Notes under the pieces: model-generated
What the model was told of the DNA's origin: nothing
Databases searched by the model: none
What the model saw: only the letters and a program-made list of their open reading frames with translations
Made by a program: the position numbers and the translations under genes
Part shown: in pieces, positions 1 to 64,000 of the stretch
Numbering within the stretch: the stretch's first letter is position 1
Layout: the number at the start of each line of letters is the position of its first letter
Source: Alphaproteobacteria bacterium
Lineage (GTDB): Bacteria; Pseudomonadota; Alphaproteobacteria; CACIAM-22H2
Assembly (NCBI GenBank): GCA_017308135.1
Contig: JAFKFM010000007.1
Span: forward strand, 328,001 to 392,000
Length of the DNA stretch: 64,000 bases
Reading direction: 5' to 3'

Positions 1-26
1 TATGGATCGTCAGATGCGCCATCGTC

Positions 27-1526
27 TCACTGCGCGCTTAGCGCGGTTTCGCGCGTGCGTTTGAAGGCTGGCAGCGCCATCAGCAGCAGCATCGCGACGG
101 TCAGGATCAGCAGCGTCAAGCTGATCGGCCGCTCGTAAAACGGGGCCGCACTGCCGCCCGACAGCAGGAAGGTGCGTTTCAGGTTCTCCTCCATCATCGG
201 GCCCAGGATGAAGCCGAGCAGCAGCGGCGTGGGCTCGAAGCCGAGCTTGATCATCGCGTAGCCGGCGATGCCGAAGCCGACGGCGAGATAGACGTCGAAC
301 GCGGAATTGGAGATCGAATAGACCCCGATGCAGCAGAAAAACAGAATCGCGGGATAGAGGATGCGATAGGGCACTTGCAGCAGCTTCACCCACAACCCGA
401 CCAGCGGCAAGTTCAACACGACCAGCATGAAATTGCCGATCCACATCGACGCGATCATACCCCAGAACAACGGCGCATGCTCGACCATCACCTTGGGGCC
501 GGGGGCGATGCCTTGGATCGTCATGGCGCCGGCCATCACCGCCATGATCGCGTTGGACGGCACGCCTAGGGTCAGCAGCGGCACGAACGAGGTTTGCGCG
601 CCCGCGTTGTTCGCGGCTTCGGGGGCGGCCACACCTTCGGGCGCGCCGTGGCCGAAACGTTCGGGCGTCGGCGAGATCTTCTTTTCCAGCGCATAGGCGC
701 CGAACGAGGCGAGCAGCGGCCCGCCGCCGGGCAGGATGCCGAGCAGCGAGCCCAGCGCCGTGCCGCGGATTGCCGGGCCGACCGAGCGGCGGAACTCCTC
801 GCGGTTCGGCATCAATTCGCGCATCGCGACCGGCGCGGTGCGGATCAGTCTCTGCTCGAGATTGAGGATGATCTCCGACAAACCGTACAGGCCGACGGCG
901 ATGGCGACGAAATTGACGCCTTCGGAAAGTTCGGCAATGCCGAAGGTCATGCGCGGGACGGGCGAATTCGCGTCGGGGCCGATCAGGCCAAGGAACACGC
1001 CGGCCAGGATCATCGCGATCGCCTTGACGATCGAGCCCGAGGCGAGGACCACCGACGCGACGAGGCCCAGCAGCATCAGCGAGAAATACTCGGCCGGTCC
1101 GAATTTGAGCGCGATCTGCGCCATCACGGGCCCGCCCATCGCGATCAGCAGCGTGGACACGGTGCCCGCGAAGAGCGAGGCGAGCGCCGCGATGGTCAAG
1201 GCGGCCCCCGCGCGACCCTTCTGCGCCATCGCGTAGCCGTCGAGCACGGTGGCGACCGACGACGCCTCGCCCGGCAATTTCACCAGGATCGCGGTGGTCG
1301 AGCCGCCATATTGTGCGCCGTAATAGATGCCGGCGAGCATGATCAGCGACGTCGCGGGCGCCAGATGGAACGTCGCGGGCAGCAGCATCGACATGGTCGC
1401 GACGGTGCCGATGCCCGGCAACACGCCGACCAGCGTGCCCATCAACACGCCGAAGAAGCAGAACAGCAGGTTCACCGGCGTAAAGGCGACCGAGAAGCCG
1501 AGCGCAATATTGGCGAAGACATCCAT
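27..1526 (-). CDS. tctA: TctA family large membrane subunit of tripartite tricarboxylate transporter
   Basis: A 499-residue polytopic membrane protein with many hydrophobic segments. It carries the TctA-family glycine/proline motifs LPGIGTVATM (near residue 36) and a second LPGGGP repeat in the C-terminal half; family members are about 500 residues. It would form the inner-membrane channel for a carboxylate such as citrate or tartrate, powered by an ion gradient and fed by the periplasmic binding protein TctC. The reading frame extends upstream, but the start is set at the ATG (MDVFANIALGF) because it overlaps the tctB stop as TGATG, the usual coupling in this operon. Last gene of tctC-tctB-tctA. 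Substrate cannot be read from sequence. Confidence 0.95.
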   Translation of the reverse strand: MDVFANIALGFSVAFTPVNLLFCFFGVLMGTLVGVLPGIGTVATMSMLLPATFHLAPATSLIMLAGIYYGAQYGGSTTAILVKLPGEASSVATVLDGYAMAQKGRAGAALTIAALASLFAGTVSTLLIAMGGPVMAQIALKFGPAEYFSLMLLGLVASVVLASGSIVKAIAMILAGVFLGLIGPDANSPVPRMTFGIAELSEGVNFVAIAVGLYGLSEIILNLEQRLIRTAPVAMRELMPNREEFRRSVGPAIRGTALGSLLGILPGGGPLLASFGAYALEKKISPTPERFGHGAPEGVAAPEAANNAGAQTSFVPLLTLGVPSNAIMAVMAGAMTIQGIAPGPKVMVEHAPLFWGMIASMWIGNFMLVVLNLPLVGLWVKLLQVPYRILYPAILFFCCIGVYSISNSAFDVYLAVGFGIAGYAMIKLGFEPTPLLLGFILGPMMEENLKRTFLLSGGSAAPFYERPISLTLLILTVAMLLLMALPAFKRTRETALSAQ

Positions 1527-1969
1527 CAGCGCGGCCAGATCGGGATGGCGAGTTTGAGGCCGACGACGAAGACGAGCGCTGCCCCCGCCGCCAGCGCGGC
1601 GGCGAGGATCGGCGTTTCGCGATGGCGGGTGATCGGGCTGGCGAAACCCGCCAGCACGGTCATCGCGATCGTGGCGATCACGATGCCTTGCCGGTCGATC
1701 GTCGCGCCGAAGGCGATGGTGGCGAGCGAGATCGCCAGGGCCGGGCGCCATTCCATCGCCGGGATCGGCGGCATTTCCGCGCGCAAGCCCATCAGCAGAA
1801 TGACCGCGCCGAACGCCAGGATCGCCCAGGCGACGGCGCGCGCCATATAGCCGGGGCCCATGTCGTTGAGCGTGCCGATTTCCAGATTGCCGATCGCCAG
1901 CAAGCCGATGCCGCCGAGGGCCAGCACGAAGGCCCCCGACAGCGTCTCGGCGTTGAGAAGGCGGCGCAT
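1526..1969 (-). CDS. tctB: TctB family small membrane subunit of tripartite tricarboxylate transporter
   Basis: A 147-residue protein with about four hydrophobic segments, the size and layout of the poorly conserved TctB subunit that pairs with TctA in the inner membrane. Identification rests mainly on position: its ATG overlaps the tctC stop (TAATG) and its stop overlaps the tctA start (TGATG), so all three are probably translationally coupled. The longer open frame upstream of this ATG lies wholly inside tctC in another frame and is not coding. No catalytic motif is expected. Confidence 0.88.
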   Translation of the reverse strand: MRRLLNAETLSGAFVLALGGIGLLAIGNLEIGTLNDMGPGYMARAVAWAILAFGAVILLMGLRAEMPPIPAMEWRPALAISLATIAFGATIDRQGIVIATIAMTVLAGFASPITRHRETPILAAALAAGAALVFVVGLKLAIPIWPR

Positions 1970-2955
1970 TATTTCTCCTGTGCACCCGCCGCGATGATCA
2001 GCGGCCGCCATGTGTCGATCGAATCCGCGATGTACTTCGTGAACTCGGCCGGATTCATCGCGCGCCGTTCCACGCCCCAGGAATAGAGGCGTTCCTGCAC
2101 CGGCGCCAAAGCGAGCGCATCCTGGATGGCACCGTAGATCGCCGCGACCGTCGCGGGCGGCATGGCGGCGGGGCCGGAGATACCCATCCACCCTTCCAGC
2201 ACGATGTCGACGCCCTGTTCCTTGAAGGTCGGCACGTCGGGCGTTTGGGCGATGCGTGCGTCGGCGGCGATACCGATGCACAACGCTTCCTTCGCCGCGA
2301 GCATCGGCGCGTTCTGGGGCACGAAGTCGAAGAAGCTCGACAACACGCCGGCCTTGAAATCCTGGATCGCCGGCGCGCTGCCGCGATAGGGAATATGGGC
2401 GATGTTGATATCGGCCTGCTTCTTGAGCGATTCCCCCGCGATATGGTGGATCGAACCCACGCCGGACGAGCCGTATTTGATTTCGCCGGGCTTCGCCTTC
2501 GCGTAGGCGATGAACTCCTTGACCGACTTGACGCCCAGCGAGGGCTGCACGAACAGCCCCGGCGACGACGAACCCGCGAACCCGATATGGGTGAAATCCT
2601 TCATCGGCTCGTAGGGGATCGTCTTGAACTGCGTGGGCGCGATCGTGAACGGCGCGTTGTTCGACAGCAGCAACGTGTGCCCGTCCGGCGCTTCCTTCTT
2701 CACGATGTCCGCGCCCAGCGTGCCGCCCGCACCCGGGCGGTTATCGACGATCACCTGCTGGCCGATCTTCTCCGACATATATTGCCCCAGCAGACGCGCG
2801 ACAATGTCGCTGGTGCCGCCCGGCGGGAAGGTCACGACGATGCGCACCGGCTTAGTCGGCCAGGCGGCGGCTTGCGCGCGGACGAGGCCCGGGGCGGCGA
2901 GCAGGGCGGTGGTGCCGGCGAGGAAGGCGCGACGATCGAGCGAAAAATCGGTCAT
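1969..2955 (-). CDS. tctC: TctC family periplasmic substrate-binding receptor
   Basis: A 328-residue Bug/TctC family binding protein. The N-terminus has a twin-arginine-like signal (DRRAFLAG followed by a hydrophobic stretch and cleavage after VRAQA). The mature part opens with WPTKPVRIVVTFPPGG and has DNRPGAGG, both typical of Bug receptors, which trap small carboxylates in the periplasm. The ATG at the MTDFSLD residues is preferred over an in-frame extension of about 50 residues because GGAG lies 8 bases upstream. First gene of the tct operon. No hairpin follows it, unlike the ABC binding-protein genes in this window. Ligand unknown. Confidence 0.94.
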   Translation of the reverse strand: MTDFSLDRRAFLAGTTALLAAPGLVRAQAAAWPTKPVRIVVTFPPGGTSDIVARLLGQYMSEKIGQQVIVDNRPGAGGTLGADIVKKEAPDGHTLLLSNNAPFTIAPTQFKTIPYEPMKDFTHIGFAGSSSPGLFVQPSLGVKSVKEFIAYAKAKPGEIKYGSSGVGSIHHIAGESLKKQADINIAHIPYRGSAPAIQDFKAGVLSSFFDFVPQNAPMLAAKEALCIGIAADARIAQTPDVPTFKEQGVDIVLEGWMGISGPAAMPPATVAAIYGAIQDALALAPVQERLYSWGVERRAMNPAEFTKYIADSIDTWRPLIIAAGAQEK

Positions 2956-3300
2956 GTCCGGATCTCCAAGGGTTCGGGAAAGCGTGGACGCACGAAAGCC
3001 GCGCGCGCGGCATTGCCGCGCGTCGGCATCGAGGTTTTGTTTTTTGCGTGGGAGGTCTGGTTGACCGGCCCACGCCTTGAAAGATCCGCTCATCGCGATC
3101 TCCAAAAGGCTTGAACCGGCACGCCAACCATAAGGTCAGAACTTCGCGATTGACGCGAAGCCGCGCTATGTGGGGATCACATCAGCAATTGCCGTGCCGA
3201 AGCCGGAGAGCTTGAATCCGCACGATTCATCGCGCGGCGGCATGGAACGGTGCCGCCGATGCAATCAAACGCTGATCGGGAATTGGGCAGTTTTGTGGTG
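2956..3300. other. Non-coding gap upstream of tctC and downstream of the SDR gene
   Basis: About 345 bases without a convincing gene. It should contain the tct promoter, but I found no clear -35/-10 pair. A 7-bp inverted repeat lies at 3142-3160 (cttcgcg/cgcgaag) and an 8-bp one at 3235-3258. Open frames crossing the gap are unsupported extensions of flanking genes. Confidence 0.5.
3235..3258 (-). terminator. Hairpin downstream of the SDR gene, possible weak terminator
   Basis: Perfect 8-bp inverted repeat (cggcggca/tgccgccg) with an 8-base loop, 43 bases beyond the stop codon of the SDR gene. There is no T-run after it on the minus strand, so factor-independent termination is uncertain. Confidence 0.35.
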
Positions 3301-4059
3301 TTAGACCCAGCCGCCGTCGACGATATAGCTCTGGTTGGTGCAGGCCGACGCTTCGTCCGATGCCAGGAAGACCGTGAACTTGGCGAGCTCCGCCGGTTGC
3401 AGGCGGCGCTTCAGGCATTGGCGCTTCATCAATTCCGCCTCGCCTTCGGGGGTGAGCCATTTCTCGATCTGACGCTCGGTCATGATCCAACCCGGCGCCA
3501 CCGTGTTCACGCGAATGTTGAATTGGCCGTAGTCGCGCGCCAGCGAGCGCGTCAGACCCAGCACGGCGGATTTCGCGGCCGTGTAAACGGCCATGCCGCC
3601 CTGGCCGATCATCCACGACGTCGAGCCGAAATTGACGATGGCACCACCGCCCGCCGCCTTCATGCCCGGCAACACGGCTTGCGCGGCGAAGAACTGATGC
3701 TTCAAGTTCACGGCGATGCGGTCGTCCCAATATTCGGACGTGACCGTATCGGTCGCATGACGTTCGTCATGCGCGGCGTTGTTGATCAATACGCCAATGG
3801 GGCCGAGCTTCGCGGCGAAGTCGCCGATCGCCTTCTGCAACGCGGCCGTGTCGGTCACGTCGACCGGCGCGAAATGCGCGCGCTGGCTTTGCGCGGTCAG
3901 TTCGGCGGCGAGCTTCTCGCCGCGCTCCTTTTGGATATCGACGAAGGCGACGACGGCCTTCTGTGCGGCGAAGGCGCGCACGATGAACTCGCCGATTCCG
4001 GCGGCACCGCCGGTCACGAGAACGACCTTGTCGGCGAGATCGGGGTAAATGGCGGCCAT
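3301..4059 (-). CDS. Short-chain dehydrogenase/reductase (SDR), probable sugar dehydrogenase
   Basis: A 252-residue classical SDR. Residues 16-23 (TGGAAGIG) are the NAD(P)-binding glycine motif, followed by NNAAH, the active-site Ser in FGSTSW and the YTAAK catalytic Tyr/Lys pair. It is a cytosolic enzyme oxidising an alcohol or sugar. It is divergent from a sugar ABC operon across a 145-base region holding a long inverted repeat, so it may be co-regulated and act on the imported sugar; that is inference. An upstream 11-residue extension exists, but the chosen ATG has CGGAGAC at suitable distance. The specific substrate cannot be assigned. Confidence 0.92.
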   Translation of the reverse strand: MAAIYPDLADKVVLVTGGAAGIGEFIVRAFAAQKAVVAFVDIQKERGEKLAAELTAQSQRAHFAPVDVTDTAALQKAIGDFAAKLGPIGVLINNAAHDERHATDTVTSEYWDDRIAVNLKHQFFAAQAVLPGMKAAGGGAIVNFGSTSWMIGQGGMAVYTAAKSAVLGLTRSLARDYGQFNIRVNTVAPGWIMTERQIEKWLTPEGEAELMKRQCLKRRLQPAELAKFTVFLASDEASACTNQSYIVDGGWV

Positions 4060-4123
4060 CGCGAAGTCTCCGTTACTGGAAAGGGTTAGCAATACACCTG
4101 GAGCGTTGAGGCATTAAATACCA

Positions 4124-4149
4124 AAATTTGAGTTGCGTACGTCAAATTT
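4124..4149. promoter_or_regulatory. Candidate LacI-type operator in the SDR / sugar-ABC divergent region
   Basis: Inverted repeat of AAATTTGA and TCAAATTT separated by 10 bases, symmetric about a central CpG (10 of 13 positions in each half match). LacI-family operators are typically even palindromes centred on CG, and a LacI-family gene ends this operon (9059-10162). It could control both the SDR gene and the ABC operon. Confidence 0.5.
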
Positions 4150-4204
4150 CTCGCGCAAGGTCTCGCCAAAGCCGAAAACAATCCGGCTTCTTGGGAGGTA
4201 ACGC

Positions 4205-5467
4205 ATGAACGCCATCAAGCATTCGCTGTTCGCCACTGCCGCCATACTCGCCGTTTCGGCGGGGCCGTCGCTGGCGCAAACCACCGTCAAATGGATGCAT
4301 CTCGAGGTCAATCCGGCCCAGATCAAGATCTGGGAGGAAGTGGCCCGCGAGTTCGAGGCCAAAAATCCCGGCACCAAAGTCGAGATGCAGTTCCTCGAGA
4401 ACGAATCCTACAAGGCCAAGCTGCCCACGCTGCTGCAATCCAACGACCGGCCGCACATCATCTATTCCTGGGCCGGCGGCGTGTTGAAGGCGCAGGTCGA
4501 AGCGGGCGTGCTGCAGGACATCACCGACCAGACCAAGGACACGGCGGCGACGATCTCGGCCGGTGCGATGGCCGCGTTCACGCGCGACGGCCGCGTCTAC
4601 GGCTTGCCCTTCGCGCAGTCGCAGGTCGGCATCCTTTACAACAAGGAATTGATGGCCAAGGCCAAGGTCGACGGCAGTGCCATCAAGACCTGGGACGATT
4701 GGCTGGCCGCGATCAAGGCGCTGAAGGCCGCCGGCGTCACACCGCTGACCGTTGGCGGCGCCGACAAATGGCCGCTGCATTTCTATTGGACGCATCTGGC
4801 CGTGCGCCTTGGCGGCAAGGCCGGGTTCGAGGCGGCGTTGAAGGGCCAGAACGGCGGCTTCGAGGGCGAAGTCTTCCAGAAATCCGGCGAGTTGATGAAG
4901 CAGCTCGTCGATCTGCAGCCGTTCCAGAACGGCTTCCTCGGCTTCAAGAACCCGCAATCGACCGGCTTCTTCGGCGACGGCAAGGCCGCGATGTCGCTGG
5001 TGATCAGCACCGTCTACCACCAGCAGAAGGCGCTGGCGGCCGACAAGGTGGGCATCACCGACGACAAGATCGGTTGGGTCAACTTCCCGGCCGTGCCGGG
5101 CGGCAAAGGCGAGCCGACCGACACGCTGGGCGGCATCAATGGCTGGCTCGTGACCAAGGGTGCGCCGAAGGAAGCGGTCGAGTTCGTGAAGCACTTCGTC
5201 TCGAAGGACGTGCAAATGCGCTTGGCCGGGGCCGGTTTCCTCATTCCGGTCGTGAAGGGTGCCGACGAAGCGATCAGCAACGCCTTCATGCGCAACATCG
5301 CGCAGAACCTCGCGCGGTCGAACTACCACCAGAACTTCTACGACCAGGATCTCGGCCCCTCGGTCGGGCGCGTGGTCAATGACGCGACGGCCGAACTCGC
5401 CGGCGGCAGCATGACGCCGCGCCAAGTGGCGAAGGCCGTGCAGGACGCGTTCAAGCAGGGTAACTAA
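4205..5467 (+). CDS. Sugar ABC transporter periplasmic substrate-binding protein (family 1)
   Basis: A 420-residue extracellular solute-binding protein. Residues 1-24 form a Sec signal peptide ending ...SLAQ. The mature protein begins TTVKWMH and has the family pattern of an N-terminal lobe (FEAKNPGTKVEMQF), the hinge-region motif GRVYGLPFAQSQVGILYNKE and the C-terminal NGWLVTKGAPKEAVEF segment. It captures a mono- or oligosaccharide for the two permeases that follow. A strong GGGAGG lies 6 bases before the ATG. A 12-bp hairpin follows the stop codon and may lower permease expression relative to this gene. The sugar is unknown; the operon's oxidoreductase and ThuA-like protein fit an unusual sugar or polyol. 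Confidence 0.94.
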   Translation: MNAIKHSLFATAAILAVSAGPSLAQTTVKWMHLEVNPAQIKIWEEVAREFEAKNPGTKVEMQFLENESYKAKLPTLLQSNDRPHIIYSWAGGVLKAQVEAGVLQDITDQTKDTAATISAGAMAAFTRDGRVYGLPFAQSQVGILYNKELMAKAKVDGSAIKTWDDWLAAIKALKAAGVTPLTVGGADKWPLHFYWTHLAVRLGGKAGFEAALKGQNGGFEGEVFQKSGELMKQLVDLQPFQNGFLGFKNPQSTGFFGDGKAAMSLVISTVYHQQKALAADKVGITDDKIGWVNFPAVPGGKGEPTDTLGGINGWLVTKGAPKEAVEFVKHFVSKDVQMRLAGAGFLIPVVKGADEAISNAFMRNIAQNLARSNYHQNFYDQDLGPSVGRVVNDATAELAGGSMTPRQVAKAVQDAFKQGN

Positions 5468-5473
5468 GGGGTT

Positions 5474-5509
5474 CGGGCGCGGCGGATTTTTTTTACGCCG
5501 CCGCGCCCG
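5474..5509 (+). terminator. Perfect 12-bp hairpin between binding-protein and permease genes (attenuator)
   Basis: Arms cgggcgcggcgg (5474-5485) and ccgccgcgcccg (5498-5509) pair perfectly around a T-rich loop and are followed by ATTTTT. It sits 7 bases after the binding-protein stop and 13 bases before the next start, a position suited to partial termination or to stabilising the upstream mRNA. Confidence 0.75.
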
Positions 5510-5521
5510 ATTTTTCGCGAA

Positions 5522-6412
5522 ATGTCCACGACAGCACTCGGCCGGGCGGCGGCAAGCGGAAAACTGACCGCCGTCGTTCTATTCCTACCCCCGGCGTTGC
5601 TGCTGTTCACGTTGTTCGTGATCCTGCCGGTGGGCGAAGCGGCTTGGTATAGCGGCTTCAACTGGAACGGCTTCGGCCGGCCGACCAATTGGATCGGCTT
5701 CACCAATTACGAATACGTGTTCGAAGCGCGCGCCTTCGGCTTGGCGTTGCGCAACAATTTTCTGATCATCGTGATTTCGCTGGGCATCCAGTTGCCGCTG
5801 GCGTTGACCTTGGCGATCCTGCTGGCCGAAAAATTCCGCGGTGCCGTGGCGCTGCGCATGTTGTTCTTCCTCCCTTATGTGCTGGCCGAAGTTGCGACGG
5901 GGCTGATTTTCAGCTTCGTCTATGACGGCGATTACGGCTTGCTCGCGGGCGTTTGGCGCTTCTTCGGCGCCGAGCCGCCGCATCTGCTGGCGAGCACGCA
6001 AACCTCGATGCTCGCCATCCTGATCGTCGTGGTGTGGAAGTATTTCGGCTTCCACATGATGCTGTTCATCGCGGCGTTGCAGGGCCAGGACCAGCATCTG
6101 GTCGAGGCTGCGCGCATCGACGGCGCGTCGCGCTGGCAGGTGCTGCGCCACATCACCATCCCACTGCTCTATCCGACGATCCGTCTGTCGGTGTTCTTCG
6201 CGGTCGTCGGCTCGTTGCAATTGTTCGATCTGGTGATGCCGCTCACGCGCGGCGGGCCCGCCGATTCCTCACAGACGATGGTGAGCTTCCTCTATTCCCA
6301 CGGCGTCACGCGCATGCGGATCGGTTACGGCAGCGCCATCGGCGTGATCCTGTTCGTGATCTGCGTGACCTTCGCGGTCACCTATAAACGCTGGTTCATG
6401 CGCGATGACTGA
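5522..6412 (+). CDS. Sugar ABC transporter permease, MalF/UgpA type
   Basis: A 296-residue inner-membrane permease with about six transmembrane segments. The first is near residues 15-40 (LTAVVLFLPPALLLF). The cytoplasmic EAA loop, EAARIDGASRWQVLRHITIPLL, lies near residues 196-217 and is where the ATPase docks. It forms the translocation pore with the MalG-type partner, whose start overlaps this gene's end (ATGACTGA). No ATPase gene is in the operon, so energy coupling must come from elsewhere, perhaps the MalK/UgpC-type protein at 36003-37055. Confidence 0.94.
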   Translation: MSTTALGRAAASGKLTAVVLFLPPALLLFTLFVILPVGEAAWYSGFNWNGFGRPTNWIGFTNYEYVFEARAFGLALRNNFLIIVISLGIQLPLALTLAILLAEKFRGAVALRMLFFLPYVLAEVATGLIFSFVYDGDYGLLAGVWRFFGAEPPHLLASTQTSMLAILIVVVWKYFGFHMMLFIAALQGQDQHLVEAARIDGASRWQVLRHITIPLLYPTIRLSVFFAVVGSLQLFDLVMPLTRGGPADSSQTMVSFLYSHGVTRMRIGYGSAIGVILFVICVTFAVTYKRWFMRDD

Positions 6413-7253
6413 TATGGCCGCCTCGCGCCCGCCTTTCGATCGCGCTGCCTTGTATCGCTGGCTGTTCCTGCTGCTCGTGGCGGGTTTCGTCGCGGTGCCG
6501 TTGATCGCCACGCTGCTCGGCGGCTTCAAGTCGCTGGGCGATTTGCGCACCAATCCCTTCGGTCTGCCGCGCGAATGGGAATGGTCGAATTACGGCGATA
6601 TCCTGCTGTCGAAGCGCTATTGGCAGATGTTGTGGAATTCCTTCGTCATCTCCAGCCTGACGACGATCATCACCCTGATCGTCGCGGCGATGGCGGCCTT
6701 CGTGTTCGCGCATCTGCGCTTCTTCGGCAGCCGCATGCTGCTGAATTATTTCACCATGGGGCTGCTGTTCCCGGCCGCGACCGCGATCCTGCCGCTGTTC
6801 ATCAAAGTGCGCGATCTGGGTCTGCTCGACACCTATTTCGGCGTCGTGCTGCCGCAAGTCGCCTTCGCGCTGGCGATGAGCATCCTGCTATTCCGGCGCT
6901 TCTTCCGCGATCTGCCGCACGAGTTGCTGGAAGCCGCGTTGGTCGACGGCTGTTCCTATCCGCGCTTCTTCCGCTTCGTGACGCTGCCGCTGTCGACGCC
7001 CATTCTGGCGACGGTCGGTACGATCACCTTCGTGCATAGCTGGAACTCTTATCTGCTGCCGCTCGTGATGCTCAACAGCGACGCCATGTATCCCTGGCCG
7101 CTGGGCATCATGGTCTATCAGGGCGAATTCACGGCCGATTGGCATCTGATCCTGGCGTTCATCACGCTGACGATCCTGCCGACCTTCCTGTTGTTCGTTC
7201 TGGCGCAAAAACATATCGTCGCCGGCCTGACGGTCGGCGCGGTCAAAGGCTGA
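6405..7253 (+). CDS. Sugar ABC transporter permease, MalG/UgpE type
   Basis: A 282-residue partner permease with six predicted membrane segments. The EAA loop (EAALVDGCSYPRFFRFVTLPLS) lies in the second half, and the typical C-terminus ends ...GLTVGAVKG. The ATG overlaps the preceding gene by 8 bases, indicating coupled translation; a second in-frame ATG three codons later is possible. It works as the second half of the membrane pore for the sugar bound by the protein at 4205-5467. Confidence 0.94.
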   Translation: MTDMAASRPPFDRAALYRWLFLLLVAGFVAVPLIATLLGGFKSLGDLRTNPFGLPREWEWSNYGDILLSKRYWQMLWNSFVISSLTTIITLIVAAMAAFVFAHLRFFGSRMLLNYFTMGLLFPAATAILPLFIKVRDLGLLDTYFGVVLPQVAFALAMSILLFRRFFRDLPHELLEAALVDGCSYPRFFRFVTLPLSTPILATVGTITFVHSWNSYLLPLVMLNSDAMYPWPLGIMVYQGEFTADWHLILAFITLTILPTFLLFVLAQKHIVAGLTVGAVKG

Positions 7254-7291
7254 ACCGGGCCGGTAGGGCCCCCAACGACGGAGTGCGCGAC

Positions 7292-8389
7292 GTGGAGAAA
7301 GTCGGTATCGGCATCATCGGATGCGGCGTGATCAGTGCGGCCTATATCAAGGCGTCGAAGAATTTCCCGATCCTGGAGATTCGCGGCCTTGCGGATATGC
7401 GCACCGAAGCGTCGGAAGCGCGCGCGGCGGAATTCGGCCTGACGTCGATGCGCATCGACGCGATGCTGAAGCGCGACGATATCGACATCGTGCTGAACCT
7501 GACCGTGCCGCTGGCGCATACCGATGTCGATCTCGCCGTGCTGAAGGCGGGCAAGCATGTCTATTCGGAAAAGCCGCTGGGCGTGAACCTCGTCGAAGCG
7601 CGCAAGGTGATGGATCTCGCCAACGAGAAGGGCTTGCGCGTCGGCTGCGCGCCCGACACGTTTCTGGGCGGCGGGCACCAGACGGCGCGCGCCTTGATCG
7701 ATGGCGGCGCCATCGGCAAGCCGGTCGCAGGCTCGGCCTTCTTCATGTGCCCGGGGCATGAGCGTTGGCACCCCGCGCCGGGCTTCTATTATCTGCGCGG
7801 CGGCGGGCCGATGCTCGATATGGGGCCTTACTACATCACCGATCTCGTCCAGTTGCTGGGGCCGGTGGCGAGCGTGATGGGCTCGACCGCGCGCCCGCGC
7901 AACGAACGCATGATCACGTCGAAGCCCTTGAACGGCACGATGATGCCGGTCGAGGTTTCGACCCATGTCGCGGGCATGCTGGAATTCCGCAGCGGTGCCG
8001 TCGTGTCGATCGCGATGAGCTTCGATGTCCCGAAGCACAAACACACGCCGATTGAAATCTATGGCGATCAGGGCTCCATCTTGGTGCCTGACCCGAACCG
8101 TTTCGGCGGCGAGGTGCAGATCGCCATGACCGGCGGCGAATGGGAAGCCAAACCCTTCACGCATGGCTATACGGACGGCGAGTTCCGCTCCATCGGCCTC
8201 GCCGACATGGCGACCGGCATTCGCAAGAAGCGCGACCATCGCGCCAGCGGCGCACTCGCGTTCCATGTGTTGGAAGTGATGGAGGCGTTCCAGAAATCCG
8301 CCGACGAAGGCAAGCGCATCGAAATCGAAAGCACGGTCGAGCGTCCGGCGGCTCTTGCGCCCGGCCAGTCCGGCGGCGCGGTGGAGTGA
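7292..8389 (+). CDS. Gfo/Idh/MocA family oxidoreductase
   Basis: A 365-residue NAD(P)-dependent oxidoreductase. The Rossmann fold starts GIGIIGCGVIS, and the family signature EKPLG (in YSEKPLGVNLVEARKV) lies near residues 92-96, followed by the C-terminal substrate domain with RGGGPMLDMGPYYITDLVQLLG. Such enzymes oxidise or reduce sugars and inositols. The start is taken as GTG at 7292, with GGAG 8 bases upstream; a GTG at 7283 is an alternative, and the longer frame overlaps the permease. It precedes a ThuA-like gene by 5 bases, a pairing frequent in sugar operons. Substrate unknown. Confidence 0.93.
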   Translation: MEKVGIGIIGCGVISAAYIKASKNFPILEIRGLADMRTEASEARAAEFGLTSMRIDAMLKRDDIDIVLNLTVPLAHTDVDLAVLKAGKHVYSEKPLGVNLVEARKVMDLANEKGLRVGCAPDTFLGGGHQTARALIDGGAIGKPVAGSAFFMCPGHERWHPAPGFYYLRGGGPMLDMGPYYITDLVQLLGPVASVMGSTARPRNERMITSKPLNGTMMPVEVSTHVAGMLEFRSGAVVSIAMSFDVPKHKHTPIEIYGDQGSILVPDPNRFGGEVQIAMTGGEWEAKPFTHGYTDGEFRSIGLADMATGIRKKRDHRASGALAFHVLEVMEAFQKSADEGKRIEIESTVERPAALAPGQSGGAVE

Positions 8390-8394
8390 CGGCG

Positions 8395-9051
8395 ATGACG
8401 AAGAAAAAGCCGACGGCATTGATCGTGTGGGGCGGCTGGCACGGCCACGATCCCGATCTATGCGCCTCGATGTATCGCACCTGGTTGACGGCGGCGGGTT
8501 ACGATGTGCGCGTCGAAACCAAAACTTCCGTCTTCGCCGATCCGGCGATCCACGATTTGTCGTTGATCGTGCCGATCTTCACGATGTCGAAGATCGAACG
8601 GGCGGAGGCGATCAATCTTTGCGCCGCCGTGCAGAACGGTGTCGGCGTCGCCGGCCATCACGGCGGGATGAGCGACGCGTTCCGCGATTCGATCGAATAT
8701 CAATTCATGTGCGGCGGCCAGTGGGTGGCACATCCCGGCAACATCATCGATTTCCGGGTCAATATCGCCAAACCCGACGATCCGGTGATGCAGGGTCTGA
8801 AAGACTTCGATTACCGGTCCGAGCAATATTACATGCATGTCGATCCGAGCATCGAAGTGCTGGCGACGACGACGTTCTCGGGCGAACATGCGCCCTGGGT
8901 CGAAGGAGTCGTGATGCCCGTCGTCTGGAAGAAGCGCTACGGCAAAGGCCGCGTGTTCCATTGCACGCTGGGCCATCGCGCCTATGAATTGGACATTCCG
9001 CAGGTGAAGCAGATTTTGACCCGCGGAATCGAATGGGCGACGCGGAGCTGA
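8395..9051 (+). CDS. ThuA-like domain protein
   Basis: A 218-residue protein of the ThuA family, which has a class I glutamine-amidotransferase-like fold. Visible family features are ALIVWGGWHGHDP at the N-terminus, VGVAGHHGGMSDAFR (the nucleophile-elbow region, lacking the glutaminase Cys) and the late MPVVWKKRYGKGRVFHCTLGH segment, typical of ThuA proteins. ThuA is named from rhizobial trehalose utilisation, where its homologue and the Gfo-type ThuB act on 3-keto-disaccharides. The gene lies 5 bases after a Gfo-type oxidoreductase, matching that thuA/thuB pairing. The precise reaction is inference. Confidence 0.9.
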   Translation: MTKKKPTALIVWGGWHGHDPDLCASMYRTWLTAAGYDVRVETKTSVFADPAIHDLSLIVPIFTMSKIERAEAINLCAAVQNGVGVAGHHGGMSDAFRDSIEYQFMCGGQWVAHPGNIIDFRVNIAKPDDPVMQGLKDFDYRSEQYYMHVDPSIEVLATTTFSGEHAPWVEGVVMPVVWKKRYGKGRVFHCTLGHRAYELDIPQVKQILTRGIEWATRS

Positions 9052-9058
9052 AGTTTCG

Positions 9059-10162
9059 ATGGCGGGTCCGGCTGGCAAGGTAACGCTGGAAGATGTGGCG
9101 GCGGAGGCGGGGGTTTCCCTCGCCACCGCCGACCGCGTTGTCAACAAGCGGCCGGGCGTACGCGACAAGACCGCCGCGCGGGTGAACGAGGCGGTGCTGA
9201 AGCTCGGCTACCGGCCGGATATCGCGGCCGCGCGCTTGGCGCGCAACCGGTCGTTCCGCTTCGCCTTCATCCTGCCGGTGGGCGACAACACCTTCATGTC
9301 GCAATTGACCGAGCAGGTCGGCGTCACCGCCGCGTGGCTGGCGAGCCAACGCGCCTTCATCGACACGCTACATGTCGACGTGTTCGACCCGGACGTGATC
9401 GGGCGCACGCTGGAACGCTTGCCGCGCTATTACGACGGCGTGGCGGTCGTGGCCCTCGACCATCCGCGCGTGCGCGCGGCGATCGACGATTTGACCGCGC
9501 GGGGCACGACGGTCGTCACGCTGGTGTCGGACGTGCCCAGTTCCCGGCGTTTCCATTACGTCGGCATCGACAATCCGGCGGCCGGCCGCACGGCGGGCAC
9601 GCTGATGGGCCGCTTCCTCGGCGGGAAGAAGGGCAAGATCGGCATCGTCGCGGGCTCGCTCGCCTTGCGCGACCATGCCGAACGCTATTTCGGCTTCAAC
9701 CAGGTGATCTCGGGCGAGTTTCCGAAGCTCGAGATTCTGGCGCCCGTCGAAGGGCGCGACGAACGCGCGCGCTCGGAAGCGGTCACCAAGCGCTTGCTCG
9801 CCAAGCACCCCGATCTGGTTGGCATCTATAGCGTCGGGGCGGGCAATCGCGGCATCGCGGCGGCGATCGACGCGGCCGGGCGCGCGTCCGATCTCGTGTG
9901 GATCGCGCACGAATTGACGACCTATACGCGCCGCTTTTTGGTGTTGGGCACGCTCGATGCGGTGATCGGCCAGAATGCGGGCCACGAGGCGCGATCGGCC
10001 GGCCGCGTGCTGCTCGCGCAGTGCTCGGGCGAGCGGATCGTGCCCGATCAAGAGACGATCGGCATCGACATCTTCGTGCGCGGCAATATCCCCGCCGAGC
10101 CCGCTTTCGCGGCCGCCGTCGAAACGCGCGGTCTTGCCGCCGCCGGCTCGGCCGGACGCTAA
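9059..10162 (+). CDS. LacI family transcriptional regulator
   Basis: A 367-residue regulator. The N-terminal LacI helix-turn-helix is at residues 7-58 (VTLEDVAAEAGVSLATADRVVNKRPGVRDKTAARV), followed by the hinge helix and a periplasmic-binding-protein-like sensor domain, including HYVGIDNPAAGRTAG. It starts 7 bases after the ThuA-like gene, so it is probably co-transcribed with the ABC operon it likely controls by binding the imported sugar or a derivative. Its operator may be the CG-centred inverted repeat at 4124-4149. It is slightly longer than typical LacI proteins. Confidence 0.93.
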   Translation: MAGPAGKVTLEDVAAEAGVSLATADRVVNKRPGVRDKTAARVNEAVLKLGYRPDIAAARLARNRSFRFAFILPVGDNTFMSQLTEQVGVTAAWLASQRAFIDTLHVDVFDPDVIGRTLERLPRYYDGVAVVALDHPRVRAAIDDLTARGTTVVTLVSDVPSSRRFHYVGIDNPAAGRTAGTLMGRFLGGKKGKIGIVAGSLALRDHAERYFGFNQVISGEFPKLEILAPVEGRDERARSEAVTKRLLAKHPDLVGIYSVGAGNRGIAAAIDAAGRASDLVWIAHELTTYTRRFLVLGTLDAVIGQNAGHEARSAGRVLLAQCSGERIVPDQETIGIDIFVRGNIPAEPAFAAAVETRGLAAAGSAGR

Positions 10163-10163
10163 T

Positions 10164-10191
10164 CCCCGCCGGAACGCGTGTCCCGGCGGGG
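10164..10191. terminator. Hairpin between convergent lacI-type and NitT-type SBP genes
   Basis: Perfect 9-bp inverted repeat ccccgccgg/ccggcgggg with a 10-base loop, directly after the regulator stop codon and 15 bases from the stop of the convergent binding-protein gene. It could act in both directions. No T-run follows on either side. Confidence 0.55.
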
Positions 10192-10206
10192 GCTGACGCA
10201 TTTGAT

Positions 10207-11166
10207 CTATTCCAGCGTGCGAGCTGCCGGCGAAATCAGATCCTTGGCGATATCGATCTTGGTCTTGAGCATCCCGGCTTCGACCATGAAATCCTGGTCG
10301 GCGCCGAGATTGGCGATATCGCGGTCGGTGACGCGCAGCGCGAAATCGTAATAGGTCATCATCTTGCGCGCGTCCTCCAGATCGATCTTCTGATCGGCGG
10401 CGGCGATCTTCAGCGCTTCCTCCGGATTCGCCTTCATGAAGGCGAGCGCCTTGCGATGTGCCGAAAGATAGGCCGTGACGATCTGCGGATTCTTCTCGAT
10501 CAGATCGCCGCGCACGCCGATGACCGACGTGGGATCAAGCAAGCCGTCGCCCGACGCGAGCAGCTTGCCGTTCGCCTTCTCGACCGCCAACGCGTTGTTG
10601 CCCGCGAGCGTGGCAGCGTCGACCTTGCCCGCCAGCAACGCGGCGCGTGCCGAGGGCAGGTCCATATTGACGTGATCGATATCGGTCAGGCGCAGGCCGT
10701 TTTTGGCGAGGGCGGCCGCGAGCAATTGATGCAGCACCGTGCCCTTGGGGCCGGCGACGGTCTTGCCCTTCAGCGATTTGATGTCGGCCGGACCGTTCGG
10801 CATGGCGAGGATCATGTAGGCCTTGGCGCCCCGGCTATAGGTCGCGACGACTTTGACGTCGATGCCGTTGGCCTTGCCCAAAATCGCCGACGAACCGCCG
10901 AGGACCGAGGCGATATGGATCTCGCCCGCCGCCAGCGCCTGCATTTGCTGGGCGCCCGAGGTGATCTCCGGCGATTCGACCTTAATGCCCATCGGCGCGT
11001 AGGCTTCGTCGAGATAGCCCTTCGCGCGCATCACGATCGACGGCACGTTGAACGGCGAGGCGACATAGGTGACGCGCAGCGTTTCGATCTTCTGTGCCAT
11101 CGCTTGCGGCATGGCCGCCAGCATGGCCGCCGCCGCGATCGCGGCGAAACGGATGGAAATCCTCAT
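10207..11166 (-). CDS. NitT/TauT family ABC transporter substrate-binding protein
   Basis: A 319-residue periplasmic binding protein of the SsuA/TauA/NMT1-like group. A Sec signal (residues 1-24, ending AMAQ) precedes LRVTYVASPFNVPSIVMRAKGYLDE, the usual opening of this fold; later segments include LAAGEIHIASVLGGSSAI and GKTVAGPKGT. These proteins bind sulfonates, nitrate, thiamine precursors or aromatic acids. Its ATG overlaps the stop of the ATPase gene (ATGA) and AAGGAG lies upstream. Here the binding protein is the last gene of its operon. The ligand cannot be told from the sequence. Confidence 0.92.
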   Translation of the reverse strand: MRISIRFAAIAAAAMLAAMPQAMAQKIETLRVTYVASPFNVPSIVMRAKGYLDEAYAPMGIKVESPEITSGAQQMQALAAGEIHIASVLGGSSAILGKANGIDVKVVATYSRGAKAYMILAMPNGPADIKSLKGKTVAGPKGTVLHQLLAAALAKNGLRLTDIDHVNMDLPSARAALLAGKVDAATLAGNNALAVEKANGKLLASGDGLLDPTSVIGVRGDLIEKNPQIVTAYLSAHRKALAFMKANPEEALKIAAADQKIDLEDARKMMTYYDFALRVTDRDIANLGADQDFMVEAGMLKTKIDIAKDLISPAARTLE

Positions 11167-11933
11167 ATCGTTGACTCCTTGGGTGTCCGGGTTTTTCGAG
11201 CCTCGCCGGCTTCGAAACCGGCAATGATGGCGCGCCGCAAACGCACGATTTCTGGATCGGTCGGATCGCGCGGGCGCAAGATGGGATTGGCGAAGCGTTC
11301 CGCGATGACGCCGTTTTCCATCAGGCATATGTCGTCGCCGAGCAGCACCGCTTCCTCGATATCGTGCGTGACGAACACGATGGTCGGGCGGAAGCGCTGC
11401 CACAGCGCCACGAGTTCGCTTTGCAGGCGGCGGCGCGTCATCGCGTCGAGGGCGGCGAAAGGCTCGTCGAGCAACAGCAACTCGGGTTTGGTGACGAGCG
11501 CGCGCGCGAGACCCGCGCGGCTCGCCATGCCGCCCGAAAGCTGATCGGGGCGGGCATTCGCGAAATCGTGCAGTCCGATCACGTCGAGAATATCGGCGAC
11601 GCGCGTGGCGATCTCGGGTTTCGCCGTGCGGCCTTCCAGCGCGAAGCCGACATTGCGCGCGACGGAGAGCCACGGCATCAAACGCGGCTCCTGGAACACA
11701 TAGCCGACGCGCGCGGCGCCGGTGCCGCGCGTGAGCGTGCCGCGCGTCGGCGTTTCGAGGCCCGCGAGCAAACGCAAGGCCGTCGTCTTGCCGCAGCCCG
11801 ACGGGCCGACCAGCACAGTGAAGCTGCCCGGCGGCAAGGCGAGGTCGAAATCGCGCAATGCCGCGACGTCGCGATCCTTCAGCCGATAGGTTTTGGCAAC
11901 GCCGCGGCACTCAAGCATGGGTTTCGGCCCCAT
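11163..11933 (-). CDS. NitT/TauT family ABC transporter ATP-binding protein
   Basis: A 256-residue ABC ATPase with Walker A GPSGCGKTT, a Q-loop in YVFQEPRLMPW, the signature LSGGMASRAGLARAL (M replacing the usual Q), Walker B LLLLDEPF and the switch His in FVTHD. It resembles SsuB/TauB proteins that energise import through the permease encoded just upstream. The gene overlaps the permease end. A start five codons later (MLECRGVAKTY at 11918), giving an 8-base overlap, is equally or more plausible. The stop overlaps the binding-protein start as ATGA. Confidence 0.93.
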   Translation of the reverse strand: MGPKPMLECRGVAKTYRLKDRDVAALRDFDLALPPGSFTVLVGPSGCGKTTALRLLAGLETPTRGTLTRGTGAARVGYVFQEPRLMPWLSVARNVGFALEGRTAKPEIATRVADILDVIGLHDFANARPDQLSGGMASRAGLARALVTKPELLLLDEPFAALDAMTRRRLQSELVALWQRFRPTIVFVTHDIEEAVLLGDDICLMENGVIAERFANPILRPRDPTDPEIVRLRRAIIAGFEAGEARKTRTPKESTI

Positions 11934-12693
11934 GCTCGACCCGGACCCACGGCCACGCGGCGGCGATGGCGCGGCGGAACAGAAAATCGGTGGCGAGACC
12001 CAGCGTGCCGATCACGATCACGCCGACGACCACGATGTCGGTGCGCGCGAGATTCTGCGCGTCCTCGATCATGTAGCCGAGCCCGGCGGACGAGGCGACC
12101 AACTCGGCGCCGACCAGCGCGCGCCAGCCTTGGCCCAGCGCGATGCGCAAGCCGATGACGACAGAGGGCAAGGCGGACGGCAGCACGATGCGGCGCAGGA
12201 TCGCGCCCGGCGACAAGCCGCTGACGCGGCCGACCTCGATCAGTTTCGGGTCGCATTGCGCGATGCCGCCGGTGGTGCCCAAGAAGATCGGGAAGAAACA
12301 CGCCAGCGTGATGATGCCGATCTTCTGCGCTTCGCCGATGCCCAGCCACAAGATCAGCAGCGGGATCATCGCGAGCGGCGGGATCTGACGCAGGAATTCG
12401 AGCGGCGGCTCGACGATCCGGCGCAGCAATGCGACGCGCGCGAAGGCGAAGGCGACGATCAGCGCCAGCGCGGTCGACAGCGCGAAGCCCCAGGCAAGGC
12501 GCACGACGCTGACCCGCACATGTTTGGCGAGCGCGCCTTCGGCGACGAGTTCGAACATCGCGTCGGCGACCAAAGCGGGCGAGGGCAACAAGGCGCGCGA
12601 GACGCCCGTCAACGCCACGCCCGCCGCCCAAATCGCGACGATCAGGATCGCGACCAGCGGCCAGATCGGACCTGCGGCGATTAGACGCTTCAT
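11911..12693 (-). CDS. NitT/TauT family ABC transporter permease
   Basis: A 260-residue inner-membrane permease of the SsuC/TauC type. It has about six hydrophobic segments, LEFLRQIPPLAMIPLLILWLG and the coupling loop KLIEVGRVSGLSPGAILRRIVLPSALP. The start is set at the ATG giving MKRLIAAGPIWPL, matching usual family N-termini; ATGs at 12747 and 12804 are alternatives and none has a clear ribosome binding site. First gene of a permease-ATPase-binding protein operon, divergent from two small unnamed genes across a region containing a Fur-box-like site. Confidence 0.9.
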   Translation of the reverse strand: MKRLIAAGPIWPLVAILIVAIWAAGVALTGVSRALLPSPALVADAMFELVAEGALAKHVRVSVVRLAWGFALSTALALIVAFAFARVALLRRIVEPPLEFLRQIPPLAMIPLLILWLGIGEAQKIGIITLACFFPIFLGTTGGIAQCDPKLIEVGRVSGLSPGAILRRIVLPSALPSVVIGLRIALGQGWRALVGAELVASSAGLGYMIEDAQNLARTDIVVVGVIVIGTLGLATDFLFRRAIAAAWPWVRVEHGAETHA

Positions 12694-12819
12694 CGCGTGG
12701 ACGGCCGGAAGGGTAATGTCACGGACACGATATTTATTTCGATCCATCAATGGGTTGTCGCTATTGATCGGCAGTTGGCGCCGCCACGCGAAAGCGTCTA
12801 ACACGCCAACCTATGTATT

Positions 12820-12838
12820 GCAAATGACTCTCAATATC
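12820..12838. promoter_or_regulatory. Fur-box-like sequence in divergent region
   Basis: The 19 bases GCAAATGACTCTCAATATC match the classical Fur consensus GATAATGATAATCATTATC at 13 of 19 positions, within a local AT-rich patch. It lies 65 bases before the small-protein pair and 127 bases before the NitT-type permease start. Iron control of either side is inference from this match alone. Confidence 0.4.
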
Positions 12839-12902
12839 ACTAGGTGTCAAGCCGTCGCGGCGATCGGCCGCGAACCGAGCAAAGTCCCGAATGTGGTGCC
12901 GC

Positions 12903-13514
12903 ATGAACGCTCCGCTTCCGCTTCTCGTCCTGTCGCATCACGGTGGCGTGCCGGCCCCCTTCGCGCGGTTCGTGCGCGAAGGCCGTCTCGCCGCCGAATG
13001 GGAATGGGACATCACAGCCGCCCGCATCGCCGCCGCGCGCGGCGTGATGCTCACGCTGCATCTCGACCAGATCCGCGCGATGGAATGGCGCGACGGTTTC
13101 GACGCGATGCTGGCACGTGGCGGGCGCGTGCTGCTCAACGGCCATGCCGAGCGGCCGTTTCTGCCGGGCGTCGGGCATTTCGTATTGGGCGGCAAACAAC
13201 GCCAGCATTTGACCTTGTCGGTGCTGGGCGATCATCCGCTCTTCGACGGCGTCGATCGGTTGACGTTCGAAACGCGGCGCGGCGTCGCCGGTTTCTACGG
13301 ACGCGGCCACAACGCGATGCCGGCGGGGGCGCAAGCGTTGACCGGCGTGGGGCCCGACAAGGTGCCGCTCGATTGGGTGTGGCGGCGCGATGGCGGCGGC
13401 GCCGTGCTCTCCCACGCGGGCAACGATCTGTGGACGGGCAGCGAGGATATGACGCTGATCGACCGCTTGCTCGACAACGCGGTGCGCTGGCTCGCGCACG
13501 AAACGGAAATCTGA
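12903..13514 (+). CDS. Unrecognised protein, possible amidotransferase-like (ThuA-like) fold, first of a pair
   Basis: A 203-residue soluble protein with no signal peptide; I cannot name it. It opens with a beta-strand-like LPLLVLSHHGG. It then has MLTLHLDQIRAMEWRDGF, a GGRVLLNGHAERPFLPGV segment, GDHPLFDGV, GVAGFYGRGHN and GGGAVLSHAGNDLW. The order of segments resembles ThuA/class I amidotransferase-like domains but no catalytic Cys-His-Glu set is evident. The next gene, 2 bases on, shows the same succession of motifs (GGTLVAMGE, IPGV, HPALAGI, HGWY, GGSLIVTS), so the two look like diverged paralogues that could form a heterodimer. Divergent from a NitT-type transporter. Confidence 0.8.
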   Translation: MNAPLPLLVLSHHGGVPAPFARFVREGRLAAEWEWDITAARIAAARGVMLTLHLDQIRAMEWRDGFDAMLARGGRVLLNGHAERPFLPGVGHFVLGGKQRQHLTLSVLGDHPLFDGVDRLTFETRRGVAGFYGRGHNAMPAGAQALTGVGPDKVPLDWVWRRDGGGAVLSHAGNDLWTGSEDMTLIDRLLDNAVRWLAHETEI

Positions 13515-13516
13515 TC

Positions 13517-14113
13517 ATGCTCGCCACGCTGCAACCCGGTGCTTCCTACCAGATCGAAGCGCTCGAAGGGCCGCGCTACGGCGCGTTCTTCAAGCGCCGC
13601 ATCCGGCCGGAAGCATTAAATGCCGACGCGCTGGATGGCGTGCGCGTGTTGTTCGTCCCGTGCCGCACGCATCCCCAACGCCTCGCCAAACATTGGCCGC
13701 TTTTCGCCGAATATCTGCGCAACGGCGGCACGCTGGTGGCGATGGGCGAGACGTTCCAGAACGAATGGATCCCCGGTGTTTCGTTCCATCCGGAGGAAAC
13801 GAATTTCTGGTGGTGGCTCGAGCCCGGTGCCGATCTCGGCGTCGCGCGCACCGGCGTCGCGCATCCGGCCCTTGCCGGCATCGGCAAGGCGGATGTCACG
13901 TGGCATCTGCATGGCTGGTACGATCCGCCCCAGGGTGCCGAAACGCTGATCGTCGATCGCGACGGCAAGGCGCTGATGTACGAGGATCGCGTCAGTTTCG
14001 GCGGCAGCTTGATCGTGACCAGCCTCGATCCCAGCTATCACCACGGCTCGCATTTCATGCCGGCGACGACGTGCTTCCTCGACAAATTCCTGCCGAATCT
14101 CGCCGCACTTTAG
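13517..14113 (+). CDS. Unrecognised protein, possible amidotransferase-like fold, second of a pair
   Basis: A 198-residue soluble protein. Segments are RVLFVPCRTHPQRLAKHW (residues about 42-60, with Cys where an amidotransferase-like strand ends), YLRNGGTLVAMGE, NEWIPGVSFHPEETNFWWW, HPALAGI, WHLHGWYDPPQGAETL, and GGSLIVTSLDPSYHHGSHFMPAT near the C-terminus. Several His residues and a Trp-rich stretch stand out. It begins 2 bases after the preceding gene and is similar to it in motif order. The start is the first ATG after that stop. The stop overlaps the convergent epimerase gene by 4 bases. Function unknown; partnership with the neighbouring transporter is inference. Confidence 0.8.
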   Translation: MLATLQPGASYQIEALEGPRYGAFFKRRIRPEALNADALDGVRVLFVPCRTHPQRLAKHWPLFAEYLRNGGTLVAMGETFQNEWIPGVSFHPEETNFWWWLEPGADLGVARTGVAHPALAGIGKADVTWHLHGWYDPPQGAETLIVDRDGKALMYEDRVSFGGSLIVTSLDPSYHHGSHFMPATTCFLDKFLPNLAAL

Positions 14114-14982
14114 GAAAGCCCGATATCCAGGCGATAGGTCGCGATCGCGCGCGGAGCGAGAATGCGCGTGCCCGGCCGCGTTGCCATGTCGCCATCGGCA
14201 CCGTCTTGTTCGGCTAAGCCCTGCCACGGCTCGATGCACAGATAGGGTGCGCCCGGCTTGGTCCAGATGCCGAGCTGCGGGGAGTCGGGAAACGCCACGT
14301 CGATTCCCGTTTGGCCTTCGATGCCGAACCAGACGCGGCGCGAATTCAACGTTTCGAAATGGAAGGCGCCTTCGACGAACATGTCGTCTTGCGGCTTCAG
14401 GCGGCGTCCGGCGACGGGCGTGTCGAAGCGTTGCTGGTGCAGCAAGCCGGTGATCTGGCTGGCGCGGCGCACCGGCGCGGTCTCTTCTTTCTCGAACAGG
14501 CAGACATATTGGCCGCGCGTCGCGGGATCGAGCGGCCAGATAAAGGCGGGGTGATAGCCGAACGCGAAGGGGAAGGGCTTGGCGTCGCGGTTTTCGATCG
14601 ATGCGGTGGTGTGGAGCTTGCCGGCGCGCGCGGCGAATTCCAGGCGCAGCGCGAAGGCGAAGGGGAAGCTCGCGCGCGTCGCCGCATCGTCGGTCGTTTC
14701 GAACACGACGCGCTCGGCATCTCGCGCGATGACGGCGAACGCGCGATCGCGCGCGAAACCGTGCGGATTCATCGGATAGGACCGGCCGTCGATTCGAACC
14801 TTGCCGTCCGGGGATTTACCCACGACCGGGAATAGAAGGGGCGCCGTGCTCGCCCACCAGCGCGCGTCGGGCGACCAAACCAAGTCACGCCCGTTGATGG
14901 CCAAAGCGGCCAGCTCCGCGCCCGTCGGGGCGATGCGGGCGACGACGCCTCCGCCGGATATTTCGATGGAATTTTCGATCAT
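14110..14982 (-). CDS. Aldose 1-epimerase family protein (LacX-like)
   Basis: A 290-residue galactose-mutarotase-fold protein. Family features are PLLFPVVGK, the His in NPHGFARD, FPFAFGYHPAF and late PYLCIEPWQG with the catalytic Glu. Such enzymes interconvert alpha and beta sugar anomers in the cytosol. AGGAG lies 9 bases before the ATG. The gene is divergent from a second aldose-1-epimerase-like gene across 150 bases that include a good promoter and a candidate GntR operator, suggesting both serve the same sugar-acid locus. Its stop overlaps the convergent gene at 13517-14113. Confidence 0.9.
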   Translation of the reverse strand: MIENSIEISGGGVVARIAPTGAELAALAINGRDLVWSPDARWWASTAPLLFPVVGKSPDGKVRIDGRSYPMNPHGFARDRAFAVIARDAERVVFETTDDAATRASFPFAFALRLEFAARAGKLHTTASIENRDAKPFPFAFGYHPAFIWPLDPATRGQYVCLFEKEETAPVRRASQITGLLHQQRFDTPVAGRRLKPQDDMFVEGAFHFETLNSRRVWFGIEGQTGIDVAFPDSPQLGIWTKPGAPYLCIEPWQGLAEQDGADGDMATRPGTRILAPRAIATYRLDIGLS

Positions 14983-15061
14983 TAACGCGACTCCTGGGGT
15001 CCGGCTTGCAGTGTCGCACAGGGTGTTACGATTCTTCCGCCGGGGAACGTCGATCTGCGCG

Positions 15062-15090
15062 TTGACAGGCGCAATCGGGCACCGTAAAGA
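15062..15090 (+). promoter_or_regulatory. Sigma-70-like promoter for the epimerase/ABC/dehydratase operon
   Basis: TTGACA (15062-15067) and TAAAGA (15085-15090) are separated by 17 bases. The predicted start site near 15097 falls just before the operator-like palindrome at 15101 and the gene starting at 15133. Confidence 0.5.
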
Positions 15091-15100
15091 AGACGCCAAC

Positions 15101-15110
15101 TGAAATATCA
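15101..15110. promoter_or_regulatory. Candidate GntR operator, near-palindrome TGAAATATCA
   Basis: Matches at 9 of 10 bases the perfect palindrome TGATATATCA found at 25341-25350 before the GntR-family gene of this locus. It lies at about +4 to +13 of the predicted transcript, where a bound repressor would block initiation. Confidence 0.5.
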
Positions 15111-15132
15111 AATCTCAATGGGGAGGCGCCGC

Positions 15133-16047
15133 TTGTCGGCAAACTTGGCGGAACATGCGGTAAATACGTCGGGCGAGGCCCATTTGGCCGCCGGCGATTT
15201 GCGCGTGACCGTCGCCCCCGCAGCCGGCGGGCGGATCGCGAAATTCTGGCGCGAAACCCCGAAAGGGCAAGTTCATATTTTGCAGCCGATGGGGCCGGCC
15301 GCGTTCGACCCGTTCAACTGGCCCAAGGCCGGCTGCTATCCGCTGGTGCCGTTTTCCAACCGCGTTCGCGACGGGCGCTTCGTGTTCGACGGTCGCGAAC
15401 GCCGCCTGCCGCCGCATCCCGGCACGTCGGATGCGTTGCACGGCTTCACGCAGCGCCGGGCTTGGACGGTCGCGGCGAAAACGGCGTCGTCGCTGACGAT
15501 GACCCATATCCACACGCCCGACGAATGGGATTGGGCGTTCACGACGTCGCAACTGCTCGACCTGACCGGCGACGCGCTGACCGTCACGCTGACGGTCAAG
15601 AATCTGTCCGACGCGCCGATGCCGGTGGGTTTCGGCCTGCATCCGTATTTCGCGATCGCCTTGGGCGATCGCATCGCGTTCGACGCCGCCTGGAACTGGG
15701 CGATCGACGACGGCTTCATCGCGACCAAGCGCGACGCCAAGATCACGCATTACGACGCGCCGCAGAATACTGTCGGCCGCACGGATTATCTGTCGGGCTG
15801 GTCGCGCAAGGCGACGATCGCGCGCCAAGACGGCACGACGATCCGCATGAGCGCCAGCGACGCGCTCGATCATTTCGTTTTCCACGTGCCGGAGGGCGGG
15901 GCCTATCTGTGCCTCGAACCCGTCAGCCACGTGGCGGATGCGTTCAATCTCGCCCCCGCGGGACATGCGGGGACGGGATTGCAAGTGCTGGCACCGGGTG
16001 CGTCGGTCGAAGCGTCGGTGCGGATGGAGATCGAGACGCAGAACTAA
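15133..16047 (+). CDS. Aldose 1-epimerase family protein
   Basis: A 304-residue mutarotase-like protein: GGRIAKFWRE, a sugar-contact region YPLVPFSNRVRDGRF, a first His in LHGFTQRRAW, a second in FGLHPYF and the late Glu in YLCLEPVSH. TTG is chosen as start because GGGGAGG lies 6 bases before it; the ATG at 15118 would place that ribosome binding site inside the gene and has none of its own. It leads an operon continuing with an oligosaccharide/peptide-type ABC transporter and two dehydratases, so it probably acts on the imported sugar. The fold family also includes hexose-6-phosphate epimerases. Confidence 0.88.
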   Translation: MSANLAEHAVNTSGEAHLAAGDLRVTVAPAAGGRIAKFWRETPKGQVHILQPMGPAAFDPFNWPKAGCYPLVPFSNRVRDGRFVFDGRERRLPPHPGTSDALHGFTQRRAWTVAAKTASSLTMTHIHTPDEWDWAFTTSQLLDLTGDALTVTLTVKNLSDAPMPVGFGLHPYFAIALGDRIAFDAAWNWAIDDGFIATKRDAKITHYDAPQNTVGRTDYLSGWSRKATIARQDGTTIRMSASDALDHFVFHVPEGGAYLCLEPVSHVADAFNLAPAGHAGTGLQVLAPGASVEASVRMEIETQN

Positions 16048-16115
16048 CGAAACGGCCCCGGCGCGACCGGCCGGGTTTCAAACACCACATCGGGAAAACA
16101 CCGAGGGAGGAAAAC

Positions 16116-18065
16116 ATGAGCGAAGTTTCGAAGAATGGCGGAATTGGCCGCCGTTCGATTCTGAAAGGGGCGGCGGGTGCCGCCGCTCTTTCGTCGGTGC
16201 CGGGCGTCGTCTTCGCCCAGGGTGCGCCGAAGGAAGCGCCGGATCTCGCCAAGCTCGTCGCCGAAGGCAAGCTGCCGCCGCTGGCGCAGCGTCTGCCGTC
16301 GGCGCCGCTGGTCGTGAAGCCGCTCGAAAAGACCGGCGTCTACGGCGGTTCGTTGCGCCGCGGTTTGCGTGGGTCCGCCGACCATAACGGCATTCTGCGC
16401 ATGGTGGGCAACCAGGGTCTGGTGCGCTGGAACCTCGGCTTCACGGAAGTGGAACCGGGCGTCGCCCAGCGCTGGGACGTCAACGCCAACGCGACCGAGT
16501 TCACCTTCCATCTGCGCCCCGGCATGAAGTGGTCGGACGGCAAGCCCTTCACCGCGGACGACATTGTTTTCGCGATCGAGGATTGCTGCAAGAATTCCGA
16601 ACTCTATCGTTCGGTGCCGTCGGTGCTGGTGATCAACGGCAAGCCCGCGACGGTGACGAAGGTTTCCGACACGGTCGTGAAGTTCACCTTCGAATCGCCC
16701 TACGCGATGTTCCTGGAAAATCTGGCGACCCCGCTCGGTCAGCAGCCCACGCTGTTCCCCAAGCACTATTGCAGCCAGTTCATGCCGAAATACAATCCGA
16801 ACGTCGCCGACCTCGCCAAGGCGGCCAACATGTCGGATTGGCCTTCGCTGTTCCGCGCGCGCTGCGGCGATATCGAAATCCCGTCGCGCTGGGGCAACGT
16901 CGACAAGCCCACGATCGATCCGTGGGTGGTCCGCGAGGCCTATACGGGCGGCGCCACGCGCGTCGTGATGGAACGCAACCCGTATTTCTGGCAGGTCGAC
17001 ACCAACGGCGCGCAATTGCCGTATATCGACCGTCTGACGTTCTCGATCTCGCAGGACGTGGAATCCCTGATGCTCGACGCGGTCTCCGGCCGTCTCGACA
17101 TCCAGGATCGCCACATCGACTCGTTGCAGAACAAGCCCACGCTCTCGCAGAACATGCAGCGCGGCGGCTATCGTCTGCTCGAGCTGATCGCCTCGGGCGC
17201 GCAGCAATGCCAGATCTACTTCAACATCACGCATAAAGACCCCGCGATGCGGGCGATGTTCTCGAACAAGGAATTCCGTCAGGCCTTGTCGCTGGGCATC
17301 GACCGCAAGGAGATCATCGATCTCGTCTATCTCGGCCAGTCGGAGCCGTATCAAACGGGTCCGCGTCCGGGCCATCCGTGGTATCACGAGAAGCTCGCGC
17401 GTCAGTTCACCGAGCACAACGCCAAGCAGGCGAACGATATCCTCGACAGGCTCGGCTACAACCGCAAGGACGCGCAAGGCTTCCGTCTGCGTCCCGACGG
17501 GCAGAAGGTGTTCTTCGCCATCGACGTGATCCCCACGCTCTATCCGGATCTCGTCGACACGCTGGAACTCGTGCGCCGTCACTGGGTCGCGATCGGCGTC
17601 GACATGAAGGTCAACACGATCGAACGCGCGCTCTACTACACGCGCGGCGACAACAACGACCACGACGCGGCCGTGTGGCCGGGCCCCGGCGGGCTCGATC
17701 CGATCCTCGATCCGCGCGACTACCTCGCCCAGCATCCGCAAGGCTCGCGTTACGCGATCCCCTGGACGCTGTGGTACGTGTCCAACGGCAAGGACGGGCA
17801 GGAGCCGCCCGAAAGCCAGAAGCGCCGCATGAAGCTGTTCGACGATGCGCGCGCCACGGCCGACCTCGCCAAGCGTGGTGCCATGGTGAAGGAGATCATG
17901 GACCTCTGCGCCGACGCGTTCGAGACGGTGGGCGTGTGCCTGGCCGTCAACAATTTCGGCGTGGTCCGCAACAACCTGCAGAACGTGCCGAAGGCGTATC
18001 CGAACTCGTGGTCCTGGCCCAACCCCGGACCGGCGATGCCGCAGCAGTTCTTCTTCCAGTCGTAA
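16116..18065 (+). CDS. Peptide/oligosaccharide-type ABC transporter substrate-binding protein
   Basis: A 649-residue family 5 binding protein (DppA/OppA type). It has a twin-arginine-like signal, GRRSILKG followed by a hydrophobic core, ending ...VVFAQG. Typical segments are VAQRWDVNANATEFTFHLRPG, KWSDGKPFTADDIVFA and FRQALSLGIDRKEIIDLVY. Family 5 proteins usually bind peptides, but those beside sugar-acid enzymes often bind plant oligosaccharides; with an epimerase before it and two dehydratases after it, a sugar or sugar-acid oligomer is the likelier ligand (inference). GAGGGAGG precedes the ATG. A perfect hairpin follows the stop. Confidence 0.94.
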   Translation: MSEVSKNGGIGRRSILKGAAGAAALSSVPGVVFAQGAPKEAPDLAKLVAEGKLPPLAQRLPSAPLVVKPLEKTGVYGGSLRRGLRGSADHNGILRMVGNQGLVRWNLGFTEVEPGVAQRWDVNANATEFTFHLRPGMKWSDGKPFTADDIVFAIEDCCKNSELYRSVPSVLVINGKPATVTKVSDTVVKFTFESPYAMFLENLATPLGQQPTLFPKHYCSQFMPKYNPNVADLAKAANMSDWPSLFRARCGDIEIPSRWGNVDKPTIDPWVVREAYTGGATRVVMERNPYFWQVDTNGAQLPYIDRLTFSISQDVESLMLDAVSGRLDIQDRHIDSLQNKPTLSQNMQRGGYRLLELIASGAQQCQIYFNITHKDPAMRAMFSNKEFRQALSLGIDRKEIIDLVYLGQSEPYQTGPRPGHPWYHEKLARQFTEHNAKQANDILDRLGYNRKDAQGFRLRPDGQKVFFAIDVIPTLYPDLVDTLELVRRHWVAIGVDMKVNTIERALYYTRGDNNDHDAAVWPGPGGLDPILDPRDYLAQHPQGSRYAIPWTLWYVSNGKDGQEPPESQKRRMKLFDDARATADLAKRGAMVKEIMDLCADAFETVGVCLAVNNFGVVRNNLQNVPKAYPNSWSWPNPGPAMPQQFFFQS

Positions 18066-18073
18066 GACGATCG

Positions 18074-18101
18074 GGGCCGGCGCCGTTCGCGGCGCCGGCC
18101 C
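18074..18101 (+). terminator. Perfect 12-bp TTCG-loop hairpin followed by T-rich tract
   Basis: Arms gggccggcgccg and cggcgccggccc pair fully around a TTCG tetraloop and are followed by TTTTCTTTTCC, a near-ideal intrinsic terminator. It stands 8 bases after the binding-protein stop and 35 bases before the permease start inside the operon, so read-through must be partial. Confidence 0.85.
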
Positions 18102-18136
18102 TTTTCTTTTCCTTTCTCGCGCTCACCGGAAAACCG

Positions 18137-19123
18137 ATGCTCCGCTTCCTCGTCACCCGGTTTCTGTGGATGGTGCCGTCGCTGTTCGTGATCAGCTTCC
18201 TGGCTTTCGTGCTGATCCAACTGCCGCCCGGCGACTACGTCACCACCTATATCGCGACACTCGCCGCCTCCAACGAGGTCGTCGACCAGAACCAAGCGGC
18301 CGATCTGCGCCAGCGCTTCGGTCTCGATCAGCCGATGATCGTCCAGTACTGGAAATGGATCACGGGCATTCTGTTGCGCGGCGATTTCGGCTTGAGTTTC
18401 GAATGGCAGCAGCCGGTGTCGGAACTGATTTGGGAGCGCATGGCGCTCACCCTCGTTCTGACCTTCTCGACGCTGCTCGCCACCTGGGCCATCGCGTTGC
18501 CGGTCGGCGTCTACTCGGCCGTGCGCAAATATTCGATCGGCGACTACGTCGCGACCTTCTTCTCCTTCCTCGGGCTCGCCATTCCTTCGTTCCTGCTCGC
18601 CCTCGTGCTGATGTATCTGGCGGCGGTCGAATGGGGCCAGGAAGTCGGCGGGCTGTTCTCGGAGAAGTACCAGACCGCGCCGTGGAGCTGGGGCAAGGTT
18701 CTCGATCTTCTGACCCATCTGTGGATCCCGGTCATCATCCTGGCCGTGTCGGGCACGGCGAGCCTTATCCGCGTGATGCGCGCGAATATGCTCGACGAGT
18801 TGAACCGCGCCTACGTGACCACGGCGCGCGCCAAGGGGCTCTCCGAATTCAGATTGCTGATCAAGTATCCGGTGCGTTTGGCGCTCAACCCCTTCATCTC
18901 GACCATCGCGTGGCTGCTGCCCAACCTCGTTTCGGGCTCGATCATCGTCGCGATCGTCCTGAGCCTGCCGACCGCGGGTCCGCTGCTGCTGCAGTCGCTG
19001 ATGGCGCAGGACATGTATCTCGCCGGCGCCTTCATCCTGCTGATTTGCGGTTTGACGCTGATCGGCTCGCTGATCAGCGACATCCTGCTCGCCATCGTCG
19101 ATCCGCGCATCCGCCTGGAGTAG
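18137..19123 (+). CDS. Peptide/oligosaccharide-type ABC transporter permease, DppB type
   Basis: A 328-residue inner-membrane permease. Its N-terminal segment MLRFLVTRFLWMVPSLFVISF and the short periplasmic-loop motif RFGLDQPMIVQYWKW are characteristic of DppB/OppB proteins. The coupling loop is YVTTARAKGLSEFRLLIKYPVRLALNP. It ends 3 bases before the DppC-type partner. With that partner it forms the pore for the ligand of the 16116-18065 binding protein. Confidence 0.94.
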   Translation: MLRFLVTRFLWMVPSLFVISFLAFVLIQLPPGDYVTTYIATLAASNEVVDQNQAADLRQRFGLDQPMIVQYWKWITGILLRGDFGLSFEWQQPVSELIWERMALTLVLTFSTLLATWAIALPVGVYSAVRKYSIGDYVATFFSFLGLAIPSFLLALVLMYLAAVEWGQEVGGLFSEKYQTAPWSWGKVLDLLTHLWIPVIILAVSGTASLIRVMRANMLDELNRAYVTTARAKGLSEFRLLIKYPVRLALNPFISTIAWLLPNLVSGSIIVAIVLSLPTAGPLLLQSLMAQDMYLAGAFILLICGLTLIGSLISDILLAIVDPRIRLE

Positions 19124-19126
19124 AAC

Positions 19127-20250
19127 ATGACGGACGTCACCTTCGCCGCGGTCGATAAAAGCCGCCTCGCCGTCGCCTCGCAATGGCAGTTGATGTGGTG
19201 GGCGTTCAAGCGCCACCGCCTCGCCATGGTGGGCTTGTGGGTGGTCGGGTTTTTCTACCTGATCGCCTTGATCCCCGGTTTCTTCTCGTCGAACGATCCG
19301 TCGGCGCAGAACGCGCGCGCGGCCTATCATCCGCCGCAACGCCTGCACATCATCGACGAAGCGGCCGACGGATCGTGGAAATTCAACCTCCATATCCGTC
19401 CCTACGTGCTGCGCCGCGATCCCACGACGCTCGCCGCGATCTATGTCGAAGATCCCAACCGCAAGGTCGATCTGCAGTTCTTCACCCAAGGCTACGAATG
19501 GTCGTTTTTCGGCCTGTTCAAGTCGAATCTGCATCTGATCGGTACGGGCGACGCGCGTCAGCCGCTGTTCCTGCTCGGCGCCGATCGTCTTGGCCGCTGC
19601 GTGTGGAGCCGCATCATGCAAGGCACGCAGATCTCGCTGTCGGTCGGCTTGGTCGGCGTGTTCCTGTCGCTGCTGCTCGGCGTCGTGCTCGGCGGCATCT
19701 CGGGCTATTTCGGCGGCAAGATCGATTTCTCGATCCAGCGCGTGATCGAATTCGTGCTGTCGCTGCCGACGATCCCGATCTGGCTCGCGATGGCGGCCGC
19801 GTTGCCGCAGGATTGGCCGGCGACGCTCAACTACTTCATGATCACGCTGATCCTGTCGCTGACCGGCTGGGCGCAGTTGGCGCGCGTCGTGCGCGGCCGG
19901 TTCCTGAGTCTGCGCACCGAGGAATTCGTGACGGCGGCGCGCCTCGACGGGGCGTCGGAAGGGCGCATCATCTTCCGGCATATGCTGCCGAGCTTCATGA
20001 GCCACATCATCGCGTCGATCACGCTGGCGATCCCGGCGATGATCTTGGCCGAAACGTCGCTTTCCTTCCTTGGTCTCGGCCTACAGCCGCCGACCATCTC
20101 CTGGGGCGTGCTGTTGCGCGAAGCCCAGAACATCCGCTCGATCGCGACCGCACCGTGGCTCTTCGCCCCCGGCGTCGCCGTGGTCGTCGCGGTCATCGCC
20201 CTCAACTTCCTGGGAGACGGGTTGCGCGACGCCGCCGATCCGTACAACAA

Positions 20251-20254
<4 letters not shown>
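19127..20254 (+). CDS. Peptide/oligosaccharide-type ABC transporter permease, DppC type
   Basis: A 375-residue partner permease. The N-terminal cytoplasmic part precedes a first membrane helix (MVGLWVVGFFYLIALIPGFF). A long periplasmic insertion, residues about 60-145, makes it larger than the roughly 300-residue DppC and is shared by relatives that work with long binding proteins. The motif LGADRLGRCVWSRIMQGTQISL and the coupling loop FVTAARLDGASEGRIIFRHMLPS are typical. Its stop overlaps the ATPase start as ATGA. Confidence 0.94.
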
Positions 20255-21936
<1,682 letters not shown>

Positions 21937-21948
21937 CGGAGCACGAAC

Positions 21949-23178
21949 GTGAAGATCACCGACGTTAAAACGTTTCTGATGAATGCCGGCCGCCCCGGCG
22001 CCAAGTTCTGGGCGTCCGACGGGTCGTTCGGGCCCGAGGGCGATTATTCGAACAATCTGCGGGGTGCCCGCCACTGGCTGTTCGTCAAGATCTACACCGA
22101 CGAAGGCATCACCGGCATCGGCGAATGCTCGGGCTGGCCGAAAGTCATCGACACGGCCATCCACGATTTGAAGTCGCTGCTGATCGGTGAGGATCCGACG
22201 CATATCGAGCGGCTCAATCAGAAAATGATGATCGCCATGATGGGCCACGGCCTGCTCGGCACGGTCGGCGGCGGCGCCATGACCGGGATCGACATGGCGT
22301 TGTGGGACATCAAGGGCAAGGCGCTGAACGTGCCGGTGTGGAACCTACTGGGCGGCAAGGTCCGCGACCGCATCCGCATCTACGCCCATGCCAACGCGCC
22401 CGAAGTGGCGTTGAGCTGCAAGAAGCGCGGCATCACCGCGATCAAATGCGGCGGCGTGTCGAATCCCGTGCAGAAGATCGCGGCGCTGCGCGAAGCGATC
22501 GGCGCCGAGATGGATCTGATGATCGACATGCACGGGCCGCCCTGGATGACGCCGGCGGACGCCGCGCGCCTCGCGCGCGCGTTGGAGCCCTATAATTTGA
22601 TGTGGATCGAAGATCCGATCGCGCCGGAAAATCTCGACGGCTATAAGCGCATCCGCGACGCGGCCCATGTGCCGCTGGCGGCGGGCGAACGCATGGCGAC
22701 AATTTTCGGCCTGCGCGATCTGATCGAGCGGGATCTGATCGACGTCGCCCAGCCCGATACGGGCCGCGCGGGCGGCATCACCCAAATGAAGAAGATCGCC
22801 GCGATGGCGGAAGCCCATCACATCATGATGGCGCCGCATTCGGGCTCGCTGGGCCCCGTGGCGGAATATGCGGCGTTGCACGTGCTGGCGTCCATCCCCA
22901 ACGCGCTGATCCTGGAGCGGATCGAGGACGATTGGGAAGGTCGCGCCAAGACCGTGATCCCGCATCCGCAGCAAAAGGACGGGTACCTCACCGTGCCTGA
23001 CACGCCGGGTCTGGGTGTCGATATCGACGAAGCGTTTGTCGCGAAGTTCCCGGCGGCGAACAACGTGGCGGTGCCGATCGGCGAAGATTCGAACAGCTAC
23101 GCCGAAGGCACCTATCGCGAACATGTCTATGTGCAGACGCGCTTCAAGCGCGGCCAATATTTCAAGGCGGGCGAGTAA
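21949..23178 (+). CDS. Enolase-superfamily sugar-acid dehydratase (mandelate racemase / galactonate dehydratase group)
   Basis: A 409-residue enzyme with the enolase capping domain and a C-terminal barrel. Barrel motifs are IDMHG (Asp metal ligand and Asp-x-His pair), WIEDPI (Glu ligand), AGER (Glu ligand) and APHSGSLGP (catalytic His). This set fits acid-sugar dehydratases such as galactonate dehydratase, which lose water to give a 2-keto-3-deoxy acid. It starts with GTG (GGA 8 bases before) 12 bases after the transporter ATPase. A second superfamily member follows 6 bases later. The exact aldonate cannot be assigned. Confidence 0.92.
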   Translation: MKITDVKTFLMNAGRPGAKFWASDGSFGPEGDYSNNLRGARHWLFVKIYTDEGITGIGECSGWPKVIDTAIHDLKSLLIGEDPTHIERLNQKMMIAMMGHGLLGTVGGGAMTGIDMALWDIKGKALNVPVWNLLGGKVRDRIRIYAHANAPEVALSCKKRGITAIKCGGVSNPVQKIAALREAIGAEMDLMIDMHGPPWMTPADAARLARALEPYNLMWIEDPIAPENLDGYKRIRDAAHVPLAAGERMATIFGLRDLIERDLIDVAQPDTGRAGGITQMKKIAAMAEAHHIMMAPHSGSLGPVAEYAALHVLASIPNALILERIEDDWEGRAKTVIPHPQQKDGYLTVPDTPGLGVDIDEAFVAKFPAANNVAVPIGEDSNSYAEGTYREHVYVQTRFKRGQYFKAGE

Positions 23179-23184
23179 CGACGG

Positions 23185-24393
23185 ATGGCACTGAAGATCG
23201 AACGTTTGCGCGCCTTCATGACGCGCGACAAGGACCGGCCCCGGGTGATCGTCGCGATCGACACCGAGGACGGCGTGACCGGCTGGGGCGAATGCTACAA
23301 TCACGGCCCCGACAAGGCGCTGCTGCCGCTGCTCGACTATCTGTTCGGCTTCATCAAGGGCCAGGATGCGAGCCGCGTCGAATACCTGATCAATATTCTG
23401 ATGCAGCAATCGCGCTTCCCCCCGGGCGCTTTGGGCCTCGCCGGGATTTCGGCGATCGACCATTGCCTGTGGGATATCTCGGCCAAGGCGCTGGGCGTGC
23501 CCGTCTACAAGATGATCGGCGGAAATGTGCGCGACCGCGTGAAGGTCTATGCGGGTGTCTACACCGCACCGGACCCGGCCGCTGCGCGCGACGAGTTCGA
23601 CAAGTTGAACGCCGATTGGGGCCTGACCGCGTTCAAGCTGTCGCCGTATCGTTTGGACATGCACCGAAATCGCTGGGGCGAGGTTGTGCGCGAGGCGGCG
23701 GAGTATTTCCGCAAGCTGCGCGAGACGGTGCGCAGCGATTACGAAATTGCCTTCGATGCGCACGCCAAGATCTTCGAAGTGGGACAGGCGGCCCAGCTCG
23801 GCAACGCGCTGGCCCCCTACGATCCGATGTTCTTCGAGGAGCCGCTGCGCCCGGAGAATTTCGACGCCTGGGGCGAGTTGAAGCGCCAGTTGAAATGCAC
23901 GCTGGCAACGGGCGAATCCTATTACAGTCGCTTCGAGTATCTACGCCTGATGCAGGCGAAGGGTTGCGACATCGTGCAGCCCGATATCTGCGTCGTCGGC
24001 GGCATCACCGAGATGAAGCGCATTGCCGCGATCGCCGAAGCGCATTTCGTGTCGATCGCGCCGCACAACCCGATGGGGCCGCTCGCCTCGGCGGTGAACC
24101 TGCATTTCTGCGCCGCGCAGACGAATTTCCGTTTTCTGGAATATCGCCTACCGCAAGGGCCGGGCTATGTGTTCGGCACCGGCCGCCAGGAGGCGCCGCC
24201 CGAAGAGCAGCGCTTGCAAGGTGCGTGGTACGTCAAGGATCCGTATCTGCCCAAGGACGGGCATTTGGAGCTGCGGCCCGACCGGCCCGGCTGGGGCGTC
24301 GAAATGGATATGCAGATCCTCGGCAAGGAGGACTACGTCCATTGGCAGCGCAAAGTGCCGGTCAAGCGCGACGGCTCGACCGGCTACGTTTGA
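23185..24393 (+). CDS. Enolase-superfamily sugar-acid dehydratase (second copy, different subgroup)
   Basis: A 402-residue paralogue with FDAHAKI (Asp-x-His), FFEEPLRPEN, LATGES and IAPHNPMGP carrying the three metal ligands and a His. The capping domain is shorter at its start than in the preceding gene, and the proteins differ widely, so they probably act on different stereoisomers or on successive acids. It ends 21 bases from the convergent SMP-30-like gene. Mandelate racemase/muconate lactonising family by fold; substrate unknown. Confidence 0.92.
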   Translation: MALKIERLRAFMTRDKDRPRVIVAIDTEDGVTGWGECYNHGPDKALLPLLDYLFGFIKGQDASRVEYLINILMQQSRFPPGALGLAGISAIDHCLWDISAKALGVPVYKMIGGNVRDRVKVYAGVYTAPDPAAARDEFDKLNADWGLTAFKLSPYRLDMHRNRWGEVVREAAEYFRKLRETVRSDYEIAFDAHAKIFEVGQAAQLGNALAPYDPMFFEEPLRPENFDAWGELKRQLKCTLATGESYYSRFEYLRLMQAKGCDIVQPDICVVGGITEMKRIAAIAEAHFVSIAPHNPMGPLASAVNLHFCAAQTNFRFLEYRLPQGPGYVFGTGRQEAPPEEQRLQGAWYVKDPYLPKDGHLELRPDRPGWGVEMDMQILGKEDYVHWQRKVPVKRDGSTGYV

Positions 24394-24414
24394 GGGACGA
24401 TGCGCGAACCCCGA

Positions 24415-25299
24415 TCACAATTTGAGAGGTTCGCCGAACCGCGCGATCGGGGCGCCGGGCACGTCCACGCGGAAGGAGATCAGCGTGCCGCCTTCCTTCG
24501 GCCCCAGGCGGTCGCTGGTCAGCGACGTGACATAGAGCGTTTTGAGGTCGGGCCCGCCGAAGCACGGCATCGTCGGGGCGGCGAGGGGAACGGGAATGCG
24601 CGAAACGATCGTGCCGTCCGGCGCGATGCGGTTCAGCACGCCCGCCGACACACCCGCCGACCAGTAGAAGCCTTCCGCGTCGCACGCGGCCCCGTCGGGG
24701 CGGCCGTCTTCGTCCGACATCGTGCGGATGACGCGCTTGTTCGTCGCCGCACCGGTCTTCGCATCGAAGTCGAAGGTTTGGATGAAGCGATGGCGGCTGT
24801 CGGAATGGAACATCGTGCGGCCGTCCGGCGTCCACGCCAGACCGTTCGACACGATCAAGCCGTCGAGCAGGCGCACGCAGCTTTTGTCGGGGCCGACGCG
24901 GTAGAGCCCGGCGCGCGGTTCCTTCTCCGGCCGGTCGTCCATGCTGCCGATCCAGAAATAACCGTCGGGGCCGATCTTGCCGTCGTTCAGGCGATTGCCC
25001 TCGATGCCCGGCTCCGGGTTCACCAGGAAGTCGAACTTCTTGGTCGCGAAGTCGAAGTAATAGACGCCGTCGACCAGCGCCACGACCGCGCGCCCGTCGG
25101 GGCACAGACCGAACGAGCCGATCTTGCTCGGCATATCCCAGCGCTGGATCGCCTTGGTCGCGGGGTTCAGGCGGAACAAAGCCGGCGCCAGAATATCGAT
25201 GAAGTACAGGCTTTGGCTTTTCGCGTCCCACAGCGGGCCTTCGCCCACGCCGAGCGGGAAGTCGATAAGCCGTTCGATTTGCAGCGTTTCCTTCGTCAC
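24415..25299 (-). CDS. SMP-30/gluconolactonase family lactonase
   Basis: A 294-residue beta-propeller lactonase. Conserved pieces are LGVGEGPLWDAKSQSLYFID (Glu metal ligand near residue 20), NRLNDGKIGPDGYFWIGSMDD, VSNGLAWTPDGRTMFHSDS (Asn ligand) and DGRPDGAACDAEGFYWSA (Asp ligand). These enzymes hydrolyse aldono-1,4- or 1,5-lactones to aldonates, the step before dehydration by enzymes like the two just upstream. It starts with GTG. It is divergent from the GntR gene, sharing a 62-base region with a palindrome, so both are probably controlled together. Confidence 0.93.
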   Translation of the reverse strand: MTKETLQIERLIDFPLGVGEGPLWDAKSQSLYFIDILAPALFRLNPATKAIQRWDMPSKIGSFGLCPDGRAVVALVDGVYYFDFATKKFDFLVNPEPGIEGNRLNDGKIGPDGYFWIGSMDDRPEKEPRAGLYRVGPDKSCVRLLDGLIVSNGLAWTPDGRTMFHSDSRHRFIQTFDFDAKTGAATNKRVIRTMSDEDGRPDGAACDAEGFYWSAGVSAGVLNRIAPDGTIVSRIPVPLAAPTMPCFGGPDLKTLYVTSLTSDRLGPKEGGTLISFRVDVPGAPIARFGEPLKL

Positions 25300-25320
25300 G
25301 TGAGACCTTTCTTGGTGGGG

Positions 25321-25350
25321 TTGCGGGACGAGACACCCCTTGATATATCA
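25321..25350 (+). promoter_or_regulatory. Promoter-like elements with perfect palindrome TGATATATCA before gntR-type gene
   Basis: TTGCGG (25321-25326) and TATATC (25344-25349), 17 bases apart, could be the -35 and -10. The 10-base palindrome at 25341-25350 covers the -10 and matches the element at 15101-15110 at 9 of 10 positions. Suggests autoregulation plus control of the distant operon. Confidence 0.5.
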
Positions 25351-25361
25351 GGCGCTGCCGA

Positions 25362-26090
25362 ATGACCACGCCGAAAACCGGAGCCCCCGTGGAACTGCCC
25401 GTCCGCAGCCGATTAGCGCCGGTCGACCCCGCCTATTTGCGGGGTTTGCGCGAGCATGTCCACGATGTGTTGCGCCGGGCGATCATCGGCGGCGAATTGC
25501 CGGCGGGGTCGTGGCTGATTGAGCGCCAATTGGCGGCCGAATTGGGCGTCAGCACCACGCCGCTGAAGGAGGCGCTGCGCCGCCTCGAACTCGAAGGCCT
25601 GGTCGCGACCGAGCCGCGCCGCGGCGTGCGTGTGACCTTCGATTCAAACCAAGCCTACGAGATGGCGCTGGCGCGCGCCGCACTCGAAGCGATGATCAGC
25701 CGCATGGCGGCCGAACGCATCGACGCCGAGACCATCGCCGCGTTGCGCGCGATCGTGGCGCGGATGGAAGCGGCGACCAAGGTCGGCGATGTCGACGTGC
25801 TGATCGCCGCCAACGAGGAATTCCACGATCTGATCCACACCGCGTCGGGCTGCCGCTACATGCCGCGTTTGATCGAAACGCAGCGCGTGTTCGTGCACAC
25901 CGCGCGTTACGTGATTTTGTCGGATGTTGAAGAGCGCGGCCGCGCCTTCGCCGAACATCGCGCGATTTTCGAAGCGCTCGCCGCGCATGACGGCGACGGT
26001 GCCGAACGCGCGATGCGCGACCATGTTTTGCGCTCTGCGCGCCAGCACGTCAAAACGGCGTTCGAACGCCGGGAGGAGACACCATCATGA
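25362..26090 (+). CDS. GntR family transcriptional regulator, FCD (FadR) subfamily
   Basis: A 242-residue regulator. The winged helix-turn-helix is at residues about 28-92 (RRAIIGGELPAGSWLIERQLAAELGVSTTPLKEALRRLELEG region). The all-helical FCD sensor domain (ALARAALEAMISRMAAE onward, with NEEFHDLIH and EHRAIFEAL metal/ligand-site residues) follows. FCD regulators commonly sense organic or sugar acids. It overlaps the next gene, a DHDPS-family aldolase, as ATGA. The shared palindrome points to the whole 15-27 kb sugar-acid locus as its regulon. Confidence 0.93.
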   Translation: MTTPKTGAPVELPVRSRLAPVDPAYLRGLREHVHDVLRRAIIGGELPAGSWLIERQLAAELGVSTTPLKEALRRLELEGLVATEPRRGVRVTFDSNQAYEMALARAALEAMISRMAAERIDAETIAALRAIVARMEAATKVGDVDVLIAANEEFHDLIHTASGCRYMPRLIETQRVFVHTARYVILSDVEERGRAFAEHRAIFEALAAHDGDGAERAMRDHVLRSARQHVKTAFERREETPS

Positions 26091-27007
26091 CCGCCAAACT
26101 GCGCCAAGCCCTCGCCGGTATCTCCGGCGTTCATGTCACGCCGTATACCGCCGATGGCGGGATCGACGGCGCGTTGCTCGCCAAGGTGATCGACCGCATC
26201 GCCGCCGCGGGCGTGCACAACATCGTCTCGGCCGGCAATACCGGCGAGTTCTACGCGCTGACGCTCGACGAAGTGCGCGCGGTGCATGACGGCGCCATCG
26301 AAGCCAACAAGAACCGCTCGCTGCTGACGGCCGGCGTGGGCCGCTCGCTGAAGGATGCGATCGAACTCGGCCGCCGCGCCAAGGCCAACGGCGCGCATGC
26401 GCTGATGGCGCATCAACCGCTCGACCCGTTCGCCGCCCCGCAAGCGCAGGCCGCGTATTTCAAAGCGATCGCCGACGGCGTCGATCTGCCGCTGGTCGCC
26501 TATGTGCGCTCCGACGCGATGGGCCGCGCCGATCTGCTCGGCATCGCCAATCATCCCAACGTCGTCGCGGTCAAATTCGCCACGCCGAACATGATGCTGT
26601 TGGCCGAAGTCGTGCGCGAAAGCGGCGCCAACACGGCGCTGTGGGTTTGCGGCCTCGCCGAAGGCTGGGCCGCCCCCTTCTATGCGGCGGGGGCGCGCGG
26701 CTTCACGTCGGGTCTCGTCAATGTCGATCCCAAGCGCTCGCTGGCGATCCACGCGGCGCTCGAATCGGGCGACTTCGCCAAGGTGCGCGAGCTCGTCACC
26801 ACCATCGCCGCTTTCGAAACGATGCGCACCAAGTTCCAGAACGGCGCCAATGTCACGGTCGTCAAGGAAGCGATGATGCAGATCGGCTATCCGGTCGGCC
26901 CCGTGCGCCTGCCGGGTTTGGTGGCGCTGGATGCCGAAGACCGCGCCAAACTTTCCGGCATTCTCCAATCCTGGGGCGTTCTGCCCGCGCAACGGGCGGC
27001 GGAATAG
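26087..27007 (+). CDS. Dihydrodipicolinate synthase family aldolase/dehydratase
   Basis: A 306-residue TIM-barrel class I aldolase. The pyruvate-binding motif GNTGE is at residues 50-54, the active-site Tyr is in LVAYVRS (Tyr139) and the Schiff-base Lys is in VVAVKFAT (Lys163). Since a sugar-acid regulator is immediately upstream and dehydratases and a lactonase are nearby, a 2-keto-3-deoxy-acid aldolase or 5-dehydro-4-deoxyglucarate dehydratase role is more likely than lysine biosynthesis (inference). The TPYT motif replaces the TPF of canonical DapA. A hairpin lies just past its stop. Confidence 0.92.
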   Translation: MTAKLRQALAGISGVHVTPYTADGGIDGALLAKVIDRIAAAGVHNIVSAGNTGEFYALTLDEVRAVHDGAIEANKNRSLLTAGVGRSLKDAIELGRRAKANGAHALMAHQPLDPFAAPQAQAAYFKAIADGVDLPLVAYVRSDAMGRADLLGIANHPNVVAVKFATPNMMLLAEVVRESGANTALWVCGLAEGWAAPFYAAGARGFTSGLVNVDPKRSLAIHAALESGDFAKVRELVTTIAAFETMRTKFQNGANVTVVKEAMMQIGYPVGPVRLPGLVALDAEDRAKLSGILQSWGVLPAQRAAE

Positions 27008-27022
27008 CCCCCGGCTTACGGG

Positions 27023-27054
27023 CGTTCTCCGGCATCGAGCTTCGCCGGAGAACG
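27023..27054 (+). promoter_or_regulatory. 11-bp hairpin burying the ribosome binding site of the surface-protein gene
   Basis: Perfect arms cgttctccggc (27023-27033) and gccggagaacg (27044-27054) with a 10-base loop. The GGAG at 27047-27050, 7 bases before the ATG at 27058, is inside the stem. It could restrict translation or simply be the 3' hairpin of the upstream gene. Confidence 0.55.
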
Positions 27055-27057
27055 TCC

Positions 27058-27579
27058 ATGAAGCCTTTCGTTACATGTGCGGCTCTGCTTTTCAGCGTGG
27101 GCTGCGCGCAGGCCCAATATCTCGATCCCGTCGGCCAGCAAGCGTTGGAGAGTGCGCGTTCCGGCACCATCGTCCGCTGGGACGATCCCGACGGCAAGTC
27201 GGGCACGTTCGTGCCGCAACCGGCATTCCAGAATGCGGCGGGCGAGATCTGCCGCGAATTCCAGCAAAGCGTCGTCATCGGCGGCCGTCAGGAACAGGCC
27301 TGGGGTACGGCGTGCCGCAATCCCGACGGCTCGTGGCGCTTGCAGCGTGCGGCGACGGCCGAAGCGCCGTTGCCCGCCCCGCGCTATGTGCCCGCCCCCG
27401 CACCGATCTATATCCCGGCACCGCCGCCGCCGGTGATCTACAGCTATCGTCCCGCGTATTTCCCGCCGGGCTACTACTATTCGCGGCCTTATTACCCCGG
27501 CATCGTGGTGCGCGTCGGCCCGCCGCCGCGCCGTCATCACCATCATCACCATCACCACTACTATCGCCGGCATTGGTGA
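27058..27579 (+). CDS. Small exported surface-antigen-like protein with His-rich C-terminus
   Basis: A 173-residue exported protein. The signal peptide covers about residues 1-20 (FVTCAALLFSVGCAQAQ); a Cys at residue 16 could be a lipidation site, otherwise cleavage follows AQA. The central part (GEICREFQQSVVIGG, QEQAWGTACRNPDGSWRL) is the C-terminal domain of the 17-kDa/RT0821-Lpp0805 surface protein family. The tail is Pro/Tyr-rich and ends RRHHHHHHHHYYRRHW, a natural run of eight His that may bind metal. The usual glycine-zipper segment is absent. The ribosome binding site is sequestered in a hairpin. Confidence 0.82.
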   Translation: MKPFVTCAALLFSVGCAQAQYLDPVGQQALESARSGTIVRWDDPDGKSGTFVPQPAFQNAAGEICREFQQSVVIGGRQEQAWGTACRNPDGSWRLQRAATAEAPLPAPRYVPAPAPIYIPAPPPPVIYSYRPAYFPPGYYYSRPYYPGIVVRVGPPPRRHHHHHHHHYYRRHW

Positions 27580-27622
27580 GGCGTTAAGCGTCCCTCACAT
27601 CCCGCTTGAGGATTTCCGAATT

Positions 27623-27657
27623 GCGGCATTGTATGCCGCGGGCGACAAACGCCCGCG
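27623..27657 (+). promoter_or_regulatory. Two overlapping hairpins in the metY leader
   Basis: Hairpin 1: gcggcat/atgccgc (27623-27639, 3-base loop). Hairpin 2: cgcgggcg/cgcccgcg (27637-27657, 5-base loop). They share three bases so cannot both form fully. They end 7 bases before GGAGGAG of metY. I could not match them to a known SAM riboswitch class. Confidence 0.45.
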
Positions 27658-27679
27658 AGTATCGGAGGAGAGACGCATC

Positions 27680-28975
27680 ATGACCGGCAAGAAACCCAAT
27701 CCCGAAACCTTGGCTTTGCATGCGGGCTGGCGCGCGGATCCCGCGACCGGCGCCGTCGCGGTGCCGATCTATCAGACGACCTCCTACCAATTCCGCGACA
27801 CGCAGCACGCCGAAAACCTGTTCGCGCTGAAGGAACTCGGCAACATCTACACGCGCTTGGGCAATCCGACGACCGATGTGCTGGAGAAGCGCGTCGCGGC
27901 GCTGGAAGGCGGCGTGGCCGCTTTGGCGCTGGCGTCGGGCCAAGCCGCGTCGGCCTTCGCGATCCAGAATTTGGCGCGCGCGGGCGACAACGTCGTCAGC
28001 TCCACCGATCTTTACGGCGGCACGTGGAATCTGTTCGCGAATACGCTGAAGGATCAGGGCATCGACGTACGCTTCGTCGATCCCGCCGATCCCGAAGCCT
28101 TCCGACGTGCGACCGATGCGCGCACGCGCGCCTATTACGCCGAAACGCTGCCGAACCCGAAGCTGACCGTATTCCCGATCGCGGAAGTCGCGGCGATCGG
28201 CCGCGAATTCGGCATTCCGCTGATCGTCGACAACACGGCGGCCCCGCTGCTGGCGCGGCCCTTCGATCATGGGGCGGCGGTCGTCGTCTATTCGTCGACC
28301 AAGTATCTCGGCGGTCACGGCACGTCGATCGGCGGCGTGATCGTCGACGGCGGCAATTTCGATTGGGCGAAATTCCCCGAACGCCAGCCCGCCCTCAACA
28401 CGCCCGATCCCAGCTATCACGGCGCGGTGTGGTTCGAAGCGGTGAAGCCGCTCGGGCCCGTCGCCTATATCATCAAGGCGCGCACGACGCTGCTGCGCGA
28501 TCTGGGTTCGGCGCTGTCGCCGTTCAACGCGTTCCAATTGCTGCAAGGGATCGAGACGCTACCCTTGCGCATCGAACGCCATGCGCAGAACGCCCAGCGC
28601 GTGGCGGATTTCCTAGCCAAGCGCGGGGAAGTGACCAGCGTCATCCATCCGTCGGCGCAATCGGGTGCGGCGCGCGCGCGGGCCGACAAATACCTCAAGG
28701 GCGGCTATGGCGGCTTGGTCGGCTTCGAACTGAAGGGCGGGCGCGATGCCGGCCGCCGTTTCATCGACGCGCTGGAGTTGTTCTATCACGTCGCCAATAT
28801 CGGCGACGCGCGCAGCCTCGCCATCCATCCGGCGACGACCACGCACTCGCAGTTGAACGCTGACGAGCAGAAGGCGGCCGGCGTGACGCCGGGCTATGTG
28901 CGCCTGTCGATCGGCCTCGAGCATATCGACGATATCCTCGCCGATCTCGACAAGGCGCTCAAAGCCGCGGGCTAA
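27680..28975 (+). CDS. metY: O-acetylhomoserine sulfhydrylase (aminocarboxypropyltransferase)
   Basis: A 431-residue PLP enzyme of the Cys/Met metabolism family. The N-terminal FALHAGW-like LALHAGWRADPATGAVAVPIYQTTSY and YTRLGNPT motifs, plus the PLP Lys208 in SSTKYLGGHG, match MetY. It uses sulfide (or methanethiol) and O-acetylhomoserine to make homocysteine or methionine in the cytosol. The roughly 430-residue length favours MetY over the shorter MetZ/MetB group. GGAGGAG precedes the ATG, and the leader has two overlapping hairpins. It is convergent with phaC, overlapping by 4 bases. Confidence 0.93.
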   Translation: MTGKKPNPETLALHAGWRADPATGAVAVPIYQTTSYQFRDTQHAENLFALKELGNIYTRLGNPTTDVLEKRVAALEGGVAALALASGQAASAFAIQNLARAGDNVVSSTDLYGGTWNLFANTLKDQGIDVRFVDPADPEAFRRATDARTRAYYAETLPNPKLTVFPIAEVAAIGREFGIPLIVDNTAAPLLARPFDHGAAVVVYSSTKYLGGHGTSIGGVIVDGGNFDWAKFPERQPALNTPDPSYHGAVWFEAVKPLGPVAYIIKARTTLLRDLGSALSPFNAFQLLQGIETLPLRIERHAQNAQRVADFLAKRGEVTSVIHPSAQSGAARARADKYLKGGYGGLVGFELKGGRDAGRRFIDALELFYHVANIGDARSLAIHPATTTHSQLNADEQKAAGVTPGYVRLSIGLEHIDDILADLDKALKAAG

Positions 28976-30699
28976 GTCTCGAACACATAGGCGCCGGGTG
29001 CCGCCGCCAAGCCCTTCGACGGGGTGGGCGGCGGCACTTTGGCGCCGCCGCGCGCGTCGAGCCATTCGTCGAGCGCCGTCCACCACGAGCCGTCGCGCTG
29101 CCCGGCGGCGGCAAGCCAGGTGTCGGGATCGACGAAGGGCGCGCCCGCATGCAGCGTGCCGATCCGGTAATGCCGCTTGGGTGCGCCGGGCGGATTGACG
29201 ATGCCGACATTGTGGCCGCCGCTGGTCAGCGCGAAGGTAAACTCCGACGACGCGAACAATCCGATCTTGTAGGCCGAGCGCCACGGCGCCACGTGATCGC
29301 GTTCGGTGCCGACGGCGAAGATCGGGATCGTGATATCCGACAGCGCCACCGGCCGCCCGTCGACCAGGAAGCGCCCGCCCGACAGATCGTTGCCCAGGAA
29401 CAGCTTGCGAAGATATTCCGTGTGCATGCGATAGGGCATGCGCGTCGCATCCGCGTTCCACGCCATCAAATCGGAAGGTGCGGCGTCCTCGCCCAACAGA
29501 TAGGCGCGCACCATCCGCGACCAGATCAGATCGTTGGAACGCAATAGCTGGAAGGCGCCCGCCATCTGGCGCGTGTCGAGATAGCCGTGGCGCCACATCA
29601 TCGATTCGATGAAGTTCACTTCGCTGTCGTCGATGAACAGCGAAAGTTCGCCCGGCTCGGAGAAATCGACTTGCGCCGCGAGCAGGATCATCGACCGCAG
29701 CCGCGTATCGCCGTCGCGGGCCATCGCGGCGGCGGCGATGGCGAGCAGCGTGCCGCCCAGGCAATAACCCAGCGCGTCGATCGGCGCGTTCGGGCAGATT
29801 TCCGAAATCGCGTCGAGGGCGGCCATCACGCCCAGGCGCCGGTAATCCTCCATCGACAAGTCGCGGTCGCTTTCGTCCGGATTGTGCCAGGAAATGGCGA
29901 ACACCGTGCGGCCTTGCTCGACCAGATGGCGGATCAGCGAGTTCTCGGGCGACAGATCCAGAATGTAATATTTCATGATCCACGCCGGCACGATCAGCAG
30001 CGGCGCTTCGTTCACGTCGGGCGTGACGGGATCGTAGCGGATCAATTCGATCAGCCGGTTCTTGAACACGACCTTGCCCGGCGTGACGGCGACATCGCGT
30101 CCCGGCACGTAATCGTCGCGGGGCGTGGATTTGCCGGCGAAGGCGACCGCCATGTCGCGCTGGAGATTCGTGAAACCGCGCAGGAAATTAAAGCCGCCGG
30201 TGCGGATCGTCTCGGCCAGAACTTCGGGATTCGTCGCGACGAAGTTCGACGGCGAGAACACGTCCAGCATTTGGCGCGTGGTGAAATTCACCACGTCTAG
30301 ACTATGCCGGTTGGCGCCCGGCACGTGATCGGTCGCCACATGCATCCATTGCTGGGCCAGCAGAAACGCCTGGTGATAGATATCGAACGGCCAGCGCCGC
30401 CACGCTTCGTCGCGAAAGCGCGAATCGCCGGGCAAGGGCTCGATCACCGGCGGGGCGGGCGACCAGGGATTGTCGTAGGCGAGCAGCGAGCCGAGGCTCG
30501 CGAGTTTGCGTTGCGTCTTTTGCAGCAGATGCAATTGCGTGCCCGGCGAGCTGAGCAGATGCAAGCCCCAATCGGCGAAGGCCAAGCCCAGCGCCGCGGG
30601 CGAGACGCCCATCGTCGCGGCCGCGATATTCGCCTGCACGAAACGGTCGAGTTCGATCAGCGATTTGGGTTTGTCGCCGGTGTCGTTGGCGTCGGTCAT
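28972..30699 (-). CDS. phaC: Class I poly(3-hydroxyalkanoate) synthase
   Basis: A 575-residue polymerase that joins 3-hydroxyacyl-CoA units into PHA granules. The lipase-like box GYCLGG places the nucleophile at Cys313; the Asp is in GTERDHVAPW and the His in SGGHNVGIVNPPGAP. The N-terminal region (FWQ-type segment, LLAYDNPWSP...) and the PAWIMKYYILDL and FAISWHNPD motifs are typical of class I. No phaA, phaB or granule protein gene is adjacent, so it stands alone here. It is divergent from an IlvD-type dehydratase with a 150-base spacer. Confidence 0.95.
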   Translation of the reverse strand: MTDANDTGDKPKSLIELDRFVQANIAAATMGVSPAALGLAFADWGLHLLSSPGTQLHLLQKTQRKLASLGSLLAYDNPWSPAPPVIEPLPGDSRFRDEAWRRWPFDIYHQAFLLAQQWMHVATDHVPGANRHSLDVVNFTTRQMLDVFSPSNFVATNPEVLAETIRTGGFNFLRGFTNLQRDMAVAFAGKSTPRDDYVPGRDVAVTPGKVVFKNRLIELIRYDPVTPDVNEAPLLIVPAWIMKYYILDLSPENSLIRHLVEQGRTVFAISWHNPDESDRDLSMEDYRRLGVMAALDAISEICPNAPIDALGYCLGGTLLAIAAAAMARDGDTRLRSMILLAAQVDFSEPGELSLFIDDSEVNFIESMMWRHGYLDTRQMAGAFQLLRSNDLIWSRMVRAYLLGEDAAPSDLMAWNADATRMPYRMHTEYLRKLFLGNDLSGGRFLVDGRPVALSDITIPIFAVGTERDHVAPWRSAYKIGLFASSEFTFALTSGGHNVGIVNPPGAPKRHYRIGTLHAGAPFVDPDTWLAAAGQRDGSWWTALDEWLDARGGAKVPPPTPSKGLAAAPGAYVFET

Positions 30700-30742
30700 T
30701 CCGCACTCCGGGGTTCGAGGGCGCAGGATCGCCTTGCGTTAC

Positions 30743-30780
30743 CGCAACCGCATTGAGATGGGTCAATCGCTCCGGTTGCG
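30743..30780. repeat. 8-bp inverted repeat between phaC and the IlvD-type gene
   Basis: cgcaaccg (30743-30750) and cggttgcg (30773-30780) are exact inverted copies 22 bases apart in the divergent promoter region. Possible operator halves or a coincidence in GC-rich DNA. Confidence 0.3.
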
Positions 30781-30850
30781 CAAGAGCAAGGCGACGGGCA
30801 AACTTGGCGCCGAACGCGGGGAATTCCGCGCAGATGATGGGAGCGAGACG

Positions 30851-32584
30851 ATGGCCGACAGTCACGATACGAAAGATTACAAGCTGCGTTCGAACGCGTG
30901 GTTCCGCCAGGACCGCGACGGGTTCGGCCGCCGCTCCTGGATGAAGAACCAAGGCCGCGCCGACCATCTGTTCGACGGCCGCCCGATCATCGGCATTTGC
31001 AATACCTGGTCGGAATTCACGCCCTGCAACGGCCATTTCCGCGATATCGCGGAATATGTGAAGCGCGGCGTCTACGAAATGGGCGGCTTCCCGCTGGAAT
31101 TCCCGGTCATGTCGCTGTCGGAAATTCTGCTGCGCCCGACGGCGATGCTCTATCGCAATCTCGCCTCGATGGACGTGGAGGAATCGATTCGCGGTCAGCC
31201 TATGGACGGCGTGATCCTGCTCACCGGTTGCGACAAAACCACGCCGTCGCTGGTGATGGGCGCCGCGTCCTGCGATATCCCGACGTTGGTCGTCTCCGGC
31301 GGGCCGATGCTCAACGGCCGCTACAAGGGCGAACTCGTCGGCTCGGGCACGCATACTTGGCTGTTCACCGAACGCCTCAAGACCGGCGAAATGACGATGG
31401 CCGATCTCTCGCAGGCGGAAGCCGCGATGTCGCGTTCCTCCGGCCATTGCATGACGATGGGCACCGCCTCGACCATGGCGTCGATGGTCGAAGCGTTGGG
31501 CATCGCGTTGCCGAGCAACGCCGCCATTCCGGGCGTCGACGCGCGCCGCTATGCGCTCGCGCATATGGCGGGACGGCGGATCGTCGAGATGGTGAAGGAA
31601 GATCTTCGCCTGTCGAAGGTGCTGACCAAGAAGGCGTTCGAGAACGCGATCATGGTCAACGGCGCCATCGGCGGCTCGACCAACGCGGTCGTCCATCTTC
31701 TCGCCATGGCGGGCCGTATGGGTGTGGATCTCACGCTCGACGATTGGGATCGCCTAGGCCGCGATATGCCCTGCCTCGTCAATCTGATGCCGTCGGGCAA
31801 GTATTTGATGGAGGAGTTCTACTACGCCGGCGGCATTCCGGCGGTGATCTCCGAGATCAAACACAAACTGCATCTCGACGCGCTGACGGTCACCGGCAAG
31901 ACGATCGGCGAGAACAACAAAGACGCCAAAAATTGGGACACGGACGTGATCTTCCCGTTCGACAAGCCGTTCAAGCCCCAAGGCGGCATCGCCGTCGTGA
32001 AGGGCAATCTCGCCCCCAACGGTGCCGTCTTGAAGCCGTCGGCCGCCAGCCCCCATCTGCTCAAACATCGCGGCCGCGCGGTCGTGTTCGAATCGATCGA
32101 GGATTACGACAAGCGCATCGACGATCCCACTCTCGACGTCGACGAGAATTGCATCATGGTGCTGAAGGGCTGCGGGCCGAAGGGCTATCCGGGCTTCCCG
32201 GAAGTCGGCAATTTCGCACTGCCCGCCAAGATCCTGAAAAAAGGCGTGCGCGACATGATCCGCATTTCCGATGCGCGCATGTCGGGCACGGCTTACGGCA
32301 CGACTGTGCTGCACACCTCGCCCGAAGCCGCCGCCGGCGGGCCGATCGCGCTGGTGCGCGACGGCGACATGATCGAGCTGGATATCCCGGGCCGGCGTCT
32401 GCATCTCGACGTGTCGGATGCCGAGCTTGAAAAGCGCCGCAAGGAGTGGACGCCGCCCGCGCCGCCCAGCGATCGCGGCTATTACAAGCTCTATGTCGAT
32501 CACGTGCAGCAGGCCGATCGCGGCGCCGATCTCGACTTCCTGGTCGGAAAGTCGGGTGCCCGGATCGTGCGCGAAAGCCACTAA
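30851..32584 (+). CDS. IlvD/Edd family sugar-acid dehydratase (pentonate dehydratase group)
   Basis: A 577-residue Fe-S dehydratase. Three Cys in the places expected for a [2Fe-2S] cluster are Cys59 (TPCNGH), Cys127 (LTGCDKTTPS) and Cys200 (SSGHCMTMG); the catalytic Ser478 is in DARMSGTAYG. Length and Cys spacing match L-arabinonate/D-xylonate dehydratases rather than dihydroxyacid dehydratase. It would convert an aldonate to a 2-keto-3-deoxy acid, the same step as the enolase-type enzymes nearby. The start is the ATG after a purine-rich GGGAGCGAG. Convergent with the sugar permease at 32616. Confidence 0.93.
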   Translation: MADSHDTKDYKLRSNAWFRQDRDGFGRRSWMKNQGRADHLFDGRPIIGICNTWSEFTPCNGHFRDIAEYVKRGVYEMGGFPLEFPVMSLSEILLRPTAMLYRNLASMDVEESIRGQPMDGVILLTGCDKTTPSLVMGAASCDIPTLVVSGGPMLNGRYKGELVGSGTHTWLFTERLKTGEMTMADLSQAEAAMSRSSGHCMTMGTASTMASMVEALGIALPSNAAIPGVDARRYALAHMAGRRIVEMVKEDLRLSKVLTKKAFENAIMVNGAIGGSTNAVVHLLAMAGRMGVDLTLDDWDRLGRDMPCLVNLMPSGKYLMEEFYYAGGIPAVISEIKHKLHLDALTVTGKTIGENNKDAKNWDTDVIFPFDKPFKPQGGIAVVKGNLAPNGAVLKPSAASPHLLKHRGRAVVFESIEDYDKRIDDPTLDVDENCIMVLKGCGPKGYPGFPEVGNFALPAKILKKGVRDMIRISDARMSGTAYGTTVLHTSPEAAAGGPIALVRDGDMIELDIPGRRLHLDVSDAELEKRRKEWTPPAPPSDRGYYKLYVDHVQQADRGADLDFLVGKSGARIVRESH

Positions 32585-32598
32585 GCCATCGCGCGAGG

Positions 32599-32635
32599 CC
32601 GGTGCGGTTGGAGGGTTACTCCTTCACCGCACCGG
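32599..32635. terminator. 10-bp hairpin between convergent IlvD-type and permease genes
   Basis: Arms ccggtgcggt (32599-32608) and accgcaccgg (32626-32635) pair perfectly. The right arm overlaps the last codons of the permease gene. No T-run follows, so any terminator function is uncertain. Confidence 0.4.
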
Positions 32636-33551
32636 TCAGCGACGAGACGTAGTAGTCGACGAACAGCGAATAGAACAGCGCGACCGGGATCGATCCCAGC
32701 AGGGACCCCGCCATCAGCGCGCCCCATTGATAGACATCGCCGGTGACGAGTTCGGTCAGGATCGCGACCGGCACGGTCTTCTTCTCGCTCGATTGGATGA
32801 AGGCGAGCGCGTAGATGAACTCGTTCCACGACAGCGTGAAGCTGAAAATGCCGGCGCTGATGAGACCCGGGACCGCCAGCGGCAGCGTGATCTCGCGCAG
32901 GATCTGCACGCGCGTGGCGCCGTCGATCAGCGCGCATTCCTCCAGCTCGTACGGGATCGACTTGAAATAGCCGATCAGCAGCCAGGTGCAGAACGGGATC
33001 AGGAAGGTCGGATAGACCAGGATCAGCGCCAGCGGCGTATCGAACAGCCCGAGCCAATTCACCATCATGGCGAGCGGGATGAACAGGATCGACGGCGGCA
33101 CGAGATAGGCGAGATAAATCGCCAAACCGACATACTGGCTGCCTTTGAAGCGCAGGCGCTGAATCGCGTAAGCGGCGAGCGTGCTCGCGAACAGCGACAG
33201 GAAGGTCGAGCAGATGGCGACGATCATCGTCGTCCATAGCCAAGTCGGATACGCCGTCTTGAACAGCAGATGGTAGATGTGATCGAGCGTCGGCGACGTG
33301 ATCCAGAACGGGTTGTTTTCCCTGTAATTATAGAGCTCGGCGTTCGGTTTGAACGCCGTCACCGTCATCCAATAGAACGGAAACAGCAGGATCAGCACGA
33401 AACAGGCGAGCGGCAGGTAGATCGTCACCATGCGGCGCGAACGCGTATCCCACGCCATACGTTCGGCCGCGGCGGCGGCCGAAACCTTGCGCGCGAGGGC
33501 TGGATCGACGCCCGCTTGATCGTCGGCGGCGTTGATGCGGGCGTCAGTCAT
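32616..33551 (-). CDS. Sugar ABC transporter permease, MalG type
   Basis: A 311-residue inner-membrane permease. A 40-residue cytoplasmic N-terminus precedes the first helix (IYLPLACFVLILLFPFYW). The EAA loop is EECALIDGATRVQILREITLPLAVPG and the C-terminus ends SSLTGAVKE. It is the last gene of the ATPase-binding protein-MalF-MalG operon on the minus strand and overlaps the MalF gene by 8 bases (ATGACTGA), the same arrangement as at 6405-6412. Confidence 0.94.
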   Translation of the reverse strand: MTDARINAADDQAGVDPALARKVSAAAAAERMAWDTRSRRMVTIYLPLACFVLILLFPFYWMTVTAFKPNAELYNYRENNPFWITSPTLDHIYHLLFKTAYPTWLWTTMIVAICSTFLSLFASTLAAYAIQRLRFKGSQYVGLAIYLAYLVPPSILFIPLAMMVNWLGLFDTPLALILVYPTFLIPFCTWLLIGYFKSIPYELEECALIDGATRVQILREITLPLAVPGLISAGIFSFTLSWNEFIYALAFIQSSEKKTVPVAILTELVTGDVYQWGALMAGSLLGSIPVALFYSLFVDYYVSSLTGAVKE

Positions 33552-34503
33552 CGCTTTCTCCCTGCTGCCATTTGCGCCGCGCGAGGGCGTAGTAGCTGAA
33601 CAGCGTCGCGAACACGAGGAACGGGATCATCGACACCGCGATGGCCGCCCCTTCGCCCAACTGGCCGCCGGGAATGCCGCGCTGGAAGGCGAGCGTGGCG
33701 AGCAGGTGGGTCGAGTTGATCGGGCCGCCGCGCGTGATCGCGTAGACGAGCTGGAAATCGGTGAAAGTGAAGATGATGCTGAAGGTCATGACGATCGCGA
33801 GGATCGGCAGCAGCATCGGGAAGGTGATGTAGCGGAAGCGCTGCCAGCCGGTCGTGCCGTCGAGCATCGCGGCCTCGTAGAGCGAAGGCGAGATGGTCTG
33901 CAAGCCGGCGAGCAGCGAGATCGCGACGAACGGAATGCCGCGCCACACATTGGCCCAGATCAGCGACCAGCGCGCGGGCCAGGGCGTGTTGATGAAATCC
34001 ACGTTGGTGTCGCGCAATCCCATCTCGATCAGCAGATAGGAAATGATCGAGAATTGCGGATCGTAGATCCACCAGAAGGCGATGGCCGACAGCACCGTGG
34101 GCACGATCCAGGGCAGCAGGATGATGGCGCGCAGAATGCTTTTGAACGGCAGATGGTGGTTCAGCAAAAGGGCGAGCCACAGGCCGAGCCCGAATTTCAG
34201 CACCGTCGCGATGCCGGTGTAGAACACGCTGTAAAACACCGCGTTCCACCACAGCCGATCCTCGATCAGGAACTCGAAATTCTCCAGCCCCACCCAGCGG
34301 CCGCTGCGCCCGATCGTCGTGTCGGTGAAGGCAAGCCAGATGCCCAAACCCAGCGGATAGGTGAGGAACACCAGCAGCAGCCCGACAGCCGGCAGCAGGC
34401 AGATGAAGACGAGGAAGGGCTTCCAATCGAACAGCTTGGCGATGGCGCCGAGCTCGCGTTTGGGGCGGACCCATCTCGTGGGCGGGGTGGCGGCCATGTC
34501 CAT
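33544..34503 (-). CDS. Sugar ABC transporter permease, MalF type
   Basis: A 319-residue permease with a first membrane helix at FLVFICLLPAVGLLLVFLTYP and an EAA loop EAAMLDGTTGWQRFRYITFPMLLP. TRGGPINSTH is characteristic of MalF/UgpA proteins. A second start two codons later (MAATPP) is possible. It is separated from the upstream binding-protein gene by an 82-base gap that contains an 11-bp hairpin. Confidence 0.94.
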   Translation of the reverse strand: MDMAATPPTRWVRPKRELGAIAKLFDWKPFLVFICLLPAVGLLLVFLTYPLGLGIWLAFTDTTIGRSGRWVGLENFEFLIEDRLWWNAVFYSVFYTGIATVLKFGLGLWLALLLNHHLPFKSILRAIILLPWIVPTVLSAIAFWWIYDPQFSIISYLLIEMGLRDTNVDFINTPWPARWSLIWANVWRGIPFVAISLLAGLQTISPSLYEAAMLDGTTGWQRFRYITFPMLLPILAIVMTFSIIFTFTDFQLVYAITRGGPINSTHLLATLAFQRGIPGGQLGEGAAIAVSMIPFLVFATLFSYYALARRKWQQGESDD

Positions 34504-34541
34504 GGCGCGGCTCCGGTCGGGCGTCTTGAAAGGAAAGAAGG

Positions 34542-34575
34542 GGGCGGCGCCGTGTATGGGGACTCGGCGCCGCCC
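34542..34575 (-). terminator. Perfect 11-bp hairpin between binding-protein and permease genes
   Basis: On the minus strand GGGCGGCGCCG and CGGCGCCGCCC pair around a 12-base loop, followed by CCTTCTTTCCTTT. It starts 10 bases past the binding-protein stop. The pyrimidine tract is not pure T, so partial termination or mRNA stabilisation is more likely than full termination. Confidence 0.65.
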
Positions 34576-34585
34576 GGCAGGTTCG

Positions 34586-35941
34586 TCAGCTGCGGAAGAT
34601 GCGGCGCGCGCGGCGCTCGGCTTCCTGCGCCGCTTGCTGCGGCGTCGATTGGCCGGACGCGACCGCGGCGCACATCTGCACCGTGACGTATTCGGCGTTG
34701 GCCTGACCCGAGGCTTCGGTGATCGGGCCCTTGTAACCGTTCCAGAACGGCGAGCGCATCGTGTCCTTGAAGATCGACACGCGCGGATCGCCCTGCCACA
34801 CGGCGGCCGCGTCGTAGGCCGCGAGCGGATGCGCCCAGTAGCCGAGATTGGCGTTGAGCCACGGCTCGTGCTGCTCGTGCTCCAGCATGAATTGCAGGAA
34901 CGCCTTCGACGCGTTGGGGAACTTCGAGTGCTGGAACACCATCGCGTTGAGGGTGAGGCCCGTCATCGCGGGGATGTTCAAGCGGCCCTTGGGCATCAGC
35001 TGGTGCTGCGTGTCCTCGGCGATCGCGGCGGTGGCCGGATCGTTCTTCAGCGCGAAGTAGAGCGACACGCCGTTTTGCGTGAGCCACAATTCCTGCGACG
35101 CGTAGGCGCGGTTGTTGGAAATGTCGTTCCACGCCGTGGTGCCCGGAATGAACGCGGCGTGCAGCTCCTTGAGGTAGTTGAGCGCGTCGATCGTTTCCTT
35201 GCTGTTGATCGCGACCTTGCCGGCTTCGTCGACCAGATAGCCGCCGAACGACCAGATCAGCCAGTTGCAGAACGAGTTGCCGTCGCCGACCGCGTTGCCC
35301 AGCGCGAAGCCCGACGGCTTGCCCGCCGCCTTCAGCTTCTTGCACAGATCGAGGAAGCCGGCGTGATCGTCCGGGATCGACTGGAAGCCGGCCGCGTTGA
35401 CCGCCGATTTGCGGTAGACGATCGGGCCGCCCGAGGCGCCGAAGGGCAGGCCGATCCAGTTGTTGGTTCCCGCGCGCTTGCCGTATTTGTCGGCCATGGC
35501 GAGCCAGCCGCCGTAACGCTTGCCGATATATTCGGCGACGTCGGTCAGGTCGATCAGCTTCGACGTGAAGATGTGCGGGGCGTCGGAGAAGCCCATGATC
35601 AGATCGGGGCCCGCACCCGTGTTCGCGGTGACCGCGGTCTGCTGGTTGATATCCTCCCAGCCGACGAAATCGACCCGGACCTGCACGCCGGTCTTGGCGG
35701 TGAATTTGGCGGCGTTGGCGCGGAACACGTCTTCGTCGGGCTGGACGAAGCGCACCGGGCGCAGCATGCGCAACGTGGCGCCGCTTTCGATGGGAAGATT
35801 GGGCGGTGCGACATTGGCCGCCTGAACGCGGCCCGCTTGCGCGAAGGCCTTGTGCGCGCCGGCCGACATGGCCGCGAGACCGGCACCGGCCGCGAGAACG
35901 CCGCGGCGGGTAATGCTGCGACGAGTGATGATGTTCGTCAT
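34586..35941 (-). CDS. Sugar ABC transporter substrate-binding protein (family 1)
   Basis: A 451-residue periplasmic binding protein with a twin-arginine-type signal (RRSITRRGVLAAGAGLAAM, cleavage near AFAQA). The mature domain includes FTAKTGVQVRVDFVGWED, GPDLIMGFSDAPH and NNWIGLPFGASGGPIVYRKSA, the region contacting sugar in this family. Tat export implies folding before secretion. AAGGGGAGAC precedes the ATG. It lies between the MalK-type ATPase gene and MalF/MalG and probably delivers a sugar or polyol to them. Ligand not assignable. Confidence 0.94.
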   Translation of the reverse strand: MTNIITRRSITRRGVLAAGAGLAAMSAGAHKAFAQAGRVQAANVAPPNLPIESGATLRMLRPVRFVQPDEDVFRANAAKFTAKTGVQVRVDFVGWEDINQQTAVTANTGAGPDLIMGFSDAPHIFTSKLIDLTDVAEYIGKRYGGWLAMADKYGKRAGTNNWIGLPFGASGGPIVYRKSAVNAAGFQSIPDDHAGFLDLCKKLKAAGKPSGFALGNAVGDGNSFCNWLIWSFGGYLVDEAGKVAINSKETIDALNYLKELHAAFIPGTTAWNDISNNRAYASQELWLTQNGVSLYFALKNDPATAAIAEDTQHQLMPKGRLNIPAMTGLTLNAMVFQHSKFPNASKAFLQFMLEHEQHEPWLNANLGYWAHPLAAYDAAAVWQGDPRVSIFKDTMRSPFWNGYKGPITEASGQANAEYVTVQMCAAVASGQSTPQQAAQEAERRARRIFRS

Positions 35942-36002
35942 TTCGCGTCTCCCCTTTTTTGCCTGGTTATGTTCGAGTTGATTTGCGTTCGCGTAAGGCT
36001 CC

Positions 36003-37055
36003 CTAAATGCGCTTGCCCGTTTCGCGGTCGAACAGATGGACCAGCGATATATCGGGCGAGATGCCGAGCGGCTCGCCGCGCTTGGCGGAAATGCGCTCGC
36101 GGAAGGCGCCGATGACCGTCGTCTCGCCGACCTTCAACATGACTTGCGTTTCCGATCCCGTCGGCTCGATCACATGCACGCGCGCCTGGACGCCGTTGGG
36201 GTCGAGCATCAGATGCTCGGGCCGGATGCCGTAGACGACCGAAGCGCCCTCGGCGGCCTTATGACCCGGCGGCAAAGGCCAGTGCCCGCCGCCCGCGTCG
36301 ACGAAAGCGCCGCCCGAGATTTTGCCCGCGAGCATGTTCATCGCCGGCGAGCCGATGAAGCCCGCGACGAACAGATTGGCGGGACGGTCGTAAAGCTCCA
36401 AGGGTGCGCCGATCTGCTCGATGCGGCCTTGATGCATGACCACGATCTTGTCGGCCATGGTCATGGCTTCGATCTGGTCGTGCGTGACGTAGACGGTGGT
36501 GACGTTCAGACGCTGGTGGAGATCTTTGATCTCCGAGCGCATCGCCACGCGCAATTTGGCGTCGAGATTCGATAGCGGCTCGTCGAACAGGAAGACCTGC
36601 GGATGGCGCACGATCGCGCGGCCCATCGCCACGCGCTGGCGCTGCCCGCCGGAAAGCTGGCGCGGAAAGCGCTCCAGCAATTGGTCGAGGCCGAGGATTT
36701 TCGAAGCGCCCTTGACTTCGCTGTCCAGCACGTCGGGCGGCGCGCCGGCGAGCTTCAGCGAGAAGGCCATGTTCCGCATCACGGTCATGTGCGGATAAAG
36801 CGCGTAGTTCTGGAACACCATCGCGATGTCGCGATCCTTGGGCGGCACGCTGTTGACCACGCGTCCGCCGATCGCGATTTCGCCGCCGGTGATGTTCTCG
36901 AGACCCGCCAGCATGCGCAGCAGGGTGGATTTTCCGCAGCCCGACGGTCCGACCAGAACGACGAATTCGCCGTCGGCAATATCGACGCTCACGCCATGCA
37001 GCACCGGAACGCTGCCGAACGATTTGCGCACGTCGCGGATTTCGACCGACGCCAT
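36003..37055 (-). CDS. Sugar ABC transporter ATP-binding protein, MalK/UgpC/MsmX type
   Basis: A 350-residue ATPase with Walker [10 protein letters not shown] (residues 36-44), signature [14 protein letters not shown], Walker [17 protein letters not shown] and YVTHD, plus the C-terminal OB-fold regulatory domain ([14 protein letters not shown] onward, IRPEHL) typical of this group. It energises the MalF/G-type pair downstream. Members of this group often serve several transporters, and it is the only one of its type in the window while two other sugar ABC operons lack an ATPase. The ATG with GGGAGGGAG upstream is chosen over a 10-residue extension. Confidence 0.94.
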
Positions 37056-37171
37056 GCTCCCTCCCTGTTTCGCCGGGCGGCGCATCGTGGCGCCGCCTCT
37101 GACGGTCTCACCTTGGCATGATCCGGTCCGGAATTGAAACCGTCTCGTCGCCGTGCGTGATCGGGCGACAG

Positions 37172-37185
37172 CTAAAACGATTTAG
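37172..37185. promoter_or_regulatory. CG-centred palindrome CTAAAACGATTTAG upstream of the sugar ABC operon
   Basis: 12 of 14 bases are symmetric about a central CG, the typical form of LacI-family operators. It is 117 bases before the ATPase ATG. No LacI-family gene is adjacent; the nearest in the window is at 9059-10162. Confidence 0.4.
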
Positions 37186-37227
37186 TCGATCCGCGCAACG
37201 GGAAGTTTCCATCGCGATACGAAGGAT

Positions 37228-38406
37228 TTAGGGTCGCGCCAAGGTCACCCATTTGCCGGACTCCGCCGACGCCACGCAGGCCTCGCAGAACGCCAGGCCT
37301 TCGGCGCCATCTTCGCCGGTCGGCAGGCTGGTCGCCAGCGGATCGGGTGCGACATTCGCCCGGCGCGCGGCGGCCAATTCGGCGAAATCGCGGTAAAGAT
37401 TGGCGAAGCCTTCGTGGAACGCCTCGGGGTGTCCCGCCGGCAAACGTGCGGCGGCGCGCGCCAGCGGATGCAGCGTCGGCAAGCCGCGCGTGCGGATCTC
37501 GGCGGGCCTGGCATGGCGCATCACGCGCAATTCGTTCGCCGCCGCGTGATGCCAGTAAAGACCGCCGGCTTGGCCGTAGATTTCGATCGACATGGCGTTC
37601 TCCGCGCCCGTCGCGGCCTTGGTGATGAACAACGGGCCGCGCGCGCCGCCTTCCAGGCGCACGATGACCGACGCCGTGTCATGCGCCGTGCGGCCGGGCA
37701 CGGCGGCACCCACATCGGCGAGCACGGCTTCGATGCGCTGGCCCGCGACGAAATTCACCAATTGATGTGCATGCGTGCCGATATCGGCCAGAACATGGCT
37801 GGGGCCGCCGCGCGCGGCATCGAGCCGCCAGCGCGTGCGCGAGGACATTTTCTCCGGCTCGGCTTCGACCAGCGTGCCGAGCGATCCGCTGACATAGGCC
37901 GCATGTAGCGTTTGCGGTTTGCCGATTTCGCCCGCCGCGATCGCCGCGCGCGCCTCGCGCAGCATGGGATAGCCCGAGTAGTTATAGGTGACGGCGAGCA
38001 CCAGCCCCTTGCCGCGCGCCAGCACGGCGAGCGCTTTGGACGAGGCGTAGTCGTTGGTCAGCGGCTTGTCGCAGATCACGTCGAGCCCGGCGTTCAGCGC
38101 CATTTCGACATAGCGCGCATGGCTGTCGTTGGGCGTCATGATCGCGACGGCGTCGATCCCGTCGGCGCGCGCCGCTTCGCCGGCGATCATCGCGGCCATG
38201 TCGGCGTAGCCGCGGGCGATGTTGAGGCGTGCGGCTTCCGCTTTCGAACGCGCGGGATCGGACGACAACACGCCGGCCGTCAACTCGAAGCAATCGTCGA
38301 GGCGCGCCGCCAAGCGATGCACCGGGCCGATCAATGCGCCGCCCGCACCGCCGACGAGCCCCAAACGCAAACGCCGGCCGAGTTTCTGGATCGAAGCTGT
38401 GCTCAT
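37228..38406 (-). CDS. Gfo/Idh/MocA family oxidoreductase
   Basis: A 392-residue NAD(P)-dependent enzyme. The Rossmann motif is LGLVGGAGGALIGPVH, the EKP-equivalent is CDKPLTN (Asp for Glu in the usual EKP), and the C-terminal domain includes RGGPSHVLADIGTHAHQLVNF with the Asp/His pair of the active site. The fold, length and GTHAH motif resemble inositol/sugar dehydrogenases of this family. It lies 172 bases upstream of the ABC operon on the same strand and is divergent from the tartrate-dehydratase-like gene with only 67 bases between. Substrate unknown. Confidence 0.92.
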   Translation of the reverse strand: MSTASIQKLGRRLRLGLVGGAGGALIGPVHRLAARLDDCFELTAGVLSSDPARSKAEAARLNIARGYADMAAMIAGEAARADGIDAVAIMTPNDSHARYVEMALNAGLDVICDKPLTNDYASSKALAVLARGKGLVLAVTYNYSGYPMLREARAAIAAGEIGKPQTLHAAYVSGSLGTLVEAEPEKMSSRTRWRLDAARGGPSHVLADIGTHAHQLVNFVAGQRIEAVLADVGAAVPGRTAHDTASVIVRLEGGARGPLFITKAATGAENAMSIEIYGQAGGLYWHHAAANELRVMRHARPAEIRTRGLPTLHPLARAAARLPAGHPEAFHEGFANLYRDFAELAAARRANVAPDPLATSLPTGEDGAEGLAFCEACVASAESGKWVTLARP

Positions 38407-38473
38407 GTCGTGTTTCCTTCCCTTGGTCGCGTATTATGGCGCTTTCGGCGTCCCTTTTGCATTGTTCGCGAAT

Positions 38474-39613
38474 ATGAAAATCGTCGCGATCCGCGAAACC
38501 ACCCTCGATATGGCCGATGCGACGCGCAACGCCGCCGTCGGCTTCGGCCGTATGACCGCCAGCGTCGCGGTCGTGGCGGTCGAAACCGCCGCCGGACGCC
38601 GCGTTCGCGGCTATGCGATCGACTCGCCCGGGCGCTATGCGTCGGGCGCCATCCTGCGCGAACGCTTGGCGCCGCGCGTGCTGGCCGCCGATCCGGCCGA
38701 TTATCTCGACGCCTCGGGCACGTTGCCCGATCCGTGGAAGATTCGCGCGCTGGCGATGCGCGACGAGAAACCCGGCGGCCATGGCGAGCGCGCGGCCGCG
38801 ATGGGTCTGCTCGACGGCGCCATCTGGGATCTGATCGGCAAATTGCAGGACAAGCCGCTGTGGGCGGTGCTGCGCGGGCCGAAGCCCGGTGTGCCGAACG
38901 TGCCGGTCTATGCGACATGCGGCTTCTATCGCGGCGACGACGATCTGCCCCAGCTGGAGGACGAGCTCGAACGCGCGATCGATCTCGGCTTCGATACGGT
39001 GAAGATCAAAGGCGGGGCCATCGATCTCGACGCCGATCGAAGGCGGATCGACGTGGCTCTCGACTGTCTCGGCGGCAAAGCGAAGCTCGCCCTAGATTGC
39101 AACGCGACGATGACGCTCGACGCGGCGCGCGCATTCTTGTCGGCGATCGCCGATCTGCCGATCGCCTGGGTGGAGGAGCCGGTCGATCCGCTCGATTACG
39201 ACGCGCATCGCGCTTTGGCGGCGGAATTCATCGTGCCGTTGGGCACGGGCGAAAACCTGTTCTCGGCGGCGGATGCGCGCAATCTGCTGCGCCATGGCGG
39301 CTTGCGCAAGGATCGCGATCTGCTGCAATTCGATATCGGGCTTGGGCATGGCTTGGTCGAATATCTGCGCATCTTGGCCGAAGCCGAAGACGCGGGCTGG
39401 GCGCGCGCCAATTTCGTGCCGCATGTCGGCTATCGCTTCGCGTTGCAGGTCGCGGCGGGACTCGGCCTCGGCCGGCACGAGGTGGGCCCGTTCCAGCGCG
39501 TCGCCTATCGCCCCGCGATGTCGGGGGCTAGCGCCTTGCCGGGCGACGCGCCCGGAATCGGCTGGGAGGCCGATCCGGTTTTCGCGGGCTTGTTCGCGAG
39601 TCTCGATCGCTGA
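38474..39613 (+). CDS. Enolase-superfamily dehydratase resembling D-tartrate dehydratase (TarD)
   Basis: A 379-residue protein whose segments match, from memory, the Bradyrhizobium TarD sequence: GRYASGAILRERL, DEKPGGHGERAAAMG, TGENLFSAADARNLLRHGGLRKDRDLLQFD and late GIGWEA. Catalytic features are the KIK-type Lys in VKIKGG, the metal ligands in LDCNATM, VEEPVDPLDYD and GTGEN, and a His in VPHVGY. It probably dehydrates a tartrate-like or sugar diacid to an oxaloacetate-type keto acid in the cytosol. The start ATG lies in a 67-base divergent region with a Gfo-type gene. Substrate certainty is moderate. Confidence 0.9.
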   Translation: MKIVAIRETTLDMADATRNAAVGFGRMTASVAVVAVETAAGRRVRGYAIDSPGRYASGAILRERLAPRVLAADPADYLDASGTLPDPWKIRALAMRDEKPGGHGERAAAMGLLDGAIWDLIGKLQDKPLWAVLRGPKPGVPNVPVYATCGFYRGDDDLPQLEDELERAIDLGFDTVKIKGGAIDLDADRRRIDVALDCLGGKAKLALDCNATMTLDAARAFLSAIADLPIAWVEEPVDPLDYDAHRALAAEFIVPLGTGENLFSAADARNLLRHGGLRKDRDLLQFDIGLGHGLVEYLRILAEAEDAGWARANFVPHVGYRFALQVAAGLGLGRHEVGPFQRVAYRPAMSGASALPGDAPGIGWEADPVFAGLFASLDR

Positions 39614-39620
39614 TCCGGAC

Positions 39621-39668
39621 TTGACGGTCGGCCCGCCGATATCGTTATATCCATTTGAATATAGCGAT
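39621..39668 (+). promoter_or_regulatory. modA promoter overlapped by a ModE-type Mo-box
   Basis: TTGACG (39621-39626), 18 bases, then TTATAT (39645-39650) form a good sigma-70 promoter. ATCGTTATAT (39641-39650) and ATATAGCGAT (39659-39668) form an inverted repeat with 8-base spacer that fits the known Mo-box half-site ATCGNTATAT. A ModE-type repressor here would cover the -10 and the start site. Confidence 0.7.
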
Positions 39669-39681
39669 GGCAGGGCGCGCG

Positions 39682-40449
39682 ATGCACCGGGCGATTTTGA
39701 ATCTGTTTGCCGCTGCCGTATTGATGCTGGTGGGGGCCGTTTCCGCCAAGGCGCAGGAGATCACCGTCTACGCCGCCGCCTCAATGACCGATGTGCTGGG
39801 AGCCGTCGCGGTACCGTTGCGCGCCAAGGGCGTGGCCGCGAAATTCTCGTTCGGCTCGTCGTCGACGCTCGCGCGCCAGATAGAGAACGGCGCGCCCGCC
39901 GACGTATTCGTCTCGGCGGACGAGGATTGGATGAACTATCTCGCCACGCGCAATCTGATCGTGCCGGATTCGCGCAAAGTCTTCGCTGGCAACGATCTGG
40001 TGCTGATCGCCCCCGCCGATAAGCCCACGAAGATCGAGATTTCCACAGCGACCGATTTCCCCGCGCTGTTGGGCCCGCGGGGCCGCATCGCGACGGGCGA
40101 TCCCGCCCATGTGCCGGTCGGGCGCTACGCCAAAGCCGCACTCGAAAATCTCGGCTTGTGGAACGCGGTCTCCGGCCGCATCGCGGGGGCTGAGAATGTG
40201 CGCGTGGCGTTGACGCTGGTCGAACGCGGCGAAGCGCCGTTCGGCATCGTCTACGGCACGGATGCGAAGTCGAGCCCGCGCGTCGTGGTCGTGGGTAATT
40301 TTCCGGCCGGCAGCTATCCGCCGGTGACGTATCCCGCCGCGATCGTCGCCAAGCGCGACGCGAAGCCGGCGCGCGATTTCATCGCGTTCCTGTCGAGCGC
40401 CGAAGGCAAGGCGATATTCCAGCGCTTCGGCTTTTCCACGCGGAATTAA
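39682..40449 (+). CDS. modA: Molybdate ABC transporter substrate-binding protein
   Basis: A 255-residue periplasmic protein. The signal peptide ends ...VSAKAQ, then EITVYAAASMTDVL with the oxyanion-binding Ser, FSFGSSSTLARQIENGAPADVFVSADEDWM, FAGNDLVLIAP and VPVGRYAKAALENLG, all typical of ModA. It binds molybdate or tungstate for an inner-membrane importer, but no modB/modC lies here, so the rest of the transporter must be elsewhere. The ATG at 39682 (AGGG 6 bases upstream) is preferred over TTG 39655 and ATG 39667, both of which overlap the Mo-box. Confidence 0.93.
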   Translation: MHRAILNLFAAAVLMLVGAVSAKAQEITVYAAASMTDVLGAVAVPLRAKGVAAKFSFGSSSTLARQIENGAPADVFVSADEDWMNYLATRNLIVPDSRKVFAGNDLVLIAPADKPTKIEISTATDFPALLGPRGRIATGDPAHVPVGRYAKAALENLGLWNAVSGRIAGAENVRVALTLVERGEAPFGIVYGTDAKSSPRVVVVGNFPAGSYPPVTYPAAIVAKRDAKPARDFIAFLSSAEGKAIFQRFGFSTRN

Positions 40450-40461
40450 GCCGGGGCCGAA

Positions 40462-41001
40462 CTAACCCGCGAAGCCACCTGTCGCGAGGAAGTCGATCTC
40501 CGCTTGCGTGGAAACGCGGCCGAGAATTTCGTTTCGATGCGGGAAACGGCCGAAGCGCCGCACGATGTCGCGATGGCCTTTGGCGTGGGTCAGATACGGC
40601 TCGCCCAAAGCGGCATTGAGCGCCACGCTGATCTCCTGATCGGCCGCATCTTCCGAATGCGCGAAGGGCAAAGCGAGGAACAGCCGCATCTCCGGCGGCA
40701 CTTTCAGGAAATAGCCCGCGTCGATCGACGCGCGCGCGTAGCGCCGCGCCAGCGCATCGGTCGCGTACATGCGCGCCGTTCCCCGAAAAGCATTGCGCGG
40801 AAACTGATCGGTCAAAATCAAAAGCGCCAAGGCGCCGTCGGGCGAACCGAGCCATTCTTCGTTGGCCCCGGCGGCGGCGACTTCGTGCGCGCCGAGAAAT
40901 CGCTCGCGGAACGCCGCGTCGAAGGCCGGATTTTTCGAAAACCAATTTTCGTCGCGTCCGGCTTGCGCCCAGAACTCGATGATCTCGACGATGCCGGTCA
41001 T
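40462..41001 (-). CDS. DUF924 family protein
   Basis: A 179-residue cytosolic, mainly helical protein. Family hallmarks are an N-terminal IIEFWAQAGRDENWFSKNPAFDAAFRERF, then LILTDQFPRNAFRGTARMYATDALA and late FGRFPHRNEILGR. DUF924 proteins have a tetratricopeptide-like fold and no settled function. Its ATG overlaps the putA stop (ATGA), so it is probably translated from the putA transcript. Any part in proline metabolism is inference from position. Confidence 0.92.
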   Translation of the reverse strand: MTGIVEIIEFWAQAGRDENWFSKNPAFDAAFRERFLGAHEVAAAGANEEWLGSPDGALALLILTDQFPRNAFRGTARMYATDALARRYARASIDAGYFLKVPPEMRLFLALPFAHSEDAADQEISVALNAALGEPYLTHAKGHRDIVRRFGRFPHRNEILGRVSTQAEIDFLATGGFAG

Positions 41002-43955
41002 CGCCCGCCAGCCATCAACGCGACATCGCCGCCGACGGCGGCGGTGTTGACGCTGAGCGTCGTTTCGACGCCGAAGCGCGCCAGATAATTCGGGCCCCCC
41101 GCTTTCGGCCCTGTGCCCGAAAGCCCATGCCCGCCGAAAGGCTGCACGCCGACGACGGCGCCGATGGTCGAACGGTTGACGTAGATATTGCCGACCGAAA
41201 GCGCCGCGCGCACACGGGCCTGGAAACTTTCCAACCGCGAATGGATGCCGAGCGTCAGGCCGTAGCCCGTGCCCGCGATCGCGGCGAGAACGTCGTCGAG
41301 GCGATCTTGGCGCCAGCGCACGAGATGCAGGATCGGCCCGAAAATCTCGCGCGTCGGGGCGTTGGCCAGCGTCACGTCGAGCAGCGTTGGCGGCACGAAA
41401 TTGCCGGGCGGCACGGCCGCGCTTTGCGCGACGATCCGCGCGCGGTTATCGGCGAGATACGCGTCGAGCTTCGCCTTCGCGTCAGCATCGATCACCGGCC
41501 CGATATCGGTCGCGGGATCGCCCGCATCGCCCAGGCGCAATTCCGCCATGGCGCCCTTCAGCATCGCGATCGTGCGGTCGGCGGCATCTTCCTGCACGAA
41601 CAGCAGGCGCAAAGCCGAGCAGCGCTGGCCCGCACTTTGGAAGGCGGAGACGATCGCGTCGTTGACGAGTTGCTCGGTCAACGCCGAGCTATCGGCGATC
41701 ATCGCGTTGACGCCGCCCGTCTCCGCGATCAGCGGCACGATCGGCCCGTTCTTGGCGGCAAGTGCGCGATTGATCGTTTGCGCCGTCGCGGTCGATCCGG
41801 TGAAGGCGACACCGGCGATGCGCGGATCCTCGATCAAAGCCTGGCCGATCTTCGGCCCGCCGATAACCAAGCGCAGCACGTCGCGCGGGATTCCGGCTTC
41901 GTGCAGCAAGGCGACGGCGCGCGCGGCGATTTGCGGCGTTTGCGGGGCGGGCTTGGCGACGACGCTGTTGCCCACGGCCAAAGCCGCCGCGATCTGGCCC
42001 GTAAAGATCGCCAACGGGAAGTTCCACGGCGAAACACAGGCGAACACGCCGCGCCCGCCGAGGGCGAGCGTATTGCGCTCGCCCGTCGGGCCGGGCAGCG
42101 TTTGGGTGCCGCAAACCCGCCGCGCTTCGCTCGCGTAATAGCGCAGGAAATCGACCGCCTCGCGCAGTTCCGACACCGCGTCGGGAATTGTGCGGAAGCC
42201 TTCGCGCACGATGGCGGCGATCAATTCCTTGCCGTTGGCTTCGAACAGATCGGCGGCGCGTTCCAGAATGGCCGCACGATCCGCGACGGATCGTTTGGAC
42301 CACGCGACGAAACCATGCGCCGCGGTTTCGATTTCCGCCGCGACCGGCGTTTCGGCCGGAGCAGGGCCCAGGTTCAACGCGCCAATCGCCGCGACAAGTT
42401 CGCCGCGCACCTTATCGTCGGCGAGATCGTAGCCCGCCGAATTCTTGCGGTCGGCGAACATCGCCGCCGGAAGACGCACCGGTTTGGTCGTGCGCGCGAG
42501 TGCCGTTTCCGGATCGGCGACGATATCGCCGAGCGGCACGGAATTGTCTTTGATCTGGTGGATGAAGGATGTGTTGGCGCCGTTTTCCAACAAGCGCCGC
42601 ACGAGATAGGGCAGCAGATCGCGATGGGCGCCCACGGGCGCATAGACGCGTACGCGGGCGCGCGAACCCAACGCGTCGTATAGCCCGTCGCCCATGCCGT
42701 GCAGCTTCTGGAATTCGAAATCGTCGCGGCCATCGGCCAGCGCCAGGATTTCGAGCGCGCTGCGCGGATTATGCGTCGCGAATTGGCCGTAGATCGCGCC
42801 CTTCGCGGCCAGCAGCCTTATCGCGCAGGCGCGATAGGAAAGATCGGTCGCCGGTTTGCGCACGAAAACGGGATAGTCGGAAAGCCCGCGCTCCTGCGCC
42901 CATTTGATCTCGCTGTCCCAATAGGCGCCTTTGACCAGGCGCACTATGAAGCGCCGCCTGGCGTCGCGCGCGAGATCGCCGAGCCATGCGCACACGCCGA
43001 CGGCGCGCTTTTGATACGCTTGGACCGCGAGGCCGAGTCCGTCCCAGCCGTCGAGCCGCTTATCGCGCGCCAGCGCTTCGAAAAGTTCGAGCGACAGCAC
43101 GAGCCGGTCGGCTTCCTCGGCATCGACGGTGAAATTGATTCCGGCTTGCGCGGCATGTTCGGCCAAGGCCGACAGGCGCGGCAGAAGTTCATCGAAAGCC
43201 CGCGCGCGCAACGCGGGCTCGTAACGCGAATGCAGGGCCGAGAGTTTCACCGAAATGCCGGGATTGCGGCGCGGATCGCGTCCTTGCGCCTTCGCCGCGA
43301 TGGCCGCGATTGCGGCTTTGTAGCTGGCGAAATAGCGCGCGGCATCGTCGGCGGTTTTCGCGGCCTCGCCCAGCATGTCGAAGGAATGGGTGTGATGGGC
43401 GGGCGCTTGCGCGGCGCGCGACAAGGCGGCGTCGATCGTTTCGCCCATCACGAATTGCTGGCCCATGATGCGCATCGCCGCTTCGATCGCGCGGCGCAAC
43501 ACCGGCGCCCCCAATCGCCCCAGCGCGCGGCGCAGCAGATCGCCGGCGCCGCCGTGGCTGTCCCCCGTCCAATCGAGGAAACGTCCGGTCAGTGCCAAGC
43601 CCCAGGCCGAGGCGTTCACCAAAACCGAGTCCGCGTGGCCGAGATGCTTGTCCCAATCGGGCGCGCCCAGCTTGTCGCCGATCAGCGCGTCGATCGTCGC
43701 CTTGTCGGGGATGCGCAGCAGCGCTTCCGCCAAGCACATCAGCGCCACGCCCTCGGCGGTCGAAAGTTCGAACTCGGCAAGGAAGGTTTCCACACCCAAA
43801 CGCTTGCCGCCTTCGGCCCGCAAACGCCCGGCGAGGTCGAGCGCTTCGCGCGCCACTTTCTCGGCCAGTGCCGGGGGCAAAGCGGCGGTGGCGGCGAGGC
43901 GATTGAGTGCGGCTTCTTCCGGCAGAAGCTTGTCGGGCGCGAAGGGGAAGGGCAT
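40998..43955 (-). CDS. putA: Bifunctional proline dehydrogenase / glutamate semialdehyde dehydrogenase
   Basis: A 985-residue PutA that oxidises proline to glutamate in two steps. The FAD-dependent PRODH barrel covers about residues 90-450 (RLVKGAYWDSEIKWAQ, FATHNPRS). The NAD-dependent P5C dehydrogenase covers about 510-980 (VSPWNFPLAIFTGQIAAALA, FTGSTATAQ, the Glu in LIAETGG and the nucleophile in SAGQRCSALRLLF). It lacks the N-terminal ribbon-helix-helix DNA-binding domain of about 1,300-residue PutA proteins, so control must come from elsewhere; a divergent Lrp-family gene lies 107 bases away. Membrane association transfers electrons to quinone. Confidence 0.96.
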   Translation of the reverse strand: MPFPFAPDKLLPEEAALNRLAATAALPPALAEKVAREALDLAGRLRAEGGKRLGVETFLAEFELSTAEGVALMCLAEALLRIPDKATIDALIGDKLGAPDWDKHLGHADSVLVNASAWGLALTGRFLDWTGDSHGGAGDLLRRALGRLGAPVLRRAIEAAMRIMGQQFVMGETIDAALSRAAQAPAHHTHSFDMLGEAAKTADDAARYFASYKAAIAAIAAKAQGRDPRRNPGISVKLSALHSRYEPALRARAFDELLPRLSALAEHAAQAGINFTVDAEEADRLVLSLELFEALARDKRLDGWDGLGLAVQAYQKRAVGVCAWLGDLARDARRRFIVRLVKGAYWDSEIKWAQERGLSDYPVFVRKPATDLSYRACAIRLLAAKGAIYGQFATHNPRSALEILALADGRDDFEFQKLHGMGDGLYDALGSRARVRVYAPVGAHRDLLPYLVRRLLENGANTSFIHQIKDNSVPLGDIVADPETALARTTKPVRLPAAMFADRKNSAGYDLADDKVRGELVAAIGALNLGPAPAETPVAAEIETAAHGFVAWSKRSVADRAAILERAADLFEANGKELIAAIVREGFRTIPDAVSELREAVDFLRYYASEARRVCGTQTLPGPTGERNTLALGGRGVFACVSPWNFPLAIFTGQIAAALAVGNSVVAKPAPQTPQIAARAVALLHEAGIPRDVLRLVIGGPKIGQALIEDPRIAGVAFTGSTATAQTINRALAAKNGPIVPLIAETGGVNAMIADSSALTEQLVNDAIVSAFQSAGQRCSALRLLFVQEDAADRTIAMLKGAMAELRLGDAGDPATDIGPVIDADAKAKLDAYLADNRARIVAQSAAVPPGNFVPPTLLDVTLANAPTREIFGPILHLVRWRQDRLDDVLAAIAGTGYGLTLGIHSRLESFQARVRAALSVGNIYVNRSTIGAVVGVQPFGGHGLSGTGPKAGGPNYLARFGVETTLSVNTAAVGGDVALMAGGR

Positions 43956-43968
43956 TCGGATATCCTGC

Positions 43969-44007
43969 TAAATATAGTATCGTTAGGCTACATATCCGTT
44001 ATATTTA
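43969..44007. promoter_or_regulatory. Inverted repeat in the putA / Lrp-type divergent region
   Basis: taaatata (43969-43976) and tatattta (44000-44007) are exact inverted copies in a markedly AT-rich 107-base spacer. AT-rich dyads are typical Lrp-family binding sites. Probably the binding region of the adjacent regulator for putA activation and autoregulation. Confidence 0.45.
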
Positions 44008-44062
44008 AGCAAGATAGAGAAAAATTCCGTTTTCAATCTTCTAAACAGGTAAATATCTGGAT

Positions 44063-44521
44063 ATGGACGCTATCGATTTGCAGATTTTGGACGCGCTCCA
44101 ACACGAAGCGCGGATCACCAATGTCGACCTCGCCAGGCGCGTGGGGTTGAGCCCCACGCCGTGCTTGGAACGCGTGCGGCGCTTGGAACGCGACGGCTAT
44201 ATCCAAGGCTATCGCGCGGAGTTGGACGCGAACCGGCTGGGGGCGGGCCTGCTCGTCTTCCTCGAAGTGTCGATCGACCGCACCTCGTCCGAGGCGTTCG
44301 CCGAATTCGCGGCGAAGATCAAAGCCCAGCGCGAAGTGATCGAATGCCACATGGTCGCGGGCGGCTTCGACTATCTGCTGAAAGTGCGCGTGCGCGACAT
44401 GGAAGCCTATCGCGACTTCCTGGGCCGCACGCTGGTCGACGTGCCCCATATCCGCGAAACGCGGACCTATATGGTGATGGAGCAGGTCAAGACCGGCGGC
44501 GCCATCCCGTTGGCGCTTTAG
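44063..44521 (+). CDS. putR: Lrp/AsnC family regulator, probable proline-responsive activator of putA
   Basis: A 152-residue regulator. The helix-turn-helix is at residues 1-60 (ARITNVDLARRVGLSPTPCLERVRRLERDGYIQGY), followed by the RAM/AsnC effector domain (VIECHMVAGGFDYLLKVRVRDMEAYRDFL). Alphaproteobacterial putA is usually activated by such a divergently encoded protein (PutR/AldR-like) in response to proline. The pattern here fits: divergent position, AT-rich dyad between, no DNA-binding domain in PutA. Its last codons overlap the convergent ppc gene by 4 bases. Confidence 0.9.
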   Translation: MDAIDLQILDALQHEARITNVDLARRVGLSPTPCLERVRRLERDGYIQGYRAELDANRLGAGLLVFLEVSIDRTSSEAFAEFAAKIKAQREVIECHMVAGGFDYLLKVRVRDMEAYRDFLGRTLVDVPHIRETRTYMVMEQVKTGGAIPLAL

Positions 44522-47247
44522 CCCGTGTTGCGCATGCCCGCGGCGATGGCGTTGACGGTCAGCAGCAGCGGATGGCGCCAATCCGCACCCCCGCCGTCGC
44601 GCAGCTTGGTCAGCAGCACGGCCTGCAGCGCGTTCATCGCGTCGAGATAGGGTTTGCGCCGTTCGAGCGACAAGGCGAGCGACGGGTTGGCGGCGAGCGG
44701 CGACGCGCCCGCCACGCGCTTCAGGGCCTTGGCGGTCAGCGCGAGCTCGTCCGAAATCATTTCGAACACGCGCTTGGCGCTGGCGGCGTCGCGCGCGAGC
44801 GGCTGGTAGAGCTTGGCGACGGGCAGCGACGCCTTGGCTTCCGCCATCGCGACATTGTCGACGAGATTGCGGAAGAACGGCCAATCGCGATGCATGCGTT
44901 TGAGCAAACGCAGATTGGCGGGCGATTCCTTGGCGAAGGCTTCGATCGCCGTACCGATCCCGTACCACGCGGGCAAGGCGAGGCGGGCGAGCGACCAGCC
45001 GAACACCCAGGGAATGGCGCGGATCGCGCGGATGTCGCGCCCGGCTTGCGGGCGGTGCGACGGGCGCGACCCGATATTGAGCCCGCCCAATTCGTCGACC
45101 GGCGTGGTCTCGTAGAAATAGTCGAGGAAGCCCGGTGTCGCGACCAGATCGCGATAGGCTTCTTCGCCCAATTCGGCCAGCCGCGCCATCGCGCGTTCCC
45201 AATCGGCGGGGCGTGCCCCCTTGCGATAGGGCGGGCCGAGTGTCTTCTTCAGAAGGCCCGAGAGTGCAACGGTGAGCTCGTACGCCGCCGTGTCGCGGTT
45301 CGAATATTTGAACGAGAGCACTTCGCCCTGTTCGGTGAATTTGATGCGTCCGTTCGCGGCCTCGCGCGGGCCGGCGAGGATCGAATCATGCGTCGGGCCG
45401 CCGCCGCGCGCATGGCTGCCGCCGCGGCCGTGGAACAACACGTAGGGCACTTTGGCCGCGTCGAACACGCGCGCGAGTTCGGTCTGCGCGGAATGCAGCG
45501 CCCAGCCGGAGGCGAGAATGCCGCCGTCTTTGCAGGAATCCGAATAGCCGAGCATGATTTCCTGCGTGCCGCCGGCCGCATCCAGCAACGCGCGATAGCC
45601 GGGGCGGGCGAGCAACGCGCGCAAGATACCCGGCCCGGCGCGCAGATCAGCGATGGTTTCGAACAACGGCGCCACGCGCAGTTTGCCCGCAAGTCCTGCG
45701 AGCTTCGCCAGGAACTGCACCTCCAGCACCGCGCTGGCGCGATCGGCCATCGAGATCACATAAGTCTCGATGGCGAGCGGCCCGAGTTCGGCGTGCAGCG
45801 TGGCGACGGCGTTGAGAGTCGCCAATATCTCCTCGGTCTCCGCCGACAGTTTGGGGCCCATCAGCAAAACCGGGCCCGGCCGCGCGATCAGATCGTCGAG
45901 CAGATCGAGGCGTTGTTCCTCGTCCAGCGTTTCGTAATCGGGCAGGCCCGGCAGACCGGCGACGAGTTCGCTCACCGCCTTGCGGTGGCGTTTGGATTCC
46001 TGGCGCACGTCCAAACGCGCCAGATGGAAGCCGAACACGCCGACGAGCCGCTCGAGATCGAGCAGCGCGCCCGACGAAAGATAACGATCGCCGTCATGGA
46101 CCAGCGCCTTGCGCAGCGCCGTCACATCGGCGGCGAAGCTGGCGGCGTCGGGATAGGCTTCGTCGGGCAAAGGCAGATCGTCGTTGCCCGCGATCTTCGC
46201 TTCGGTCCAAGCAAGGCGCTTGGCGAGGCGCAAACGCATATAGGCGATCTTGCGCCGATAGGGCTCGCGCGCCAGCACATGCGTTTGGCCCGCGAAGGTC
46301 GCGGTGGCGTAGCGCTTGTCGTCGGCGGCGAGGCTCTTCGCGAAATCGTCGAGCAGGCGGATATAGGCCTGCGATTGCGTCAGGCGCTCGGCCATCGCAT
46401 CGACGCGGCGCAGATACTCGCGCAAGACCTCGCGCGATTGCGCGCGCATCGCGAACAGCGTGGTGCGCGAGGTGACGTTCGGGTTGCCGTCGCGATCGCC
46501 GCCGATCCATGACCCGAACGCGATCAGGCCGTGGGGCGCTTGGCCGGTCGCGGCGTCCAGTGCACGCAACGAATCCGCCACCGCGTCGTAAAGGGCGGCG
46601 CGGAAGAACAGCAAGCCGTTGGCGACTTCGTCGGCCACGGTCAACTTGTCGGCGCGCACCGTGTCGGTCTTCCACAAGGTCGCGATCTCGCCCTTGATCG
46701 CGTCCAGCGCGCGCGCATGCGGCGCTGTGCGCGGATCGAGCGTCACCAACTGCATGACCAGTTCGTAAAGCCGGCGATGGCCGCGCTGCACCGATTGGCG
46801 CCGCGCCTCGGTCGGATGCGCGGTCATCACCGGCATCAGCGACATTTTCGGCAAGGCGGCGGCGATCTTCTTCGGCGTGGCATGCGCGCCGAGCTGGGCC
46901 AGCGTATCGGGGAAGGAACGCGGCCACGCCTCGGTCTCCGTACCGCGCTCGGCGGCGCGCCAGGCTTCCTCGGCGATGTTCACGACCGCGAAGAACAGCG
47001 CGAAGGCGCGGGCCAATAACGTGGCATCGGCCGCCTCGATTTTGCGCAAACCGGCGGCGAGGCGCGCGACCTCCGCCGCTTTGGGCTCGCCGCCGCGCCG
47101 CAACTCGACGAAACCGGTACGCAAAGATTCGACGGCGGAATACGCCGCTTCCCCGTCATGCGCGCGAACCGTTTCGCCGACCAACCCACCGAGCAGCTTC
47201 ACCAACGCGCGAAACTGCCGATCGCCTTCCGAACTACGAATAACCAT
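44518..47247 (-). CDS. ppc: Phosphoenolpyruvate carboxylase
   Basis: A 909-residue enzyme making oxaloacetate from PEP and bicarbonate to refill the TCA cycle. Catalytic elements are MTAHPTEARR (His144), GSWIGGDRDGNP, GYSDSCKDGG, FHGRGGSHARGGGP and the C-terminal MRNTG. The second half of the PEP-binding loop reads SHARGGG where the enterobacterial enzyme reads SIGRGGA, a modest departure. The ATG MVIRSS is preferred over a TTG seven codons upstream. A sigma-54-like sequence lies 32 bases before it. Convergent with the Lrp-type gene. Confidence 0.95.
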   Translation of the reverse strand: MVIRSSEGDRQFRALVKLLGGLVGETVRAHDGEAAYSAVESLRTGFVELRRGGEPKAAEVARLAAGLRKIEAADATLLARAFALFFAVVNIAEEAWRAAERGTETEAWPRSFPDTLAQLGAHATPKKIAAALPKMSLMPVMTAHPTEARRQSVQRGHRRLYELVMQLVTLDPRTAPHARALDAIKGEIATLWKTDTVRADKLTVADEVANGLLFFRAALYDAVADSLRALDAATGQAPHGLIAFGSWIGGDRDGNPNVTSRTTLFAMRAQSREVLREYLRRVDAMAERLTQSQAYIRLLDDFAKSLAADDKRYATATFAGQTHVLAREPYRRKIAYMRLRLAKRLAWTEAKIAGNDDLPLPDEAYPDAASFAADVTALRKALVHDGDRYLSSGALLDLERLVGVFGFHLARLDVRQESKRHRKAVSELVAGLPGLPDYETLDEEQRLDLLDDLIARPGPVLLMGPKLSAETEEILATLNAVATLHAELGPLAIETYVISMADRASAVLEVQFLAKLAGLAGKLRVAPLFETIADLRAGPGILRALLARPGYRALLDAAGGTQEIMLGYSDSCKDGGILASGWALHSAQTELARVFDAAKVPYVLFHGRGGSHARGGGPTHDSILAGPREAANGRIKFTEQGEVLSFKYSNRDTAAYELTVALSGLLKKTLGPPYRKGARPADWERAMARLAELGEEAYRDLVATPGFLDYFYETTPVDELGGLNIGSRPSHRPQAGRDIRAIRAIPWVFGWSLARLALPAWYGIGTAIEAFAKESPANLRLLKRMHRDWPFFRNLVDNVAMAEAKASLPVAKLYQPLARDAASAKRVFEMISDELALTAKALKRVAGASPLAANPSLALSLERRKPYLDAMNALQAVLLTKLRDGGGADWRHPLLLTVNAIAAGMRNTG

Positions 47248-47278
47248 GGCCGCACCTACCCCACCCAAGGTGGTTCTC

Positions 47279-47294
47279 GCAAGTGATGTGCCAG
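47279..47294 (-). promoter_or_regulatory. Sigma-54-type promoter motif upstream of ppc
   Basis: On the minus strand CTGGCACATCACTTGC matches the -24/-12 consensus (YTGGCAC-N5-TTGC) at every defined base, with GG and GC exactly ten bases apart. The expected start site is about 20 bases before the ppc ATG. No activator binding site is identified. Confidence 0.5.
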
Positions 47295-47343
47295 CGGTTT
47301 ATAGGTGTACGAACATGGTTTCCATTTTTCGGCGCGGCGTCGG

Positions 47344-48726
47344 TTAGGCGACGAGGGCGCGCAGCGGCGTCGTGAAACGCGGGTTCTTCGGCAATTCCCT
47401 GCCGAACACCGCTTCGCAGGCCAAGAAATCGTCGAGGCCGCGCAAAGCGGTCAGTGTCGCGGCCAGCGGGTCTTGAAGTTTCGTCCCTTCGCGGCGGACA
47501 TGGCCGATCCAGGCGGCGACGGCTTTGATCGCCTCGGGCGCGTCGCGTCCCGCCGACAAATTTTCCGAAATCGTGCCGAGCAAACGCTGCGGCAGTTTTT
47601 GCGAGCCATCCATCGCGATTTGGATCAGGCGATGGCGGATGCCGCGATTGGCGAAACGCGCGCACAGCGCGTCGGCATAGGCGTCGAGATCGAGGCCGGG
47701 CACGGGGGCGAGCGTTGCCGCCGCCTCGCGCATGATCGCGCGTGTCGCGGCGCGCAATTCGGGATCGGCGATCGCCTCGGCGACCGTCGTGTGGCCTTTG
47801 GCGAGACCGCGATAGGCCAGCGCCGAATGGGCACCATTCAGCAGTCGCAGCTTCGCACGTTCATAGGGGGCGACGTCCGGCACGATCTGGGCGCCCGCTT
47901 GGTCCCAGGCGGGGCGCGGGCCGCCGAACTTGTCCTCGATCACCCATTGGGCGAAGGGCTCGGCCACCACCAAGCCTTGATCGTCGACGCCGGTAATCGC
48001 GGCGGCCGTTTTGCGGTCGTCGTCGGTGGTTGCAGGCACGATGCGGTCGATCATCGTGCAGGGGAAGGCGACGTTGCGCTCGATCCAGTCGCGCAGCTTC
48101 GCATCGCGCAGACCCGCATATTGCGCGGCGAGCCTCGCGACCACGCGGCCGTTGGACGGCAGGTTGTCGCAACACAGCACCGTCGGCGGCGCATGGCCCG
48201 CAGCGCGCGCGCGGGCGAGGCCGGCAACCAGAATGCCGATGGCCGAGCGCGGGCGTTCGGGATCGGCGAGGTCGGCGACGATATCGGGATGCCGAACATC
48301 CAGATCGCCGGTCGCCGGGATGTGGCAATAACCCTTCTCGGTGACGGTCGAGGACACGATGCGCGTCGACATGTCGCCGATGCGTGCGATCAACGCGGCG
48401 GGATCGCTGGGAGCGTGCAGCACTTCGCCGATCACGCCCATGATCTCGACGCGGCGCTTATCGTCGTCGAGCACCAGCACGCCATAGAGCCCGTCTTGCG
48501 GGTTCAACTGGGCGGGAACGTCGAGGCCGCGCAGACTCGCACCCGTAATGCCCCAATCGCCACCGGCGGCTTCGATGGCGCGCTGCGTGTACCAAGCCTG
48601 ATGGGCGCGGTGGAAGGCACCACACCCCAGATGGACGATGCCGCGCGCGAGCTTGGCCGGGTCGAATTTCGGCCGCGAAACTTGGGCCGGAAGATTGGCG
48701 AGGGTCGCGCGCGATAATCGTTTCAT
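47344..48726 (-). CDS. Mannitol dehydrogenase family protein (mannitol/fructuronate-type polyol dehydrogenase)
   Basis: A 460-residue long-chain NAD-dependent polyol dehydrogenase. The N-terminal Rossmann segment has GIVHLGCGAFHRAHQAWY, the middle has TVLCCDNLPSNGRVV, and the catalytic set KLRLLNGAHSALAY (Lys, Asn, His) lies near residue 290. The family includes mannitol 2-dehydrogenase, UxuB fructuronate reductase and arabinitol dehydrogenase; sequence alone does not choose. Last gene of the eight-gene GntR-led operon, where a ketose 3-epimerase-like protein and an oxidoreductase precede it, suggesting ketose-polyol interconversion. Confidence 0.93.
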   Translation of the reverse strand: MKRLSRATLANLPAQVSRPKFDPAKLARGIVHLGCGAFHRAHQAWYTQRAIEAAGGDWGITGASLRGLDVPAQLNPQDGLYGVLVLDDDKRRVEIMGVIGEVLHAPSDPAALIARIGDMSTRIVSSTVTEKGYCHIPATGDLDVRHPDIVADLADPERPRSAIGILVAGLARARAAGHAPPTVLCCDNLPSNGRVVARLAAQYAGLRDAKLRDWIERNVAFPCTMIDRIVPATTDDDRKTAAAITGVDDQGLVVAEPFAQWVIEDKFGGPRPAWDQAGAQIVPDVAPYERAKLRLLNGAHSALAYRGLAKGHTTVAEAIADPELRAATRAIMREAAATLAPVPGLDLDAYADALCARFANRGIRHRLIQIAMDGSQKLPQRLLGTISENLSAGRDAPEAIKAVAAWIGHVRREGTKLQDPLAATLTALRGLDDFLACEAVFGRELPKNPRFTTPLRALVA

Positions 48727-48736
48727 TGGGGGCTGT

Positions 48737-49759
48737 TCATAGGGCGATGGGCTTTCCAGAGGCCGAAGATGAAATCATCGCCTCCAGAATTCGCATGGCG
48801 GCCACACCGTCCGCAATACCCGGCACATCGACCTTCTCGCCGCGCACGGCGGCCAGGAAGTCGCCGAGAATGGCGTGATAACCCTTATGGTCTTCGTTCG
48901 CCGCGACCGTCAGGTTCGGCTCCCACACCAGCGTATCGACGGCGTCGTCGAGTGTCGCTTCCTTGCGCGACACCTTGAACTCGGGCGCGCGGAAGTAACG
49001 GACCTCATGGACGTTGCGCACTTCCACGCGCTTGTGATCGCCCATCACCTGCCACCATTCCATCGGCGTGGCACGCGATTGATGCGTGCCCATCACCAGC
49101 GTGGCGAGGCCGCCATTGTCGAATTTGAAATCGACATGCAGCAGCAATTTGCCGGGCGCCAATTCGTGACGGCGCGCCAGCAACTCGACCGGCTTGCCCA
49201 TCAAATGCGGCACCAGGTCCATGTAGTGCACGCAATGATGCAGATAGAAGCCCGTATAATCCGGGTCCTTGGTGAAATAGGTGGGTGCGGTCATGTACTG
49301 GCCCAGGAAGCTGGCCGGCGCGCCGAATTGTCCGCCCTTCACGATGTTGATCGCGATGCGGTTGGCGGTCGAATAACGCTTCATGAAACCGAGGACGAGC
49401 GGCTTGCCCGATTTCTCCGCCGCCGCTTGCAGGCGCTTGGCCCCCGCCACGTCGCCGCCCGGCGGCTTCTCCATGAACACGGGCAAGCCCCGTTCCAGCG
49501 CCGCGCAGCCCAGTTCCACATGGGCTGCCGGGCCGATCGCCATGCCGATCGCGTCGATATCCTGGCGCGCGATCAGCTTGGCCGCGTCGTCGGTGCAATT
49601 CTCGGCCGACACGCCGTAGCTGCGCGCGATGCGGGCCAGATTGTCGGGGCTTTTGTCGCACAGCCCCGCCAGCGTCACGTTATGGCGCACGAGATGGGGC
49701 AGCAGCATTTCCCCGGCATGCGTGCCGCAGCCGATCCAACCGATCCGTAGATTGCTCAT
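48737..49759 (-). CDS. Gfo/Idh/MocA family oxidoreductase
   Basis: A 340-residue NAD(P)-dependent oxidoreductase: IGWIGCGTHAGEMLLPHL (Rossmann loop), the EKP signature in VFMEKPPGG, and YTGFYLHHCVHYMDLVPHLMG in the C-terminal domain, which supplies the substrate-site Tyr/His residues. It overlaps the epimerase-like gene upstream (ATGA) and lies 10 bases before the mannitol dehydrogenase family gene. It probably oxidises or reduces a sugar handled by this operon. The long upstream extension of the frame is inside the neighbouring gene and is not coding. Confidence 0.92.
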   Translation of the reverse strand: MSNLRIGWIGCGTHAGEMLLPHLVRHNVTLAGLCDKSPDNLARIARSYGVSAENCTDDAAKLIARQDIDAIGMAIGPAAHVELGCAALERGLPVFMEKPPGGDVAGAKRLQAAAEKSGKPLVLGFMKRYSTANRIAINIVKGGQFGAPASFLGQYMTAPTYFTKDPDYTGFYLHHCVHYMDLVPHLMGKPVELLARRHELAPGKLLLHVDFKFDNGGLATLVMGTHQSRATPMEWWQVMGDHKRVEVRNVHEVRYFRAPEFKVSRKEATLDDAVDTLVWEPNLTVAANEDHKGYHAILGDFLAAVRGEKVDVPGIADGVAAMRILEAMISSSASGKPIAL

Positions 49760-50640
49760 GCGGCCCTCCTGGCCGAGTCCAATGCCGCGCGCAAATAGGC
49801 GCCGCTCGCGGCCAATTCCGCGTCTTCGTTGCGATGGGGCGCGCGCCATTGGGCGACGCACGTACCCGCCGGCACGTCGTCGCGGCGGAACGGCTCCAGC
49901 GTGATCGGGCCCGTGTAGCCGACCGCGACGATGGCGCGCGCGACCGACGGCCAATCGATATGGCCGTCGCCCACGAAGCCGCGATGATTCTCGTTGGCCT
50001 GGAAATGGACCATGCGCTTGCCCGCCTTGCGGATCGCGGCGGCGATGTCGCGGTCTTCCATATTCATGTGGAACGTGTCGAGCATCGCGCCCAGCGCCTT
50101 GTTGCCGACGGCATCGACGATCTCCAGCGCATGCTCGGTCGTGTTGGCGATATCCGTTTCGAAACGGTTGAGCGGTTCGAGGCCGAGGATCACGCCCTTG
50201 TCGGCGGCATAGGCGGCGGCGTCCTTCAATCCGTTCACGACCCAATCGAAGCGGCGCTTGCGCGCATCCGCGTCGACCGGGGCGGGCGGACGGCCCGCGA
50301 AAACCAACGGTGCCCCATAAAGCGGGCCGCCGACGATCTTGACGCCATAGGCGACCGCTTCGTCGACGCAAAAGTGCAGATAGGCGAGACCGGCCTTGCG
50401 TGCCGCTTCGTCGGGGCTGGCGAGATCGCGCTGAAGATTGACGCGTGCCGCGAAAACGAGATCGAGCCCGTGCTCGGCGGCGGCCACCTTGGTTTCGCGC
50501 GCGTCGAGTTCGCCCGGCTCGGGGACGAGAAGTTCCATGAACTCCATGCCCGACGCGCGCGCTTGCGCGAAGGTGCCGAAATTCGCCCGGCCGAAGGGCC
50601 GCGCGTAGAACATCGAGATGACGCCTATTTTGTTGGTCAT
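49756..50640 (-). CDS. D-tagatose/D-psicose 3-epimerase-like TIM-barrel protein
   Basis: A 294-residue protein of the AP endonuclease-2/xylose-isomerase-like fold. The metal-binding set of ketose 3-epimerases is recognisable: Glu in LEPLNRFETDIANT, Asp in AMLDTFHMNMED, His in HFQANENHRGFVGDGHIDW and a late Glu in ITLEPF. It would epimerise a ketose or 3-keto sugar at C3 (metal dependent, cytosolic). It overlaps the MalG-type permease upstream and the oxidoreductase downstream, both as ATGA, so it is tightly coupled to import. Confidence 0.91.
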   Translation of the reverse strand: MTNKIGVISMFYARPFGRANFGTFAQARASGMEFMELLVPEPGELDARETKVAAAEHGLDLVFAARVNLQRDLASPDEAARKAGLAYLHFCVDEAVAYGVKIVGGPLYGAPLVFAGRPPAPVDADARKRRFDWVVNGLKDAAAYAADKGVILGLEPLNRFETDIANTTEHALEIVDAVGNKALGAMLDTFHMNMEDRDIAAAIRKAGKRMVHFQANENHRGFVGDGHIDWPSVARAIVAVGYTGPITLEPFRRDDVPAGTCVAQWRAPHRNEDAELAASGAYLRAALDSARRAA

Positions 50641-51473
50641 GATTTCACGGCTCCGGCGGTCAGCCCGCCGATCAAGTGTCGTTGCACGAAAAGGAACAGA
50701 AGCGTGACGGGCAGCGCCACCAGCGTGCCGCCGGCGGTGAGCAATCCCCATTGGATTGTGTATTCGCCGATGAACAGCTGCAACGCGACCGTCACGGTGC
50801 GCACGTTCTGGCCCGACAGCATCATCGCGAAGAGATACTCGTTCCAGGACGCGACGAAGATATAGATGCCGGTCGACACGATGCCGGGGGCGGCGAGCGG
50901 CAGCAGGATTTTCACGATTGTCTGCACGCGGCTGGCGCCATCGACCATCGCGGCTTCGTCCAGTTCCTTCGGGATGCCGTTGAGGTAGCTGGTCAGCATC
51001 CAGATCGCGAAGGGAATGGCGAAGGTCGCGTGGCCCAGCACGACGCCGGGCACGGTGTCGAGCAAGCCGAGCGAGCGCATGGCGACGAACAGCGGAATGA
51101 TCATCAACACGATCGGGAACATGTTGATGGTCAGAAACTGCGTCATCAGAAAGCGGCGGCCGATGAAGCCGAAGCGCGAGAAAGCGTAGGCGGCGGGCAC
51201 CGACAGGCCCAGACCCAGCGCGCAGGCGCTTACGGCCACGATGAGTGAGTCCAGCAGGTTCTTCGGGAATGTCGTGCGCGCCAGCAGGTCGGCGTAATGG
51301 ATAAGCGTGGGCTCGTCCGGCCAATAGACCACGGGGAAGCGCGCAATATCCGCCGTCGGCTTGATCGAGGTGATCGCCATCCACGCATAGGGGGCGAGGG
51401 CGATCACGATCAAGATCGCTGCCGGCAATTCGATCTCGAAGAAGCGCTGCGTGCGCGAGCGGCGGTCGATCAT
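50637..51473 (-). CDS. Sugar ABC transporter permease, MalG type
   Basis: A 278-residue permease with a first helix at LPAAILIVIALAPYAWMAITS, EAA loop EAAMVDGASRVQTIVKILLPLAAPG and the C-terminus GGLTAGAVKS. The start overlaps the end of the MalF-type gene (ATGA). It forms the pore with that partner for the ligand of the binding protein at 52420-53631. The operon has no ATPase gene. Confidence 0.94.
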   Translation of the reverse strand: MIDRRSRTQRFFEIELPAAILIVIALAPYAWMAITSIKPTADIARFPVVYWPDEPTLIHYADLLARTTFPKNLLDSLIVAVSACALGLGLSVPAAYAFSRFGFIGRRFLMTQFLTINMFPIVLMIIPLFVAMRSLGLLDTVPGVVLGHATFAIPFAIWMLTSYLNGIPKELDEAAMVDGASRVQTIVKILLPLAAPGIVSTGIYIFVASWNEYLFAMMLSGQNVRTVTVALQLFIGEYTIQWGLLTAGGTLVALPVTLLFLFVQRHLIGGLTAGAVKS

Positions 51474-52345
51474 CGGAAGGCCTCGCGCATCGTGCGGCGG
51501 ACATAAAACGCCGCGACGGAGATCAAGAACAGCGTCAGCACGACGGCGAGCGCCGAGCCGTAGCCGAATTCCATGCCGCTATAGGCGCGCAGGAACGCGT
51601 AAAGCGGCAGCGTATGCGTGGCGTAACCGGGGCCGCCGCCGGTCATCACCAGGATGACGTCGAGCGAATTCGCGACCCAAATCGTGCGCAGCAGCAGGGC
51701 GGTCAGGATCACGCCCTTCAAGCCCGGCCATACGACATGGCGGAAGCGTTGCAGGCGCGTGGCGCCGTCGATCTCGGCGGCTTCGTGCAGATCGCCGGGG
51801 ATCGCTTGAAGCCCCGCAAGGATGATGACCGCGAAGAACGGGAAGCCTTGCCAGACCAGCGCCACGATGACGGCGTACAGCGCGATATCGGGATCTGCGA
51901 GCCACGCGACCGGCGATTTGATGAAGCCCAAACGCAGCAGCATGTCGTTTAGAAGGCCGAGATTGTAGTCGTAGACCCAGGTGAACATCAGCCCGATGAT
52001 GACCGACGGCAATGCCCAGGGCACGACGACGAGGGCGCGCGCGAAGGACCGGAAGGCGAAACTCTCGTTGAGTATCAGCGCCGCGGCCATGCCGAGCGCG
52101 AATTGCAAGCCGACCGCGAGCCCGACCCAGACGAAGGAATTCCACAGCGAAATCCAGAAGGCTTCGTCGGCGAGCAGGCGTTGGTAATTGCGCAAGCCCG
52201 TGAACGGCACGTCGTGCGGCCGGAACAGCACGAAATCGTGGAAGCTCATCCACAGCGTCGACGCGACGGGATAGAGCACGATCGCCGCGGTGGCGAGGAT
52301 CGCGGGCGCCAAGAAGTAGTAAGGCGTGAGACGAGAGGAGACCAT
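51470..52345 (-). CDS. Sugar ABC transporter permease, MalF type
   Basis: A 291-residue permease beginning MVSSRLTPYYFLAPAILATAAIVLYP. It has the EAA loop EAAEIDGATRLQRFRHVVWPGLKG and MTGGGPGYATHTLPLY. The start is set at this ATG because the longer frame runs back through the hairpin and into the binding-protein gene. Only a weak purine-rich ribosome binding site precedes it. Six membrane helices are expected. Confidence 0.93.
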   Translation of the reverse strand: MVSSRLTPYYFLAPAILATAAIVLYPVASTLWMSFHDFVLFRPHDVPFTGLRNYQRLLADEAFWISLWNSFVWVGLAVGLQFALGMAAALILNESFAFRSFARALVVVPWALPSVIIGLMFTWVYDYNLGLLNDMLLRLGFIKSPVAWLADPDIALYAVIVALVWQGFPFFAVIILAGLQAIPGDLHEAAEIDGATRLQRFRHVVWPGLKGVILTALLLRTIWVANSLDVILVMTGGGPGYATHTLPLYAFLRAYSGMEFGYGSALAVVLTLFLISVAAFYVRRTMREAFR

Positions 52346-52366
52346 TTTCGCTTTCGCGGCGGATCG

Positions 52367-52400
52367 GCCAAGGCGGGCCTCGTCGGAGGCCCGCCTTGGC
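52367..52400. terminator. Perfect 14-bp hairpin between binding-protein and permease genes
   Basis: gccaaggcgggcct (52367-52380) and aggcccgccttggc (52387-52400) pair completely around a 6-base loop, 20 bases after the binding-protein stop on the minus strand. No T-run follows in that direction, so mRNA 3'-end protection is more likely than termination. Confidence 0.6.
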
Positions 52401-52419
52401 TTTCGATCAACCGTGCCAA

Positions 52420-53631
52420 TCAGCCGTGATAATGGCGTTCGATGGCGCGCATCATGTCGTCGGGCTGGATCTGGCCCAGCAACGCGCGTTGCATGTTGGT
52501 CGGCCACACCGTGCGCAGGAAATCCGCCGTGGCGGGCACGTTGGGCAGCGTGTCGGCGATCGCCAGCGATTGTGCGGACGCATCGACAAAACGCTTCGGG
52601 TGCAGCGTCCAGTTGGCCGCCCCCTTGTTCGACACGGTCAGCTGGCCGGTGAACTTGTTGAACTCCACGTTCGACTCGTTCGTCGACAGCCAGCTGATCC
52701 AGCGGAACGCCGCGGCCTTGTTGCGGCTCGACGCGAAGATCGCGTTCGACTCGTCGCCGAACGACGTCCAGCCCTTGCCGTCGGCGGCGCGCGGAACGGG
52801 CACGGCCGAAACCTTGTCGCCCAGCGCCTGGACCATTTCGTTGGCCGAGCCGACATGGTGGATCGTCATCGCCGTGCGGCCGGCCTTGAAGTTGTCCACG
52901 ATCTGGCGGAAGCCGTCATTCGGCGCCGAGGGTGGGAACACCTTGTGTTCGCGGCCCAGCGCCACGAACCAGCGGTTCGCTTCCAGCGCCTTGGGCGTCA
53001 CCATGCCGCCCTTTTCGAAGGTGGCGCCGCCGCCGAGCACGAAGCTGCCCCAATGGTCGTGGCCGCCAGCACCGCCGCGCATGCCGAAGCCGAACACATC
53101 GCCCTTGGTCGTGGCCTGCGCCGCCTTCAGGAATTCGTCGAAGGTCTTCGGCGCGGCAACGCCCGCCTGCTGGAACAGATCGACGCGGTAGTAGAGATAG
53201 AGCACGACGTATTGCAGGGGCACGTAATAGCGCTTGCCGTCCGGCGCCTTGTGCAGGTTCCACAGATTGGCCGAGATGTCCGACGCGTCGGCCCAGCCGC
53301 CGATCTGCTGGTCGAGCGGCTCGAGTGCCCGCATTTCCAGCAGGCGCGACATATTGGCGAGCTTCACCATCGCGCAATCGGGCGCGTTATTGGCGACGAG
53401 GGCCGCGTAGAGACGCGTGTAGTAATCGTTGCCGCCGCCCCAGGGAATGCTCTCCGCCTGGATCTTGATGCCGGGATTCGCCGCTTCGAACTTCGCGATC
53501 AGTTCGGCGGGCGAATGCTGCGGATTGTCGAAATGGTACCACCAGCGCACGGTCGTCGTGCCCTGCGCGTTCACGATCGCCGGGGCGGCGATCGCGGCCG
53601 TCGTGGCGGCGAGGAAAGTTCTGCGTTTCAT
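52420..53631 (-). CDS. Sugar ABC transporter substrate-binding protein (family 1)
   Basis: A 403-residue periplasmic binding protein. The signal is MKRRTFLAATTAAIAAPAIVNAQ with a twin Arg but a short n-region, so Tat or Sec are both possible. The mature protein has VRWWYHFDNPQHSPAELIAKFEAANPGIKI, GKRYYVPLQYVVLYLYYRVDLF and FRWISWLSTNESNVEF, as in UgpB/MalE-like proteins. GGGAG precedes the ATG. It lies 21 bases after the esterase-like gene and before the hairpin and permeases. Confidence 0.94.
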   Translation of the reverse strand: MKRRTFLAATTAAIAAPAIVNAQGTTTVRWWYHFDNPQHSPAELIAKFEAANPGIKIQAESIPWGGGNDYYTRLYAALVANNAPDCAMVKLANMSRLLEMRALEPLDQQIGGWADASDISANLWNLHKAPDGKRYYVPLQYVVLYLYYRVDLFQQAGVAAPKTFDEFLKAAQATTKGDVFGFGMRGGAGGHDHWGSFVLGGGATFEKGGMVTPKALEANRWFVALGREHKVFPPSAPNDGFRQIVDNFKAGRTAMTIHHVGSANEMVQALGDKVSAVPVPRAADGKGWTSFGDESNAIFASSRNKAAAFRWISWLSTNESNVEFNKFTGQLTVSNKGAANWTLHPKRFVDASAQSLAIADTLPNVPATADFLRTVWPTNMQRALLGQIQPDDMMRAIERHYHG

Positions 53632-53651
53632 TGGCGTTTCTCCCGTTTGTT

Positions 53652-54551
53652 TTATTGGAGGGCTTCGGCGAGGAATTGCCCGGCGACGCGATGCGCTTTG
53701 CGCGCCGGTTCCAGCTTCGACGACATCTGCATGAAGCCGTGGCAGACGCCCGCGAACACGTCCAAGCGGACGTCGTTGCCCGCCTCGGCCAATTTATTGG
53801 CGAGGTCGAGCGTCTCGTCGCGCAGCGGATCGAGGGCCGCCGCGCTGAGATAGAGTTTGGGCAGACCGGTGAGGTCCGGCAGCGTCGAAGGCCCGCGCCA
53901 ATTGTCCCAATACCAGCGCATGCGCTTGGAGGTGAGGACGTAGCCGCCGGGGCCGAATTTCGCGTGGCTGGCCGTATCGAACATCGGCGTGAAGCAGCCA
54001 TAGAACAGGCACGCGGCGCGCACGCGCTTGCGCCATTCGTGGCTCGCCAGCGTCAGCAATGTGATGCCGGCCCCTGCGGAATCCCCGCCGATTGCGATGC
54101 GCGAGGCGTCGACCGCGTCGCCCAGCAAGCCGCCGGCGATGGCGTCCAACGCCGCGCGCGTATCGTCGATCGCCGCGGGGAAGGGATGCTCGGGGGCGAG
54201 GCGATAATCGATGCCGAGCACGGCCGCACCCGATTCGACCGCGAGGCGCGTCATCGATCCCAGATGCGATTCGATCGAGCCGAAGGTCCAGCCGCCGCCA
54301 TGCACGAAGAGCAGCACGGGCAAGTTCTTCGCCGCGGTCGGGCGCAGCAGTTTCGCGCGCATCTTGCCCCAGGGCCGATCGATCGAAAGATCGCGCGTTT
54401 CGGCGACCGCCGGGCGATCGGCGTTCCAGCCTTCATTGAACTTCACGAAGGTCGGCCGCGCCTCGGCGAGATCCATGTTCGGATAATCGGGGGCGGGGCC
54501 GCCGGCGGCCATGATCGCCGCCATTTCGGGGTGAACGAACGCGTTGCTCAT
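53652..54551 (-). CDS. Alpha/beta hydrolase, hormone-sensitive lipase family
   Basis: A 299-residue esterase: oxyanion-hole motif HGGG in VLLFVHGGGWTFGS, YRLAPEHPFPAAIDD, nucleophile Ser in GGDSAGAG, Asp in ALDPLRDET and His in AGVCHGFMQ. No signal peptide, so probably cytosolic; it could deacylate an imported sugar ester or a lactone-like compound (inference). It overlaps the GntR gene end as ATGA and precedes the binding protein by 20 bases, placing it firmly in the operon. Confidence 0.92.
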   Translation of the reverse strand: MSNAFVHPEMAAIMAAGGPAPDYPNMDLAEARPTFVKFNEGWNADRPAVAETRDLSIDRPWGKMRAKLLRPTAAKNLPVLLFVHGGGWTFGSIESHLGSMTRLAVESGAAVLGIDYRLAPEHPFPAAIDDTRAALDAIAGGLLGDAVDASRIAIGGDSAGAGITLLTLASHEWRKRVRAACLFYGCFTPMFDTASHAKFGPGGYVLTSKRMRWYWDNWRGPSTLPDLTGLPKLYLSAAALDPLRDETLDLANKLAEAGNDVRLDVFAGVCHGFMQMSSKLEPARKAHRVAGQFLAEALQ

Positions 54552-55204
54552 GCCGCACTTCCTTTGCGGCTCGCCGCCGCGGGCAATTCGACGATGGTGT
54601 CGAGGTGATGGGCGATTTCCTGCGCCAGCCGTTCGCCGTCGCGCGCCTCCAGCGCTTCCATGATCGTGTCGTGGCGATCGGCGGTGCGCGTCAGGCTGCG
54701 GCGATGGCCCGGCGCCCAAAGCTTTTGCCGGTGCGAATGCAGCATGCAGCGGATCAGGATCTGCTCCAGCACCGGCGGGCTCGCCAGGCGGAAGATCGCC
54801 GCGTGGAAGCGCATGTCGAGTTCGATCAGCCCGTAAGCGTCGCCACGCTTGGCCGCGGCCGCCATGCCTTGGCGCAACGCCTTCAACTCGGCGGCGGCAT
54901 CCGGCGTATAGGCGCGCACCGCACGCAAGGCGCCGCGCGTTTCGAGCCGTTTGCGTAGATCGAGAATTTCTTCGGCGGCGTCGGGATCGAGCGTGGTGAC
55001 CATCGTGCCGCGATGCCCCGAACGCTGGACGAGGCCGTCCTCCTGCAAGCGCAGCAGCGCTTCGCGGACCGTGCCTTGGCTGCATTCGAGTTCGTTCGCG
55101 AGGCCGAGTTCCGTCAGCGGCTCGCCGGGACGGATCTCGTTCAGCACGATGCGGCGTTTGAGCGCCGAATAGACGATGTCGCGCGGACGCGCAGCCTTCG
55201 CCAT
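54548..55204 (-). CDS. GntR family transcriptional regulator, FCD subfamily
   Basis: A 218-residue regulator. The winged helix-turn-helix spans residues 5-70 (IVYSALKRRIVLNEIRPGEPLTELGLANELECSQGTVREALLRLQEDG region) and the FCD helices follow, with DMRFHAAIF and RHDTIMEAL contributing ligand-site His residues. The ATG is chosen with GGGAGGAAT upstream; the longer frame runs into an 18-base palindrome that is probably its own operator. It heads an eight-gene operon, so it is most likely an autoregulated repressor of that sugar pathway. Confidence 0.92.
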   Translation of the reverse strand: MAKAARPRDIVYSALKRRIVLNEIRPGEPLTELGLANELECSQGTVREALLRLQEDGLVQRSGHRGTMVTTLDPDAAEEILDLRKRLETRGALRAVRAYTPDAAAELKALRQGMAAAAKRGDAYGLIELDMRFHAAIFRLASPPVLEQILIRCMLHSHRQKLWAPGHRRSLTRTADRHDTIMEALEARDGERLAQEIAHHLDTIVELPAAASRKGSAA

Positions 55205-55231
55205 TGGTTCGATTCCTCCCTGGCCGGGCAA

Positions 55232-55249
55232 ATTATCGATATCGATAAT
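55232..55249. promoter_or_regulatory. Perfect 18-base palindrome, probable operator of the GntR-led operon
   Basis: ATTATCGATATCGATAAT is fully self-complementary, 28 bases before the regulator ATG. On the minus strand it is preceded by TTGCCT and contains GATAAT/ATAATT at -10-like distance, so a bound dimer would block the promoter. Confidence 0.65.
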
Positions 55250-55332
55250 GAAAGGCAACCGGATTCCGATCCGGGCTTGAAGCGGCCGCGCGCGGCTCTA
55301 GGCTCTGGGCATTCACATGACCGCGAATGCCC

Positions 55333-55491
55333 ATGCCCAAAATGCGCAAGAAATCGGAATTGCCGGCGAAGACCTGCGTCGTTTGCGGGCGGCCCTTTGT
55401 CTGGCGCAAGAAATGGGCGAAGGATTGGCCGCAGGTGAAATACTGCGCCGATTGCTGCAGATCCGACGCGAAGAAAACGCCCGGCGCATGA
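55333..55491 (+). CDS. DUF2256 family small zinc-ribbon-like protein
   Basis: A 52-residue basic protein starting MPKMRKKSELPAKTCVVCGR and continuing PFVWRKKWAKDWPQVKYC ADCCR. The pattern CxxCGRPFxWRKKW...VxYCSxxCR is the DUF2256 signature; two Cys pairs (residues 15/18 and 38/41) look like a metal-binding ribbon. Function of the family is unknown. It reads out of frame with a 66-codon overlapping frame that has no family resemblance. No strong ribosome binding site is visible. A 12-bp hairpin follows 5 bases after the stop. Confidence 0.85.
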   Translation: MPKMRKKSELPAKTCVVCGRPFVWRKKWAKDWPQVKYCADCCRSDAKKTPGA

Positions 55492-55495
55492 CAAC

Positions 55496-55528
55496 GTTAC
55501 GGGGCGTAGCCAAATAACGCCCCGTAAC
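55496..55528. repeat. 12-bp inverted repeat after the DUF2256 gene
   Basis: gttacggggcgt (55496-55507) and acgccccgtaac (55517-55528), exact inverted copies with a 9-base spacer, between the DUF2256 gene and the PepSY gene. It lacks a T-run; it may be a terminator stem or an operator for the PepSY gene. Confidence 0.5.
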
Positions 55529-55555
55529 CATCCTTCGCGCGGCATGGTCGCGGCC

Positions 55556-56467
55556 ATGAAACCGCTCTATCTCAAGCTCCACCGCTGGATCGCCCTCGCT
55601 TTTTCCCTGCCGCTTCTGGCCATTCTGGTCAGCGGCTTGGTGCTGTCGTTCGAGCCCTGGGTCGTCGATGCGTCGATCGTGCCCGGGTCGCTCGACGCCG
55701 CGCGCGTGGGCGAAATAATCGACCAGCACGATCCGCGCGGCCAAGCGCGTGCGCTGGTCGTGCGCAGCTATGACGGCACGTTGTCGCTGGGCACCGGGCG
55801 CGGCGGCGGCGTGGTCGTCGATCTCGGGACGGGCGAAACGCGCGATGGCGCGTCGGCGCTCGCGCAGACCTTCGGTCTGATGCGCGGATTGCACGAGCGC
55901 TTGTTGCTCGATCTGGGCTGGCTGGTGACCGCTTCGACGGCGGCGATGCTCGTCGTCTCGGTGATCGGCGTCTTGATGGGCTGGCCGCGTTTCGCGAACA
56001 CCGTGTCGGGCTGGCACAAGGCGATGGCGTGGCTGCCCTTGCCGCTGATCGTGTTGTCGCCGCTGACCGGGCTGTTCCTCGCCTTCGGCATCACCTTCGC
56101 GGGTCCGCCGCCGGAATTGCCGCAAGCGCCGCCGCTCAAACTGCGCGAGGCGGTGGAAGCGCTGGGCGCCGATCGCGATCTGTCGGCGCTGGTATGGTTG
56201 CGGCCGCAAGGCGGGCGCTATCTCGCGCGCATCGTCGAAGACGGCGAGTATCGCGTCTACGCCGTCACGCGCGACGGCGCCGTGCCGATGCAGCGCAACC
56301 TGCCGCGCCTGTTCCACGAAGGAAATTTCGCGGGCGCGTGGTCGGCGCTGATGAACGTGGCGCTGTCCTTGGCCATGTTGGGGCTGCTGGGCACGGGCGT
56401 CTGGATCTGGGCCAAGCGCAGCTTGACGCGCCGCAAACTGCGCCGCCAGCGCGCCGCCCTCGCCTGA
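55556..56467 (+). CDS. PepSY-associated transmembrane helix protein
   Basis: A 303-residue inner-membrane protein. The start MKPLYLKLHRWIALAFSLPLLAILVSG is the classic PepSY_TM opening (His in a first helix). Further helices lie at WLVTASTAAMLVVSVIGVLMGWPRF, HKAMAWLPLPLIVLSPLTGLFLAF and ALSLAMLGLLGTGVWIWAKR, and two extracytoplasmic PepSY-like stretches between. Relatives often reduce ferric siderophores or accompany iron uptake, but no TonB-type receptor is adjacent. An in-frame ATG four codons earlier (55544) is possible. Confidence 0.88.
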   Translation: MKPLYLKLHRWIALAFSLPLLAILVSGLVLSFEPWVVDASIVPGSLDAARVGEIIDQHDPRGQARALVVRSYDGTLSLGTGRGGGVVVDLGTGETRDGASALAQTFGLMRGLHERLLLDLGWLVTASTAAMLVVSVIGVLMGWPRFANTVSGWHKAMAWLPLPLIVLSPLTGLFLAFGITFAGPPPELPQAPPLKLREAVEALGADRDLSALVWLRPQGGRYLARIVEDGEYRVYAVTRDGAVPMQRNLPRLFHEGNFAGAWSALMNVALSLAMLGLLGTGVWIWAKRSLTRRKLRRQRAALA

Positions 56468-56538
56468 CCCTTTCGTTCGTCCGCGGCCTCGCCTAAAACA
56501 GGGCGCCGGCGGTTCGAAAGCCGGGACGAACGAAGGGT
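56467..56538. repeat. Long-range inverted repeat bracketing the PepSY/KDG-kinase gap
   Basis: accctttcgttcgtcc (56467-56482) and ggacgaacgaagggt (56524-56538) are inverted copies of 15 bases with one bulged T. The right arm covers the GAAGGG just upstream of the kinase start at 56548, so folding might limit its translation. Confidence 0.4.
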
Positions 56539-56547
56539 TGGGAAACG

Positions 56548-57474
56548 ATGGCGTGCGAGATCCTCGCCTATGGCGAGCCGATGATCGAATTCAACCAGAC
56601 GGGCGGGGCGACGAGCCGCACCTATCTGCAAGGCTTCGGCGGCGACACCTCGAATTTCGCGATTGCGGCGGCGCGATCGGGCGCCAAGGCGGGCTACATC
56701 TCGGCGTTGGGGGCGGATATTTACGGCCAGATGTTCCGCGATCTGTGGCGCTTCGAAGGTGTCGACGAGTCGACCGTGCGCGAAGACAAGAACGCGCCCA
56801 CGGCCGTCTATTTCGTCACGCATGACGAGAAGGGCCATCATTTCTCGTTCTTCCGGTCGGGCTCGGCCGCCAGCCGCTACGCCCCCGCCGATCTGCCGCT
56901 CGACGCCATTCAAGAGGCGAAGGTGCTGCATCTTTCGGGCATTTCGCTGGCGATCTCCAATTCCGCCTGCGATGCGGGCTTCGCCGCGATGACCACGGCG
57001 CGCGCGTCGGGCTGCCTCGTGTCGTTCGACACCAATCTGCGCTTGAAGCTGTGGCCGGTGGCGCGCGCCAAGGCCGTGACGGCGGAGGCGATCGCCAATT
57101 GCGACATCTGCCTGCCCAGCCTCGACGATGTCGCGACGTTGTTCGGCGTCGACGAGCCGGACGAGCTGGTCGATCTGATGTTGAAGCTGGGCGCCAAGGT
57201 CGTGGCGCTGAAACTGGGCGCGCAAGGCGCTTTGGTCGCCGACGCGAAGACGCGCACGCGCATTCCGCCCCATCCGTGCAAGCCGGTCGATGCGACCGGG
57301 GCGGGCGATACGTTCGGCGGCGCCTTCATCGCGCGGCTAGTCGCGGGCGATAGCTTGGAGCAAGCCGGGCGCTACGCCGCCACGGCGGCGGCGCTGTCGA
57401 CCGAAGGCTATGGCGCGGTCGAGCCGATCCCCGATCGCGCGCGCGTGCTGCGCGCGATGGAGCGCGCGTCGTGA
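56548..57474 (+). CDS. kdgK: PfkB family sugar kinase, probable 2-keto-3-deoxygluconate kinase
   Basis: A 308-residue ribokinase-fold kinase. GEPMIEFNQ near the N-terminus and the sugar-binding GGDTSNFAIAAARSGAKAGYISALG are typical of KdgK. FDTNLRLKLWP and the ATP/anion-hole DATGAGDTFGGAF with catalytic Asp follow. It would phosphorylate 2-keto-3-deoxygluconate for the Entner-Doudoroff split, complementing the aldonate dehydratases elsewhere in the window. Other PfkB substrates cannot be ruled out. Its stop overlaps the next gene's GTG start. Confidence 0.87.
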   Translation: MACEILAYGEPMIEFNQTGGATSRTYLQGFGGDTSNFAIAAARSGAKAGYISALGADIYGQMFRDLWRFEGVDESTVREDKNAPTAVYFVTHDEKGHHFSFFRSGSAASRYAPADLPLDAIQEAKVLHLSGISLAISNSACDAGFAAMTTARASGCLVSFDTNLRLKLWPVARAKAVTAEAIANCDICLPSLDDVATLFGVDEPDELVDLMLKLGAKVVALKLGAQGALVADAKTRTRIPPHPCKPVDATGAGDTFGGAFIARLVAGDSLEQAGRYAATAAALSTEGYGAVEPIPDRARVLRAMERAS

Positions 57475-58553
57475 TCCCGGCGGGCAAGATCTTCGATCCC
57501 GCCCGCGCGTTCTGCGAACGCTTCGGTCTGCGTTTGCCGATCTTGCTCGCCCCCATGGCGGGCGTGCCCGCACCCGCGCTCTCCGCCGCCGTCGCGCGCG
57601 CGGGCGGCATGGGGGCGTGCGGTGCGCTTCTCATGAAGCCCGAGGCGATTCTCGCCTGGGCCAATGATCAGCGCGGCCGCTCCAACGGCGCGTTCCAGCT
57701 CAATCTGTGGATTCCCGATCCCGCGCCCGTTCGCGACGCGGATCACGAAGCGCGCGTGCGCGCATTCGTCGGCCAATACGGGCCGGAAGTCCCGGCGGAT
57801 GCCGCCAACGCCACGCCACCCGATTTCAAGGCGCAATGCGACGCGTTGCTCGCCGCCGGCCCGGCGGTCGTCTCGTCGATCATGGGCGTCTATCCGCCCG
57901 ATTTCGTCGCGAAGCTCAAAGAACGCGGCATCGCCTGGTTCGCCAACGCGACGACGGTCGCCGAAGCCAAGGCGGCGGCCGAAGCGGGGGCGGACGCCAT
58001 CGTCGCGCAAGGGGCCGAAGCGGGCGGCCATCGCGGCGCCTTCGACGCGGCGAAGGCCGAAGCCGAAGCGATCGGATTATTCGCGTTGCTGCCCGCGATT
58101 CTCGATGCGGTGAAATTGCCGGTGATCGCCACCGGCGGCATCGGCGATGCGCGTGGCATGGCGGCTGCGTTCGCGATGGGGGCTGCGGCCGTGCAAATCG
58201 GTACCGGCTTTCTGCGCACGCCCGAAGCGGGCATTCCCACCGCTTGGGCCGATGCGCTGGGCCAGACGCCGCCGGAAGCGACGCGGCTCACGCGCGCTTT
58301 TTCGGGTCGCGCGGGTCGTTCGATCGCGACCGAGTATGTGCGCGCGGCGGCGTCGCCCGAAGCGCCTACGCCCGCCCCATATCCCGTACAGCGCGCGATC
58401 ACGCAAGCGATGCGCGACGCCGCCAACAAGGCGAACGATGTTTCGCGCATCCAGGCTTGGGCGGGGCAATCGGCGGCGCTGGCGCAAGCCAAACCGGCGG
58501 GCGATCTGATCGCCGATTTGTGGCGGGAGACGTGCGAAAGACTGGGTGCTTAG
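57471..58553 (+). CDS. Nitronate monooxygenase (2-nitropropane dioxygenase family)
   Basis: A 360-residue FMN-dependent TIM-barrel enzyme. PILLAPMAGVPAPALSAAVARAGGMGACGA, then AEAGGHRGAF with the catalytic His, then ATGGIGDARGMAAAFAMGAAAVQIGTGFLRTPEA binding the FMN phosphate. It oxidises toxic alkyl nitronates such as propionate-3-nitronate; other members are enoyl-reductase-like. It starts with GTG overlapping the kinase stop (GTGA), so translation is coupled, although no metabolic link to the kinase is evident. Convergent with the FkbM gene (4-base overlap). Confidence 0.92.
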   Translation: MIPAGKIFDPARAFCERFGLRLPILLAPMAGVPAPALSAAVARAGGMGACGALLMKPEAILAWANDQRGRSNGAFQLNLWIPDPAPVRDADHEARVRAFVGQYGPEVPADAANATPPDFKAQCDALLAAGPAVVSSIMGVYPPDFVAKLKERGIAWFANATTVAEAKAAAEAGADAIVAQGAEAGGHRGAFDAAKAEAEAIGLFALLPAILDAVKLPVIATGGIGDARGMAAAFAMGAAAVQIGTGFLRTPEAGIPTAWADALGQTPPEATRLTRAFSGRAGRSIATEYVRAAASPEAPTPAPYPVQRAITQAMRDAANKANDVSRIQAWAGQSAALAQAKPAGDLIADLWRETCERLGA

Positions 58554-59389
58554 CCGGGGGCGGCGAGGGCGGCTTTGTAGCGTGTCAGCAAATCGCCGCC
58601 GCTGCGCGTGTCGTGTGCGGCGATCAGCAGCCCGACCAGATCGTAAGATCGATAGACGTCGTGCATGATCCGCGCGAAGGCGAGCAGCTTGTCGTCGGAT
58701 AGCGCCTCCAGCTTGTCGATCGCGCGGATATAGATCGCGGCTTCGGCATAGAGCAATTGGCTGCCGGGCCCGAACGGTCCGCCGCCGAACACCAGCGGGC
58801 GCAATTGCCGGCTGAACGGGGCAGTGAAGCGATGCAGCATGAAGCCGAGCCCACGCAGATGCACGTCAATGTCGCCGAACAGCGCTTGGCCTTCGTACAT
58901 CGGCACGAATTCCACTTCGACGTCGACGACCAAGGCGCCACCCGCGATACGCGAGCCCCCGCGCAGCACGTCCAGCTCCGCGCCTTGCACGTCGATCTTC
59001 AAAAGATCGCATGAAGCAAGATCGGGCAGATCGTCCAAGCGCCGCGTCTCCACGCGCGTCGTTTCGACGACCGGCAGCGGCAGATTGTGGAACAGGCTCA
59101 GCAGCCGCTCGTTGGGCTTGTAGAGCGACGAGGTCAGCGGATTGGCGCAGTTATGAAAATCGCGCGTCGTGCCGTCGGCAATGAAATAAGGCAAATAGCG
59201 ATGATGGGGCGGGGCGCTGGCGTTACGCTCGGCGCAAGCTTCGGCGCGCGGCTCGAACCCGGTGACATGCACCGCCGGATCGCCGAGCAGCGCATGATAG
59301 GGATCGCCCTCCTTGCCCATCGATGCGGCGCCCACGTCGACAATATGCAACGGCAACGCGCGGACCAGAATGTCGGAAAGACCCGCCAT
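58550..59389 (-). CDS. FkbM family methyltransferase
   Basis: A 279-residue SAM-dependent methyltransferase. Motif I is HIVDVGAASMGKEGDPYHALL, followed by VHVTGFEP and the FkbM hallmark CDLLKIDVQGAELDVLRGG (residues near 135-153). FkbM proteins O-methylate sugars or polyketides, often in surface glycans; none is nearby. It is last in the dgcN-dgcA-FkbM minus-strand series and overlaps the epimerase stop as ATGA. A role in D-amino-acid metabolism is not supported; co-transcription is. Confidence 0.87.
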   Translation of the reverse strand: MAGLSDILVRALPLHIVDVGAASMGKEGDPYHALLGDPAVHVTGFEPRAEACAERNASAPPHHRYLPYFIADGTTRDFHNCANPLTSSLYKPNERLLSLFHNLPLPVVETTRVETRRLDDLPDLASCDLLKIDVQGAELDVLRGGSRIAGGALVVDVEVEFVPMYEGQALFGDIDVHLRGLGFMLHRFTAPFSRQLRPLVFGGGPFGPGSQLLYAEAAIYIRAIDKLEALSDDKLLAFARIMHDVYRSYDLVGLLIAAHDTRSGGDLLTRYKAALAAPG

Positions 59390-60372
59390 CAACCCCAAAC
59401 CTCCGCATCCGGCGGGTGAACGCGGCTGCCTTCGAAGCGCAATCCCGGATCGCGATCGTGGCTCAGCAGCAACGGCCCGTCGAGATCGACCCACGCCGCA
59501 CCCTGCGCGATCAGATGGGCCGGGCCCATCGACAGCGACGTCGCGACCATGCAGCCGACCATCACGCGATAACCGGCGGCGAAGGCGGCCTTGCGCAAGG
59601 CGAGCGCTTCGGTGAAGCCGCCGGTCTTGTCGAGCTTGATGTTCACCGCCTCGTAGCGGCCCGCGACATGCGGCAGCGACGATGTGTCGTGGCAGGATTC
59701 GTCCGCACAAACCGCAACTGGGTGCTCGCGCCCCGCAAGCCCCGCGTCGCGATCGGCATGCAAAGGCTGCTCAATGAGGTCCACGCCGAGATTGGCGAGA
59801 TGCGGCGAAATCTCGTCGAACAAGGCTTCGTCCCACGCTTCGTTCGCGTCGACGATCAGCCGCGAGCCCGGTGCCGCTTTGCGCACCGCTTCGACGCGCG
59901 CCAGATCGCCCGCGCCGGTGAGTTTCAGTTTCAATAGCGGGCGATGGGCGGCGGCGCGCGCCGCCTCCGCCATTTTCTCCGGGTCGTCGACGCTCAGCGT
60001 GTAGGCGGTGGTCAACGTTTGCGGCGCGGACATGCCGGCGAGCTGCCACACGCGTTTGCCCGCCCGCTTGGCTTCGAGATCCCACAGCGCGCAGTCGAGC
60101 GCGTTGCGCGCCGCCCCGGCGGGTAAGGCGCGCTGCAATTCGTCGCGCCCGCCGCCGCGTTCGATCAAGGCGCGCGCGCTTTCGATCTGGGCGAGGACGG
60201 AGTCCACCGTCTCGCCATAGCGCGCATAGGGCACGCATTCGCCCGCACCGGCCGCGCCGTCCTGCACGATACGCGCGACGACGACGACCGCTTCGGTCTT
60301 GGCGCCGCGCGAAATGCGAAAGGCGCCGCGCAGCGGCCAAACCTCGCGGGCGACGGACAGCGCGCGCGTCAT
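59389..60372 (-). CDS. dgcA: Dipeptide epimerase / N-acetyl-D-glutamate racemase (DgcA type)
   Basis: A 327-residue enolase-superfamily epimerase. Residues matching L-Ala-D/L-Glu epimerases are the KLK pair (Lys148, Lys150), Asp175 in DANEAW, Glu201 in IEQPLHAD, Asp224 in CADESCH and the second catalytic Lys in NIKLDKTGG. Next to a DgcN-type gene (start overlaps the dgcN stop) it more likely racemises N-acetyl-D-glutamate to the L form, as described for the DgcN-DgcA D-glutamate pathway of alphaproteobacteria, than acts on murein dipeptides. That choice is inference from context. Confidence 0.88.
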   Translation of the reverse strand: MTRALSVAREVWPLRGAFRISRGAKTEAVVVVARIVQDGAAGAGECVPYARYGETVDSVLAQIESARALIERGGGRDELQRALPAGAARNALDCALWDLEAKRAGKRVWQLAGMSAPQTLTTAYTLSVDDPEKMAEAARAAAHRPLLKLKLTGAGDLARVEAVRKAAPGSRLIVDANEAWDEALFDEISPHLANLGVDLIEQPLHADRDAGLAGREHPVAVCADESCHDTSSLPHVAGRYEAVNIKLDKTGGFTEALALRKAAFAAGYRVMVGCMVATSLSMGPAHLIAQGAAWVDLDGPLLLSHDRDPGLRFEGSRVHPPDAEVWG

Positions 60373-61376
60373 TTGATTTTCGCGAGTTGGGCGGCGATGG
60401 CGGCCACACCCGTGCGGCTCGGATCGACGCACGGCAGACCGTATTTGTCGGCGGTCGATTTGATCGCGCGTTCGGCCGCCTTGGCGGTCATCTTCGACGT
60501 GTTGAGGCTGATGCCCACGCATTTGGCCTTTTTGTTGGTGAGCCGCGCATGGGCGACGTTGACGTCGATGCAGGTTTGCAGATCGGGCAATTTGTAATGC
60601 GGCAGCCCGCGCATATGCGGCCGGCCCGGCTCGTGGCACATCACCAGCGCGTCGGCTTGCGCGCCGTGAATCAGCGCCATCGTTACGCCCGCGTAGCTCG
60701 CGTGGAACAGCGAGCCTTGACCTTCCACCACGTCCCAATGATCGGGATCGTTGGCGGGGGCGATCGTCTCGACCGCGCCGGCGACGAAATCCGACACGAT
60801 CGCGTCGATCGACCAGCCGCGACCCGCGATCAAAATGCCGGTCTGGCCGGTGGCGCGGAACGTCGCCTTCAGCCCGAGCGACTTCATCGCCGCTTCGAGG
60901 GCGAGCGAGGTGTACATCTTGCCGATCGAGCAATCGGTGCCGACGGTCAGCACGCGTTTGCCCGGGCGCTTGATGCCCGTGGCGATCGGAAATTCGCGGT
61001 CGGGATGGCGCACGTCGTGCAGTTTGCGGCCGTTGCGCTTGGCGGCGGCGGCGAGCTCGGGCACGTCCGACAATTTATTGTGCAGACCGGAGGCGAGATC
61101 GAGACCCGCATCGAGTGCGGCGGTCAGCACCTTGATCCAGTCTTTGGAAATCACGCCGCCGCGATTGACCGTGCCGACGATCATCGTCTTGGCGCCCTTG
61201 GCGACGGCTTGCTTCACGCTCATGTCGGGAAAGCCGCTATCGGCGTTGCAGCCCTTCAGGCGCAGCTGGCCGACGCATTTTTCCGGACGCCATTGCGCCA
61301 CGCCGATGGAGGTTTTGGCGGCCAGCGCGTCGGCGGCGCTGCCCAAAAACAGCAAATAGGGAGATTTGATTTCCAT
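60369..61376 (-). CDS. dgcN: DUF1611 family protein, D-glutamate N-acetyltransferase (DgcN type)
   Basis: A 335-residue protein of the DUF1611/DgcN family. A P-loop-like GTDCSIGK (residues 146-153) follows the N-terminal domain (GTVNRGGVISKDW, LASGLHNKLSD). C-terminal motifs are VVEGQGSLFHASYAGVT and MCHEPGRPHMRG. In the characterised pathway DgcN acetylates D-glutamate and DgcA then racemises the product. The gene order dgcN-dgcA with ATGA overlap matches. The ATG at 61376 (MEIKSP) is preferred because GGACGGA lies at proper distance; the ATG at 61382 is possible. Confidence 0.88.
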   Translation of the reverse strand: MEIKSPYLLFLGSAADALAAKTSIGVAQWRPEKCVGQLRLKGCNADSGFPDMSVKQAVAKGAKTMIVGTVNRGGVISKDWIKVLTAALDAGLDLASGLHNKLSDVPELAAAAKRNGRKLHDVRHPDREFPIATGIKRPGKRVLTVGTDCSIGKMYTSLALEAAMKSLGLKATFRATGQTGILIAGRGWSIDAIVSDFVAGAVETIAPANDPDHWDVVEGQGSLFHASYAGVTMALIHGAQADALVMCHEPGRPHMRGLPHYKLPDLQTCIDVNVAHARLTNKKAKCVGISLNTSKMTAKAAERAIKSTADKYGLPCVDPSRTGVAAIAAQLAKIK

Positions 61377-61448
61377 CGTCATTCCGTCCAATACCGCGAC
61401 CCGTCCGGTTCTAGCATCGGCCCCGGCATCAAGCTAGAGTGCGGACAT

Positions 61449-62630
61449 ATGGACGACATCGCCGGGCGCCGCGTTCTCATCGTCGACGATCAAGCCTTCA
61501 TCCGCGCATTGCTGCGCCGATGCTTGGTGCGTCTTGCCGTCGGCGAAATCCGCGAGGCGGAGAACGGCGCCGATGGTTTGGCCGAACTCGATACGTTCAA
61601 ACCCGAACTCGTGCTGTGCGATCTCAACATGCCCGGCATGGATGGGATCGAGTTTCTGCGTTTGGCCGCGACCAAGGCGCCGCAAACGCCGATGCTGATC
61701 GTCAGCGGCGAGGATAAACGCACGCTGGAGGGCGCGTTGCGCATCGCGCGCGGCTACGGCCTTGCCAGCGTTGGCGCCGTCGCCAAGCCGATCGAAGCCG
61801 AACGTTTGACCCAGGCGATCGCGCGCCTGCAACCCGCGGCGGAGAATGCCGCCGTCGCCGCACGCGTTATGCCGCGCATGGGCGAGGCCGACCTTGCCGC
61901 CGCGATCGAACGCGGGCAGATCGCGGCCGTGTTCCAGCCGAAAATCGACGTGGCGAGCGGCCTGACGCAATCGGTCGAATGTCTGGCGCGCTGGTCGCAT
62001 CCGACCCATGGCGACGTGTCGCCGGGCGTGTTCGTGCCGCTCGCGGAGAATTGCGGGCTGGTCGATCGGATGACCGAAGCGGTGATCGACGTCGCCGCGC
62101 GCGACATGGCGCCGATCTTCGCCGCGTATCCGGATTTGCGCTGCGCGATCAATTTCTCGTTCGATACGCTGGGCCGCAGCGACGCCTTCGCCTGGATCAG
62201 CGGCGCCTTGAGCCGCTCGAGCATGCCGGCCGAACGCTTGATCGTCGAAGTGACCGAGAGCCGCCTAGGCGAAGACGACCGGCGCACGCTGGAAACGCTG
62301 GCGCGGCTGCGCATGAAGCGCGTGCGCGTGTCGCTCGACGATTTCGGCACCGGCTACGCGTCGCTTGCGCGTTTGGAAGCTTTGCCGTTCGATGAGCTTA
62401 AAATCGATCGCGGCTTCGTGTCGGGTGCGGCGGAAGCGCCGGCCAAGCGCGCAATTCTGGAATCGGCGGTGGCGCTGGCCAAGCGCATGGATCTCGTTTC
62501 CGTCGCCGAAGGCGTCGAAACGCAGGCCGATCTCGACACCGCGCGCGAAGCGGGGATCGATCTCGCCCAAGGCTATCTGATCGCGCGGCCGATGCCGGCG
62601 GACAAGCTGCTGGCCTGGCTCGCGCAATGA
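61449..62630 (+). CDS. Response regulator with EAL domain (c-di-GMP phosphodiesterase)
   Basis: A 393-residue two-domain protein. The N-terminal receiver has acidic Asp13-Asp14, phospho-acceptor Asp58 (LCDLNMPGMDG) and Lys113. The C-terminal EAL domain has the ExLxR motif as ECLAR (Glu177), INFS (Asn), EVTES (Glu), SLDDFGTGYASL (two Asp), KIDRGF (Lys), AEGVET (Glu) and QGYLIARP (Gln), so all metal and catalytic residues of an active phosphodiesterase are present. No partner histidine kinase lies here. Divergent from dgcN by 72 bases; its stop overlaps the N-acyl-D-amino-acid deacylase start (ATGA). Confidence 0.94.
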   Translation: MDDIAGRRVLIVDDQAFIRALLRRCLVRLAVGEIREAENGADGLAELDTFKPELVLCDLNMPGMDGIEFLRLAATKAPQTPMLIVSGEDKRTLEGALRIARGYGLASVGAVAKPIEAERLTQAIARLQPAAENAAVAARVMPRMGEADLAAAIERGQIAAVFQPKIDVASGLTQSVECLARWSHPTHGDVSPGVFVPLAENCGLVDRMTEAVIDVAARDMAPIFAAYPDLRCAINFSFDTLGRSDAFAWISGALSRSSMPAERLIVEVTESRLGEDDRRTLETLARLRMKRVRVSLDDFGTGYASLARLEALPFDELKIDRGFVSGAAEAPAKRAILESAVALAKRMDLVSVAEGVETQADLDTAREAGIDLAQGYLIARPMPADKLLAWLAQ

Positions 62631-64000
62631 AGCACGAATTGGTGCTGAAAGGCGGTCGCGTCGCCGACGGGTCCGGCACGCCCGCGATCGAAGCCGATAT
62701 CGCCATCGCCGGCAATCGCATCGCCGCGATCGGCGCGCCGGGCACGCTGGAAGCCGCCGCGACGCTCGATTGTTCGGGGCGGATGATCGCCCCCGGTTTC
62801 ATCGACGTGCATACGCATGACGACGCGATCCTGTTGGATCTGCCAGACATGCCGATGAAGACGAGCCAGGGCGTGACCACAATCGTCGCCGGGAATTGCG
62901 GCGTGTCGGTCGCCCCGATGATTTTGGCGGGCGATCCGCCGCCACCGCTCGATCTGCTGGGAACGCGCGCCACCTATCGCCATAAACGTTTCGCCGATTG
63001 GACGAAGGCTTTGGCCGCCGATCCCGCCGCCGTCAACGCGGTGGCGCTGGTCGGGCATTCGTCGTTGCGCGTGCAGACGATGGATCGTCTCGATCGCGCG
63101 GCCGATGAAGGCGAGATCGCGCGCATGCAAGGCTTGCTCGATCAAGCGATGGGCGAGGGCGCGCTGGGCCTGTCGACCGGCTTGTTCTACGCGCCCGCGA
63201 AAGCGGCACCGACCGCGGAGATCGTCGCGGTCGCCAAAATCGCGGGAAGGCATGGCGGATTGTACGCCACGCATTTGCGCAACGAAGCCGACGCGCTGGA
63301 AGACGCGGTCGCCGAAGCCTTGCGCATCGGCCGCGAAGCGGACACGCCCGTCGTGCTGTCGCATCACAAGGCGATGGGCAAGGCGAACCACGGCAAGACC
63401 GCGCGCACGCTGCCCTTGATCGACGCGGCGCGTAAAACCCAGCGCGTGGCGCTCGACGTCTATCCCTATATCGCGTCGTCGACCGTGCTGACGATCGACC
63501 GTATCGCCGCGTCGTCGCGCGTTTTGATCACCTGGTCGAAATCCGTGCCCGCGACGGGCGGGCGCGACCTTTCCGATATCGCCGGCGAATGGCACGTCGA
63601 TCTCGCGGAAGCCGCGCGGCGCTTGCAGCCGGCCGGGGCGATCTATTTCGCGATGGCGGAGGACGACGTGCGCCGCGTGCTGTCCTGGCCGGAAGCGATG
63701 ATCGGGTCGGACGGTTTGCCGCACGACGCCCATCCCCATCCGCGGCTGTGGGGCACGTTCCCGCGCGTGCTGGGTCATTACGCGCGCGACGTGGGCTTGT
63801 TTCCGGTCGAAGAAGCGATCCGCCGGATGACGTCGTTGCCCGCCAAGCGCCTGGGCTTGCGCGACCGGGGCGTGCTGCGGACAGGCGCTTTCGCCGATAT
63901 CGTCGTTTTCGATCCCAGAACGGTGATCGACCGGGCGAGTTTCGCCGCCCCCACGCTGCCGGGTGCCGGGATCGACGCCGTGTTCGTCAACGGCCGGGCC
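62627..64000 (+). CDS. N-acyl-D-amino-acid deacylase (D-aminoacylase), 3' end beyond window
   Basis: At least 458 residues, open to the last base of the window and therefore partial. An amidohydrolase-fold metal enzyme. HTH (His62, His64) follows GFIDV; Cys91 is in GNCGVS; His216 in YATHLRNE; His246-His247 in LSHHK; and Asp362 in GSDGLPHDAHP. This arrangement is that of D-aminoacylases, which hydrolyse N-acetyl-D-amino acids. Expected full length is near 480-500, so little is missing. It overlaps the response regulator gene (ATGA) and lies near dgcN/dgcA, making N-acetyl-D-glutamate or related compounds likely substrates (inference). Confidence 0.92.
   Translation, partial: MKHELVLKGGRVADGSGTPAIEADIAIAGNRIAAIGAPGTLEAAATLDCSGRMIAPGFIDVHTHDDAILLDLPDMPMKTSQGVTTIVAGNCGVSVAPMILAGDPPPPLDLLGTRATYRHKRFADWTKALAADPAAVNAVALVGHSSLRVQTMDRLDRAADEGEIARMQGLLDQAMGEGALGLSTGLFYAPAKAAPTAEIVAVAKIAGRHGGLYATHLRNEADALEDAVAEALRIGREADTPVVLSHHKAMGKANHGKTARTLPLIDAARKTQRVALDVYPYIASSTVLTIDRIAASSRVLITWSKSVPATGGRDLSDIAGEWHVDLAEAARRLQPAGAIYFAMAEDDVRRVLSWPEAMIGSDGLPHDAHPHPRLWGTFPRVLGHYARDVGLFPVEEAIRRMTSLPAKRLGLRDRGVLRTGAFADIVVFDPRTVIDRASFAAPTLPGAGIDAVFVNGRA

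Follow-up and report, generated by a model that had tools for sequence, protein, structure and literature searches.

A conserved pair of paralogous proteins, predicted to share a ThuA/amidotransferase-like fold, is linked to several classes of ABC importer

The window analysed here, a stretch of 64,000 nucleotides from an alphaproteobacterial contig, carries two adjacent genes on the forward strand, A (12903..13514, 203 amino acids) and B (13517..14113, 198 amino acids). Both open reading frames lie where the first-pass annotation had placed them, on the same strand and with a gap of 2 bases between them. The A protein contains the motifs LDQ, NGH, HP-x-F-x-G, GVAGFYGRG and H-x-G-N-D, and the B protein contains PCRT, GG-x-x-x-x-x-GE, N-x-WWW, W-H-x-H-G and LDPxYHHGSHFMPAT. 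Facing the pair, as had also been noted, is an operon of NitT type on the reverse strand, which encodes a periplasmic substrate-binding protein of the NitT/SsuA type (10207..11166; NMT1, and TIGR01728 SsuA_fam above cut-off), an ATPase (11163..11933; orthologous cluster 7) and a permease (11911..12804; BPD_transp_1, SsuC-like). The operon is divergent from A–B and about 100 bases away, and the intergenic region (12805..12902) is probably a shared promoter region. An Rfam search of the window found nothing. Just 3' of B are two aldose 1-epimerase-like genes in the opposite orientation (14110-16047). On the other side of the NitT operon, a Gfo/Idh/MocA-like oxidoreductase gene, a true ThuA gene (8395-9051) and a LacI-type regulator gene (together 7139-10162) look like an ordinary sugar-utilisation cluster that is unrelated to A–B.

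Neither A nor B of the window reached any family in Pfam or NCBIfam (0 Pfam families), and the gathering threshold of ThuA (PF06283) was not reached by either. The ThuA gene at 8395-9051, which matches its Pfam family with an E of 4e-42, clearly belongs to a family separate from A and B. Searches of PDB sequences with the single proteins and with A and B profiles gave nothing convincing. Weak matches of the B homologues were mainly to DUF4159, ThuA and DUF4350, the ThuA matches occurring in 5 of 48 homologues with a best E of 4.7e-4. Annotated A and B homologues in plasmid records are labelled hypothetical, and no description of the pair was found in the literature and protein-family libraries searched. 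The earlier statement that the two proteins belong to no described family therefore agrees with Pfam, NCBIfam and the literature, and the counter-evidence that had been named, a clear match to a known enzyme family, was absent for A and B in Pfam and NCBIfam.

The two proteins had been read as diverged paralogous subunits on the strength of an ordered set of shared motifs: GGRVLLNGH, LPGV, HPLFDGV, GFY and GGGAV in A, and GGTLVAMGE, IPGV, HPALAGI, GWY and GGSLI in B. Plain BLASTP of A against B gave no match, and the shared motifs would thus have been weak evidence of kinship by themselves. Profile–profile comparison (hhalign; 47 A and 48 B homologues) aligned the two families over their full length, with a probability of 97.7 and an E of 1.4e-12 across 188 columns, and an archaeal A protein matched the B profile with an E of 7e-20, the best of the cross-family matches. 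Because of these two results we regard the paralogy as real and, from sequence comparison, A and B as conserved, diverged sisters. All of the motifs are present in the order described, with one correspondence that did not hold: GFY of A and GWY of B fall in different columns of the profile alignment, while the remaining motifs align.

A ThuA/amidotransferase-like fold had been proposed for both proteins. The AlphaFold2 model of B (mean pLDDT 91.4, pTM 0.90) gave 41 PDB matches in Foldseek at E <= 1e-3, most of them to domains of class I glutamine amidotransferases, of ThuA-like proteins and of related glycosidases, including the ThuA-like structures 1t0b and 4pxy and the glutaminase domains of PabA and GMPS. 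B is accordingly predicted to have the alpha/beta, flavodoxin-like fold of the class I GATase-like superfamily. A GATase1/ThuA-like fold may be assigned to A through its homology to B and through the A half of a natural A–B fusion (L021:9278-10576), which was modelled from an alignment of fusions and A singles in which both halves were covered by five aligned sequences only (pLDDT 86.9, pTM 0.87); Foldseek of this model again matched GATase-like domains. A combined alignment of fusions, A singles and B singles was dropped for modelling, as it placed A rows on the B half. Since the pTM is high, the model suggests that the two halves of the fusion are packed in a defined way. The proposed fold is thus borne out for B by its own model and for A by the fused model and homology.

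Active members of the class I GATase superfamily have a cysteine at the turn following the GG strand. At this elbow, the position of which in A and B was set by sequence and strand order and not by coordinates, GH is invariant in A (NGH in the window) and GE, GS or GD is found in B (MGE in the window). C49 of B lies on the strand preceding the elbow and is Ser or Asp in some members. The elbow Cys, with His and Glu, of an active class I glutamine amidotransferase was not found in the A and B alignments, and the position of the catalytic cysteine appears to be replaced in both proteins. The first-pass annotation had seen no obvious catalytic triad in A or B, and the missing elbow cysteine supports this at the sequence level. 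For A–B, the most fitting description is that of a new family within the GATase1-like superfamily.

A survey of a collection of GTDB species genomes yielded 45 loci with a B relative, and in all 45 A lies directly upstream of B (one A is truncated). Singletons in unrelated contexts, the finding that was to speak against a functional pair, were not seen among these loci. A and B are fused into one protein in five of the 45 (L017, L019, L021, L027 and L052), and a reversed fusion, with the B half followed by the A half, occurs directly after a FecCD-type ATPase in three plasmid records, one from Aliivibrio and two from Rhizobium (L060:2876-8606, L061:7971-9269 and L063:7962-9251). The evolutionary distances of A and B are correlated, with r 0.86 and a Mantel p of 0.0005. 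When two proteins have been fused independently in either order, this is classically taken as a sign that they form a physical complex. Because the pairing is invariable and fusions exist in both orders, the comparison points to A–B as an obligate two-domain unit, and an A–B heterodimer is strongly implied by the two fusion orders together with the confident fused model. Some loci carry more than one copy. In Rhizobium etli L060 the B–A fusion is accompanied by unfused A and B genes, which are divergent from the same importer operon. A 434-amino-acid two-domain protein (L033:11709-13010), both halves of which favour the B profile over the A profile, is a diverged copy that adjoins a separate A–B pair, HupE and NicO. 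Two Devosia loci (L018:1866-5965 and L026:7540-11115) have two tandem A–B pairs followed by F, a further gene described below; the tandem pairs come from different branches of the tree, one among Nik-type and one among FecCD-type relatives.

An ABC importer adjoins the A–B pair in 41 of the 45 loci. The importer is of the FecCD type (siderophore/B12 class) in 20 loci, of the Nik/Opp type in 16, with looser linkage in two of them (L018 and L032), and of the NitT type in five. At one further locus (L048) an importer ATPase lies at the contig edge, and at L022, L030 and L041 no importer is close by on the stretch read. Every annotated plasmid or archaeal A–B locus read has the pair next to an ABC importer: FecCD (L060, L061, L063, L065, L067, L069 and L074), Nik (L075 and Paenibacillus L064), NitT (Chelatococcus L066) and a fourth class, of Fe3+ type, in the haloarchaeon Natribaculum (L062). 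The partners are therefore four unrelated importer classes, FecCD, Nik/Opp, NitT and Fe3+-type, and the linkage spans genera, phyla and domains (Pseudomonadota, Bacillota and Halobacteria). A–B is often encoded right after the importer ATPase gene, and nearly all pairs are co-directional with the importer. The divergent placement emphasised in the first-pass annotation is true of the window and otherwise confined to its close relatives (L009-L011) and the split pair of one Rhizobium locus (R. etli L060).

The type of partner changes at least six times on the B tree and five times on the A tree. NitT-linked pairs comprise the window clade, L034, L044 and Chelatococcus L066, and the grouping of all of them was rejected for both B (p 0.00014) and A (p 0.00006). 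The NitT link of the window clade is nested within FecCD-linked pairs; it is derived, and NitT is the rarer partner. The expected conserved linkage to NitT-type genes thus holds across genera, but NitT is a minority partner among the four classes of importer, and the earlier emphasis on it was too narrow. Between the window and Chelatococcus, the NitT binding proteins are 72% identical and the B proteins 38% identical, and therefore one importer subfamily carries two A–B lineages. This binding-protein subfamily was present in three of 289 alphaproteobacterial genomes, with A–B adjacent in all three, and on plasmids it occurs with A–B (Chelatococcus) or with F (E. coli, Azospirillum). Rhizobium ACO-34A is an exception, in which the importer subfamily has neither A–B nor F on the stretch read. 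On the E. coli plasmid pDETEC45 (L072:8959-12436; also in ED1a and others) a NitT-type importer of the window's binding-protein subfamily (40% identity) has an F-like protein on each side and no A–B pair; the 175-amino-acid protein of this plasmid was considered as an A–B remnant and rejected, as it is the second F-like protein. Since an importer adjoins A–B in 41 of 45 loci and the link survives at least five to six changes of partner, the proposal that the pair is concerned with uptake is well supported.

F, a protein of about 170 amino acids, is encoded downstream of B in many loci and was matched in 29; no match was found in the genome of the window. FmdE (PF02663) was matched weakly, below threshold, by 8 of 25 F members (best E 0.0037). 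The FHGHxC motif of FmdE is represented in F by YHGxGF, in which the second His and the Cys are absent and most of the metal ligands are gone, and F was not assigned to FmdE on these weak matches and degenerate motif. The FmdE core binds Zn/Ni (PMC2954224). F is also part of a plasmid cluster in which a LysR gene, a FecCD importer, F and the C–P lyase core genes PhnGHIJKL follow one another (L068:8041-16835, L070:292-5817, L071:5032-9939, L073 and L074:9728-18501). The cluster is carried by rhizobial plasmids; Proteus and Morganella plasmids have at least part of it. The stretch has no annotated phnCDE, phnM or phnP, its PhnJ keeps the C-terminal cysteines, and the same kind of F homologue is present on a Klebsiella plasmid and other Proteus plasmids.

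Several neighbours bear on what is imported. HupE_UreJ_2 genes are found in six Nik-type loci (L032, L033, L047, L049, L050 and L075), and the L049 protein scores 120 bits in Pfam, where the cut-off is 24.5. HupE/UreJ proteins are described in PMC2667541 as transporters of nickel/cobalt. A NicO/RcnA gene, above cut-off, is present in L033 as well. For the Opp-type parts of the importers, the best NCBIfam matches include NikA and NikB, with NikA scores that stay below the equivalog cut-offs (264 bits at best against 600, and 189 against 393). TonB receptors occur in several FecCD loci, a B12-receptor-like TonB gene lies behind a cobalamin riboswitch in L020, and TonB-ExbB-ExbD follows A–B in L048. 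Another cobalamin riboswitch, beside an A–B locus (L013:5994-6223), was rejected as evidence, because the gene downstream of it encodes a cobalamin-independent methionine synthase. HupE and NicO are limited to the Nik/Opp-type subset of loci, and the window has a NitT-type partner and no metal-specific neighbour. Taken together, HupE/UreJ, NicO, the TonB receptors, TonB-ExbBD and the FmdE-like F favour the import of a metal complex, most likely one of nickel or cobalt.

We propose that A and B arose by duplication as the two subunits of one cytoplasmic protein, and that A–B works as a heterodimer dedicated to an ABC importer as its partner on the inside of the cell. This importer would take up a small solute in complexed form, most probably a chelated metal of the nickel/cobalt type or its carrier, and the A–B dimer, often with F, would receive this solute on the cytoplasmic side and bind, release or process it. 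A–B is probably a pseudo-enzyme heterodimer, and several classes of ABC importer would have it as their partner on the inside. That it is a cytoplasmic, Cys-less GATase/ThuA-like heterodimer partnering a metal-complex importer has, in our judgement, about an even chance of being right, and metal-complex uptake, the leading hypothesis, stands at roughly that same midpoint. In a more specific version, A–B would act with F in the cytoplasm as a portable acceptor that unloads metal complexes and has been re-paired repeatedly with four structurally unrelated importer classes because all four deliver the same kind of ligand; we put this forward tentatively, as somewhat short of an even chance.

An organic substrate, for example a phosphonate, is also possible, in which case the importers would supply the cell with this compound or a different source of carbon or phosphorus, and A–B would be an enzyme that modifies it, in line with the uptake-plus-modification system suggested in the first-pass annotation. 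The conserved B motifs N-x-WWW, WHxHG and HHGSHFMPAT are rich in His and Trp and resemble an active or ligand site, but the elbow cysteine of the superfamily is not conserved in A or B. Importers of the NitT class usually take up organic anions or pyrimidines, and the NitT–A–B genes of Chelatococcus adjoin pca genes. On several plasmids the FecCD-F importer genes run into PhnGHIJKL, with A–B upstream in Labrenzia and Martelella, and these C–P lyase neighbours make a phosphonate, or some other organic ligand, conceivable; however, C–P lyase genes were not found among the 45 genome loci, and the window's genome gave no PhnJ match. The Nik-type, HupE, NicO, B12-receptor and TonB neighbours suit metals better, and we consider the import and modification of an organic compound rather unlikely. 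Less probable still is that A–B is a regulator or sensor that performs no chemistry: it would bind a metabolite or the incoming solute and gate the transporter's ATPase or expression. The superfamily nucleophile seems to be lost, the pair moves between unrelated importers, and its genes belong to the importer operon, where they often follow the ATPase gene directly, all of which such a role would accommodate. The unrelated importer classes nevertheless have no obvious docking surface in common, and polar motifs as strongly conserved as these speak for the handling of a ligand more than for pure docking. Since these genomes are rich in ABC genes and BLASTP shows no similarity of A to B, the pair could be imagined as two unrelated small hypothetical proteins linked to abundant transporter genes by chance. 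This is very improbable and already contradicted by the survey, given the 45/45 pairing, the fusions in both orders, the profile homology, the importers in 41 of 45 loci, the repeated change of partner and the reciprocal linkage.

If the proposal of an inside partner for metal-complex importers is right, a protein pair that has been without a family would be a marker for ABC importers of unknown substrate and a common handle on those annotated just as 'iron', 'nickel/peptide' or 'NitT-type'. It would indicate that uptake has a missing cytoplasmic step, in which nickel or cobalt is perhaps released from the complex that was imported. If the portable acceptor version holds, this would be an undescribed step in trace-metal uptake, with a pseudo-amidotransferase heterodimer for unloading. 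The pair would also be a well-supported added case of amidotransferase-fold proteins turned into partners that are not amidotransferases.

Among known systems, the SsuABC/NitT importers are of the same class as the window's transporter (SsuA_fam above cut-off). SsuABC goes with sulfonate monooxygenase genes and has no A–B pair, unlike the window's importer. The NikABCDE and HupE/UreJ systems resemble the Nik-type subset of A–B loci in combining a Nik-type importer with HupE/UreJ, but the binding-protein scores here are below the NikA cut-offs and the nickel systems described have no A–B pair (PMC2667541). FmdE resembles F in a weak sequence match, and its genes mostly adjoin metal-ion transporters (PMC2954224), although F is without the second His and the Cys of FHGHxC. 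The ThuA family (PF06283; 1t0b, 4pxy) is close to B in predicted structure (Foldseek E 2e-5 to 1e-4, TMq about 0.58), and both are single domains of about 200 amino acids with no conserved elbow cysteine, but A and B of the window have no Pfam match at all. To our knowledge, ThuA proteins are not obligate heteromeric pairs carrying the motifs of B. PabA, the GMP synthase glutaminase, PuuD and lin1909 (3fij) have the same fold as A and B by Foldseek. Whereas class I glutamine amidotransferases have the elbow Cys and a synthase partner, A and B have neither, and instead form what appears to be an obligate, importer-linked pair.
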